Below are positions 1 through 64,000 of a stretch of DNA of 64,000 bases, piece by piece; positions within the stretch are counted from its first letter, which is position 1, and each line of letters begins with the position of its first letter. The DNA comes from Branchiostoma floridae (Eukaryota > Chordata > Leptocardii > Amphioxiformes > Branchiostomatidae), in NCBI RefSeq assembly GCF_000003815.2, contig NC_049982.1, positions 20,077,139-20,141,138 on the forward strand, written 5' to 3'. The translations under genes were made by a program, and so were the position numbers. The notes under the pieces are model-generated. The model did not search any database and was not told the DNA's origin. It worked only from the letters and a program-made list of their open reading frames with translations.

Positions 1-728
1 GAGGGCGAAACATATATTTATCCTTCTCAGTCTCTTGTGGAAGCTTCTTCGGTCAATCCTTTTGTCCAGTATATTATGCAAAGATAATGTCTATGTGCTG
101 TTACTAAACAAAATAGTTCAGGGTAACTGATGATGCCAAACAATTTACAAAGGTTGTCATTTAGGGTTCGCATAATTTATGTAACGTTACTGAAGAGTCC
201 ACTAGCTTCAAAACCCAAGACCATTTTGATAAACCGAGCCAGGCCTCCTTAAGTTAGATGAACCAAAGAGATTGAATACATCACCCAGCACCCACAACGA
301 ACTGACCCCTCCTTTACAGGTTTTGCAGCAACAAATAACTGTCTTGTTTCTTTTATATTGAATATTCCTTTTTCACCCTCCCAATTATGTTGATGTTTTG
401 AACCCTTTCATTCAAAGAAATTTTATTTTACCAATTTTGATTTAACATCTGAAAATTTTAAAAGAATAAGGTGGAACTGTAGTTTCATCATTGATTAATT
501 GATATCATACAATTGAAAAAGGTTGTTGTTGTTGTCCTCGTTTAACGTCTATTATTTCGCTAGACGTGGCCTCTTGGTGCTGAGTAATTAACACATGGTT
601 AGTTTTTGAGTCGAAAGTAACATGAAAGTAAGTCAAAGGCAACATCTAGTCTGACCTACATGTAAAAATACTGTGACCCAAATTCTCTTGAATGGTTTAT
701 AACGGACTCCGTTATTATGTTTGTCCAG
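1..728. other. 5' flank / first-intron sequence of VPS51, no exon recognised
   Basis: AT-rich noncoding sequence ahead of the first VPS51 exon I can place. That exon begins mid-codon after an acceptor at 728, so this stretch is probably intron and the initiating exon lies upstream of the window. No ORF with family resemblance, RNA gene or clear repeat was seen. Confidence 0.5.
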
Positions 729-1237
729 ACTCGCCGCCCCCTCCAGGGGAAGACGATGGTCGCCGCCGTAAGAGACACGGCATGCTGAAACTGTACTATG
801 GCTTACAGGTGAATTTGTGTACATCTTTGTTATACTTAATGTCATATACTTTATACTGATCGTCCGTCAGGATGTAAAGGACAAGAAGAATACTTTATTG
901 ATTGGATTCTTCTTACTAAGGTTTAAAACTTGAAATGTCGTTTTAACATTTGCTATTCCAAAGTTTCATTCATAACTTTTTATGTTTCCTGATCATAGAT
1001 TTTGTTCTCTGTGTTAAACTCTATATCATGTAACAGACCTGGTACTAGTATACATTACAAAACAGCATTAGTTTAGTCAGAATTAGGACTGGTCCGGTAC
1101 TAGGGACCTCTGCATTCTGGATAACTCACATTTTAGCATCCTGTTACTTTTCACATTTGATGTGAGGACATAAAGTGTGCAATAGACTTCTATGCAATAC
1201 TATAGGAAGACACAGTGAACATACACATATTTTGATA

Positions 1238-1310
<73 letters not shown>

Positions 1311-4300
1311 CTAGATCTACTTGTTCTTACTCATACATCTTATGTATGTATGTCTACAGGCAGAGTCGGGTAATAAGGGTACAACAGCCACCACAGACCC
1401 CTGTGACATCAACGGGGCCCACTTCAAGCCGGAGGTGTACCTGCAGCGTCTCATGCAGGAGAAGTCACTCAACGAACTCATGGACAAGGAGAGGGACATG
1501 GTCAGACGTAAGGAGCTTTATCATCTACAATACAACTGTTGTCTATATTTCTGCTGTTGTCTATAACTATATACTTACAGAAGATTATTTCATCAGAAAA
1601 AAATTAAGTACATGTATTGGATTTCTTACATTGAAACTTGCAAAAGTGTTTAAATCAGAATTGAGATTGTTGACAATATCACCTGTGCATCATTTTTCTT
1701 TTCCATTTCTTGATTATGAAACCTGGTACTGTCAGTATAGATATATGTAAATGGATGTAACAAATTGATTGTAAATTTGTGAAATTTTTTGCAGAAATCC
1801 GTTCCTTGGATAGTGACATGCAGACCCTGGTGTATGAAAATTACAACAAGTTTATCAGTGCTACTGACACAATCAGAAAGGTAAGCAGAAATAGGAGAAA
1901 CAGCCTTTTGTTTAGGAATATGAAAATAGTCTTTACTCTTTAGTTTACATTTAAAAAGAGCATCAAGACATCATAATATTTTGCAGTTATTATCACAGAA
2001 GTGGTGGTGCCATTTCTTATTTTGTAGTCAACAATTTGACAATTTTAACAATTGAGTGACACTAAGTATTTTTCTTTGGTTAAAATGTGCTTGTATTTAC
2101 TCTCTGGTCACATGGTTTAAGATATACTCTGTACTGTAATAGTACATAGCACAACTCCATTTTGTTGACATAGTTTGTTGCAAGCCTAGTACAGTAATGA
2201 GACAGCAGGTTTGATGTTTTCCATCCAATTCTTTAGATGAAGAACGACTTTAAGAAGATGGAAGATGAAATGGACCGCCTGGCCACCAACATGGAGTCCA
2301 TCACAGAGTTCAGCGCCCGGATCAGCGGGACTCTACAGGACAGACGACAGCAGATTACCAAACTATCAGGGGTGCACATGCTGTTGAAAAAGGTGGGTTA
2401 GATGCTATCATGCAATCTGAAATGTCTTACTTATTTTGTCATTCACTACTTGTACTAAGATGTAGAATTCACACCCTTAAATTTGGCCAATCTTCCTTTT
2501 GATTTTCAAAACAAAAATCTTACCCAAGCTTTGAAACAGTACTGAATTTTGTTGTGTCCTTCTTACAGCTCCAGTTCCTGTTTGAGCTGCCGGCACGACT
2601 GAAGAAGTGTATTGAGATGCAGGCGTATGGACAGGCTGTCAGGTAACATTGTCTGCTTCACAGAAGCAGGAGTAGGATAGCTTCGGTATCATTGTAGACA
2701 ATTGACATTTTTCCTGGATACTTCATGAAAATACTTGTTGCATTGTGTTGTGCTGTAATGACGTAAGTTCAGATGATATTTTGTTAAATGTATTTGTCTT
2801 ACTCAAGGTTTTTCTCTCCAACCCTGACAGATACTACACCAAGGCCCGTACAGTTCTGGACCAGTATCAGCACATGCCATCCTTCCATGGCATCAGGGAG
2901 GACTGTTCTGTTATTGTTGCTGAACTCTGTGTCAAGCTCAGGGAGCAGTTTAAAAACAAAGAGGTACGACAGTCAAATATAGCGCTGTCATAAGATAAAT
3001 TTTATTACTTGATGGCACCTTAAGGCACATTCCCAGCAGTCTGCCAAAATTAGCATTCTAGCCAATAGAAGACAGAGACTGCAACTTTGTGTCTACCACT
3101 TCATCATTTGCATTTTTACATCACACTGATGTAACTTGACCAAGAGTAGGTAAGGCTATTGGATTGTGTCTTTTAGGGCAATATGTATATGAATTATGTA
3201 TGCATCAGCATAAAATAGAACAGAACTTCTCCCCTATTATGTACTTACATTGTACCAAAACGTGCTGACAAAGTTTGATGTGACCCTTGATTGTTCATGC
3301 ACGTGTGATAATGCCTGATTCCCACCTCCCCAGTCTGATGCTCACCAGCTGGCGGAGTGTGTGGATCTCCTGCTGCAGCTGAAGGAGCCGGCAGACGAGC
3401 TTTGTGATGAGTTTCTTCTACAGTAAGTCTTTCATTCTTTTGTGTACTGATAGTCTCCAACATACAAGGCTTTAGATGCCCACTTGAAAGGTAATACTTG
3501 AAACAATTAACATTCATAGGATACTTAGTATCTCTCTCACCTGCGTACATTCCAATGTCTCTTAGACACATTCCTCATAGCTTCTAAAAATGCAGGTAAG
3601 AGACAGTACTGATTGTGTAAATGAAAACTCCAATATCCTATGTTCTACCAACCTGATGAAATTATTTACAACATTCATGTATCAAATAGTCGTAAATAGC
3701 ATAGCAAACAGTTAGCCTGTACATTTATGCAAATTTAGAGATAATTTGCATGAGTTTTGTATGCAGTGTCAAGATACATCATATGCAGGATGTGTGTACT
3801 TTGCAGTTGGCAAATTACAACTAGTCAAGGGAATGATGGTACTTTAGTAATAATGAGAAAATGCCACATGATATGCATAAAAAGATTATACGCTTGCAAG
3901 TTATTATGTGAAACAAAAAATAGGGGAAGATTTCAATGCTTTTTGGCATATTTCTTCAATGTTTCAGAGCCAAGGTATAGCCCAATTACATGTAGCTACA
4001 TCACAAAACACATTTCCCTGCCTACAGATGTTCTCTAAGATAGAACACAAGATCATCCATCATTTCCTGTCCCACCTCAAACCTGGCAAACTCTGGTACA
4101 TAACCAAAGAGCTGGAACACCATGTGAAAGCCTGACATGTAATGCTTCAGTTGGACCTGTACACCTGCCTTTTCCAACCTTTTGCTGAAGAAAATGCCAT
4201 TGTCTCTGATGGAATCATGTTCACAGACAGCTATGTATGTCATGGGTAGTTGTTTTAGGTCAGTCTGCTCAGCCATCAGTGGGGATATGTACGGGTGGAG

Positions 4301-7300
4301 GAGATTCGCACCTTTGGGCTTCAGTCCAACTTCGTCTGCGGACATCTTTTTACCCGGTGGACGGGGCGGAATGTTGGGGTTGATAAGATGTGGGTCGAGA
4401 TAGTCTGCATAGTGGGAGGAGTTAAACTTGTCTGAAAGGTTTTCGTGAGTCAGAAATGTCTGCACCAGAGACAGGTCACCCACAAGATAGTTTGACAGGA
4501 ACAACGCAACTTTTTCATTGGTTAAGGGATACACATGGCCGCTTTGTCTGTAAGAAGGAGTGTCCAGACTCACAAACTGTGTTCCAGGGTAAATCAGGGC
4601 TTGAAGTCGAGGCATTGGCGTGAAGTTCTGTTGGCTCAGCTTCAGTGATACGGTTGCAGAAAGATGTCCCCCTGCACTGTCACCAGCCACTGCAATGCGG
4701 GAGGGGTCCACATTATACTGCTCTGCATGGCGAATGAAGTGTTTGGTGGCTGCCAGGCAGTCGTCAAGCGCAGCAGGGTAGACGTGCTCTGGAGCTAGTC
4801 GATAATCCACAGATACAACCGTAACACCCAAGGTCTTGGCCAGGTGAAAGGTTATATGGTGATGCGAGTTCACATCAAATAAACAGAACCCCCCTCCATG
4901 GTAGTAGATCAGTCCAGGACCCTTCCCAGTCTTCTTCCCACCTATAGGCTCATACAGTCGAACCTTGACCCCAGCAAACGTGGTATCAGTGACTTTGACA
5001 GATGGATCTTCCAATTTAACTTCTAGGACTTCCTGCATAGCCCTCATGAAGGCCAGTTTTGTTGTAAGGCCGAGGAATTCTGCGACAGTTGCCAGATCAT
5101 CTTGCAATATGATGCTGAAAATTAGTCCTCTGAACTTCCCCTTTTCCGCGATGCCTTCAGGGACTGGAGGGAAGTAATGCCAGGCAGCTAGCACAGCCAG
5201 CAGAGCCAGCACCACGGAGGCTTTAGTTAGAGCAGCCATGTTGCAGGAGATCCCCTTTGAACCTTGGTCCTCTAGTTCATTCCAGTTGGTCAAAGTTCAA
5301 TTGCAAAGAATGAGGGGGTGTGACTGTTCACAAGTTAATTATTAAGTGGGTCAATAAACAGTGTCTGGTTTTTTTTCTGTTAGAAGAATGTATTTGTCCC
5401 AGGCGATAAAAAATGTGGACAAAACTTGGGCAAGTCTCTTACTGGTATACATGTAACGGCTGTAACATGCATTTTGTAGCTTGGGGTTCAGGATTGCTTC
5501 TGATCTTGGTCAAACAGGTCTAGACTGTATTCGTATAATAAACATGTTGACACAAGACCCATGATTTAAATGGGAGTAAGTTCTTTGATGACTGCCTGTA
5601 GAGTCTTGATGGGTACTTGATTAGATGGCCATGGAAGAAACTTACATAGTCACATGCACACACACACACGTGCACATGTGCATGCACATGTACACAAAGA
5701 CACATACACATGCATGCACATGCATATACACACGTACAGAAGCATTCAAACACACAGTGTCACACACATGTGCACATTCACATGCACACGTACACAAGCA
5801 TGAACACATACACACAAAAACACACACATACACACACACACACACACACACAATGCCCACCTAGACACAAAAAAACACATACGGAATTGTTACTGGTAGC
5901 CATACAATGTAATTGAACAATTGGCTCGTTCAAACTTTGATTGACAGTGGAAAGTAGTAGTTGCATGTCTACATCGTTGTATAAAAACTGTGAAACTTGG
6001 ATGTGGTAATCAGGTGCTGTCTCATGTTTGACAGTGCCCGACACAAGGTGGATGAGGACCTGGAGATGTTGCGGCTGCAGCTGCGGATGTTGGAGGAGGG
6101 GCAGGTGCCATCACCTGGTGATCCTGGGGACGGAGACAAGCCTCATCCCATGGTGGGACAGACCTGAACTTAGCCTATCATTTTTATATCATATCATCTC
6201 CTAGTTATGATAAATCTACTTTTTAGTGCTATCAACTGGTGATTCACCTTTATACAATTGTGTTGTTATCTGTGTATTTAAAAAGCTATGTGGAGGGTAG
6301 TATAAGTAACGCTGGTTCTTCTTTATCTGTGGGGTAACCTATATCCATTGTTTTTAGAAACAGGATGTATTTAGGGATGTCATCAAGTCAACGGTGGTTT
6401 CAAACTGCAATGTTTTGACAATATCACAATTTTAAAAACAACCGTCCTTCGACTTGATATCTCTGAATACCCTATTTTAAAAAAACAACGGATACAGGTA
6501 AGTCATATAAAGGTGAACTAGCGTTAGATATTATATGTAGGGGGATGTAATGGTTGTTTATTTATTAGAAAATAAGTCAAACTCGAAGTGCTTGTCTTTA
6601 ATATATATTCCCATGCAGGATGTTCTGGAGTTTACCGACACTGGCTGTAACGTGTTCCTGAGTGACATGTGTCTTGTCATCGCCTCATACAAGGACCTGT
6701 TCATTAACAGACCTGGCACTGGGTAGGTCTACACAGAATCAGATACCTCACAGAATAAGTGGCCTTTAACTTGCCCTAGATTTGTGCTTTGGTGATACCA
6801 TGGAGTCTTTTCATGATTTTTGGTTGTACTTATAACGTTTCAAGAACATGGAGCTTAATCTTTTGCAGCTTAAACATCAGAACATAACAGATAGACTTCC
6901 TAAGCAATCCATACATAGGAGTCAGATGTACATGTATAAAAAAGTCATTATCTCATTATCTCCAGTCTTTGCCATGTTGCTATAGTAACAGCTTGACCCC
7001 ATGTGAGTTTATTGTGTGTTCTCAGCGTGCAGGAACAGGCCCATCTGGAGAAGGTAGCCAACCAGAAGCTGGAGGTGTTTGTCAACTCTCTGATGGGACA
7101 GTACTTCAGCTATGTGGAACAGAGGGTGCAACTGGAGGTTAGAACATACTGTCCGTTTTGTATCTTACCAATCCTCTACTGTTATATCTGTAATAGTTCT
7201 AGAAAAAGGGGTAAGGGATGTGAAGACCACCACTTACCATGTTTTCACCCTAATTATTATGGTTTCATCCTTGACAGTAATACAAAATCCTTGTGCTTTC

Positions 7301-10300
7301 ATCACATTGAAACTTTATTATGTAACATGCTTAGTAGTCATTATGATAGTAGTACTGTCAGATCATCACGGCCACATCACCCCAGACAGTTTCGCCATCT
7401 TGCTGCTGATAGACAGAACTGGAGGAAGCTTGCAGTCGCCTGTGCGGCAGCCGGCTGATGATGATGGTGATGACTGTCAGCATAATTTACAATATTTCAA
7501 TTTGATACAGTAACTCATCATCATTGCCACAAAGTTAGAAGAGTGAAATGGTTATTAGACAATTTAGATAGAGTTTCCTCTCCTGTAACAGAAAGAGTCA
7601 TCAGACAACACCCTGTTGGTACGAGCACTGGACCGCTTCCACCGCAGACTACAGGCTGTGGAGAAACTCCTGCCAGAGACAGAGTCTACAAGGTTGGAGA
7701 ATATCCTTTTATAGGCTTTAACTTTTTAGTGGGTTACAACACAAAGTCGTTTACATAATTATACAAAACAACTTGTATTGTAAGCAGTCAGCATTGTAGC
7801 AGGCATAAACATGGTGTTCTCACTAGTATCAGTAAAATATTTCCAGGAGAATCTCATTTTGGAATGAGTCTTAGATCAAAATCACTTGTTATATTTCCAT
7901 CCATACTTTCAATGTACGCTATAGTTGCTTTATTTTCAATGATTGCTATAGTTGCTCACAAATGAGGCCATTCTAGTTCTGTTCAAATTATGGAGAATTA
8001 ACTACTAAATTTATATAATTAGTCTTTTAAGATAAGTATATTTCCTTCCAGCTCTGCTACAGGCATTGTGGCCAAGATGGCACATGACAGAGTTATCCAC
8101 TATTCTGAGGCACTCAGGAGACATTTTGCAGGTCTGTTCATGGGTTCACCTTGATTGTTGTGTTGTAAGGTACACATAGATGGCACACAATCTCCTGTGT
8201 CACTCAAGTTCAATTCTTTTAAAATGTTTTTTTAAATACATGAACTGTTAATACATACATGGATGGACATAAAAGCAACATTGTAGCCTGCTATACTTTG
8301 CTATAAAACTGGCTGAATTAAGTTAGTTTTAGTCTTAAACAAGACCATATCACGTCCAGGACAAAAGACACATAGAAAAAACTGCTATAATGGAATATTC
8401 CCATTAACTATGCAAATGTATTCCTATTTTGCATAATTAGTATTTCATTTTGTAAAACATTGTCTAAGGTACCTACATACCTAGTGTCATAATCATTAAA
8501 ATCCGTTGTTCCCTTCTTGAGTTATGAAAAGTCCTTTTTAGCAACAAATTTCTACCCATTTTGAACTACATGGTACGGTCCGCCTGTGACATGTGGAGGT
8601 CAAGGAGTCATGACCCATGGGCCTAAGGAACGCGTCAACTGTGGTGTGCAGGCTAGGGGTGGAATCAACCAAACCAGGCTGGGGGGTTGTAATGCTTCAG
8701 AAGTTTATGACAAAAATGCCCCTGCTATCCCTAAACTAGCCGCTAGGGGGCCCAAACTTATGTCACTAATTCCTGACCACAAGAGCTATCTAACACCCAA
8801 AATTCGTGACCATAGCTTGTTCAGAAGATGAGAAAACACACCCGGAAGTTGCGCTGCAGTACCAAGGGAAGTTGCTAGGGGGCCCAAAATCTAATCATTT
8901 CCAGCTTTCATCACACCCTACCAACACACCAAGTATGAAACCAATCCACCCAACCGTTCTTGAGTTATCTTGTTTACACACACACAGACAAACGCAGGGT
9001 AAAATATAACCTCCATTCCATTACATTTCATGGAGGTAAATAGCAACCTTTACATATACAACATAACATATTTATGAATAATCAATACACCAAATTTAAG
9101 CCAGTTCATCAGCTGCAAGATAAACCTACATTACCTTTTTTCTAATGCTAGCACATACAGTACATGAATTTTGTAGCTAGCATACTGCATGCCTGATGTT
9201 GTGTTGCTGGTGTGTTGTTCAGACTGCCTGACAGATGTACGACAGAGTCTGGCTGCCTCACGCTCACTCAGTAAACAGGAGGGCAGCAACCTGGGAGACC
9301 TGCTGCAGACAACAGCCACCTCCATCTTAGACCAGCTCAAGACTGTGCTGTCAGATCTCAGGGTGTGCTGTCTTTTAGTAGTTCTTTTACTAATTCGACA
9401 GTCTATGGGAAACGTCACATGAAAATGTTGTTACAATTCTCGTAGATTATCATTCAGCTTACTAGTATAAAATTGTTTGTCATTTGTCATTTTCTTTCTT
9501 CTTGCTTTTCTCTTAGGCTTACCCTCCATAATCCTTATGGTCTATCCCAATGCACAATTTATGCTTTTTATTAACACATATCAATGTGTGTTACCCTTGA
9601 AAGGAATATCAGCACTATATGGAGTCTCCATGGCATGACATCCATAAAACTAAACTGCCTCTTGTTTTCCACTGAAACAGGCTTTCATCGAGTCAGACAT
9701 CACGTTTGCGATGCAGCCGTACTTCCGCGAGCCGTTCTGTGTCCAGGACGTCAGGGAAGGTCTCGTGGTCGGGTTCCTCAAACATATGTTTACTGCCTGC
9801 TCTGTAAGTAATGCTGCCAATCGGACCAGGAACTTCTGGAGAAAATTTAATCAAATGATTGCTGTTCATATAGGATTCAAAATTGCTATTGTTTGACTTG
9901 TGCTTCAGATAATACATGGAATTCAGTGCTTGGTTCACTGTGTCTTGTTATACAGGAGTTTTGTGAAGGTTCAGGGGACAAGAGTTCTGCCCCCCCACCT
10001 CTCATCCTGCTGCTGTCTCGACTATGTCTGGACTATGACATGACCACCATCAGCTATCTGGTGAGTAGGAATATTAAAGTGGAGGAGGGAGGGTGAAAGA
10101 GCAAGCAAATGGATGGCTGAAAGTGAAAGTAGGAATTGAAGGGATGTGTGTTTAGCAATAAGGGTGTTTCCATAAAGTCAATATACAGTGTAATCATGGG
10201 ATTCTTTATTACTAATACTAATATTACTGTCGGCAGAAGGTTATTTATTTGATACGTTCCCTGGGCTGGGTATGTTTGTTGTTTTATGATCAGCATAACT

Positions 10301-13300
10301 CAATAAGTTGTAGGTGGATCTTTGTGATATTTGGTAGTTGGGTGTGTATTGGGAAAAAAACTTAATGTTGATAAATGATTGGCCTCTTATTGCTTTCCTA
10401 TGGTATTGCAGAGGTACTTCTGGCTTGATAGTTAAGTAGATTTGTGATGGAATGTCCTATTAGTATATAAACCTATCATGTTGTTCTCTCAGACCTTCCT
10501 TAAGTCGCTAACAGATTTTCTCTATGTCGTAGATTTCCCTGACTGATGAACAGTTTCTTGTGGAGGACAAGTCTGCTGTGACACCCCTGTCAGAACTGTG
10601 TAACCTGGCTAAGGACACTGCACAGAAACTCTTGGACCATTATGTTAAAGTGCAGGGGTTGACCATTTCACAGGTAGGGATTGATTTGTTGGCTACACCT
10701 CAGCCTGAAGTGTGTTGATTGGTTAGAGGTAAACTATTGGATGGCTGTCTATAGTCTTAAGGTCTAACAACTTCATGTAAATTACATTGGAGAATTTCAA
10801 GTGCATAGCATTATCAGACCCTTTCATGAAGCCAAATTTATTATGAGAATTTTTAAATCAAAATTGCATGACTTTGTCCAGGGCCACTTTTTTTTATCAA
10901 CCCAATATCAGATTATTTCTCACTGTAGGTGTAGTGTTTGTAGGGAAGTTTGTCTGAAACCTGATTTCATTTTACTATAATAGTCTTTACACTTTAAAAG
11001 TATGTTTTGTATATGCCAAGTCCAATAGCTTAACTTTGTTTTCCTGAAGAAAAATATGACGAATCCCTTGGTTTTGTGTAGAATACTGTAAATGCAGAAA
11101 CTTTTGCGCTGGTTTAATGTTTGCGGTTTTAACCACAAACATAAAACCACCTCAAAACTTTTTTCATGGCAGTAAGAGACTACAGTGCATGGTGCTAGAT
11201 CTACCACAAACTTAACACCACCGCAAAATTAAATCCCTGCGAACTTAAATGCATTTACAGTACCCTGGCTTTAGCAGAGATCATAAATGGAGGCTGGGTG
11301 TTAGAAGCTGTCCAGTGTGATTGATGTGTTCTCCTGTGGACACTAATGCACCTAATTTCCTGCCCCCATAACTACGTCCTGCACGGGAAATCACTTGAAA
11401 TGATTGCTGAGCCTGTATCAGTTTATGCAAGAGCTAGTTCATCATTTGCATGTAATGTGTAGTGTGTTGTTTTGTGGTTCTCATCGTCAAGAATGGCTGT
11501 GATATAGAATACGGTATACCAGACCGATTGTACCTTTTCTTCTTCTCCGTCATTTTGCAGTAATTTAATTGAGATAAAGTACATGTATATCCTGCTTGGT
11601 CCCTGTAAATGTTAAACTTTTTGTGGCGGTTTTATTTTCACTGTTTTCAGTGACCTCTCCACCACAAATTCACCAGGAATGTGTCCCTTGTATGACTACT
11701 GTACTACATGGTTATTTCAACAGCAAATTCACCACAAAATAAAACCACCATAACAGTAAACAAATTTACATTTACTGTAACAAATTTAATAAAGTACGTA
11801 CAGTACATTTAGTGATTATCCATAAATATATCATAGCCCATTAGACAACTTGACAAACTTTAGTTTTTGGTGACTGTACCAAGTCAATTCACTCTCACTT
11901 TGATGTACAATGTACACATACTTCTATATATACACTGCTCGAGTGCTCGTGTAACATTAAGTCAGGAAGAGAACGGAATCAAAGCAATTATTATGTTTTG
12001 CCCACATCTACAGATGCTGAGGAAAAGTGTGGAGACCCGTGACTGGCTGAACACCATTGAGCCCCGTAATGTCCGCGCTGTCATGAAGAGAGTTGTGGAG
12101 GATGTCACAGCTATAGACTCACAGGTACATATTGTGCTTACATTATTGTGAGTTGGAAGAAGGTTTTGGAAATGTTTGACTCAGCGATTGTTGCTTCACA
12201 ATTTCAAAATGGTGTGTTGTCTGTTCATTGCTGTTATGTATTTTTTCTTGAGTCAATTTTGGGTCATATGTCTGTGATATTGTCCTGTTAGGTTGGACTA
12301 TTGTATGAAGAAGGACTGAGGAAGGCCCACAGTAGTGACTCCAGTAAAAGGACGTTTCCCTACAGTTCCTCTCGGCAGAACCAGAGGTCTCAGTGGAGCA
12401 GCTATGCACCAAGGTACATGGTTAGGGGGTGGCAGAACTGCATGGGTTCTAATGGTACACACAAACTGAGGGGCAGGGGAGTAGAAAAGGGCACCGCCCC
12501 CTTTGCAAATGTAGACTCTCCCAGTGGAATAAAAGAAGAGGCACAGGCCTTATGATTTTTACTTTTGCAGTGACCTCCCCCTGAATTCATGACACTGTAA
12601 ATATGCGTTTCCAGGATATTACTGCTGTATACGGAACTATTTCCACCGCAAACGTAATGTGAAAACCTCTGATTCCTTCCTACTGTAAAGAAAATACATT
12701 TAACAGTTTCTGTAAGTAGTACCTGTTAGATATGATGAGAGGGACTATCTAAAAAAACTTCTTTACCCTGCAAATCCTACAGTTCCAACATGGATACCAG
12801 TTTGATGAGCAACATCCAGAAGCTGTTCTCGGAGCGGATTGAGATTTTCAGTGCCGTGGACTTCTCCAAAGTGTCTGTCCTCACGGGTATTATCAAGATC
12901 AGCCTTAAGGTACCAGGCTACTGTACTGTTAGCGTTGCATATTACTGTTGCAAGCCAAGCTTGTTTTTGCAGGATAATATGCATGATTACGTTTCGGTAG
13001 AGTTATGCTGTGGCATAATTTCTATAGTGTTCCTCTTTGTTTATACTGTGGTTACATTCATGTAGCAAAAAAACATTTCTCACAAAGCAGAGTATTTTCT
13101 ATGTGGTGAAAGGAAATATACAATGTAGCAAGAATCAATGTATGTTGTAATTTGACATGGCAAACTTTTCCTCCAGGCTTATGTCTGTGAGTGAAATATA
13201 ACTTTTACAAAATACATGTCCAGCCTTGCCCCCATGAAGGTTGAAGAACCAATGAGTAGATGTAGCGTGGTGTCAAGGTTAACTTTGAAAAATGTTATTT

Positions 13301-14110
13301 TGACACTTCGATCACTTCTTGTCTCCCAGACGTTCTTGGAGTGCGTAAGATTGCGTACGTTTGCCCGCTTCGGCCTTCAGCAGATCCAGGTGGACTGCCA
13401 CTACCTGCAGATGTACCTCTGGAGATTTGTGTCTGATGAGAAGTAAGTATAGAGAAAATAATACTTCTTACAAAAATGTATTGTGCCACAAGTTGACACT
13501 CCAATGCTTTAAGCTTCAATATGCTATTGTTATTGGCATCTCAGTATTAATGTTGACACTTTGATGGTGACTTCCAAACATATGGCAGTTAAGTGACAGA
13601 TTAGATATTACAGTTTTGTAACAGAAGACTGCATGTTTAAAAGTTTTGTGGGTATTGATGCAGAGCCTTTGCTTCAGCATGAAACCTTTCAAACTGACAT
13701 ATTGATTGTCTGTCTTCCAGCCTTGTGCACACCTTACTGGATGAGATAGTGGGCAGTGCCATCCATCGGTGTTTAGATCCTATAACCATGGAACCAAGTG
13801 TGAGTATACAATGCTCCTATGTGAACTGTAATACCTTTGAATGCTAGTGTAGCTTTGACTTGCCCATAGCAGTGTAACCATAGATTTTCTTTATTTATAT
13901 GTAGGGTAGGTCAGTTTAAGGTGCTTTGCATTGTCCTGTTACAAATACCGGTACATTTGTACATGTATTCCCATATCAGAAAAGCCATTTTTACATTAAC
14001 TTGTTACCATCTGTATTGTATTGTGAGACCTACATTTTGTAAAACACTTAATTTTGAAATGTACTGCCCTCTATCTACAGGTCATTGAAGTCATCTGTGA
14101 TCGAGGCTGA
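729..14110 (+). CDS. VPS51: VPS51, subunit of the GARP and EARP tethering complexes (22 exons, 5'-incomplete)
   Basis: VPS51 (Fat-free) joins VPS52, VPS53 and VPS54 (GARP) or VPS50 (EARP) to tether endosome-derived vesicles at the trans-Golgi and recycling endosomes. Exons: 729-808, 1360-1507, 1795-1880, 2237-2392, 2569-2642, 2831-2963, 3334-3422, 6035-6152, 6619-6722, 7026-7137, 7592-7692, 8052-8131, 9223-9362, 9681-9803, 9956-10060, 10533-10673, 12014-12124, 12292-12413, 12783-12909, 13330-13442, 13721-13799, 14081-14110. All phases agree and give about 789 aa, close to the vertebrate length of about 780. Recognisable stretches include [10 protein letters not shown] near the N-terminus, [32 protein letters not shown] and the C-terminal end VIEVICDRG. 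Only a short N-terminal exon is missing. The seventh intron houses an antisense esterase gene, and several introns carry foldback repeats. Exon edges were placed by eye. Confidence 0.95.
1241..1310. repeat. (TG)n microsatellite
   Basis: About 65 bp of nearly pure TG dinucleotide ending in a short GCGCGCG run. It lies in the VPS51 intron between the exons ending at 808 and starting at 1360. Its length is likely polymorphic, and the ORFs running through it are artefacts. Confidence 0.95.
4022..5239 (-). CDS. Arylacetamide deacetylase / neutral cholesterol ester hydrolase-like esterase, intronless and nested in a VPS51 intron
   Basis: A single uninterrupted frame encodes a complete AADAC/NCEH1-type serine hydrolase of the hormone-sensitive-lipase group: a type II ER-membrane protein with a lumenal catalytic domain acting on lipid or xenobiotic esters. 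The frame opens at 5293, but I choose the Met at 5239, giving 405 aa. From there the protein starts with a short hydrophobic signal anchor followed by Pro-rich residues, as in AADAC. Numbered from the 5293 Met, visible features are the oxyanion motif HGGG (132-135), GDSAGG with nucleophile Ser206, acid Asp360 (EHDSIRDNG) and His390 (SGFH). The whole gene lies antisense inside the VPS51 intron 3423-6034. Vertebrate relatives have several exons, so retroposition or intron loss is inferred. No poly(A) remnant was seen. AADAC versus NCEH1 orthology is undecided. Confidence 0.9.
   Translation of the reverse strand: MAALTKASVVLALLAVLAAWHYFPPVPEGIAEKGKFRGLIFSIILQDDLATVAEFLGLTTKLAFMRAMQEVLEVKLEDPSVKVTDTTFAGVKVRLYEPIGGKKTGKGPGLIYYHGGGFCLFDVNSHHHITFHLAKTLGVTVVSVDYRLAPEHVYPAALDDCLAATKHFIRHAEQYNVDPSRIAVAGDSAGGHLSATVSLKLSQQNFTPMPRLQALIYPGTQFVSLDTPSYRQSGHVYPLTNEKVALFLSNYLVGDLSLVQTFLTHENLSDKFNSSHYADYLDPHLINPNIPPRPPGKKMSADEVGLKPKGANLLHPYISPLMAEQTDLKQLPMTYIAVCEHDSIRDNGIFFSKRLEKAGVQVQLKHYMSGFHMVFQLFGYVPEFARFEVGQEMMDDLVFYLREHL
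5651..5852. repeat. CA-rich low-complexity tract
   Basis: About 200 bp of degenerate CACA/TGCACATG repeats ending in a pure (CA)n run. It lies between the nested esterase gene and the next VPS51 exon. Overlapping ORFs here on both strands are composition artefacts. Confidence 0.9.
6240..6519. repeat. Foldback (MITE-like) element, about 280 bp
   Basis: The two halves are inverted copies. The left end reads TTCACCTTTATAC and the right end is its complement around 6503-6518. Inside, the segments near 6340-6400 and 6425-6495 match each other as diverged inverted arms (shared core ATCAAGTC). The element sits in the VPS51 intron 6153-6618. No coding capacity is visible, and no target duplication was identified with certainty. 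Confidence 0.7.
8560..9045 (+). repeat. Interspersed repeat ending in CATTTCATGGAGGT (copy 1)
   Basis: Moderately GC-rich block inside the VPS51 intron 8132-9222. Its right-hand part, about 8860-9040, recurs in reverse orientation near 55405-55600: the GGGGCCCAAAATCTAATC segment, the CAATCCACCCAACCGTTCTTGAG-like segment, the CA-rich stretch, and the final CCTCCATTCCATTACATTTC-type end. A shared 3' end and an unmatched 5' part suggest a 5'-truncated retroelement or a non-autonomous element. The ORFs inside it have no recognised domain. Confidence 0.65.
11084..11262. repeat. MITE, TACTGTAAATGCA family (copy 1)
   Basis: A 179-bp foldback element beginning TACTGTAAATGCA and ending with its complement TGCATTTACAGTA. 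Inside are repeated GCGGTTTTAACC/CCACCGCAAA motifs in inverted order. It lies in the VPS51 intron 10674-12013. The same family recurs at 21965-22176, with more decayed relatives elsewhere in the window. Confidence 0.8.
11602..11779. repeat. Diverged TACTGTAAATG-family MITE (copy 2)
   Basis: It starts CTGTAAATGTTAAAC and ends TTTACATTTACTGTAA. The interior again carries GTGGCGGTTTTATTTTC and its inverted counterpart near 11735-11752. It is clearly older than copy 1 because the arms are more mismatched. It lies in the same VPS51 intron. Confidence 0.6.
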
Positions 14111-17100
14111 GGAAGATGCTGACACAGTAATTCATGAGATGATCTAACTGTATCATGTACTGAGATGTTGAGGGACTTTACCTCTAGTTACTGGCATGTG
14201 GCAACAACCAGATTTATAGAGTAGCAAAATTTGTGCCATCACAACCAGTAGACACAGTTGAAGTGCACATAAGATGATGTAAAATTTCTATATGATGTGA
14301 ATATCTAGCTATCATTGTTTTGATCATACAACGATTGGTATATGTGCAATGGACATTGTATCTTCATTGCTGTACAGTAAAGCCTCCACTTATTGGATAG
14401 TCTTGGACCATAGTGAAGACTGTTAGTCTGAATTGAAATGCAGGATCATACAGATTTCAAATATATATATCACTGTTCTTCCCTTGACTGCTGACCTATA
14501 CTTCTCCATATGTGAAGTACATAGGTCAGTAGGAGCTGTCAGTCAAAGGTAAGCTTGGTTAGCCCTGACTACAATATTGTCAGTGAAACCAATAGAATAA
14601 AAGAGTAGGAAAGATTGTAAGTAGCATAGCCACAAAATTTTAATAACTTGAAAGTTGTTATAAGTTGTTGGTATAAGCCATCAAGTACAATCATGGTTGA
14701 ACTGTAACTTGCAACACAAAAAGCTTTGTTTAAGTTCAATTTGGTTGTGTTGAAGGTTACAGTTCAATTTTGATTCCCTATAAATGATAACGTTTGAGAA
14801 AGTACCTTGTTTTACATAAATCAGATGTAAAGACTATTTCATGAGAAAGGACAACTTTCAGACATTTTAGTAGAGTTTTGTCGTACAATATGTTTAATGC
14901 ACAAAGTTGGGTCAAATCCATGTTGTGTGAACAGCAGCTAAGTAAGATAACTGTATTGTGCAATATGGTAATTTTGATTGTGATCCTAAAATTGACTAAA
15001 ACTGCCTTTAATTTGCCTATGACATGTGTACTATGTAGATACATTTGAAGTACCAGTCTTGATTGTCCATTCATTATCAGCTTCTGCAACACTAGGTACT
15101 ACATGTTTTGGTGCAAAAAAGGCAAATACAATAGCCAACATTATGCAAACTTGATATGTAGTCCAAGATAAACTTTGAAAGCAGACCTGGTAATAAAAGT
15201 ACTGTCATAACATCAATATCTTCTGAGTACCTTCCTTTGAATTAATCAGAGGACCAACAGTACCCACAACAAGGGTTGTATTGTTTAAATGGATCAGTAA
15301 AACTCATATTCAGGTGTCTGTAACATTAGTAATCTCCAAGCAGNNNNNNNNNNNNNNNNNNNNNNNNNNNNNNNNNNNNNNNNNNNNNNNNNNNNNNNNN
15401 NNNNNNNNNNNNNNNNNNNNNNNNNNNNNNNNNNNNNNNNNNNCTTCTACCATGGTAACTTTTGTCTTCACAGTGTACTGGTTGGAATACCTGTACTAAT
15501 AGCTAGGTGTCATTATTACCTGTTCCACGTTAAGCACCAGTCTGCAGGGGTACAATAAACACAGACACCTGCGGCACTAGTACTTAGCATGGGGCAGGCC
15601 AATCACTGGTGCTTCTGTCCTAATGTCTTTATAATACTGGATGTGGTCATCAGAATAATAATAAGATAATATGTTTTCTAAGTCTGACTCAGAAGAGGTG
15701 ACATAAGAACCAAAGCACAAGTCAATCTTTTATTGTTGTTTTTCTACCCCTTTCCCTTTTTTGGCATAAAATGTTTGAGTTCCACCTTGCAAACTTGCTC
15801 TTAGAAAAAATGACGTCCATGCCAAGTTTTTTTAGGCTATTGTTATCCCCCCACCCCCCCTCCCCCAAAACAAAATTCATACAGAAATAGCTTTAAAATT
15901 AACAATTGAAATGTTTTGTTACTCTTTTCTATTTTCTGTATCACACTATGGAGGTTTTATCTCCTTGATCACACATAGCCTGGAAACCATACAAATTGTA
16001 CATTCTATCATGGGAAAGGTGTGAAGTCTGAATATATTTGGTTTGACATCTGATCTAGAGGTGGATAGCTTTTAACCCAGTACAGTCCACTGCTAGGAAT
16101 GTGGACACCCAGATAAAGTATAAAACAAACAACTGCTGTAACAGTTATATACTATTGAAGTGACATCAGGTGGGCTTGGCTGCCATGACAACTGTGACTG
16201 GACCTCTTGGTTGGTGAAGTTTGAAGCATTAGAAATGTTCCCTGTTGTAAGTAGGACTGCGCAGGGGATAGAATCAGTCCACAGCACTCCCTGCGGCAGT
16301 ACTACTTAGCACAGAGACAGTCGCTTTCATCTCAAACTACTTCTCATATCTTCATCCCTTAACAGTCAGGAAGATAGGTGGGCTGCACCTTAATCCACTC
16401 CTTCCCTGTATAACATATCTTAAGAAAAACTGCATTTTGTAATAGAAATGAGTGTGTTCTGGAAAATTCAGACTAGAGATCATGAGAAACAGGAATGCTG
16501 GACTGACATACTCCCTAACCAAAGGCTACTGTTGCTGTTGTCTGAAATACCTTCTGTTACATTTGCTTGAATTCTGCTTGATTGGTCTACCAGTCTTTTA
16601 GTAACCTATCATGATGTGCAAATACTGTGAGTTACTGTCAGTGTATGATGACAATTGTACATAGAACATTGAATAACACAAACTAAAAGAACAAGAACAA
16701 TATGGCCATAGAAAAAGAACTATGGAAGTAAAAACTCATGATGGATTTTGGAGAAACTGAAATCTAAAAAACTTTGTTTGCCAAGTCATCATTATCTTAT
16801 TTTATTGATCGTTTCACAAATCCAGGAGTAGTCTTTTCCAAAGTACACTCAATTTCAGGAAAGGGGAAAGCCAGCTGAAAAACTGTTAACTTTCATTGGT
16901 CAAGCAAAATACTTCTTGGCAGGTACATTGTGTACCGATATGTTTTCTTATGACTGAACACAAAAAGGATTTTACAGGCATACAGGAAATACACATGGCA
17001 ATATATTTACCACAACAGTTATGAAAACAATAATGTTGTGAATCTACTTCTACCTGTTAGCAAGTGAATTTTCTGAAGAATAGTTCTGTCTTATATTCCT

Positions 17101-17481
17101 TATTTGTATGCCAAAAATACATAAGGGCCATTCATAGTTAACATATTGAAAACTATCCAGCAACATTGTTCATTATAACTGTAGGGAATTGATATACAAT
17201 TTAGTGCCGGGGGCATCTTATGACAATACTCACCATGTTATGTTTATGTCAGATTACACTTGGTCACATAGTCAAGGTGGTCATTTTTCTGAGAGTTGGA
17301 AAGGAGGATGTGCTTTTATATACTCAAATTTATATCTTGATCAAATGATGATGAAACATACAATGTGCATGTATATGACATTCATACACACTGTAACTAC
17401 ATGTATATGACCATACTAGAATAAAACTGTTTTGGCAAATACATGGTATCACTAGTAGTTTACAGACTCACCTCTCTTGCA
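14111..17481. other. VPS51 3' UTR and intergenic sequence, contains an assembly gap
   Basis: Sequence following the VPS51 stop. A candidate AATAAA poly(A) signal lies at 14596-14601. Two short inverted repeats, around 14485-14553 and 14697-14768, could fold as hairpins in the 3' UTR. The rest is AT-rich without a recognised exon. The N run at 15344-15443 hides an unknown amount of sequence. Confidence 0.5.
15344..15443. other. Assembly gap (100 N)
   Basis: Exactly 100 consecutive N, the usual placeholder for a gap of unknown size. Any exon joining 14111-15343 to the candidate exons near 17.5 kb could be missing here. Confidence 0.99.
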
Positions 17482-18188
17482 GCTGGAAGTCTCCACACAG
17501 CCATCTCTGTGTGTGCTCTGAGTCTGAAACCTGCCATCACTGCACGATTCAGAGCTGCGGACACAGCCTTTATGTCCTCCCAGCCAGGGGTAAGGCCACC
17601 TCCCACCCCCTATCATCACTTATATTCAAAAATAATGATGCAGGAAATTGAGGTCTTGTGTGGAAATTAGCCAGGCCCTTGGGAGGAAATGGTTGGGCTT
17701 GTCGGAACCCTTATTAAGACATTTGGCCATTAAATACTTCCGCAGGAGAATGGTCCATTTTCGAGGGAAGTCCCTGGTACCGTGCGAGCATGTTATAAAC
17801 TCCAGAACAGGTTTTTGAACCATAATTCAAGAAGGTTGTGCATTTTGTTCAACAGCCACATACTGTTCATCTACAAAACTTAGTCATCTGGTTGGAAATT
17901 TTCTTTGTAAGGATTTGTATTGGTTAAAAAGTATACTGCCTCCCCTTGTTGGCTTCGATTCCTGTGCCTTTTGTGATGTTAAACGATGCTCTTACTATGC
18001 ATGTCTCCCCCATCAGTACCATCACCAGGATCAACTACCAGCCTTTGCTGGATCCCTGCACAATGAAGGAGTTGTCTCACCAAACACTGACAAGGAAAGA
18101 AGCCAAACATTGGAAGAAAAGAGGAGGGCGACACTGAGGGATGAAAGAGCAGTCAGAAAAAGGAAAGCACCAACACTCCTGTGTCAGG
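17482..18188 (+). CDS. Two candidate exons of an unidentified gene
   Basis: Segment 17482-17589 is preceded by a pyrimidine tract and CTTGCAG and followed by GTAAGG. It is open in a frame reading SLHTAISVCALSLKPAITAR and onward. A second segment starts after CCCCCATCAG at 18016. Joined in phase it continues open through a charged, Lys/Arg/Glu-rich stretch to about 18188. I do not recognise the peptide. The segments could be terminal exons of a gene interrupted by the gap at 15344, exons of a noncoding RNA, or chance ORFs. Confidence 0.25.
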
Positions 18189-21100
18189 TTCACAAGGTCA
18201 AACCATTTCTGGGCTTTTCATCCATTTTACTGTTTTCAGAAGCATTTATCGGGCCTTGTTGCTGGTTTTGTGGTTTGATAATAGGTCATGTTGGAGGCTT
18301 CAGTATATCTAATCTGATTTCGTTCACTACTATCGGAACATACTATTAAAGATATGACTTGTCAGACATCAGAAACATTGTATTTCTAAGTACGTTATAA
18401 TAATTTGTGTTTTCAAAGGATGTATAATGTCAAGAGAGTGGCAGTCGTTTGAGACATCTGGGTGTCTAGCTGTGGTCATCTGGTAATGAGCTTGACTTTG
18501 AAAATGCATGCATTGTCCAGTTTAACATGAAAATTTCAGGGCTTCTGCAGTTTTTTTGACTGTGTGCTGACATTGGCCCTTTTGGTACTGCCTAGCTATA
18601 TCTAGTGAAAACTATAATTGTACATGTATGTATGGAGATCTATTGCACTCTTACCCAATCATGTATTGAGATTATGACAGAAACACACATCCCCACAGCA
18701 CAAGATGTCAGAATTATACTCTTTAATTTCAGGCGTACAACATAGCATAGAAAATTCAAATCCATCAGTATTGGAATAACTGAACTAAATAGTATTGAAA
18801 TGATATATGTGTGAATTATAATGACTTAACTGTTACATAGAAGGAAAATATATACCAGATGCTATCTATCCCTTATGTAGAGTGTCATTCCCTAGGTCAA
18901 TACAGCTGCACACCAGCCCCTATCACACATACCTATTTCTATATGGACTCCATTAGTAGACATTATTCCCAGAATTGCCAACTACCCCTACTTGAGCCAT
19001 AATTGTAAAATGAGTGCAATTTCCCTTTCAGGACACCATTGTCATAATTGTGGTTACAAAGAGTTCATGAATGTGAGCATGTATTTTCTTACATTTTAAA
19101 TACAAGATAAACATATGCTACTTGAAAATTTGCACAGCTGGCAAAAAATTAAAGTCTTTGCTAATGAATTTCCATACTAAATAGCAATCATTATGGCATT
19201 TTTGTTACGAGATAAATCATGGTACAAAATGTAGTACCCTAATATCTAAACATAGGACACATGGCATAGAGCTGAATGGTCTTATCTCAGATAAGTGTTA
19301 ACTTTGTTTTAATAGACAAGGACAAGGTTCCACACCACAGTTTGCTACGCTACCGACTGAAGAATAGCTACTTTCTTCTCGAGCTAGGTTTGTAACATAC
19401 AAGGTTGATACAAAAGTGACATTGTATACTGTACAGTACGGTACAAGAACACTACAGATGCCCTGGGTGATAAAAGATGCAGTTATATCAGACACAGTAC
19501 TTCCTGATTTGTTCAAATCATTGAGATATTCTGAAGGCCTCAGTTTTTGTTGCTCTTTGTGCGTGTGTCTGTTACCAGATAGACATGCCAAGAAATGCTT
19601 GTTTCAGACTTTTGCTCATCATGATCATGATTATCACATTTGTAATCTGCAGACCTTCCCATGACTATGGTCTTCCGAAATGCAGCTATCCTGCTTTAAT
19701 GCACAATACATGTTGTGAGCTGGGGTATCAGTATACCATTCCTTATAATTCCAGAACTATCACTCGCACCATATTATGGAAATACAAAGATCACAGGTTC
19801 AAGTACTATCACAGATCTTAGGCGAAGAACAGTATAGCTGCCAGGGTGGAAGGTCTTATTTTGGTCACAGTTTCAATATCTGAGTCTTATACAAAAGACA
19901 AAAAGATCCCCTTGAAAATGCTCATTTTTCCCACAATGTTCAACAATATCATCTTAAGATGAAAGTGATTCTTTGCTAAAGAACATCTGAGGTCGATGTT
20001 GAATGACCTTGCATATAGATGACCAACAGTGAAAAGCAAGATGATCAGAACTTTTGTTTTCAAATGTCTTCCACGTGGCAGCCACTTCCAATAGAACATG
20101 GTTGTGTGGACAACCTTCAGTCAGGAACTGTTCTTTTACTACTGAGATGCAGGCTTAACCTCCTCTGCTGCCTATTATATAGTAACCCAGTAACCAATAG
20201 AGAATTTGCAGCCAAACGGCTACTTCAGTGTGCTTAAGTTTAAAGTATTAGACATACAGTGCACTTAAATCAATCAAAATCATTGTAACTAAAGTGAATA
20301 TAGTCAAGATGTGAACCTTGGATGTAAGGGACCTTGCATAATGCGGGTTTAAGTCTGTCAGAAAGCTGTGCCACAAGCTACATGTACATACATTATAGTA
20401 CAATTTCTGATAATAATGATTTTCTGATTGATAATAAGGGTATTCAAGAGGTAATGATCTTATTAATATTCCTCCTGATAAACTACACCAGATTCAGTCA
20501 TAGTGAGCACTTCATTACACTATGCTGCTAACAGACCTATTTTCTTTTAATAAACATAACATCATATTATATAGCTGCATCATACTGTAACTATGGTACT
20601 CAGGAGTATTGCCTGTGGCAAAACCTAGTGGCTCTGAAATTGATCACACTCTAGTTTCATATCTATTGCTCATTGTGTGACTCTCTATGAAGTCAATCTG
20701 TCAATGCCACTGCATTGAGACCAACATCTTACTAGTTACAATATACTAAGTACACGTACTATAATCAAGTCTGGTACTGTTACTTTCCATAAATCATATT
20801 ATGTATCAATTTTCTTTGTCCATAACCATTACCGACAATGCATTTATCTAGTATACCTTCAAGTTCAATTTTTGTCAGATTCTTTCCTAATTCACCAACA
20901 AGGATGCACATGACCTTTTTAAACTGCAAGTTAAATCACACATCATGGAACACTTTATCACTGCAGTTACATGTGGAACATTACATGCATATCTCACCAT
21001 TTTCAGAATTATTATCATTCTTACATTTGTCCAAAAGCAGTCTATATTTCATTGCATTCAGTCGTCTTCCTTAGGTTCTGTCCTTTTCCATTCATTGCTG

Positions 21101-21508
21101 AGTTGCTAAACTTATATTTGCAAAAGTCTGCTAGCAATTTTTTTCCTACAGCAAGTCCTCGGGAAAGTCTTCAACATCGATTCTGTGTCCTTGCATTACA
21201 TTAAAACATACAGGACCAGGATATCCAGCATAGCAAATTCACCACTCACTAGTTAGAGACTTTGAAAACATCTGGTGCTACATACCTGAAGTTAGCTACC
21301 ATAGGAATACAACCTTGAAAGCTGTTTTATCTCTGCCATATCTTATTATCAAAAGAGTTATAGAATTGAAATCTGAAACTAAGCAATTTGAAGATGTCTA
21401 GAAAAGAACTTAAGATGCCACATATTATACTTATATGTGGTTGTTATTGGTACTTCTCCAATAAAATCTGGAGATTAATCTCCGGGTGCACTGTGGGTAG
21501 GAGGCACT
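18189..21508. other. Intergenic sequence and probable WDR1 3' UTR
   Basis: About 3.3 kb of AT-rich sequence between the candidate exons and the WDR1 stop codon. The part adjoining 21508 is presumably WDR1 3' UTR. I see no conserved coding segment, RNA gene or clear repeat here. Confidence 0.45.
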
Positions 21509-24500
21509 TCAGTACTTGATGTCCCACTGCCGGATGGCGTTATCCGTTCCTACGGAGATGAGCTTGTTGTCTGTCAACCACTCCAGGCCCACGATTTGGC
21601 TTATCGGATGGGCACCTGAGAGAAAGAATGTAGAGTTCAGAATGGCATAATATACCAGTCAGCTACGCTCTGGTACGAGGCATGGTAAAAAAAATGCATG
21701 TCTCAGAAACAGTACAAAGTTTGTCATGCATCTCTGTAAGGTTGACACAGCACTGCCAGTGTTGCAGTTATATCGAAAATACCTCATACATGTACTATAA
21801 AACATTCAAAGTTTCAATGATACATGGTATATCATCCTCATCGTCTTCCCCTTATTTTCAGGTTGAGGTTACTACACACATCAATTTTACTTTGTTAAAC
21901 TACATTGTACCACTAAAGTTTTGCCCAAAGTGTAAAAAAATCAAATACAAAAATTAAAAAAAGATACTGTAAATGTTTTTAAGTTCGCGGGGATCTAATT
22001 TCGCGGTAGCGGGAAAAACGACTTTTCGCGGTGGATTTATGTTCGCGGTAACACCATACACTGCAATCTAATATCATAGTAGAAAAATGTTCGCGGTGGT
22101 TTTAAATTCGCGGTGAAGTGGTCACCGCGAAAACCGCGAACATTAATCCACCGCGAACATTTCTGCATTTACAGTAGTCCCAACTTACTGGCCCTAATTT
22201 TTTCAGGACCGAAACAAGAAACACCACATTTTCCCTAGGCCTAGTGTCAATTCATTTGTTGCAATTAGATGCTAAGCCTGACCCATCAGATGTGTGCCTG
22301 ATAGATCATACCATAATCATTAATACTAGATATGGGTTGGTAGTAGAACAGAATAAGGTTCTTGACTGTTACATGTGATGGAACATAATCTTATACTTAC
22401 CCTTCATTTCAAACCTATTGTACGGTTTAGCCAGATCCCAGATGACGATGTTGGTATCCAGAGATCCGCTGGCCAGATGTGTGCTGCTGGGGTTCCATGC
22501 CACACAGGTGACCATGGCGTTCTGCATCCACGCATCTGTGCCCTGGACATCCTGGAGGGACAGACAGAAGGGTGGGACCACTGAATAACAGCAGCACTCA
22601 GACTGGTTCATCACAAATAAACAAGGAATTTACTACATCCTGACTCATTTGTAACCCTTTCTACTGTGAATTTCAAAGTCATGGAAACTAAGATCTCAGT
22701 CTTTAACACAGGCTTATCACTCCTGTCTTTAGAATTTGAGCAATAATGTTTCTCATCTTTCAGATCTTTCTACCACAACAAATGATCAAAAAGTGCCACC
22801 TAGCAGGACAAGGGAATAATGCAGTTTGTTGGGACAGAAGGCTTCATTAGAGACCCATTGTTATGTGAACAGATAAAACAACTTTACCACATAGCCAGCA
22901 GAAGCGTCCAGGGTTGTGATATGTCTGGATGTCTGTGCACAGGACAGGTACCTGCCGTCGGGGGAGAACGCAAACGCAGTGACAGCACCCTTCAGCTGGA
23001 TGGTCTTACACTCCACCAGGGTGTCTCCTGCCAGGTTATACACATACAGCTTCTTGTCCTATTTAAGATGAGAGATAAACTAATTGCTTCACATTTCACA
23101 ATTCAAGGGGAGATCTATGTTTTAAGGATTAAAACAAAGATGGTTTACACATGCTAAGATATTTGTATTCGCAGGGCAAAATTGTTTATAGAGAACACTT
23201 TAACCTTACCCAAAACAGTTATAGTGGGTACATCTACTGAAGGCTTGTTCAATACAAAACCCTCCATCAAAAAAGCTGTGCCAATGTCATTTAACAATAC
23301 CTTAAGCATGTACATGTATTTATCACAACAAATGTGAATAGTGAATACCTTTCCTCCCACCATAACCTGAGTCTGGTTGGGATGCACGCCGGCAGCAGTC
23401 GCTTCGTAATTGACGGGCAAGCTGAAGACCTTCCTCCCATTTCTCAACACAACCACCTTGAAAGAACAGACGATTGTGTTTAAATTTATCTAATCTAGTC
23501 ACTACCCTAAGTCTGAATGCAGACTGTTGCCCAATGGGGGAGGAGGGGGGCAACCTGCTATAAACCTTTGCACAAAAATCAACAAAATGAGAAAGCAATC
23601 AATCCATGTTCTAAGTACACATTTAGGACTTTCCCAATCTACATTCTACCTTGTACAAGAGTACTGTAACAGGTACTGTTGGGCCAGCGCAATCAGAGTC
23701 ATCAATATTCAAAATACAAACGTGCAACATGCACCTTGTTTTCAAGATTTGCACGTAAAAATATTCTTAACATGCAGATGCAGAAACTACTACTATTTTG
23801 CATGTATTACTAAACTTTTTCAAATTGCATGCAAACTTTCGACCAACACGCAACTTTCCATGTAACCAAAAAAAAGACATATTTCGAACACTGCACAGTA
23901 ATAAATTGCAATTTTTTCAGTCTTGTACTCTGATTTGCTATACAATGACTATCCCAACCAAAAAAACAACATCCAAATGCAGATGCAGACATGGATCCAG
24001 ATGTGGATCACAGAGTTCTGGATAAAACTAAGACTTGTTATGACAGTTAAACAAAATAGGATAGCAAAGATAATGCTTCCTAACAACTTTCATACATTTC
24101 ATTATTCAATGACAAGTAATAACAGTGCAGACTGATGCATTCCTCACCTCATTTATACAGGCAGCCACTGACACACCATCCTTGCCCACTCCAACACCTA
24201 GAGGCGTTGAGTCCATTGTTATAGCATCTGGTCTGAAACACATACATGTACATGGAAGAGCCAGTGTAACACAGGACTTTTATACGTTAGTGCAATGACC
24301 AATTGGTTAATTCAAAATGACAGTACAGAGTCTAAGATACCTTGCAAACATAAATAAGAGTGGACATGAAGAGAAATACCAGTTTGGCTAAAGGGACTAA
24401 ACTTATGCATTTAAAGATATATCCAGATCAAAAGGCTAAGCAAGGTAGAAGGGAGAAGAAGGGTTTTCTTACCCGTACTCATTCCCAGGTACAGACGTGT

Positions 24501-27500
24501 ACCTGACAGAGTCGTCCATGCTACTGGTGATGAGATTCCCCCCGTGGACCCCCATACCCAGCACCTTGTTGCTGTGACCCTTCCCACTGATGACGTCATG
24601 CTCGCCTGTGGCTGTATCCCAATGGGGTGAGTGTGGTTAAGGAGCACAACGTCTCTCTATTGCTGTTCAACATTGTAAGCACTACTAGCAGGATACAAAA
24701 GTAATGCAGATCAAGTAGCATTTTGTGAATGTTACAAGTTCTGTCAAATTATCCTCCACACCCAGTTTGGCATTTAAAGAAATATGTGTCTGACCGACAA
24801 CACACGTGGAAGATCAGGTATTAATTTATAGTTTACGTTCTGAAGTGATTGGTCATCAGTATTGATCAGGAAGAAGGCAACAGTGGTCATTGACAATTTG
24901 ATCTATTTGTAATTTTGTGTTGGAAGAAAGTTTAGTTTTGTAGTATGATTACTACCACAGATGAACACAGATGAGCATGATAATAATCTATCAGCATCGG
25001 TGCTAACCGTTTGCATGAATTGCTAACCAATTGGAAGGCAATTAAATTGGTACCATTTTGTTTTCACATTAGATCCAAACATACAAGAAAAGACAGCAGA
25101 GTAAAAGGATATTGATACGACCACTGTTGTCAGCCGTGTAGATTGTGGATTTGTCCTCAGTGACAGCCATGGAAGAAATAGGCTGGTTGTGACCCTAAGG
25201 GGAAAAAGGACTTTTAGTAAAAAGAAAACATCATGTTGTTGAATGTACTGACAAAAGGAAAACCACTTTTGGCAATATCAAGTCATTTGGGGTAAGAAAC
25301 TTCCATTACCAAAACGCTTTAAAAATGTTGGATACAACAGACTAACCACATATATAACTATCCTGAGTAATTTGACTACTTGTGACCAGGTGTACTGACC
25401 TTGGCTATCCTGATGGGTGTGGTTGGGTTGGACCTGTCCAGGTAGTTGATGTACCCATTCAGAGACACAGACAACAGGTAGTCACCCTGCCACAGACAGG
25501 ACAGCTGCTGGTCCTCTATTGCTGTTCCCATCTTAAACTCACTAAGTGAAAGGGTGCAAAATAATTGAGTTTGAGATATTGCTTTTCTAAGCTTAGATTT
25601 GTTTGATATGGAAGAGCAGTAAAAGACCAAATCATGTCCAAAAAAAAACAGATTTGCAAGGCAAAGAGAAAGAACCCTTGCTGGATTAGTGCAGATACCA
25701 ATATTGTAGCATATCTCATTCATTTACTAGTACCTGCTTAGGATTTCACTTACTGGACTTGAAGTTACACGTCTTCAAAGCATGACGCGTGAAATTGAAA
25801 TTCACACCTCAGGCTTCTAAAATGGAGATAAAAAGAAGTCCTACTAACCTGACCATGGAATTCTGTCCCATGTCCCACAGTTTGACAGTCTTGTCTCCTG
25901 AACATGTAATGAGCTGGGTGCTATCAGGGCTCCAAGAACACTGTTATAATCAAACCACATGCAGGAAAGTCAGAGAGCTACATGATGTAACATTGTCATC
26001 ACAAACAAGTACATGTATAGTGCATTCTATGCTTTTTACAATAGATAAATATCAAGGACAATAATGACACTGTTGTTTTTCTAGCTGACACTTGTAGCAC
26101 TTACAAAGTTGAAATACGGAGCTACCTAGTATCAAAACATGAACATAGCAGATTGTATGTGTATAACACCCCGTTCATACTAGGATTCGCGTATCCGGAT
26201 ATATCCTCATTCGCGGTGAATCCGGATTCGCGAACCCTGGTATGAACGGTCCGATTCCGGATCTTTATGGGATATATCCAGATACGCCAAATCCACATCT
26301 GGAGGTGGATTTATCCGGATTTGCTGCGAGGTGAACCCTGGTATGAACGCAATAGGATTCACGTATCCAGATTCGCTGTCGGATCTGACGTCAAACTTAA
26401 CCCTTAAGTAGTGTTTGCTTTGGTGTAGCATGATAAGGCTGAGGCAATGGGCTTTTTTTAGCACGGCGTGAAGACATGCACTTGTAGCCATGCAAACACT
26501 CCATCATTTTGGTTGCATTTCCTTCTTTCAAGTGCACGACGCAACTCGTTGCCTCACCCTTACCATGCTACACCAAAGCAAATGATACTTAAGAGTTAAG
26601 TTTGACGTCACCAAGCAGCATCAGATGGTGTAATTAGGATATATCCGGATCTGATTTTGGACACGAATAATCATATCTGGATTCAACTAACCCTGGTATG
26701 AACGCAAATGGATATGTCCGGATTTACGCCATATCCTGATATATCCAAATACGCGAATCCTAGTATGAACGGGGCCTAAGAGATACACTCACCCCATAGA
26801 TACCCCCACCATGAGCATTGCTACCACCACCTCCAAGTTCAGCTATCAAATCTGCAGTTTTCCCATCATAAATGAAGCCCTGGAAGACATAGGATGGCAA
26901 CCCATCAACTGAAAGGTGAACTTACAGGCACCTATCCAAACATTTCTGCCAGAAAGCTGAAATTCTAAACACATGTAAAACAAATATGATCTTATCTGCA
27001 GTATTGGGATAAAATGTTTGAAGAATGTCAACGATACATTCTATGATGTCACAAAAAACGTTTTTACAGTTTATAACATCATCAACTATCTATAAACTGA
27101 ATATCTTTAACAAGTTCTAAAAAGTCATTATCCTTGGTGTGCATATCATCATTTTACTCTGATTCTCACCAAAAAAAAACAGAGATTAATATCAAGACAA
27201 GATGGCAGTGTCCATATAGCTCAAGATAAAACAGAATGTATTCCACTAAAACCAGTGACTTATTATGGATAGATGACGCATGGATGCAATGTTGTACTTA
27301 CCTTGCCATCAGCACCAACTGATACGAATCTCTCACCATCAGGAGAAAATCGTACACAGTTCACAAAACGTGTGTGTTCCTGAGGAGAAGTAGAAAAGCC
27401 AGTTTTAAACAAACAAATTTCCTCATAGTGAAGAGACAATCTAACACTAAAATCACTACATTAAATTTCCCCTTGTAATTGTATCTTACACACAATGTTG

Positions 27501-30500
27501 CAATTATTGAGTTTTGAGTGATTTCTGTTCAACAGTAGGACAGGAAAGAATTGGTGCATCTCTATGTACCAGCTCAAAGAAAAATACCAAATGTTCTTAC
27601 AGCGAGCGACATCTTGAACTTGAAAGGTGGTCCCTCATAAAAGATAGTCGTGGAGTCGTCCCCTCCCGCGATGATGCGAAAGGGTCGTGTCGGCCGGTAG
27701 TCGATGGAGTTGGCAACTTTGCTGATTCCCATCAGCTCGCCGACAGAGCTGCCAGTGTCCCACAGGAAACAATGGGCAAACCTGAAAACATGGACAGTCA
27801 CTTGTAAGATTTAAATTTTCAATTTGTGACAAAGACTTTTTCTCCTTTTGGTGGTCCCTTAGATAAGTTCTTCCAAGTTTTAAGAATCCTGTCTATAGTG
27901 ACCACCTGACCAGATAGACCAGATTTTATCATTAGCAGGGGTTGTCCTGGGCTGTTTTGACTATCATGCTTACTTTTCCTTGCCCTCTCCACAGATAGCG
28001 ATCCTCTTGCTGTCAGGTGACCAGACTATGTCCTTGATTGGGCCCCCTATCGGCTGAAACTCGTTCTTCAGGATGTGCTCCTTGTTTACGGTGTCCCAAA
28101 TACGCACCTTTCCATGCTCATCTATATAAGGAAAAGACAGACATGTTTTTACTAGACCAAAAATGCCAATTAATTATCTTTAGCTAGACAGAAAATTTCA
28201 TGCAGGACAGACATGTTATTATCTGTAACTATTATGATTAGAAATCACTTCTGGTCTAAAGCACATACAGATTTATCATTACATGTGTATGTATCATATT
28301 ACTGCAAATCATCTAACAAGTTTTAATAATCATATAACTTGACTAGCTTTCTCTAAATTCTAATATCCGCATGTAGTCTAAATGCAGGTTTTTTTCTTAA
28401 AAGGTAAAAGTAACAGAACCCAACATCACTACACAATGCGGTATTGTATTACAATCACTTTGAACCATGTACAATTGGGGCAAGTATTACCTGCAGACGC
28501 AATATAAAAGCCACTGGGAGCATATTTGGCGACTGTTGTCTTAGCAACATGTTGTGTGTAAACATCTGAGATCGCTGGGTTCTACACAGGAAAAAAATCA
28601 TACAAAAAAATATACTTTCAGTTTCAAACCATGTTAGTCATGATACTGGATTCAAAGGGCATAACTAGAGTTGACTTTGAGGGCATGTCACAATTTTTTA
28701 TTGTACAGCAGTACTATTCCAGAAGTACTGAATTCCCAGTACAGAAGTCCCTCTGACATAGGCAGGGAAATTTCTATACAGAGAACTCAGGACTTCCATA
28801 ATACATGTAGTTCCATGGTACCAGTCATCGATATCATAATCTTAAACATGTAATTCCAAACTTGTTCAGATTCAGAACCAAATTATTTGCACTCATACAC
28901 TTTGTGACGTACATAGGAAGCATTGGAGAACCATGAGACCTTCATTCCACAAAGACACCAGCCAAAGTTTGACACCAGTCAAAAATCGTATTACAACAAC
29001 AACAATTTACATGCACCTTCACCAGACTAATTCTAGGTGTCCGACTCACCTCTATATCCCTGATGATGATGCTCTGCCCGAAGCAGTACAGGAAGTTCTT
29101 GCCTTTTGGGTCCCCTCCGAGATTGAAGGCTGTAGCACGCTGGGTGCGTGGGAGGGCAGGGAACACGGTGGCTTGAAAAAAAAAAATTATTATTGACATT
29201 TCATCCACAATTTGAATAGTAAAAGCGTAATCTTTCTCTACCAATATCATGTCAGGTTTTCTTGGAAGTTGGAGCTTGCTTTGTCAGAGGTTTCAGGCAG
29301 GCAGTACTGTTAATCACTGTATGCAGTAGGCAGTACAATGTCAGAAGTACTGATATCATTGATTTATTTACTTAAAGAATTCCTGCCTTCACTCCAGGCT
29401 AAGTACAACCCTTGTAATATTGTATTGGGCTCAGAAAAAAAAATAGGTGACTGTATGATGATGGACATTTAACAATTCATGTTTTGACAGGATAGCATTT
29501 ATCCACTCTTAGGACAATGTGTAACTCTTTTATTAGTTTTAGTTATACTGTCCTGACAGAATGAAATGTACTGAGGCCATACTGACTTGATCATATGGAT
29601 AAAAACAACATTTTCTTTGTAAGGTGTGTTGTGCACATACATCACATATGCAATAGTAGGAGAAGTGTCGCAAAGCCAAGAATGACAAGAAAGAACAGAT
29701 ATAAAGAATTTCTTGTATGGTATACGATGTTCTGTGTGTTCAGTTATTTGTTCAGCCTCCTGACAACTTAGACTTTATAATGAACTTCAGAAGGTAACTT
29801 AATTACTGCCAAACATGTCCCAACTTTCTTTTTTGCACACAATTACTAGTACATCAGTCTTGGGATGACCTGAGGACATGTCATCTATATAATCATATCG
29901 GTATGGCTTACAGCCAATTCTTGAAAAAACAAATATAGTGGGTGTGACAGAAATGTGACAACTCTATATCCATACTACTTAATACATGCTAGTATATCGC
30001 TCCAAAGATACCCTATCCCACCCACATATATAGATATCAAAGTGAAAATATTTTGGGCATCCGTATGCAATATTTGGAGAGGTACAATATGCCTGTCACG
30101 TTTCGATGAGGTACGGAGGGTGTAGTATAACAGGAGAAAGCTAAACATACATAAAGTACATGACGGGTCACTCTGGTATGCTAGGTTGTAGTGTGTGGCC
30201 AGCAAACATAACACATCTCTGCCAGACATAAGTAGTATAGTACAGGGTGGATTTGCCACAGCTAATGCTGAACTACACATAGGCACAATGTGTCTCCAAG
30301 CTGTTTCGAGCTTCATAATTAACGAAGACAGGCCAAGAACACTCTCATATAACCATGCAAAAAGTATACTTCTTACTTTGACAGAGTTTAGTCAGGAAGT
30401 AAAAGCATAAAAAAAATTTTGCACGGCCCCCTCTTATGTCAATTATATCAGGTTCTTCAAACAAGTTGCATTCACCGCAAGAATCCTGCATACGCTGTAT

Positions 30501-30776
30501 TCTATTATATATTAGCACACAGGCTATGGAGCGTGTATTTACAAGCATGCACGTATGAGACAAAAGCAACATTCCACAGAGGTGAATCAAGGTATCTTGT
30601 ATTATCATACTAGCTGTACACACACCTCTACTGCCTAGGCTGGCGCGCCCTCCCAGTAAAGCCGGTTTGTGAACATTCAAAACCCAGTAAGATATACAAA
30701 ACATTTCCCCTTAAGAATAAAAAGACAACGAGTATCAACCGTTGATTTGCTACTTACTTTGTAAATATTCAGACAT
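21509..30776 (-). CDS. WDR1: WDR1 / actin-interacting protein 1 (AIP1), 16 exons, 605 aa
   Basis: AIP1 works with ADF/cofilin to disassemble and cap actin filaments in the cytoplasm. The family folds as two seven-bladed WD propellers. Exons in transcript order: 30776-30758, 29171-29050, 28581-28491, 28121-27974, 27781-27601, 27379-27302, 26879-26793, 25940-25849, 25541-25400, 25194-25113, 24626-24473, 24232-24148, 23456-23349, 23058-22888, 22551-22401, 21615-21509. Every phase fits and the total is 605 aa, against 606 in human. The first exon encodes only MSEYLQ plus one base. Diagnostic stretches are [41 protein letters not shown] and the C-terminal RQWDIKY. The intron 24627-25112 is of the AT-AC type, and using it restores the residues GRITHWD. 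The others use GT-AG. A CArG box and an ETS site lie upstream. Confidence 0.96.
21965..22176. repeat. MITE, TACTGTAAATG family (copy 3, youngest-looking)
   Basis: A 212-bp foldback element in the last WDR1 intron. It begins TACTGTAAATG and ends CATTTACAGTA. The interior is packed with TTCGCGGT and its complement ACCGCGAA in inverted arms, keeping many CpG dinucleotides that have decayed in the other copies. Confidence 0.85.
24627..25112 (-). other. U12-type AT-AC intron in WDR1
   Basis: Read on the minus strand, the intron starts ATATCCTTTT, the U12 5' splice-site consensus. It has TCCTTAAC at 24643-24636 as a branch site and ends CACTCAC, with the branch adenosine about 10 nt from the end. 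Joining 25113 to 24626 keeps the frame and inserts RITHWD, matching the WD segment found at this point in vertebrate WDR1. GT-AG alternatives nearby lose that segment. Confidence 0.88.
26168..26776. repeat. Near-palindromic foldback element, about 610 bp
   Basis: The left end reads CCCCGTTCATACTAGGATTC and the right end is its inverted copy. The arms contain many ATCCGGATATATCC-like units and a repeated phrase resembling CCCTGGTATGAACG. The centre is inverted too: the AAACTTAACCCTTAAGTAGTG region near 26392 pairs with TACTTAAGAGTTAAGTTTG near 26587. It lies in the WDR1 intron 25941-26792. No ORF or target duplication is clear. This is probably a non-autonomous DNA transposon. Confidence 0.85.
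29873..29912. repeat. Solo diverged terminus of the GGCCATRTTGATTTG element
   Basis: Read on the minus strand, about 37 bp resemble the terminal inverted repeat flanking the LINE at 44.1-48.3 kb: a GATTATATAGATGACAT core preceded by TAAGCCATACC. No partner end was found nearby. It lies in the first WDR1 intron. Confidence 0.45.
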
Positions 30777-30849
30777 TTCCGAAACCAAAGTTTTCTCGTT
30801 GATTTTTGTAGTATTTCTTCAGCAACTCCCACAAATCAGGAAGCGAACT

Positions 30850-30857
30850 ACCGGAAA
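30850..30857. promoter_or_regulatory. ETS-type site (ACCGGAAA) upstream of WDR1
   Basis: ACCGGAAA matches the GGAA-core ETS consensus. It lies about 75 bp upstream of the WDR1 start codon and 43 bp from the CArG box. ETS ternary-complex factors often act with SRF, so the pairing is suggestive, but occupancy is not shown. Confidence 0.4.
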
Positions 30858-30899
30858 GAGAGACGTTGACCTTTGTGGCGCGATTCTCGGGGTCAATGA

Positions 30900-30909
30900 C
30901 CATATTTGG
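30900..30909. promoter_or_regulatory. CArG box (SRF-binding consensus)
   Basis: CCATATTTGG is a perfect CC(A/T)6GG match about 125 bp upstream of the WDR1 ATG. SRF with MRTF co-factors controls many actin-cytoskeleton genes, so a site here fits the function of WDR1. The match is seen directly; its use is inferred. Confidence 0.6.
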
Positions 30910-31325
30910 TAAAAAAAAGAGGCCAACCTCTACAAAATTATGTCATCAGTTTACATATTGATTTTGTACCTACAATCTAACAAACACGTGAGTATTTTTT
31001 GTTAATAGAGTCTTCTCTACACGGTAAATGTTACATTATACATATTTTCAAAAAAATCCTTTTTTGGCGAGCTCTTCCGGGAAATCCCGAGCATCAAGCC
31101 CGGCGTACTTCGGACAACCCTCGTGCAGCCGTCGGACAAAATCACGTGATGATAATTCATTGATTTGATTGGTCAGAAGTTCTGAATATAAATTACTTCC
31201 TGTGACCTTAGGTCATCTGAAAGAAGAGATCTCACATCGCGGAGACACGTTTCAAATTTTACTTACTGTCTTCTCTGGAACCCCGCACGATGTCGTAGCA
31301 CAGAGGAGACAGTAAGAGACTAAAG
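30910..31325. promoter_or_regulatory. Divergent WDR1 / cyclin J promoter region and noncoding cyclin J exon 1
   Basis: This sequence separates two genes transcribed away from each other. On the cyclin J side it holds a symmetrical E-box ATCACGTGAT (31141-31150), ATTGG, a reversed CCAAT box (31168-31172), and TATAAAT (31187-31193). A start near 31215-31220 is inferred. A consensus donor GTGAGT follows 31325, consistent with a noncoding first exon spliced to the acceptor at 32840. Confidence 0.55.
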
Positions 31326-31813
31326 GTGAGTCTTCTTGTTACCGCATTCAGATGGGTGAGCGTAATCTTTAAAAAGCGGGGAAATTTGGCCATGCGCACA
31401 CATGCCCGCGCGGTTCGATATGTTGTTTTCATTGTTCCCCATCATTTTGTTCTGAGAACCGTGGCCATCATGATTCATGGCAAGACCAGGCAAGACAGGG
31501 GAAGGGTGCTTTGGGGAGAAAAACGATATTAATCGTTGTATGTGCCACGAATTAGACCTCACATGTGGTTTCCATAATCGGCACTTCAGGAACGGTCTTT
31601 CTTGATTTCGAAACAAAGGGCTGATTAAAATAAGTGGTGGGGTGGGAGTGTAGAGGTGCAAAATCAAGTTTTGTCCTTCCCCTAGTTCCAATCCAAAAAT
31701 GTCTAAAACCCTGCCCTACACAGTTCTAATCCAAAATACCCCAATCCTCCCAAGTTCTGCAGCCCAAGTTCCAATCCAAAATACATGGACCCAAATCCTC
31801 CCTAAGTACCCCA

Positions 31814-32056
31814 AATAAGCCCTTTCACAGAGGTTTAATAGAACCAATGAGGTTATATGTGACAACAGGAATTCTAGGTAATATGTCAAAGGGTAAGGCC
31901 CCTAAATTGAAAACAAGACCCGTCTCAACATTATTATGCAAATCGAAACAATGTTCGAGACAAAGAATGTTTACAATTTCGTGGCCTCACCCTTTGACAT
32001 AAACCTAGAATTCCTGTTGCTACACATGGGTTCTAACCTCTGTGAAAGGGCTTATT
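31814..32056. repeat. Foldback element, about 243 bp, in cyclin J intron 1
   Basis: The left end AATAAGCCCTTTCACAGAGG is repeated inverted at the right end, and the arms continue through ACAGGAATTCTAGG and GTCAAAGGGT with few mismatches for about 100 bp each. The centre is AT-rich. No coding capacity is seen. Imperfect direct repeats of a CCAATCCAAAATA-like unit lie just upstream (31685-31800). Confidence 0.85.
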
Positions 32057-32902
32057 CCAAATTGCTCGAAATTTTGGCTACCCTTGTTTTAATAATTTCG
32101 TATGCTTGAACCCTACCCCTGGCCCCATGCAATCCAACCTCCAGCCTCTTCCACCCCCTCTCTGCCATAATTGTCCTTACCTCTATGGACCTGCTCAATC
32201 CTTGGTTATGAACGGCTTCAAGCCTTTCATTACCAAATGTAGAAAACAGTGCTGATGATGTTTCCCTATGTTTGGGTTGTTGCGGTGGTTTGGGAACACT
32301 TGAGAAGCCGATGGACGGACAGCATTTAGAAACACACCTAGAGCTTTGGATGCTTTGACTCAACTCAACTTTATTTTGAAACTTTGGACAGGTCAAACAG
32401 CGCACCTATGATTCATAATCATTCACTGTATGATGAGTGCAAACATTGCTATTCGATGTCAAATGCACACGCTCATCCACAAGTGCGGACGTCAAACGGT
32501 TGCAATTTCAGAACGTACTTGTACCATTCTTACACAAGGAGGTCCAAAGAGGTTAAAGTTGACCTGTACTTTGCTTCAGTGTTTTGGCTGTTTATTTATT
32601 TTGTTTTACTTGAGTTATGTGAGCTTATAGCTTTTATAATTTTTTTGTTACATTTATTAGACGTAAATTGTTTAAGACATGATTGAAAAAAACATGTATA
32701 TAAATATTCATAATGGTACATCCCAAACTACTGAATTATTATCTTCTTCCCACTTACATAGATGAAACAAAAAAACAAACTTCTTCCCATTGCCCCTTTT
32801 TGTGTCAATGATAATACTGACAAGTTTCTTCTGTCCTCAGCTAGTCCTCCCAGTAGTGTAGTAAGCCTTCTGCTTGGGAGCCTGTCTGCAATTGGTTCAG
32901 TC

Positions 32903-35068
32903 ATGGAGGTTCAAAAGGAGTGGTGGAAGACTCAGCTCGCAACCGACATTCACGAGACGCTCCGCACCAAGGAGGCAGAACTCCCGCCATTCAAGTATGT
33001 CCATCAAGTAGTTCCAACAAATGTAACAAAGCCATTCTGAAAAAAATTGATCACAATCACATACAAGTGCATCTTTGTAAACTCATAATTATGTCATATG
33101 AAAGAGATCTGCACTTTATTCTGTCATCCATTCACTTTTTTTGTCTTCCTGACTTGTATTCATAACAAAATTTTCTTTCTATATTTACCAGGGGTCTGTC
33201 CCCCCAGTTGGGCTTGCGCAGGTATCTGGTAGACTGGTTGAGCATCATTAATGAGAAACAGGGTGTCCACTGTACAGCACTGCACCTGGCTGTTTACCTT
33301 CTGGACCAGTTCATGGACAGCTATGACATCCAGGAGAGCAGGATGCACCTGGTGGCGCTGGGGTGTCTACTGGTGGCATGTAAGGCACAGTTCAACAGTT
33401 AACTATCAAGCAACAATGCTTCAAAATCTTCATCAGACTTAAGAAAAATCTTGAGTGCATCAAGAGTCAAATATGTGATTACATTTTGGACTGTTAATCT
33501 TGAAAGCTATGGTATTATTAGTGCAGTTTTTGTGGTGACGTCTTAAAACGTGACTTCATGATGCCACTACTAAAATATGTCTCCCTTTGTATGACTACTG
33601 TACTATAGAATTCTTTCAACTGCAAGTTTAAAACACCTCTCCTTCACTGGTATGGCAAAATAAAACCACCACAAAAGGAAAATGAATTTATAGTTTTTCC
33701 ATCCAGTCTATAAATACTCTCCTTTGAGTTTGACTACAAGTTTTTGACCCTCCCTGTATATTTTGGATTTGTATTACCATGGTAGTACTAGTAGGTTTAA
33801 TCATCTGGCATTGAATAACAAGCTCACTGAAAGTTTATACCAAATTTCTGGTTAGCTTCTTAACTCATGTACAAGTGATCACCTTACAGGTAAGTTTGAA
33901 GAGGAGGAGAGAAGAGTACCTCGGATCAAGAAGCTGAACCAGTATGTGAGAGAAGTCTACTCTGAGGAGGAGTACCTGCAGATGGAGCTGACTATCCTGA
34001 AGTTCTTCCAGTGGAACATCTCCCTGCCCACCCCTGCACACTTCCTGGACTACTACATGACGGAGGGGGTGTCCCAGTCCGACCTGCATGCAGGCTACCC
34101 TGTGTGCTCAGTCAACAAGAGCAGGCTGTACCTGGAGAAGTACTGTCACTACTTCTTGGAGGTGTCCTTACAAGGCGAGTACAAACTTGTTAGAAAAACA
34201 AGAACGGAATACAATGGATTGAAAGACATGTCTACTAGTATCTAGATGGTGCTCGGCCAGTTCCAACAAGTATTGAGGCTTGAAAAAAATTATTGGGTAG
34301 TATTCAAGTGATGATAACTAGTATATGGGCAAGATTAATTCATGATGAAGCAGTACCTTTTTAAAGTATCTTAATGATCAGCTATCATGCTAGATGTGAA
34401 ATTATCCATGGCCTAACCATGACGTGGGTTTCTGAAGAAGAGATTGGTGATAGTTTGCATTACTTCTGTAGACCACTGTTTCCTGGTGTTCCGTCCATCG
34501 GTGATCGCAGCGGCATGTGTAGCGGCCTCCAGAATCTGCCTGCACCTGTCGCCCACATGGACCAGTCGTCTCCACGGTATCACCGGGTATCGCTGGGACC
34601 ACATCGCGCCTTGCATCGAGACTATGCTCAAGTAGGTCCGCCTAGCTGCTCTGTCATTTTACTGTACTGATGCAGTTCACTTTCATTTCTGCGTGAAAAA
34701 CAAATAAGATGACTTTTCTTCACCTTTTCAAAGCTTCAATTTCCTTATTCTGGATAGTTTTGTACAGTAAATGGTCATAACTGTTTTTTACATTTTTGTG
34801 GTAACATATTTCATTCAATTCATAACTTTCAATATGCTTAATTATCAACAAACTGTTACCACTTGTGAGGCTTGGAATGACAGTATTGCTAATGCATTTA
34901 AGTACCTGTTTTTAAATAGGTGACATTTTACTACACAGGGTGCATGAAATGGATGTCAAAGCCACAAAGACAAGCAAAGACACCAAGGACAATGTCTCCA
35001 GTGCCATGATGTATGAGAGAGGGAAACACAGTGGCTACAACAGAGGTTATGCTGTCTGCATCTCGTAG
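32903..35068 (+). CDS. CCNJ: Cyclin J (5 coding exons, 284 aa)
   Basis: Cyclin J is a nuclear cyclin first described in the Drosophila germline; its kinase partner is less settled than that of mitotic cyclins. Coding exons: 32903-32994, 33192-33379, 33890-34174, 34472-34631, 34939-35068, all in phase. A noncoding exon ending at 31325 precedes them. The start MEVQKEWWKTQLATDIHETL is typical of the family. Other markers are LHLAVYLLDQFMDSYDI, the cyclin-box segment ACKFEEEE (residues 93-100), FFQWNISLPTPAHFLDYY, and the second cyclin fold with RLHGITGYRWD. The intron after 34174 begins GC instead of GT. Vertebrate cyclin J (about 370-380 aa) has a longer tail. Here the frame stops shortly after the second fold, so either the tail is short or a further 3' exon was missed. 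Confidence 0.93.
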
Positions 35069-38000
35069 TGGAACCCCCACATTCTCAGGGTTTATCAGAC
35101 GCCACATACATGTGGGGACTACTGTGCAATGATGAGATGGGACCAAGTTGGTCCTTCTTATTCTTCTTTTGAGTTCAGAGAGTATGAAGATTATACCTAC
35201 TGCTGAAAAGTGTATTGAACATGGTGGAGTTAAAAGAGATACATATTTTGATCAGTGAACATGACAGTAACGTAGAATACAGGGTTCTACATAGGGATAT
35301 AAAAATGCATGTTGGAATTCTATATTCCACATTCTTAACCTTTGCCTCACCAAAGGTGGCTTCACTTTTATCATAGCACAAGTCAACATGCATTAGGTTA
35401 AGGAAATAGGTAGACTTTTGTTGCAGTCCTTGGATTATTCTTTTGCCAAACTATAGTTATAACAGAAAGGTATATTTTGCTTTGTTGGCATCATCATAGT
35501 ATGCTTCACTGTCAGTGTTGAATATCTCAGGTGCTCTTAAACTGTCAACATTTATACATGTTTGATTTTGTGTCGAAAAGATTGCAAAGGTATGAAAAAG
35601 AAAAAAAAAACATCTTGTATGCATATTCTACATTATTAGATTAAGCCCTTTTGTTCCTATATCCAGACCAGAAAAGCCTTCAAAGAAGTATATTTGACTA
35701 GATGAAATGGAGATGACTGAACTATGTGAAAGTGGATTGCAGCTTGCGATGTTCACACACGGGTTTTTCAGAAGATAACACAGAGAAGGAAGGTTATATC
35801 ACTCTGTGTGTGTTATTAAGAAGTAAAGGTGTTGTGGAGACAGAGATGTAGTATATCAAAGAGTTTATATTTTGAAAACAGAAGTGGAAAAAGTGTTTCT
35901 AGATCAGTCTTTATAAAGGATGGCCAGTATGGCACACTGGTCAGTGGCACTGTACAAAGCCATAGAGTAGTCTTATCTTTGTTATTTTGTTTTCTAACTT
36001 ATTTTTGTGATTCTGCATACTTACCCATTTACTAATTTAGTCAAGCATGTCAGCAAGTTCAAGATGGGAATATAGCAAAGAAAAGTGAACTGTTTTGGCA
36101 TACTGTAGTTCTAGTTTCTGTGCAGAAAAAGTTTGTTGATTACAGAAAACAGTATATTTTGACAGGGAAAGCAGTAACTTGTCTTGCCAGAAAAGTATTA
36201 TATCATCAAAAAGTGCAATTACCCATACTACATTCCACATGTTTTGTGAAGAACTATAAGAAATGTTGTCAGTAAAAAGACTGTTTAAGTGAGGTTAAGA
36301 TATTCAAGAAACCATCGGAGTATATTTGGGGGATCTTACAGTTGGCTTCTGAACCAGTACATCTTATTTAAGTTTGTTGCATTGTTCTGTTGCATTGTCA
36401 TTCTCATACTTCATTCCATCCACTGACCTCATCCGACATGAAGAGAGTAAAGTTATGCTGGCCTTTTATACAGCCTGTAGTTGTGCTTTGTTGCGTCTGT
36501 GGCTGCAGTGTTTGTGAGTGAATGGCTGAACTGAATGTCTGTTAACTCTGCTATGCTGTTGTAAGATGTACATAGTACATGACAAAGATTTTTAGTACTT
36601 GCTAGTGACTGGCAATTATTGAAAAGGGGACGTATCTGCTGCGTCTCCATAGACATAAGGATTTCCATTATGATTCATGTTGCTAACATCTTCTTTTGTT
36701 GCCCTGGCTATAAGCCATGGTGAGCCCCAAACACATGATAAACAATGGCACTTTTGCTGCTGTTTTATTTCTTTTTCTATGATCTTTTGAGGTACACATC
36801 AGAGTATTACTACTCACCTTTGAGCATTGTGCTTCATGGATAACCCATTTTACCCATCTTTCCTACATATGATATAAACTCGAAATCCAGTAAACGTAAA
36901 CATAATCTATAATAACAATGTCCCACAATATAATCTTCAGTTATAATATGCATCCTTGGACAACAAAATTTGACATGGCTGTAACTTTATTGCTCTCTTT
37001 TTCTATTCTAACCAGTAACCCTAATCAAGGCTGTTATAACGTCCTTGCCCTAATGTACCAAATGCATAAACACAAGTATAACTCTGTGCATATTCTTTAT
37101 CATTGGTGTACAATTTTACATGTCCTACTGATAGAGTTTCTAGATCTTTGCAAACACTACCTACTCTATATATCATACATGCTTTACTCTGATGGTTTGA
37201 TTCATGAGTCTGTCCCCTCTTGAGTTTTTTTCAGGATGGGATGTGCATTTACAGGTACATGTGTATCTTCATAAAGATAAATACTTTGTGTTAGGGCTGG
37301 CACAGATATATTCCAGATGTTCTGGTACAGGTTGAAACTGTCCAATTATTTACATTTCTATGACTCCTTTTGGTGCTTCATAGCCATCTCCATAGCAGGG
37401 CTTACCCTTGTCTCAAAAGTGTAAGCTTGTCCAAGAATTGCGTTACCATTGACGTGGACCTGTACCTGAATGATTTTACAACTACTGTTCAGTCTGTACT
37501 CAGCCCTACTTGACTTACTTTAATCAGTAATATATAACTTGAATGGCTTATGACCTCTTTAAATAGGTGTCAATACTGGCTATAAAATGAAGCAACAAAT
37601 GATAGACCCCTGATTGCACCATCACATAAAAATCTTCTCCAATACTTGCAACTCATTGCATATACAAATACTGACAACTTCCCATATTCTGTAATGTTAT
37701 ATTCTGGCCAGAATGCCAGTCTTTGTCCAGCTACAATCCTCTTTAGACCTGTTGGTTGTGCAATGAACAGGTAGGTTTGTACACAGTTGAATAGCCAGAT
37801 GTGCTATCAGGATTGTATTTAGTGACTATGTGGAGAAGGAGGGGGTTGTAAGTGGTAAGTTAAGCGGCAACATAACCACATACGTCTTGTAGCACCATTA
37901 TAAGTGATTTTCCTCTTATAGCTGGGGAAAAGTAATTCTGCATCTTAAACTGAAGAAAAAACAATAGAAATCATCAAACCATACCGTTACAATAACAAAA

Positions 38001-38351
38001 TACCGCTGTCCATAGTCACTGTTCAAATATTGCACAAAACAGTACTACAACAGGCAAATACAACAAAATAAAGCATACTGTATGCTAAAAAGACGTGGAA
38101 CGTAGTTCTGCTTTAGCCAGTACCAGCATGAGATGAGTTGAAAGAAACCAATACATTTAGAAGTAACAATACCCTACAGTACAAGGGGAATATTTCTTCT
38201 TGACTTTTTTCTTTAATTTCTACTGAATGAATACATGGCAAGATCATAAGGTGCTTGCTGTCCCACCTCCTGAATCATAACAACCAACACTACTGTAGAA
38301 TCCCCTCAAGTCTCCACCACTGGAAAAGAGTGACATCTCTAACCCAACTAA
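35069..38351. other. Cyclin J 3' UTR, intergenic, and GPAM 3' UTR
   Basis: About 3.3 kb between two convergent genes. It is AT-rich and mostly unique-looking, and presumably holds long 3' UTRs from both sides. No coding exon, RNA gene or clear foldback element was recognised. Confidence 0.45.
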
Positions 38352-41300
38352 CTACCAGGTCTTGAACATCCCCACACTGTCAATGAAGCTGGTCAGTTCT
38401 TGGTTGTCACGGTAACCACCATATAGTTCTAGCTTCCTCGTGCCATCGCTATCAAAGAAGTGAGAGATCACCTTGCGATGACTAAGCATCTTGAGGGAGT
38501 TCTTCAGGGTTTCTGAGGAACAGCTTTCACCTGGAAAAGAAAACAACTAACATGAACATTTCAGACTACCCCTCATATATACATTCAATTTTGGACACTA
38601 GAATATCCAAGTCGTAGTAAATAATCATGGTTTCATCTGTACACCATGTTTTTTTTTCACTATTGCCTTCGTAAAAATGGAGGTATTGTTTCTGTCTATT
38701 TGTTTGTCAAGTTGTGTGTCTTTGTTTATATCCACTCCATTTTAATGTATCTAAAAGTTTCCCTCACAGAATTCTAAAGTATGCTGATACAAGTGTACAT
38801 TTGTGTGTTCTCCGGTAGAAGGCTGCTTTCCTTTATTCACATTCACATTAAACAGATTTTCACTTGTCTTCGAGAGACAAAAATACTTGAAAGCTATGGG
38901 TAGTGAAGAAATAACATGTTGTGTAATGTAAACAGACCATGTGTGTGTCATGTGTAATGTAAAGATACAGCGCTTACTGCGTATTGCTACCCCGTCCTCA
39001 ACTCTCCTGATGGCAAACTTCTGCAAGGACTGCAGGTACTTTTCCTCTGTCATGTCCCCGCCCTGTAACACCTCCAGGTGAGAGGCCGACACCCAGTACG
39101 CCTCCACCATACCTGCCAGGATGCTCTGCAGGAAACCCAACTTCTGCATGTGTGCAGCTGCCGTATTCAGCTGTACATGGGAACAGTTGAGAATTAATTC
39201 ACAAGCTTGTTACTGCCTAAAATATTCACTTGTAGCTAACAGATGTATCAGGAATCAAATTTTAACTGCCTCTTTTCAAAGACAAACTCCTAATACTTGA
39301 ATCTTGGGCTAAAGTCTTCCAATGAAAGGAGCACATTGGGTCAAATTTTCAGTTATCAAAAATTTTGTTGTTTGGAGGATTATTACATGGATCAAACAAC
39401 CTATTCACAAATGAGGGTGGTTCTGCTACTACTCCTATTAAGTATCTGCATATTTTCTTAGTTGTTTACATGTACATCTTTGGTAGTGCCCCTACCCTAT
39501 ATGACAAGTCCTGCACCGAAGGTGACCCATCTATGTTATCCTCGGCCTGGTCTTCCCAGGATGTAGCAAAGGCCAGTTGGTCAGCCCACTGCTTCTCCCT
39601 CTGACTGGACGTGCTGTCCTGTTCATCGGTCAGCAGCAGGTCTGAGTGGAGCAGGGAGTCCAGTCCATCTCTGACCACATCCTCCAGACTACTGCAGCTC
39701 TGGATGAAGGAAACACCAGCAACATTTTGTCTGTTACGACTTAGTCACAAACCTCTTCTTATTGGCTGAAAATAGGAGTATTATACTTCTTTGTCTTCAA
39801 CATGAACAGAAAATGTGCAACATTCCCAGTGTCTATTGTCAAAGTCAGTAACAATACATGAACAAGTCATTGTACATTATGCAAGAGTGACTACTAGTAC
39901 TTAGTGGCACCTACAGGTTTTGGTACACAGATGAACTTCATCAACTGTCATGCATACAAATGAACATGTGGTTTGTATACATATTTTGGGGACCATAGCA
40001 TTGAAATCAAATGCAGGGAATAATAAACATCTACAACTTAAAAGTAGGCCACCTACTGGTGCAAATATGAACTCCATCTGTAGCAGCTGGCTGAGTTCCT
40101 TGGCCCTTTGTAGTAGGGCCTGTCTGGACACCACCACATGCTGCCCCTCCTGTAGGTGGGCTGTGTTAGCCTGGCCCTCGGATACTGCACTGATGGCTGT
40201 GGCTGGGGAGACATGCAATATGTATTCAACACTAGTTAAGAAGACAGCCAGACAGATGGCCAAGGAGTCAGCTAATTCTGTGCAAGTCTCAATCTGAACA
40301 CTTCTTCCAATTTTTTGTAAAATTTGAATGTGAAAACTGACAACAATGAGATATTCTAAACCAAGTTCAAGGTCATGATATTGTGCTAAAACATGTCCAG
40401 AAATCATATATCTACTGATACAAACAGTTCTGACTTACAAATGTTACATAGACATACACTTGCACATAAGTGCCATACTAATGTAATGTATGTTGTGCTT
40501 CACAAATCTAGGTTAAGTTTGCTCAAGGAGTCCTTGGTGTGTTAAAGTCATCTCAACTTGACTGCTGTGCATCAAATTCTGGTGGATTTTTTTCTGCCAC
40601 AATTTGCACCCTTAAATTCAAACCTATGCTCCCATCTTACCTGGGAATGTATGACACAACAAAGTTTCTGTGTCACAGTCATAATATCACACCAAAGACT
40701 ACATCATTATGTACTGTTTGTCAATGATAATCCATAATCATGGACATAGAGCCAACCTTACCTAGAATTGACTCCATCAGGAAGACAGACATGACATTGG
40801 ATCCATAATATGTTAGATCAAAGACTGAAGGTAGTCCCAGATTTGGTATCAGTATCCTGTCCTCCTCCTCCAGTTTCACATGGTTGTTGTTCTGGTTCTT
40901 CCTGTTGTTGGTAGGTGTCTCCCATGTGAAGAGATCGGTGCCTAGCAACTCCATGGCGTGTCTGAGGACAGCCGATGCGCTGCCCGTGAACCCAACATCG
41001 CGGCCGCGGAGAAGAATCTCGCATCGGATGTGCTCAAACGATTTCTCAAGCTCGGCCCAAGTTGCTCCCTGGAGCAAGACAATACATTTAAGTTTTTTAA
41101 CATTACCTTTACATACCACCAATGAGATGGAGTAGACAGTCAACTTTTTCCTTTAAATCGTCTGAGAAACAAGTCATCAAATTGCAAGGCCTAACTAGAA
41201 AGGAACAGACCCAAGACTGCAGAATGGTACCCACCTGTCTGTGTACAGCCAGGAACATGAAGGCCACCAGCTGGGTGCTCATTATGGCTGTGGTCTGGAC

Positions 41301-44300
41301 TGCATCTATGGGGGAGGGGAGGGAATAACAACTCTCATTGCTGGAACTTGGAAGTGGTCTTTTCAATATATGCAACCCAGTAGTATCAGTTGCTGTAAAA
41401 GATCTAATAGGTGCAGTGTATGTACTACATATATCAACGCTAGTTGATGCAATGTCTGGTACATGGCTTAAGATCATGTCCAACATACATGTATATGGCA
41501 TGTATGCTGTAGTGCACAAACCACAAAGTGTCTGTTATATAAAATAGCACAACTCCGTCCCTTCCATTACTGTTACTTAACTGAAGTGCTGTGGTGTTTG
41601 TGGGTTTAGCACATAAACTAATAGCTACGTTAACTGTCTATCTAGTACACTCTTATGTATGTAGCTGTAATAGCTAGATCAAATATCTGTCTCACACCTA
41701 GCTGGACCTAAGCCAATAATGTAATGTATTGTTACATAATGCTGCATGCTGTGTCAGGAAGGTATAAAGTAACACTTACTGTACAGGACATGCTCTGCAA
41801 GCCCCTTGACTAGCAGTCTTTGTTCCTCCTTCACTATGTCAGTCCCGTATATGGAGTGGTCACTCCCGATGCGCCGCATCTCTGATGGACTGTGGCTACC
41901 AGCTAACCGGGAGAACACCGCACCGCCCGGGGACTCAGCTGAGTCAAGGTACTCCTGGAATATGCACACACAAGGGTTCAAGGGCCCTACTCTAAACTAA
42001 GAAGCATGATTCAACATTATAATTACAAACTGTCAAATATCTAAAACTTCAAAAGGTAAGCCATCAGTAGAGTTTTGGGTTGGAAGACTTGAAACCTAAA
42101 TTTGGACAAATTTTAATTTGAGAACATGATTGCCCATTATCATGTGCTTCTTCCAATTACATTGTACCAAGCAATAGGCCAGACAATAAAGCATTCATCT
42201 AGTACAGGTGCAATAATTTCACAGAAAAGTAAGTTAAATCCAAAATGTGCTGTGTTATAATTTCAATATGCTTTATATGTATTTCATATTATCACAGTTA
42301 TAATATATGTACCGGTATTTGATACTAAATGATACAAAATCCTTAGATCTGTAGATAAAGATAACTATGCAAAGACGACCGTCAGTAAAAAGTGGCTCAT
42401 CTGCTGTACTGAAAGAACTGACCTGTAGTGATATGGGCTGAGCAAAGTCTGCCCGTACTTGGCCAAAACTGGACCTGAAGGCTGACCACACACCCTTCAC
42501 TGCTTGTAGGAATGTCTCCTTCTTCTTGGGAATTCCCTAAAAACACAGAGTACAAAAGGATTGCTGCACTATTTCCCAAGTACATATACCCAGTACAACA
42601 CTGTGAATGAATTTGACTAGAGGTTAACTTAAGTTTATAAAAGATATACTAGTACCAAATTTCTATCCATGAACTAATTATACAACATGGTTCTGCAAAT
42701 AAAAATGTTTAAGACATTAATGGCTGACTCAAGCATGCCAGGTAGCAAGTATCGTTAGAGAAATGACTTGTTAACTTATCAAGCACGACCCACCATCTCC
42801 TCAGACCTGAAGTTTCCCTCCAGAGTTTTCTCGTAACTGAAACTGACAGGAACCAGATAGACATCTGAGATGGCTCCTGAGGAGGAAAATGGAAAATACT
42901 TCAAATGTTTGGCATAGACAGAGATTGAAAGTAACTGAGCTATAATGACAAGAGTTCAAGACTTTGTGATATTTTGAGTTTCTCGTATGTCTTGTAGTTC
43001 ATTAATTATGGAAATGAGGTTTTGATTAATGTAACACTTGTCCAGGAATCACTTCAAGTCATTCTATGGTGACTGTCATGTGTGATTATTGACTACATCT
43101 AACAACTATAAACTTGCCATATCTGGCAAGTCTGACCTTTGCAGCCATCTTCCCAATAATTTCTTGTCAATCTACTGACAGTGTCGGACACTCATCAACA
43201 CAGACATACACAAAAAAAGATGACTCCCATACACAGAGTCAACTAATATCAGTTGACCCAGTCTTAACCCAACTTTTACTCAGGGGTTCACCCACTTTAC
43301 CAACAGAAACAAATAACCACATTATGCAGCTTACACAGACATACATACTCCAGACCAACCATTTTCAAACTGATTGAACATTTTCCTTAAATCTTGTATG
43401 TATATATATTTATTTGTTGGATCCGTCACCCCACTGCTGTACTACTGTTTTATTTGATCTCACATTGTTTTGTCCTTTGTTTATTTTATTTTCAAATGTC
43501 CTAGTGGTAATGTTAATATTAGCTTTGCTAGAGTTCATTTACCACTGTGTCTTGTCTTATATGTATACCAATAAAAAAAATAAAAAACTAATATCATGCA
43601 TCAACCAATAGCCACGTAAGGCACCTCACCTGCCATGTAAGCATCCACAACAACAGACAACAGACCACCCTTGGGAACCACAGCTTTTCCTGTTCGTGTT
43701 CTCCCTCCCTCTGAAGGAAAAAAAACATGTCACAAAATTCATGTTGTTGACACAAACAAAAAATCAAATTTCTACACAAACTTCCAACTTTGGAACAGGT
43801 CTAGGTGATGCTTAATGTAAATGCTTCTGAATTGTATTTCATAACTTAACAAAAAGAAGGAAAAAGGTGACAAACAAAGACGACAGAACGAATCATGATG
43901 AATAAATGGATCATTTGCCATTTTCATGTGTGAAAAATTTCAAAAGGCATGGCATGATAGCATTGCTCTTCACAAGGAATCATGACAATTGAAGTTTCTC
44001 ACCTATGAAGAACTCTAAAGACTGTCCTTGTCTGAGCAGTTCCTCCATGTACTGTGGAAAGAAAATAACAAGGAGAAAGATGAATCAAAACTTTGTGTTG
44101 TTTTCATTATTAGGTTTGTTCTAAGTAAGGCCACATTGATTTGATTATATGGATGACATCCGCGCTCGCACCAATTTTCGGCCAATTCCACACAAAAAAA
44201 AGTTTTCGACCACACAATAAATTGTGCAAAGCAGCTGTAAAATGACCACAAATATTCCGTAGATTGAAAAAAAAAGTATCAGAAAACAGATAACTAATGC

Positions 44301-47300
44301 CATAGAATGCCAAAATGAATCTAAAGTCAAAGAATGAGATGTGAAAGGACAGAAAGAAAAAAAATCTATTGTTGTTGGGGGAGGTACCAGCACAGAAAAT
44401 TCAGGTCCAGAGGATCATTTCCAGGTCTGGGCCTGAACCTGGACCTGATTGTCTGTGGAAACTGGAGAACTGGCAATACTCAAAACAATGGTAATTGGTC
44501 AATTTTGCTACAAAGGAATCTGTTTGGTGGATTATTGGACTTACTTAGACTTACTTAGACTTAGGGGCTCCCGTGTCGTCCGACACATGAGGCAGTCAGG
44601 TTGGCCCAGCAAGCTCTGTCGGCAGCTATCCTCTGTATATCCCTCCAGTTGATGTTAGCTGTTTGTAGGTCTCTCTCGATGGTGTGCCTGTAATTCATCC
44701 TGGGGCGACCTCTACGTCTCTTTCCCCGTGGTGCCCAGTGCATAACTTGGTATGCCAGTCTGTCTGGTGAGAGTCTCATGACATGGCCCAACCAGCTCAA
44801 GCGCCGCTTTCGGATTGTCACAGACACTGGTTTTTGGCTGGTCCTAGCTCTTACTTCAGTGTTGGGTATGAAGTCATCCCATCTGATGCCTAGTATCTTC
44901 CTTAGGCATTTATTGTCGAAGACATCTAGTTTCTTTTCTTGGCTTGACTTCATGTGCCATGTTTCGCATCCGTAAAGTAGGGTAGAAAGAACATTGCTGT
45001 TGTAGAATCGCAGTTTAGTTCCCAGGGGGAGCTTCTTGCTAGACCACAGCTTGCCAAGCTGGTTGAAAGCAGCTGAGGCCTTCCCTAGCCTGCAGTCTAG
45101 TTCCTTGTCCATGTCCCCTCTGTTGTTCATGGAGCTGCCTAAGTAAGTAAAGTTCTCCACCACTTCCACTTCATTGTTGTCAATGATCACACTTGTGGGA
45201 GGGGGGTGCGTCCCTACTAACATGTTCTTGGTCTTTTTGGCACTAATGGTGAGTCCAATACTGCCTGCAGATGAGCCTATGTCCTCCACTAGGGGTTGTA
45301 GGTCCTGTGTGCGGTCTGCTAGAGCAGCTATATCATCAGCAAAGTCAAGATCTGCTAACTTTGTGTTCTGTATCCACTGAATCCCTTTCCCCTCTGTTGC
45401 TGTTGCAAGGACCCAGTCTATCGCCATGGCAAAAAGAATTGGAGACAACATGCATCCTTGGCGGACCCCGCTTACCACCTCAAACCATCCGCTGTATCCC
45501 TCACCCGTCCGCACGCAGCATTTTGAGTTGGTGTATATTTGTCTGATTGCGGAGATGAGTTTACTTGGGATGCCGTAGACATACATGATATTCCAGAGTG
45601 ATGGTCTGTGGATGCTATCAAATGCCTTGGAGAAGTCAATGAAACTAATGGTCAGTGGAGTTTGCAGTTCTGTACAATTCTCGATGATACGTCGAAGGGT
45701 GAATATCTGTTCTGCACAGGACCTCTTTGGGCGGAATCCCGCTTGTTGTTCTCGTAGGACCTTGTCTACTGCATCTCTCATACGGTTCAGGATGCATGCA
45801 GTATACACCTTTCCCGGTATGGAAAGAAGCGTCACTCCCCTCCAGTTGTCGCATTCTGCCAGGTTGCCCTTCTTTGGGATGCACACAACTGCCCCATTCT
45901 TCCAGTCCTCCGGCACTTCACCTGAATTCCAGGCCCGATTACAAAGTTGGCTCATCCATTTAACAACAGATTCGCCCCCTGCTTTGAGCATCTCCGCAGT
46001 AATGCCATCCATACCTGGAGACTTGTTGTTCTTCAGGGTCTTGATGGCTTCCTGTACCTCAGCTTCTGTGAAGTCCCCTGTGTCAATGGGTAGGGGAAGT
46101 GATGGCTCGTCGAAGACTGTCGGTGGAGACGCAGGTTCCGGGCGGTTGAGGACTTCCTTGAAGTGTTCTGCCCACCTGTCAAGTTTGTCCTCCCCTTTCG
46201 ACAACAGAGTTCCGTCCTTTGCCTTGACTGGGCCAGAGTGGGTTTTGGAGTTGCCAGTGATCTTCTTGGCTATCTGGTATACAGTTCGCATGTCATTACG
46301 AGCTGCTGCACCTTCCGCTTCTTCCGCCTGTCTATCCATCCACTCCCGTCTGTCTCTCTGGGCACTGCGCTTCACTTCCCTGTTCTTCTCCATGTACTCC
46401 TGGTGAACAGTGTTGTTACCTGGCTTATCCCTATGCCTCTTCTGGTGTAGGGCTTTTCTGTCACTTATTAGCTTCCATGTGTGGTCGCTAATCCAAGATT
46501 CTCGGAGGGATTTCTTGTAACCCAAGACTTCTTTCCCCGCTGTAGTCATTGCCTCCTTCAGCTCATCCCACCATACTGTTGACCCTGGGGGAGGGTCTGC
46601 TAGGACAGAGAACCGGTTCCTCAGGGAGGTCTCGAACTTCTCTTCAGTTGCAGGGTCTTTCAGTTTGCTGGTGTCAAACCGTTTCGGAAGTGATGTCTTC
46701 TTCTTTTGTTTCTTTAGTCTGATCTTCATTTTAGCAATAGAAAGGTAGTGATCGCTGCCGACATCCGCTCCTCTATACACCCGAACATCCTGTAGACATG
46801 GGGTCCTCCATCTTGGACCAATCGCTATATGGTCAATCTGTGTCCTCGTTTTGTGGTCGTTAGACAACCAAGTTATCTTGTAGATGTCTTTGTGCTCAAA
46901 AAGTGATGAGCCAATCTTCATATTGTTCATTGAGCAAAACTGTATATATCTGTCTCCGTTGTCTGTGCGATTTCCAAAGGCGTGCGGACCCAAGGTGTGT
47001 TCAAAACCCTCTCTGCTTCCCCCAATCTGTGCATTCATATCTCCCATGATGACAAGGATGTCATGACGGGGGGTCTTGTCGACTAGGTCTTGTAGCTGTT
47101 CGTAGAAGGTGTCTTTGTGGATGTCGTCACGCTCGTTTGTTGGAGCATAGCATTGTACAATGGTAACCTTTGCATGATTAGTTACAAATCTAGCAGTCAA
47201 AAGGCGCTCGTTTATGGGTGACCATTCCTCGAGAGCGTTGCTGGCTGGCTTATCCAGTACAAGAGCTACTCCATCTCTGTGAATACCGTCTTGTCTGCCA

Positions 47301-50300
47301 GAGAATAGTATGGTTTTGTCATCTGATACAAATTTGCCTGAGTCAGTCCAACGGACTTCGCTAAGGCCCAGGATGTTGAGATTGTATTCTTCCATTTCCT
47401 TGATGACCTGTGCTAGTTTGGACGCCTGGTAAAGTGTTCTCACATTCCAGTATCCAATGCGTGTAATTGATTTTGCAGTCAGAACTCTGGTCTTCGGGGC
47501 ACCAGCTTCCCCACTGGGGCTTTCACTGGTGTCCGTCCTTCTGTCTCCGTCCGGAGACGACTGTCGTCCTGGCTGCTTCTGAGCTGCTGTATTCCTGACT
47601 GTTTTCGTAGCACTCAACTTTTACAGGAACAGGTCGCTGACCTGAAGCCAAACCTCGTCGTCTTCTATCCCGCTGACAGGAAGGCGGTGCTGTGTCCATC
47701 CTTTGGCGACTACCCAAGTTCCACCCCCTCATTCGAGGTTACAGAGTAGGAATGTGGCACCTACCCCAGGACTAGGAACTTGGTACATTCGGGCCTCTGC
47801 ACCACGACAAGGCGGATGGACCGGGAGCCCCAGGTGTTCGGGCATCCCAGCAGAGGACTTATTGGACTCCCACTGCATTTTAAAATCCCATCTCCGTGTA
47901 ATAAAGGCTAACTGTCTCTGTACCTTTGACTGTAGAAACTTGGTGCAATTGACTATAAACTCTACTTGACTTCGCTCTTGTTGTCTTCTTGGCTCTCCGG
48001 TTAGACCCCAAATGGCTGCCGACATAGTGTGTCCATTTTGTAATTGGCCAAACCTGTTCCTCTGTTGTTTTTTTCAGGTCTGTTTTTTTTTCGGATTGGT
48101 CCAAGAAGAAAAAAATGTTTTGCACTCGTATGATGTACTGGTCCCCACACCTAACTGTTGGTATACCATACTATGTGTGTTTAGTCCTATGTTCAACCTT
48201 CCTGGCCACTTTGATTTCATACTGAAGGCAACTTTTTTTTTTGGCCAAACTTTTTTTTTATTCGCTCGCTCGCATCAGTTTTGGAGATCCCGGAGGATGT
48301 CATCCATATAATCAAATCAACATGGCCTAATGATGAAAAACCTAGGTTTGATGCTTGATGACATGTTATATGGTTTAAAGCAGAAACTACATGCATTTCC
48401 ATATTTGGTTTGTATTGCATACCCCTATTTACTACTATATAATCAAAGATCTAATGCATTGAATTGGTAACTTTGAAGACAAGGCTGGTGCATCCATTTA
48501 CTTCCCTCTTGCCCATGCAGTAAGAAAACACAGGCCAAACACTGTGTGAGCATTTCAGGACTGCATAATTATGACATGATGAACATGAATTACACTGAAG
48601 TCTAGTCGGTCAGATTATAGATACAGGGCAAGTTGACTGAAATGACTAGTCCACACAATATTTGGACTTACCGTGTGTAACACAGCTCTGTAGACATAGT
48701 CTTTCTTTCCATAGACATCATCCAGTTTCCTTCTTATGAAGAAGCCTCCCAGATGGCACATCAGTGATCTGGGGAACAGAAAGAGACATGATGTAAACTT
48801 TTCATCTGACAGGCATAATTGCCTTTTGTATCACTCAAGCCTTTTCACAAAGTCTGCAGCAAAATTGGTACATTTTTGGTCCTCTGAGAGATCATGGGAT
48901 CCCTTGGTAAATGTATGGTACAAATTTCAGCCATTGTGTATTCTAGTGTTCCAAGGCCAAATTCAAATGTTTCATAATAATATATCTTGGCCATGATTTC
49001 CATATCGTAGCATTCAGGTATAAGATTGTTTAATAGCTGTTTCCAAAGCAGCATCCAGCTTCTAATTTTACAGGTATTTCCACACAATCCATCTCTGGTT
49101 GAGACAGGTACATGGTATATGACTGAAAAGTGTGAGCATAGTTTGAAGCACTAGCTGTGCCATTTTTAAAAGTTTGACTTACGAGAAGAAGGGAATTCTG
49201 AGGTTGTCCCCTGCGGCCACGTGAGGTGCCTGAATTTCATGGTTCCACAGTAGGAAGGTGAGGAGGATGTAATCTAGATGGGACCGATGGGTGGGTAGAA
49301 ACACCAGTGGGATCCCTGTCTGTATGTGGGAACAACATCAACAATTATTTACTCTTACTTAAGTTACCATAACCTATACAGGCTAACTGATATCTATGTT
49401 CTCTTGGTATGTCCTTGGTATGGCCTTACGTGAAGGTATTCTGTACTTACCTGCGCATGTCATCTTAACAACATGCAGGTGTTTATAACGCTCACCTGTA
49501 ACTATCTGAATCTATTAACAGCTATTGTGCAATCATGTCACCCATTCACACCCCTAACATGTGTACCTCTGCTGCCTGCTTGACCATGTCAATCTGCCCA
49601 CGATGCACCTGGATGGATGACAGTAGGTGCCCCAGGGCCTTGTGCAGGAACCAGCCTGTAAACCTACATGATAAAATAAAGAAGACATCTTACAGTGTAG
49701 TCCTCACCAAGTAATGCAGTATTCAGTATTTATCAAGGATTTTTCAACTTCAAAACTGCCAGAAAACATTCATTTCTGCCAATAGCAGGAATGAAGCTTT
49801 TCTTCTTGATACTTACAACAATGTATCAGCCAGTGCTGTCAACTGCTCGTTGTGGGTATCTGCACACGTATATAGCACTGCTGTTTTTTATTCTTCCCAT
49901 ATTTCCATCAATATCTTCCTACCCATCAGACGGCAGGAAAATTGATCAGCCGACTAGACAAAGTGATCTTTTTGTAATACGCATGGTGTTCTCTAGGTTA
50001 TATCGTACAACTTGCAGAGATTACAGGTCTCCAAGCCCCATCCAATGTTATGGGGTAGATTTTCAGCTGAAATACTAGTACATTATACATATTCTTCAAT
50101 ATCCCTTGATATTAACATTTGGTAACCTTCTGCCAGTCAACAGATATGAATGAAGCTCGTTGACTGTGTAACGTGCTTAACTGAGGTATGAAGGTCACAA
50201 GTTACAGGCCTTGATTTTACTTCACAAACAAGTAGAACTGATTTTGTTGGACAATTCTAACAAAGACAATACAGAAGTGTGAAAAGGAACTCCTTTCCTA

Positions 50301-53300
50301 CAGGACCAAGAAGCATACCTGATAAATGGTGTCCAGATGTTTGAGGTCATTTTGTTGAAGATGGCAGAGGCAAGTTTCTCCTGTTGCTTCAACTCCAGTT
50401 GAAACTGCCCACTGTTGTCGTCATACTCTGTGTGCACCAAACAAACAAATAAACAGCGTGTGGAGAAATAGATAAATTTTGGTTACAGTTGGATCTGTTC
50501 AATAGTTTTTAAATAAAGGTAGGTTAGAATATGCAAGAGGAGTATCTGCAGGACAAGTTAGTCAGGTTTACACATTGTGCTTTTGTATTGTTTTATACCT
50601 GAGACAATTGTGTCCAAAAATTTCTAACTAGCTCACCTTCACAGTCTCGGATTACAGTCTTGCGCATGGCCTCTCTCACTCTAGAATTGAGATCAATAAC
50701 ATGATATTAATCTAATTTAAAAACAAATAATAATAAAATCCTAAAATCTATGACATGGTTCACATAAACCTGTTCTATTAACATCATTATAGACAGATTT
50801 TGTATGTGATGTTTAAACAGAACAAGGTGGGTGGCAAAGTGGTCCTGTGGTTAGGGCTGCTGACATACGTTCTACAGGGTCTGGGTTGGAATCTCTAGCA
50901 GGCCCCCATATTGTGCCCTTCAGATACCAAATATATTTCCTCACTACACAGGGCTCGAAATTCATTTTTGGGATTAGGTGCACTGGTGCACCCAGCTTAA
51001 AAAATTGGGTGCACCAAAAATATTTTGGGTGCATCACTTAAATTTAAGTAGAATGTCAGAAAAACCTAATAGCAAAACATAGTTACATGCTATCAAATTC
51101 TTAAACAAATACCATGACAGACATTTTTATTATCTTTCTAACCCTTAGATGTCAAGAATATGATGTATACAAAATGTACTAGTACACTTTGATATCTTTA
51201 CCTGCACCCACCCAGTATTTCAACCCCTGCTACACTAAGGTGAAAATGAGTACCTCTCGGATAGGGCATAAAAATGGAGGTTCCATGTTTAGCACACCCC
51301 AAGTACTGTATGTTGAAGAAACAACCACACTTATTGGAATCGATTAGTTTACTATCAAAATATGATTGTGAGTGAATCAAACCTTAGAGTCCACTTTACA
51401 CAGCTTGTACTTACGTCTACAGTACAAAACTGGTGTTATGCCTAGTGTCCACTTTACACAGCTTGTACTTACGTCTACAGTACAAAACTGGTGTTATGCC
51501 TTGGTGCTTTATCTATCATGCAAAATTAACAACCAAGTAGTTTGGCTTGCTCCTAACCTAGTGCAGGACAGGACTGCATTGTGCATGACCTCCGTACTGG
51601 GGTAGTAATGGTCCACTCGTCTAGTCACTGAGAACCACACCGTATAGAACAGGCGACCCAGCATCCCTGGGGGTCTGGGGAACAAACAACAAACAACCAT
51701 AGTCACATTGGTCAAATTTCAAAAATAATTGTTCTGTACAATAAACTGCGGGTAGCGATCTTCGGAAGCAGACTAAAGCAAACAATTATATGTTCTGTAC
51801 ATTTACAACAAAATCTACTCTACAGTAGAAACAGGAGACAGCCCCGACACAAATCATAACAATTAGTCTTTGTTACATTACAAAATGGACACCTGTGGTT
51901 ACGAGAAAAATGTCAAGAACTTTCACAGGTGCTCTCTTTAGTTACAATGCTATTAAGTATCTAGATTCATCCCACCTTTAAGTCATAATGCAACATAACA
52001 TACAATGCTAGCATATCAAGATCATATGCAAAATTTGACTTTCCTAACAGAAACATATTGATTGCATAGGAACTGTTATTTTTAAGACACAACCTGCAGA
52101 GGCCAAACATTGCCACACCCTGTTGCCACAAATCACAAAACACAAAAAAAACGTGAAGCAGAATTCTCTCACATGAAACTGACAAAACAGCTGTAAACCT
52201 TTATACCGAACACTGTACAACATCAGGATAGTTTCAATCAGAAGATTAATCTGTAAATTCACTTTTGCAGTGGTTTTATTTTCTGGTATGACTATGAGGG
52301 AAAATTTGGCATTCACTGTGTTTTAAATTTGCAGTTGAAATATTCTGCAATACAGTAGATAGTTATATTCAGGGTCATGAATTCCCGGTAGAGAGGTCAC
52401 CAGAAAAAATGTTACAATAAAACAACCACAAAAGCTTCAAGATTTACAGAATTTTAGGTTTGACTTATTTTCACGGTGAGAAAACATTACATGAGACAAG
52501 GACTCACTCTTCCTCTTCCTCATTCCTGAATGAATGCAGGGTAAAGAGCAAATCATCTTTAGTTCATACTAGCAGCCATGCAACCACTTCTAGGGCTGTT
52601 TGGGAGGATGACATGTACACAAGTCATGTAATACTAATGGAGTTTACAACTACAACCACTGTCAATCTATATCAGATTGCACAACACTAAATACACATTA
52701 CAGACAGTAAAACAGAGAATCTTATTTTACATGTAGTTGATAGCAAACTAGACCCAGGTTTCTTGAATGATCTTTGTTGCAGGAAAAAAATTGAGATTGG
52801 ACAATTAGATGTATTTCTTTATAAAAAAAAAAAGTGAACATTTTTCTTGTTTTCCTCATACACAGACAAAGATTTCCATGACACATTTCACCTACAGGAA
52901 GACTAGTAGATTACTTTACTAACCTGTGTTCAGCCAGTATGTCCAGCATGTTCCTCACACCCATTGTTGCTGTGTTCTCGTTAAAGAATGTGTTCTGTCA
53001 ACAGAGATTGGGAGAATAAAACATTTTGTTTGCAAAGAGGAAGACCATGGACACAATATTATGTCCATTAGAAGACCAATATCATTAAAATAAAGCTTTG
53101 ACCACCCCTATACCATACAAACTACTCACCCTGCTGACAGGCACACACTTGCTGCAGGCTCGACCAGTGAAGGGCCTGCTGCTCAGACTGGTGCTGTCCA
53201 TCAACATAGGCTCAACCTTGAAGAAGTGCAGCCTCGGAGCTGATGATGGCTACAGGAAGACAAAAAGTCAGTTGATAAATGATTGCTGAATTAATGAATG

Positions 53301-54163
53301 GATGAAAAACACTATTTTTGTTTCAATCATCCCCAAGCATCAGTGTGAACTAGCCTGTGTTTACACAATCTCTCGCTGGATGGGGTTAATGAACCCCTCT
53401 CCTAGGTGGTGGCAACTGTAGGGCCGGCCGCTAGGAGCATGACTTTAGTCAGGCTATAGTAAGAACCTATTTCAAGTGGCTCAAATTTTAATATATCTAA
53501 TATCTTTGAGTAATCATATATAAAGATTACACTGTAACAATCTACTGCACAACATTTATTGCAGCATCTTTACAACTTTCATTTCAGGATATGACCTTCG
53601 AGCCTCACAGCTGTAAGAAAAATCACAAATAGTGACTCACCAGTTTGTCCCTTCTAGCCCGGCTCTGCAGCCTCTTTGGGGCCCGTGATCTGGGTCTGAC
53701 ATTGTCGCTGTATCTCCCTGGTAGCCTGGGCTCAGTAAGCAGGCCGGGTACTCTGAAAATCAATTGTATAACTTTTCATCTAAAAGATAGATATATGAAT
53801 TATGCTTAGCTCCCATAAAAATTTATTGATGATGTACACAGGGATAATGTCATTCTCAACAATGAAAAATCTTCTCCTTTTCACTTTCCCAGAGGATGTT
53901 TTCAAATTCATTTCTAGTCTTCCTCCAAAAAAACTTCAACTTTCAAGATGGACACATATTTGTGCACACTTGTCACTACCATGTACAAAGGAAAAAGGAA
54001 TACTTTCCATACTTTCAGAAGGAAATGATGAAAACAAAGTTAACCTGTTCTTTTCTTCATCTTCAGTCTGCGACCTTGGTTCTGACTTCTGACACTGCCT
54101 TGACCCCTGACCTTTCTTCTCCCACTTGGCATAGACAGCATTTAGAGCATCTTGGTTCTCCAT
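38352..54163 (-). CDS. GPAM: GPAM-type glycerol-3-phosphate 1-O-acyltransferase (21 exons, 874 aa)
   Basis: This family esterifies glycerol-3-phosphate with acyl-CoA on the outer mitochondrial membrane, the first step of triacylglycerol and phospholipid synthesis. Exons: 54163-54045, 53752-53641, 53249-53130, 52994-52924, 51674-51558, 50680-50637, 50427-50319, 49663-49567, 49319-49183, 48768-48672, 44051-44003, 43710-43630, 42876-42794, 42536-42423, 41954-41780, 41305-41235, 41068-40762, 40202-40057, 39699-39496, 39170-38978, 38530-38352. All phases agree. Acyltransferase motifs: HRSHLD (274-279, catalytic His274/Asp279), GGFFIRR (316-322), EGGRTRTGK (358-366) and VPVSFSYEK (393-401). AIMSTQLVAFMFL follows later. 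An in-frame TGA upstream supports the Met at 54163, but a 5' UTR exon was not found. Length (human GPAT1 828) and the N-terminal region separate it from GNPAT. It may precede the GPAT1/GPAT2 split. Confidence 0.94.
44542..47858 (-). mobile_element. Full-length RTE-like non-LTR retrotransposon (LINE), about 3.3 kb
   Basis: The element is bracketed by the direct repeat TTATTGGACT at 44532-44541 and 47859-47868, a clear target-site duplication. Its 3' end, the low-coordinate side, finishes in a short tandem repeat of a TAAGTCTAAG-type unit instead of poly(A). A single long ORF, a 5' leader of about 240 bp and a very short 3' UTR give the size and design of RTE-clade LINEs. It is oriented with GPAM transcription. 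Clade assignment rests on architecture and motif style, without a tree. Confidence 0.88.
44561..47617 (-). CDS. LINE endonuclease / reverse transcriptase polyprotein, 1018 aa, uninterrupted
   Basis: This is the retrotransposition enzyme: it nicks target DNA and copies the element RNA onto the nick. An N-terminal APE-type endonuclease shows WNVRTL (Asn58), GLSEVRW (Glu87), GDMNAQIG (192-199) and GSDH (287-290). The reverse transcriptase has NKSPGMDGI (531-539), motif A FIDFSKAFDS with Asp661, GVRQGC (717-722) and motif C FADD (759-762), then FTYLGSSM. The C-terminus carries WLGHVMRL and a basic GKRRRGRPR segment typical of these elements. There are no internal stops or frameshifts. A short overlapping frame upstream (47523-47732) may be a leader ORF. 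The start at 47617 is the first Met of the frame and is uncertain. Confidence 0.92.
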   Translation of the reverse strand: MSATKTVRNTAAQKQPGRQSSPDGDRRTDTSESPSGEAGAPKTRVLTAKSITRIGYWNVRTLYQASKLAQVIKEMEEYNLNILGLSEVRWTDSGKFVSDDKTILFSGRQDGIHRDGVALVLDKPASNALEEWSPINERLLTARFVTNHAKVTIVQCYAPTNERDDIHKDTFYEQLQDLVDKTPRHDILVIMGDMNAQIGGSREGFEHTLGPHAFGNRTDNGDRYIQFCSMNNMKIGSSLFEHKDIYKITWLSNDHKTRTQIDHIAIGPRWRTPCLQDVRVYRGADVGSDHYLSIAKMKIRLKKQKKKTSLPKRFDTSKLKDPATEEKFETSLRNRFSVLADPPPGSTVWWDELKEAMTTAGKEVLGYKKSLRESWISDHTWKLISDRKALHQKRHRDKPGNNTVHQEYMEKNREVKRSAQRDRREWMDRQAEEAEGAAARNDMRTVYQIAKKITGNSKTHSGPVKAKDGTLLSKGEDKLDRWAEHFKEVLNRPEPASPPTVFDEPSLPLPIDTGDFTEAEVQEAIKTLKNNKSPGMDGITAEMLKAGGESVVKWMSQLCNRAWNSGEVPEDWKNGAVVCIPKKGNLAECDNWRGVTLLSIPGKVYTACILNRMRDAVDKVLREQQAGFRPKRSCAEQIFTLRRIIENCTELQTPLTISFIDFSKAFDSIHRPSLWNIMYVYGIPSKLISAIRQIYTNSKCCVRTGEGYSGWFEVVSGVRQGCMLSPILFAMAIDWVLATATEGKGIQWIQNTKLADLDFADDIAALADRTQDLQPLVEDIGSSAGSIGLTISAKKTKNMLVGTHPPPTSVIIDNNEVEVVENFTYLGSSMNNRGDMDKELDCRLGKASAAFNQLGKLWSSKKLPLGTKLRFYNSNVLSTLLYGCETWHMKSSQEKKLDVFDNKCLRKILGIRWDDFIPNTEVRARTSQKPVSVTIRKRRLSWLGHVMRLSPDRLAYQVMHWAPRGKRRRGRPRMNYRHTIERDLQTANINWRDIQRIAADRACWANLTASCVGRHGSP
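50826..50909 (+). repeat. tRNA-derived SINE head (candidate)
   Basis: It contains TGGCAAAGTGG at 50832-50842, a full match to the RNA polymerase III A-box consensus, and GGTTGGAATCT at 50884-50894, near the B-box. The spacing is right for a tRNA-like promoter. The intervening TTAGGGCTGCTGAC resembles a tRNA D-arm/anticodon region. It is followed by GGGCTCGAAATTCA and inverted GGTGCAC units near 50950-51030. No functional tRNA cloverleaf is evident. It is antisense to GPAM, in an intron. Confidence 0.5.
51389..51499. repeat. Two-copy tandem duplication, 58-bp period
   Basis: The segment GTCCACTTTACACAGCTTGT through GGTGTTATGCCT occurs twice in direct tandem with essentially no mismatch, offset by 58 bp. 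It lies in the GPAM intron 50681-51557. It is either a recent duplication or an assembly artefact. Confidence 0.9.
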
Positions 54164-55120
54164 GTTACTGCCAATACAACCAGATTGAAGAGATCATCAG
54201 AGAAGCATTGTATTCCAGTCATAGTCTCTGCTAGGATTAGCCTATGTGAGTATGTGATCTTAGTAATGAACAAGGATAAACTCCTATTACATGTATTTGA
54301 ACTATTTTCCAGAAAGAGTTACTGGTAATCATTTTTCTGGAATGTTTTTATCAAAGACTTATCATGATTCCTTCCCTGTCTTGTTTTAAGCCAGCCACAG
54401 TATTTGTAGGCTTAAAAACATAATGCGACAGTCCTGCTTGTTCGACTGCAAGTTGCAAGCCTGCCGTGCGTCGGCAATCCTCCATCAAGGGGCTTGATTT
54501 CCGTGCTATTGGCCTCTTCATAATATAATAATAATGCAAAGAGTGTTGTTGCTGTTCTTCTATCAACAGCTCAACTTTTCAAAATCCTCCTCAAAGTCAC
54601 ACCATTGTCCTTGTTACCCAGCCATGCTGTTGTCAATTAGAGTGAACAATGAAAATAATGCCGATAGCCGGGTGGATGTATCCTGGTAAATCAAGACCAA
54701 TTCCCACCTCAATGTTGATGCTTTTTCCACAAGTGAGTCGAAGATGGTTGAAAGGGGACAAATTATGAGCCTCCTCCTTTCCTTTTTTCAACCTCCTTGA
54801 TTGTTTCAAATTCAAGCATACCCAATTGACTATTCATTGTAAACAGCTCATGTTAAACATACAGGATCCACAAAAGCCCGACCTTTAACAACACTGTCTT
54901 TAGTATTTGTTTTACAATCCCGCCTGAAGGAGTAAATTATAATCAAAAATGTCAACCTTGGTCAGGCGACTTTGTTGTGCGAACCCCTTCAAGGACAAAA
55001 CGATCAAGCGTGTGTTCTCATACGTATACCACTTATTGGTCAACCCCAAATACAGGAATATAAAAAGAGATAAAAACGTTTCAATAGAAGAAACACTGTC
55101 TTTCTACTCACCATCTTTTT
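54164..55120. other. GPAM upstream region
   Basis: Sequence upstream of the GPAM start codon up to the second assembly gap. It should contain the GPAM promoter and any 5' UTR exon, but I cannot place either with confidence. No other coding sequence is recognised. Confidence 0.4.
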
Positions 55121-55220
55121 NNNNNNNNNNNNNNNNNNNNNNNNNNNNNNNNNNNNNNNNNNNNNNNNNNNNNNNNNNNNNNNNNNNNNNNNNNNNNNNN
55201 NNNNNNNNNNNNNNNNNNNN
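55121..55220. other. Assembly gap (100 N)
   Basis: Exactly 100 N, a placeholder gap of unknown true length, between the GPAM upstream region and the repeat-rich spacer. Confidence 0.99.
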
Positions 55221-55404
55221 GTATATATAATTATAATATGACAGAAACGCGCGCATTGATTTTTGGCAGGAAAAAAAAAGAAATTTTCTTTTAACGTTAA
55301 CGTTAATACCCAGGCAGCCTATTTTGGTTTATGGTCTTCTCTGAAAGTTCCTGGGGTGTCTTGGGATAACGTTACCATCTGTGCCTCTGGAGGCCGCAGG
55401 CCAT

Positions 55405-55640
55405 AATTACCTCGGAGTCCATGAAATGTCATGGAATGGAGGTTATATTTTCTGTTATGTGTCTCTGTCTGTGTAGATGATTACTCAAGAACGGCTGAAT
55501 GGATTGGTTTCATACCTATTGTGTTGGTGGGGTGTGATGAAAGCTCGAATCGATGAGATTTTGGGAGCCGTATCTGTCGTTATAATCGATGTAATAATAT
55601 CAGAAATCACCCCTATATTTGAGATATATTGGTACAGGCA
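55405..55640 (-). repeat. Interspersed repeat, CATTTCATGGAGGT family (copy 2, reverse orientation)
   Basis: It starts with a CTCGGAGTCCATGAAATGTC-like end, runs through GGAATGGAGGTTATATTTT, a TGTCTGTGT stretch, ACTCAAGAACGG and GGATTGGTTTCATAC, and ends near a GATTTTGGG segment. This is the reverse complement order of copy 1 at 8860-9040. A related TTTCATGGAGGTATGAG end appears near 56488-56505, and a possible fragment lies at 38670-38720. Confidence 0.65.
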
Positions 55641-57097
55641 TCGTGCTTTATGTGTTTGTTAATGGCCTTAGCTCCAAGCAGATGGTGAGGTGACAGCTGT
55701 TTGGGGAACCCCGAGTTTTTTTTAATATGATAATTAGCTTTATTTATGTCTGCTTAGGATATCATGGAGATGTGAAGCGTAAGTATAATTGTAAGAAGTT
55801 GAGGTACATTTAACGATAATGCTTAACAGGTATGGATGTCTCACATACTGTACTGCTGATTTGAGTGACATGGTGATTAAAATGCCATTAGGTCCTCTCA
55901 TCTGGGTTGGGTGTCAGAAGTTTTATGGGCGATACAGATGTTCTGATTTTGTTACGATAAGGGACAGTTGTTAGTTGTCTCTTTCGTAGCCAATGGTACT
56001 TGTTTTTTAGCAGACGGGGTTGGCGCCAAGTATTCATCTTACAGTTGGTGTAGGGCTGTCAGAGGAAAGTGTGCATCTCGTTTTTGTACCGTGTGAACAG
56101 CTGATGTTATGACATATTGGTGGAAAATCAAATCACCATCTGACTAAAGTTGGCCACATCCCTTCTTCTTTCTGAGTTTCCCAACTTCCTCCCACCACAC
56201 AGCTCTGAGGCACATAGTCGAACCTCAATAATGCTGACAACCTTAGACATTTTAAATGCCAAACATCAAGCTTAAGGAACACCATGCTACCACATGCCGT
56301 CGACCTCTTAAACGCACATTACACAATTAAGTGTCACATTTTGATAATTACTAATCAGATGGACATCCTCTGTGTCATTAAATAAATACACCACTACTTT
56401 CCCATAACATTTACATTATATAACCATTACTCTCAAATACAACCGACTATAAACATACATACCATCCACAAAAAAGCAATAAATATTTCATGGAGGTATG
56501 AGGTCCCCGAACTCTAGTTCTACATGTGGCTCCTACTATTATAAATGTCCACTCCTTGATCTGCACGCCCTGTTACACTCAGTATAAATATGCTGTCCAG
56601 CGTGGGTTTGCTACTACTAGTACTAAACTTTCGTTGTCTCCGTTTCTCCTCTGCAGCTCTGCATGTCTTTCTGCATGCTCCTTTCTGACATGCGCGCAAG
56701 GCGCTGCATACGAAAATAAATGTTCAAAGTAGGAGTGAGGAATATGGTGAAATAAAATAAATAACGTTATATAACCTTATTCGTTCATTCCTGAATCCAA
56801 ACACAAACAACACAAACGCAACTTGAAGAAATCACATCAGTCAGATTGATACAGTCGAAGATCCTATAAAAAGCACGCCACATGGTGCAAGTACATGTAG
56901 TTGTGACGTAGTACTTATTTTCATCCGATGACAATCATTGGATTGTTGCGTCTGCCTATGCATTTGAACAATGTAAAAGGTCTGCATCTACTTCACCCAC
57001 AAAATCGATGTAGAAAATTAAAAATTTGATAACATTTTCTGGCTTGCTTCCTACTTAAATAAACACTTTGTAAGGTGACAGTGCAACCCTATATATT
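55641..57097. other. Repeat-rich intergenic spacer
   Basis: Noncoding sequence between the repeat copy and the MITE. Apart from the TTTCATGGAGGT-type end near 56490, I see no supported gene, RNA or structured repeat. Confidence 0.4.
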
Positions 57098-57099
57098 TA

Positions 57100-58033
57100 C
57101 GAGGGCGGTTCAAAAAGTAATGCCACTGGTTTTATAACAAACTCATGTTTTCATCGAATGAATTGAAATTTGGCACAAATGTACAAGGCTATATCCTCTT
57201 GAGATTGAGATATCTCAATTTGTGGTTCAGATTTTTATGAGCAACTGAGATGATTTTAAGATGACCAAACCCTTAAAAGCTTGTCAGGAGATCAGTTACT
57301 CTAGATCTTACTATTTCAAGACTATTGTAGAAAACTGAAATTTCACCTGTATAATAACAAATGTCTCTATAGATTACATGTCAAATTTCATGTTTGAACT
57401 CTCAATGCTTCATCTTTTACAGCCACTAGAATGGAGCGAGTTGCTATATTACAGACAGTTTGATTAATAGCCAAATACGTGATTTGTTGAATAAAGGTTT
57501 TTGTAGACTGCTTTTCCATTATCCAAAAGATGCGAAACTTGGCACAATTATTAACTGTTTCAAGATGAAGAAGTGTGTTAAGTTTGATTTTTCTCAGTTA
57601 ATAAAAAAGTCGGTTATGGACACTTTAAGCAGCTCACCCCTGATCCACCGCTAATTACGACCCTGGCGACCTCACTTCACACCAGGAACGAAAAAATAAT
57701 AAATGATTGTATTGACAAAATTAAAATAAGCATGTGGCTTACAGAGAAGTGCTACTTGATACATGTGCAATTTCAGTTTCTTACAATAGCTACAAGTGAA
57801 TTAAAGACATTATCAATTGCACGTTAATTAACCCTCTAATTTCTTCCGACGGGATAACAGGGGTGTCGTCATCTTGAACTCAACTCAGTCACTCATAAAC
57901 ATTTTAACAACAAATTAAAATATGTCAATCTTAAGAGGATATATTCTTGTACCTTTGCGCCAAATTTCAGCTCATTCGATGAAAACATGAGCCTGTTATA
58001 AAACCAGTGGCATTAATTTTTGAACCGCCCTCG
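57100..58033. mobile_element. Mariner-type non-autonomous element, 934 bp, long terminal inverted repeats
   Basis: It begins CGAGGGCGGTTCAAAAAGTA and ends with the inverted copy, flanked on both sides by TA (57098-57099 and 58034-58035), the target site of Tc1/mariner transposons. The inverted repeats run for about 110 bp with few mismatches. The interior has no transposase ORF; the longest frame, 57460-57654, shows no family resemblance. Confidence 0.88.
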
Positions 58034-58035
58034 TA

Positions 58036-58735
58036 TGATGTACATTTTCGACATTTACTGTTTCGGAGGCTAATGAGTTGCGCAAAACGATTTTTAAGTT
58101 TTGTAAAAGCCAAGCTTATTTGTACATTTTGATATATCTAACACATTTTCCTTGCAGTGGTATGTACTAAAGTGCTGTATTTTCCGAGTCTTAAAAAAGA
58201 TAATACACGTAACTCAATTCTCAATTCATTAATGAGAAAACGGTGGAAGGTGAAAATCAAAGCCAGGGAAGAAACCTTAAGAGCTTACAAGGTAAATAAT
58301 ACTGTTCTGGGCTCAAAGTAGAAAGCCTTACTTTGTTGACTACATTTTTCAAACAGAAAAAGAAGGCAAACTACTTGTATTGGATAAAAAAAAGCATGGT
58401 CAAAAATATGATATTCATGAGCGACTCTCTTCAACAGAGATGTGGACCACTCACTTATCATGTAGAAAACTGCGTTGTCATGTCTAACATTGAAAAGCAA
58501 CCAAGCTAAAATGGTTATGTTACGTACAATTGAGGACATGTTCGCCACACATCTTGAATTATATCATACACTGAGAGTATACGTAAGACATGTCCTTATT
58601 ATGCTGTTTGAAGACTAACTGAGCAAGTGGACTATTTCCAGTATGTTCCAGTATTCGATGTTATTAGATGCTATTAGGTCGAAATAGCAGGAGTACAGCA
58701 CGGTCATCATTTAAAAAAAACTCCAAAATCTTAAC
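58036..58735. other. 3' flank of the ENPP-like gene
   Basis: AT-rich sequence between the mariner-type element and the ENPP stop codon, probably including the ENPP 3' UTR. No other feature was seen. Confidence 0.4.
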
Positions 58736-61700
58736 TTACGCAAAGTTCATCTTAATGGTAGTTAAAATGACGAAGATGACAAGCAAAAGAGGGTAGTTTG
58801 GAGTCATCGCCATAGCAACGGACGCAGTACGCTCGGCGAGGAGACCCCGGACTCGTTCCCAGGATCCGTTGTTGGGGGCGGGGGTGATGTCGATCAGGGA
58901 GCACAGCAGGTTGTAGATGTCGACGTTGTGAAATGGAGGCACGCGATGGCCGCGGCGGAAACTCGGACCTCGGGCCGCGAAGATAGTTCGCATGGACGAC
59001 ATCTCCTGGTCCCAGCCGTGCATACCCTTGAAGGCCAGCTGGTCGGGGGTGAGCTCGGACTTGTTCTGCAACAAAACAAAACATTTCTTTTCTGTATGGC
59101 AAAATCTCTTGTGACCAATACAGTACGTATCTATTCAATCTTCAACCAATCAGTCTACCGATTGTTCCTTTTCCCCGGTAGGATTACTCCCGGACATTTC
59201 CGAGGTTATTGCTGATTGTGTTTCAGTCAGCAATCAACATTCTATAATATATAACGTTACTAGTATATAGAAATCCTCGCAATGGCACAGTTCTCGACAT
59301 GTTATGTGTTAAGCTGGTGTGTTCCATTGAGTCTTACTTACAGGGACAATAAGCCATCCCTCGTCCGTAACAGCCAGGAGCGGCATGATGCGCCTGTGCT
59401 TGGAGTAGTGCAAGCGCTCGGGGAGATCTTCCTTCCTGTACACAGTCATGTTGGGGTGAGCGTTCTGTAGGGCGTTCACCACGTCGTCCTCACGACCACT
59501 GACGGGCAGAATGCTAGCCAATGGAGCGAAGTCAGCTATCTTGTCTATCCAAGACCTATGGAAGTGAGAATGATTTTTCAAGTTGGAGAACACCTAGCAC
59601 AAGACTTGTTAGACACGTTAGACAACGCCCTCGGGGCGTCGCCAAAAGAGGGATATGCAATAACGCCAATTAAGTAAAGAAACATGAGGTAGTCGGGCTT
59701 ACTTATTGACGTAGTCGTACAGAGAGATGATGCGGTCAGTGCTGATGGTCGCCATGCCGTGGTCGCTCACCAGGAGGATGTTGAGACTGTCCTCCAGCCC
59801 GGCGTCCCGTACCCTCTGCAGCAGGTACCCCAGCACGCCGTCCATCTGCTCGGACTGGCGGCAGGAATGGGACGTCACACCGAAACCCATAGACTCGCTA
59901 CCCACCAAGCAGATTTATCTATTTCATTTATTTATCAATTGCAATATTGTTGGTGGCCCCTTCAGTTGTCAACAACTGATTTCCGGATGCTTCTAGGGAA
60001 GATCGTAACGTTCGCTCGACGGTCCTGTTTACTTAGCTATCTGCCAAGGGGAAAACAGGCTAAAAGACCTGTACAATGTTACATTCAAATATCTGCTTGG
60101 AGATAAGACCCCACCCCCTCATGACGTGTTCAATATATAGTACATACCGAACATAATGAAAACCCTAGTACAAAGTACTAGTCTTGAATTTTCTACCATC
60201 GACTTTAGTCCCCTGCTATATCTCTGTGCTAGACCTCAACAGTAATGTATTAAAGCCCTTCTCTGTGCTGTACATAAATGTACCTACTAGCAAATTTTGC
60301 AATAGAAGTGCAGTTGGTCGATACACAATGCATATATAATGATTTATGTAAAACCAATTAAAAACGTTACTATAAGCTTGCAATGGATGACAAGTAGTTT
60401 GAAAGACCCAGAGGTTCAAACTGAAAATGTATTCTAAAAACAGCTATTTGCAAATTACTCACAAACATGGCATTCACTTCAAGTTCCTCACCTTTTCAAT
60501 GACCTCTGGTCCGTCCGCCCCATAAGCGTGCCCTGTGGCATCTGGCTCCTCCAAGTACAAAGTCACGATGTCGATATCTTCTTCCACAAACCATTCCATC
60601 ACTCTGTCCACACGGAACTACAACGTAGAGACATGTGTACAGTGGTAGCCAACCGCTCAAGGTTTGATAAATCACGTTTGTTTTTATGATTTAGATCTGA
60701 TGTGACATGACATGGTTTTGGTTTGATTCACGCCATTTACATTTGTTTTTGAGTTTGGTGTAATTCCCAAACACATTTAGAAATTGTTTTGGAAACAATT
60801 ACATGTAATCAGAATGGAGTGGAAAATATCAAATGGTTAAGATAACTTAGTCGAGGAACTTTGATAGCATTAGACAAGACAATACAGCAACACACCTGAG
60901 CCGAATGACTTTCGTTATAAGGTACCCAGATATCTGGATGCATGCCCTTGATAGGCGCCTCGCTCCCAGGCCAGAAGTAAGCAGCTGATTTGCGGCCCTG
61001 CATTCGTGCCGACTGCCAGATTGGCTCGGCTCCAACATCCCACCATTCAGCAGTATGAACACCCTAAAACGTAAAAGCTTGTTAAGTTAAAGCCCCCCCC
61101 CCCCCAAAAAAAAAAACACGCACGCAAACACACACACAGGTGAACTTACCTTTTCTGATTTTGATTGAAATATGTAGTGAAATGGTAGTACGATAACTCT
61201 TTGTACGTTCAAAGTCTGATAGAAGTGTTTGGAACTTGTATCAATGCGACTAAGTAGTAACGTTAAAGTAAACAAAATTATTACCTTCCAGAAAAAGTCG
61301 TCTAGTTCAGGGTCGTACATACTGTTACCCACGATGCCATGACTTTCTTGGTACAAACCTGGAAAAGAAAGGAACAATTCTGTAACATGTTAAGATATAT
61401 CTTAGAAGCTGTTTGTTCTCATTGTCGCTGCGTGTTTGGTCTGAAAATTCAGAATAAGCACAAAAGTTAAGAATAACATTATTCTATGAATTATGCAGTA
61501 ACTAACCTAAACCATTGACGTTATTATAGTTTGTACTGTCAAGATTGTTTTATTCATAATGTGCATGATTATAACGTTACATATGGGTACATGTGGATGA
61601 TTTACAACACCTTACTCCCCTCCTCCTTATCCTCAACCTTGACCAAACAGTGTTCGCACCAGGTACGGCACGGTACGAGATTGCGTCATTTCTGGGAACA

Positions 61701-62746
61701 GGAAGAAAGGCCGCGGGGACAATGACTTTTTCTCGGAAGCGAAGCATCAAGTGTAAAATTTTGGACACTTCCTTGTGCGGCTACCTACTTGAACTTCGAA
61801 CTCTAAACACGGCGTTTTTTTCTTTGTTCATTTTACTTGAAGCAGCAAATTGCGTCACATACCATACTAACTAGGCCTCTGTTATACGATTCAGACCAAA
61901 CTGTGGTGACGCTTAACGTTACAAGCTAAACACAACAAACTGTAATTAATGCCATGACCTTCTGCAAAAATAGTGATTTAGTCAAGCATTAATTTGCCCT
62001 ACCTCAAACACCTGGGCGGCTCATTCCTATCTATTAATTATCTTATTTGGAAATTACAAAACGTCATAACGCATTTTTTTCACAGTCGTCGGAATTCCGT
62101 AAACCCAAGGAGCTTTCATCGTTTGTAAGCCATAGAAATCAGACTCTCTTGCTCAGCGAAGCCACGGACAACGAGCTTAAGGCGTGCCGGAAACTGAGAG
62201 TAGAACAGTATCATGGTAATGTACGAATTACACCCCAACAAACTGTGCTGTGAGGCTTACCTGTGACTATACTGAAGTGGTTAGGGAAGGACTTTGTGAC
62301 GAAGGTGCTGTAGATATACGGTGCCTTGACGCCTTCTCTTGCCATCTGGTCAATGTTGGGGGTTGAAGCTTTCTGCAATGAATAACAGAACATTTTCGGC
62401 CAGTAAGTGAAATTGAGTAGGCTTTGGGCTGTTGAACTTCCTACATAGGAAGGTAAGCAATAATTGTGGTAAAAGAAATCAGAAGTCGGAGAGATGTTCT
62501 CTTTTAAAAAAATATCGAACGAATTTTCTCCAAAATTTTTCTTCCCTGAGGTTCTCAGAGAGGAAAATAACACAATCAATGAGGTGGCGCCATGCCATTC
62601 ACTGATCTGCAAACACACACCTGCAAATAGTCCCAACGAAAACCATCCATAGAAACCAGTAGGGTTTTCATCTTCGCCTGCAGACTTGGCGGCACGGCGC
62701 ACACAAGGCACACGGCTAACAGGAAACAAGACGCCGTACGAACCAT
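58736..62746 (-). CDS. ENPP4/ENPP5-like ectonucleotide pyrophosphatase/phosphodiesterase (8 exons, 433 aa)
   Basis: This is a secreted or membrane-anchored two-zinc phosphodiesterase of the alkaline phosphatase superfamily, acting outside the cell on phosphodiester or pyrophosphate bonds. Exons: 62746-62621, 62372-62261, 61358-61285, 61063-60896, 60617-60492, 59854-59703, 59555-59342, 59065-58736, all in phase. Residues 1 to about 23 form a signal peptide. Metal ligands are visible: Asp34 (SMDGFRWDY), Asp186/His190 (PDATGHAYG), Asp233/His234 (SDHGM) and His340 (GMHGWD). The nucleophile position in TKSFPNH holds Ser70, where most ENPPs have Thr. HPNMTVYRKEDLPERLHY resembles ENPP4 and ENPP5 closely. 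A hydrophobic C-terminal segment (PLLLVIFVILTTI) suggests a membrane anchor. Length is close to ENPP4/5 (about 450-480). I cannot say which paralog it is; it may predate their split. Confidence 0.93.
61091..61138. repeat. Low-complexity C/A tract
   Basis: A run of C then A followed by CA repeats, in an ENPP intron. It is simple sequence only. Confidence 0.8.
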
Positions 62747-64000
62747 CTTCACCGCCAGGTGGACAGCAGTCTAGTGACTTTCTACGCAGTTACATGGCGT
62801 TTTTATTTGTCATTCAGACTTTGGACTTGTTCCAACGACACTGCCAGGTACTGTCCTTTTGCTTTTTTTTCTTGGAAATGTTTACACAGTCACAAAGTCC
62901 CGACTGTTCCGGCGACGCCCTATTGTTTCAACGACGAGGTGGTGTAGGCCAGTTTTTTTATCTTTTTTTTTAATTTACCTGTTTAAGTTCACCACAAAAC
63001 AAGGCTCATGGAGCCACTCATACGTTTTGGGTTACATTACTGGATAATGAAGACAGATGTTTGTTTACCCCTGTCTTAAAAAGTTTTTTTTATGTGTTAA
63101 TGAACCATAGTGTTTCACGGAAGTGATGAAGTCACACATCACTTTTCTCGGCAGTTGAAATTTCAATTCACACCAAAAGACATGGCATATCCCCCTCCTT
63201 CGTTGAAATTATTTGTTTACTCGTTTCTAGGCACAAATATTGGGTAGTTCTAAAGGGTAGACTGAAACGACAGAGGGGCGATCTCCAGCCTGTTACTCAC
63301 GGGGTCGGTGTGGGAACCAGTGAAACGACAGAGGGGCGAGTAGAACAGAAAGAAACAATATATACAAATATCCTGACTCCCGGAATCACAAACCTAGCAG
63401 CGGAACCGATTCGGCCAAAAGCCTGACAGGCGTTTGGCATGGTCGGTTGGCGCTACTTGTACCTCCACTGTTACAAGACACACCACAAAGGCAAGTATAC
63501 AGCGTTGGCGAACGTAGATGTAGAATAATTTGCTCTATTGGACAATACCTGAACATTTGAGACATTCATTAATCCAATTGTTTGTACACCTATCGCATGA
63601 TTTCTTGGAACAACCGTCACACAGGGCCCAACGACCGGTAGTGAAAACTGGAGTCACATGCTGCTGTTGACCATAGTATTGTCGTAAATGTATTTTACGT
63701 TGCCACTGTAAATGTTTGGGATGGGATTCAGCCATTCATCAGCTTTGTCTTACGTTGTATCGCCATCACTGTATATATATGAATGAAATGTTGATTGTAT
63801 TTTCTTTTCCCTTGGATATGCCTGTATTAGGCTCCATGGCTAGTGAGCAATAGGGTGCCCATTTTGAACCACACGGAGCTTAAAAATACTATCAAACTCA
63901 ACGTTACACCTAGAGCCTTATTTGGTGGGAAGCTCTATAAGTTTGGTGGGCAGTCTGAATTGAACCTCCAAACAATAAACAATGGCGATGGATTTATTGA
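62747..64000. other. ENPP upstream region and window end
   Basis: It should contain the ENPP promoter. A 19-bp direct repeat, TGAAACGACAGAGGGGCGA, occurs at 63263-63281 and 63321-63339. A minus-strand frame at 63535-63735 has several closely spaced cysteines (CDGCSKKSCDRC) but no known domain. Near the end, AACAATGGCG at 63979-63988 is a good translation-start context on the plus strand and could open another gene beyond the window; there is too little sequence to judge. Confidence 0.35.

Follow-up and report, generated by a model that had tools for sequence, protein, structure and literature searches.

The question raised by this locus is whether a minus-strand gene in the window (the whole stretch of DNA analysed, 64 kb in length) is WDR1, and whether one of its introns belongs to the minor, U12-type class with AT-AC ends. 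WDR1 is an actin-disassembly factor. The gene model, in which the termini of every intron were read from the sequence, was arranged as follows.

21509..30776, minus strand: coding region of WDR1/AIP1 (605 aa) in 16 exons, separated by one AT-AC and 14 GT-AG introns
25113..25194, minus strand: WDR1 exon 10, ending ...NSGRI and the first base of a T codon
24473..24626, minus strand: WDR1 exon 11, following the AT-AC intron

Joining the 16 exons gave exactly 605 aa with a stop codon at the terminus only; intron 10 of 15 was AT-AC and the remaining 14 were GT-AG. When the 605-aa product was used as a phmmer query, the WDR1 chain 9qfq was matched over residues 8-605 (E 6e-199), worm AIP1 (1nr0) over residues 1-604 (E 6.6e-149) and yeast AIP1 (1pgu) over residues 8-603 (E 4e-63). 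The predicted product is WDR1/AIP1, as its homologue matches span the full length, and the identification of the gene and of its 605-aa product made in an earlier, sequence-only reading was borne out. Exon 1 is the least certain of the exons; its seven residues were selected among 23 candidates by likeness to the worm N-terminus (MSEFSQT in the model, MSEYLQT in the worm). Relatives of WDR1 were also sought in two sequence collections, and tblastn identified no relatives among three pattern-matching stretches in viral_contigs and none among 19 in genome_contigs.

The signals of intron 10 are located as follows.

24627..25112, minus strand: predicted U12-type AT-AC intron of 486 nt, tenth of the 15 introns of WDR1, interrupting codon 348 in phase 1
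25103..25112, minus strand: 5' splice site ATATCCTTTT, the sole minus-strand RTATCCTT in the window
24636..24643, minus strand: branch site TCCTTAAC, with the two A's 11 and 10 nt upstream of the 3' end of the intron
24627..24628, minus strand: 3' splice site AC, read from sequence

Read on the minus strand, the intron runs ATATCCTTTT...TCCTTAACCACACTCAC, and its AT and AC termini, one of the two arrangements sought (AT-AC or GT-AG), fit both the reading frame and the homologues. The consensus of U12-type branch sites is TTCCTTRAC; the 9-mer at the branch site of intron 10, CTCCTTAAC, carries the two A's at the distances listed and agrees at eight of nine positions with the consensus TTCCTTAAC. 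The donor at 25112..25103 conforms to the rule RTATCCTT given for U12-type 5' splice sites in PMC2846911, and an optimum of 11-13 nt between branch site and 3' splice site is given in PMC3584512. Phase 1 is in keeping with PMC10639083, in which minor introns are reported to be biased against phase 0. Pyrimidines occupied 13 of the 18 positions upstream of the acceptor, against 9-16 of 18 in the 14 sibling introns, a count that falls within the sibling range partly because the branch site is itself pyrimidine-rich; the want of a distinct polypyrimidine tract expected of U12-type introns does not emerge from it. The donor, the branch motif and the acceptor were thus found exactly where they had been placed in the sequence-only reading. 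These data make it very probable that 25112..24627 is a genuine U12-type intron, which would be spliced at its AT and AC ends.

The protein sequence across the junction is consistent with these boundaries. The AT-AC join reads GGT-CGT-ATC-A + CC-CAT-TGG-GAT and yields GRITHWD of a WD40 blade; the exon 10/11 junction then aligns without a gap to the WDR1 chain 9qfq (GHINYWD) and to worm AIP1 1nr0 (GHINSWD), in agreement with the earlier proposal that these sites restore RITHWD and align the WD segment with WDR1. If intron 10 were retained, 14 residues would be computed to follow GRI before a stop at residue 361 of 605.

The frequency at which such signals arise by chance was estimated from 400 random 64-kb sequences generated under a Markov-1 model with the same dinucleotide make-up, both strands being counted. 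The average per 64 kb was 2.7 copies of ATATCCTT and 2.3 of TCCTTAAC, but 0.015 combinations of donor, branch site and AC within 1 kb, a figure to which the further requirement that the pair coincide with a gap between exons and preserve the frame has yet to be added. The window itself contains two copies of RTATCCTT (25112, minus strand; 7701, plus strand) and two of TCCTTAAC (24643 and 35404, both minus strand). The motifs are singly unremarkable; their pairing at an in-frame gap between homologous exons is not.

The possibility that the plus-strand copy of ATATCCTTTT at 7701-7710 is a further U12 donor was rejected, as use of its AT site, judged by eye, breaks the frame; the copy is probably a chance occurrence. 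A GT donor 8 nt upstream of this copy seemingly ends an exon of a gene we take to be VPS51-like. By eye, the frame of both flanking exons is kept with GT 7693 and an AG ending at 8051 (plus strand), and the next plus-strand TCCTTRAY after the 7701 copy is at 15962. A Pfam search with a 52-aa piece of this VPS51-like gene gave no match. On the opposite strand, and judging from the frames seemingly inside an intron of the same gene, there is an apparently intronless open frame of 423 aa (4022-5293, minus strand) with an Abhydrolase_3 domain (2.4e-60).

A first alternative to an AT-AC intron is an ordinary GT-AG intron that uses nearby sites (for example GT at 25118 or 25094, AG ending at 24612), with the U12-like motifs present by accident. 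Both GT-AG pairs keep the frame, giving segments of 65 aa (25118/24612) and 73 aa (25094/24612) against 72 aa for AT-AC. The pairs GT-AG, GC-AG, AT-AG and GT-AC were compared with AT-AC for donors from 25174 to 24901 and first exon bases from 24760 to 24561, each pair being scored as its summed BLOSUM62 against two homologues. Among 97 frame-keeping, stop-free pairs none exceeded AT-AC 25112/24627 (score 280) and one equalled it. The best GC-AG pair reached 246 and the best GT-AG pair 225, at least 34 points lower, and the two named GT-AG pairs, 25118/24612 and 25094/24612, fell 72 and 55 points short of 280. The next-ranked pairs, at 273, were two further AT-AC pairs that add two residues. 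The equal score belongs to the GT-AC pair 25118/24633, the donor of which has no U12 likeness, and mixed splice termini are described as disfavoured in PMC3584512.

The splice sites required by a GT-AG intron also score low. The scoring matrix was built from sites of the gene itself (13 donors, scoring 5.3-11.7, and 13 acceptors, scoring 4.8-12.6), so that the comparison favours those sites and is not independent. On this matrix GT 25118 scored -3.6, GT 25094 -0.8 and their AG acceptor 2.3. Among the GT-AG pairs listed, no donor exceeded 2.7 and no acceptor exceeded 2.3. Against the WD40 model of Pfam the segment scored 24.7 bits with AT-AC, falling to 20.7 and 22.8 bits with the two GT-AG pairs, all three values being below the Pfam cut-off of 27; both GT-AG pairs lack the WD dipeptide. 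Pairing GT 25118 with AG 24612 removes seven residues (65 against 72 aa) and with them the WD dipeptide, which is the loss that had been foreseen for a standard predictor choosing these sites. A GT-AG intron would in addition require the signal pair to be present by chance, at 0.015 per 64 kb. An ordinary GT-AG intron is on these grounds very unlikely.

A second alternative accepts the AT-AC ends and assigns removal of the intron to the major spliceosome, as has been reported for a small number of such introns, SCN4A intron 21 among them. According to PMC2831892, the class of an intron does not follow from AT-AC termini by themselves. The AT-AC introns of U2 type in sodium channels are reported in the same paper all to have G at +5, while WDR1 intron 10 has C at +5 and carries both the ATATCCTTTT and TCCTTAAC motifs. 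Removal by the major spliceosome is accordingly given almost no weight. That the AT-AC intron is an artefact of the gene model or of the assembly, produced by sequencing error or by a pseudogene, is hardly credible, since the 16 exons share one open frame of 605 aa, the whole stretch from exon 10 to exon 11 finds its full-length match at a single site in the 513-Mb assembly, and the 200 N bases of the window all lie outside 22100-29500.

The interior of the U12-type intron contains repeated DNA.

~24830..24983, minus strand: dispersed repeat in intron 10, clear of the splice signals

At least 47 further matches were found in the genome, all inside query bases 202-388 and most ending at 365. 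Some of these matches are paired in inverted orientation, the two members lying at most a few hundred bases apart, and the repeat is therefore probably a small mobile element.

The assembly (513,431,437 bases in 431 contigs, the window included) was also searched for the snRNAs by which a minor spliceosome in the host was to be recognised, and genes for U11, U12, U4atac and U6atac were all present. Each scored above its Rfam cut-off in one place: U11 at 94.1 bits, U12 at 132.1 bits, U4atac at 81.1 bits and U6atac at 133.6 bits, where the copy numbers are lower bounds as only the best candidates were scored. A tRNA match (L001 1045-1116) was noted ∼385 bases away from the gene for U12.

The U11 RNA starts with AAAAAGGGC, and in the best duplex predicted between it and the donor, U11 bases 2-8 pair with bases 4-10 of the intron (UCCUUUU) at -6.1 kcal/mol. 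Two of the 14 GT donors of the gene equalled or surpassed this energy in other registers (-6.2 and -8.4), so that duplex energy did not serve as a discriminator and alone proves nothing. U12 pairs with branch sites in a known geometry that leaves one A bulged. The U12 RNA found here contains GUAAGGA, complementary to the branch site (UCCUU + AC, with one A bulged); the best duplex returned by the program (-7.3) joins UCCUUA to UAAGGA with no bulged A, and the textbook geometry is thus read from the sequence rather than predicted. From these complementarities a conventional course of splicing may be proposed. U11 would pair with UCCUUUU (+4 to +10) of the 5' splice site and U12 with the branch site UCCUUAAC, one A being left bulged; U6atac and U4atac would take the place of U6 and U4, and cleavage at AT and AC would join exons 10 and 11 to give GRITHWD. 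The minor spliceosome presumably removes intron 10 in the animal in this manner, the roles of the snRNAs being taken from established knowledge.

Several further features were observed in the window.

15522-15595, minus strand: mir-252 precursor (Rfam RF00838, 63.6 bits), the first of two as listed
16239-16317, minus strand: mir-252 precursor (Rfam RF00838, 60.5 bits), the second of two as listed

The two precursors are ∼640 bases apart and may be compared with amphioxus miR-252a and miR-252b, which PMC2728532 counts among five miRNAs of amphioxus with homologues among those of invertebrates. On the plus strand, 33166-34245 contains two pieces of Cyclin_N (8.6e-14 and 2.3e-06). On the minus strand, 38751-39209 contains a weak piece of GPAT_C (3.1e-05), its 23.9 bits falling short of the cut-off of 25. 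We assume that the former represent cyclin J and the latter GPAM.

U12-type AT-AC introns of animals have a ATATCCTT donor and a TCCTTAAC-like branch site near the acceptor, and stand as one minor intron among major ones. WDR1 intron 10 is an ordinary, well-supported case of this known class. The introns of fly and human PHB2, STX6 and KCMF1 described in PMC2831892 likewise have AT-AC ends; no difference of mechanism was seen, and intron 10 is set apart only by its organism and by lying in WDR1. AT-AC introns are reported to constitute ∼26% of human minor introns (PMC10639083), and conversion to U2 type is reported to be rarer for AT-AC than for GT-AG minor introns (PMC2831892).

Among the literature matches listed for WDR1 and minor splicing, PMC12637451 alone bears on WDR1. 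Table 2 of this preprint on human neutrophils (lupus), headed 'U12 intron containing genes', lists WDR1 in parentheses under alternative 3' splice sites. The human entry concerns the same gene and a U12-type intron; the intron is unnamed, and its subtype and position are not stated there. Two other matches were false, PMC11039992 referring to WDR11 and PMC8531310 to WDR19 in its reference list. Branchiostoma, amphioxus and lancelet are not mentioned in the main text of the minor-intron papers examined for these names, a joint search for 'amphioxus' and 'U12-type introns' gave no match, and none of the matches listed for Branchiostoma or minor splicing contained Branchiostoma.

The finding is a clean and checkable minor intron in a cephalochordate WDR1 gene and is mainly useful for annotation, as correct annotation of intron 10 preserves the WD motif of one blade. 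A broader and tentative suggestion, which we consider somewhat less likely to hold than to fail, is that this is an ancient AT-AC intron, conserved in position across chordates and perhaps all deuterostomes, the interior of which gained mobile-element sequence and the slow removal of which by the minor spliceosome may throttle the supply of WDR1. If its position matches that in vertebrates, the intron would predate the split between amphioxus and vertebrates.
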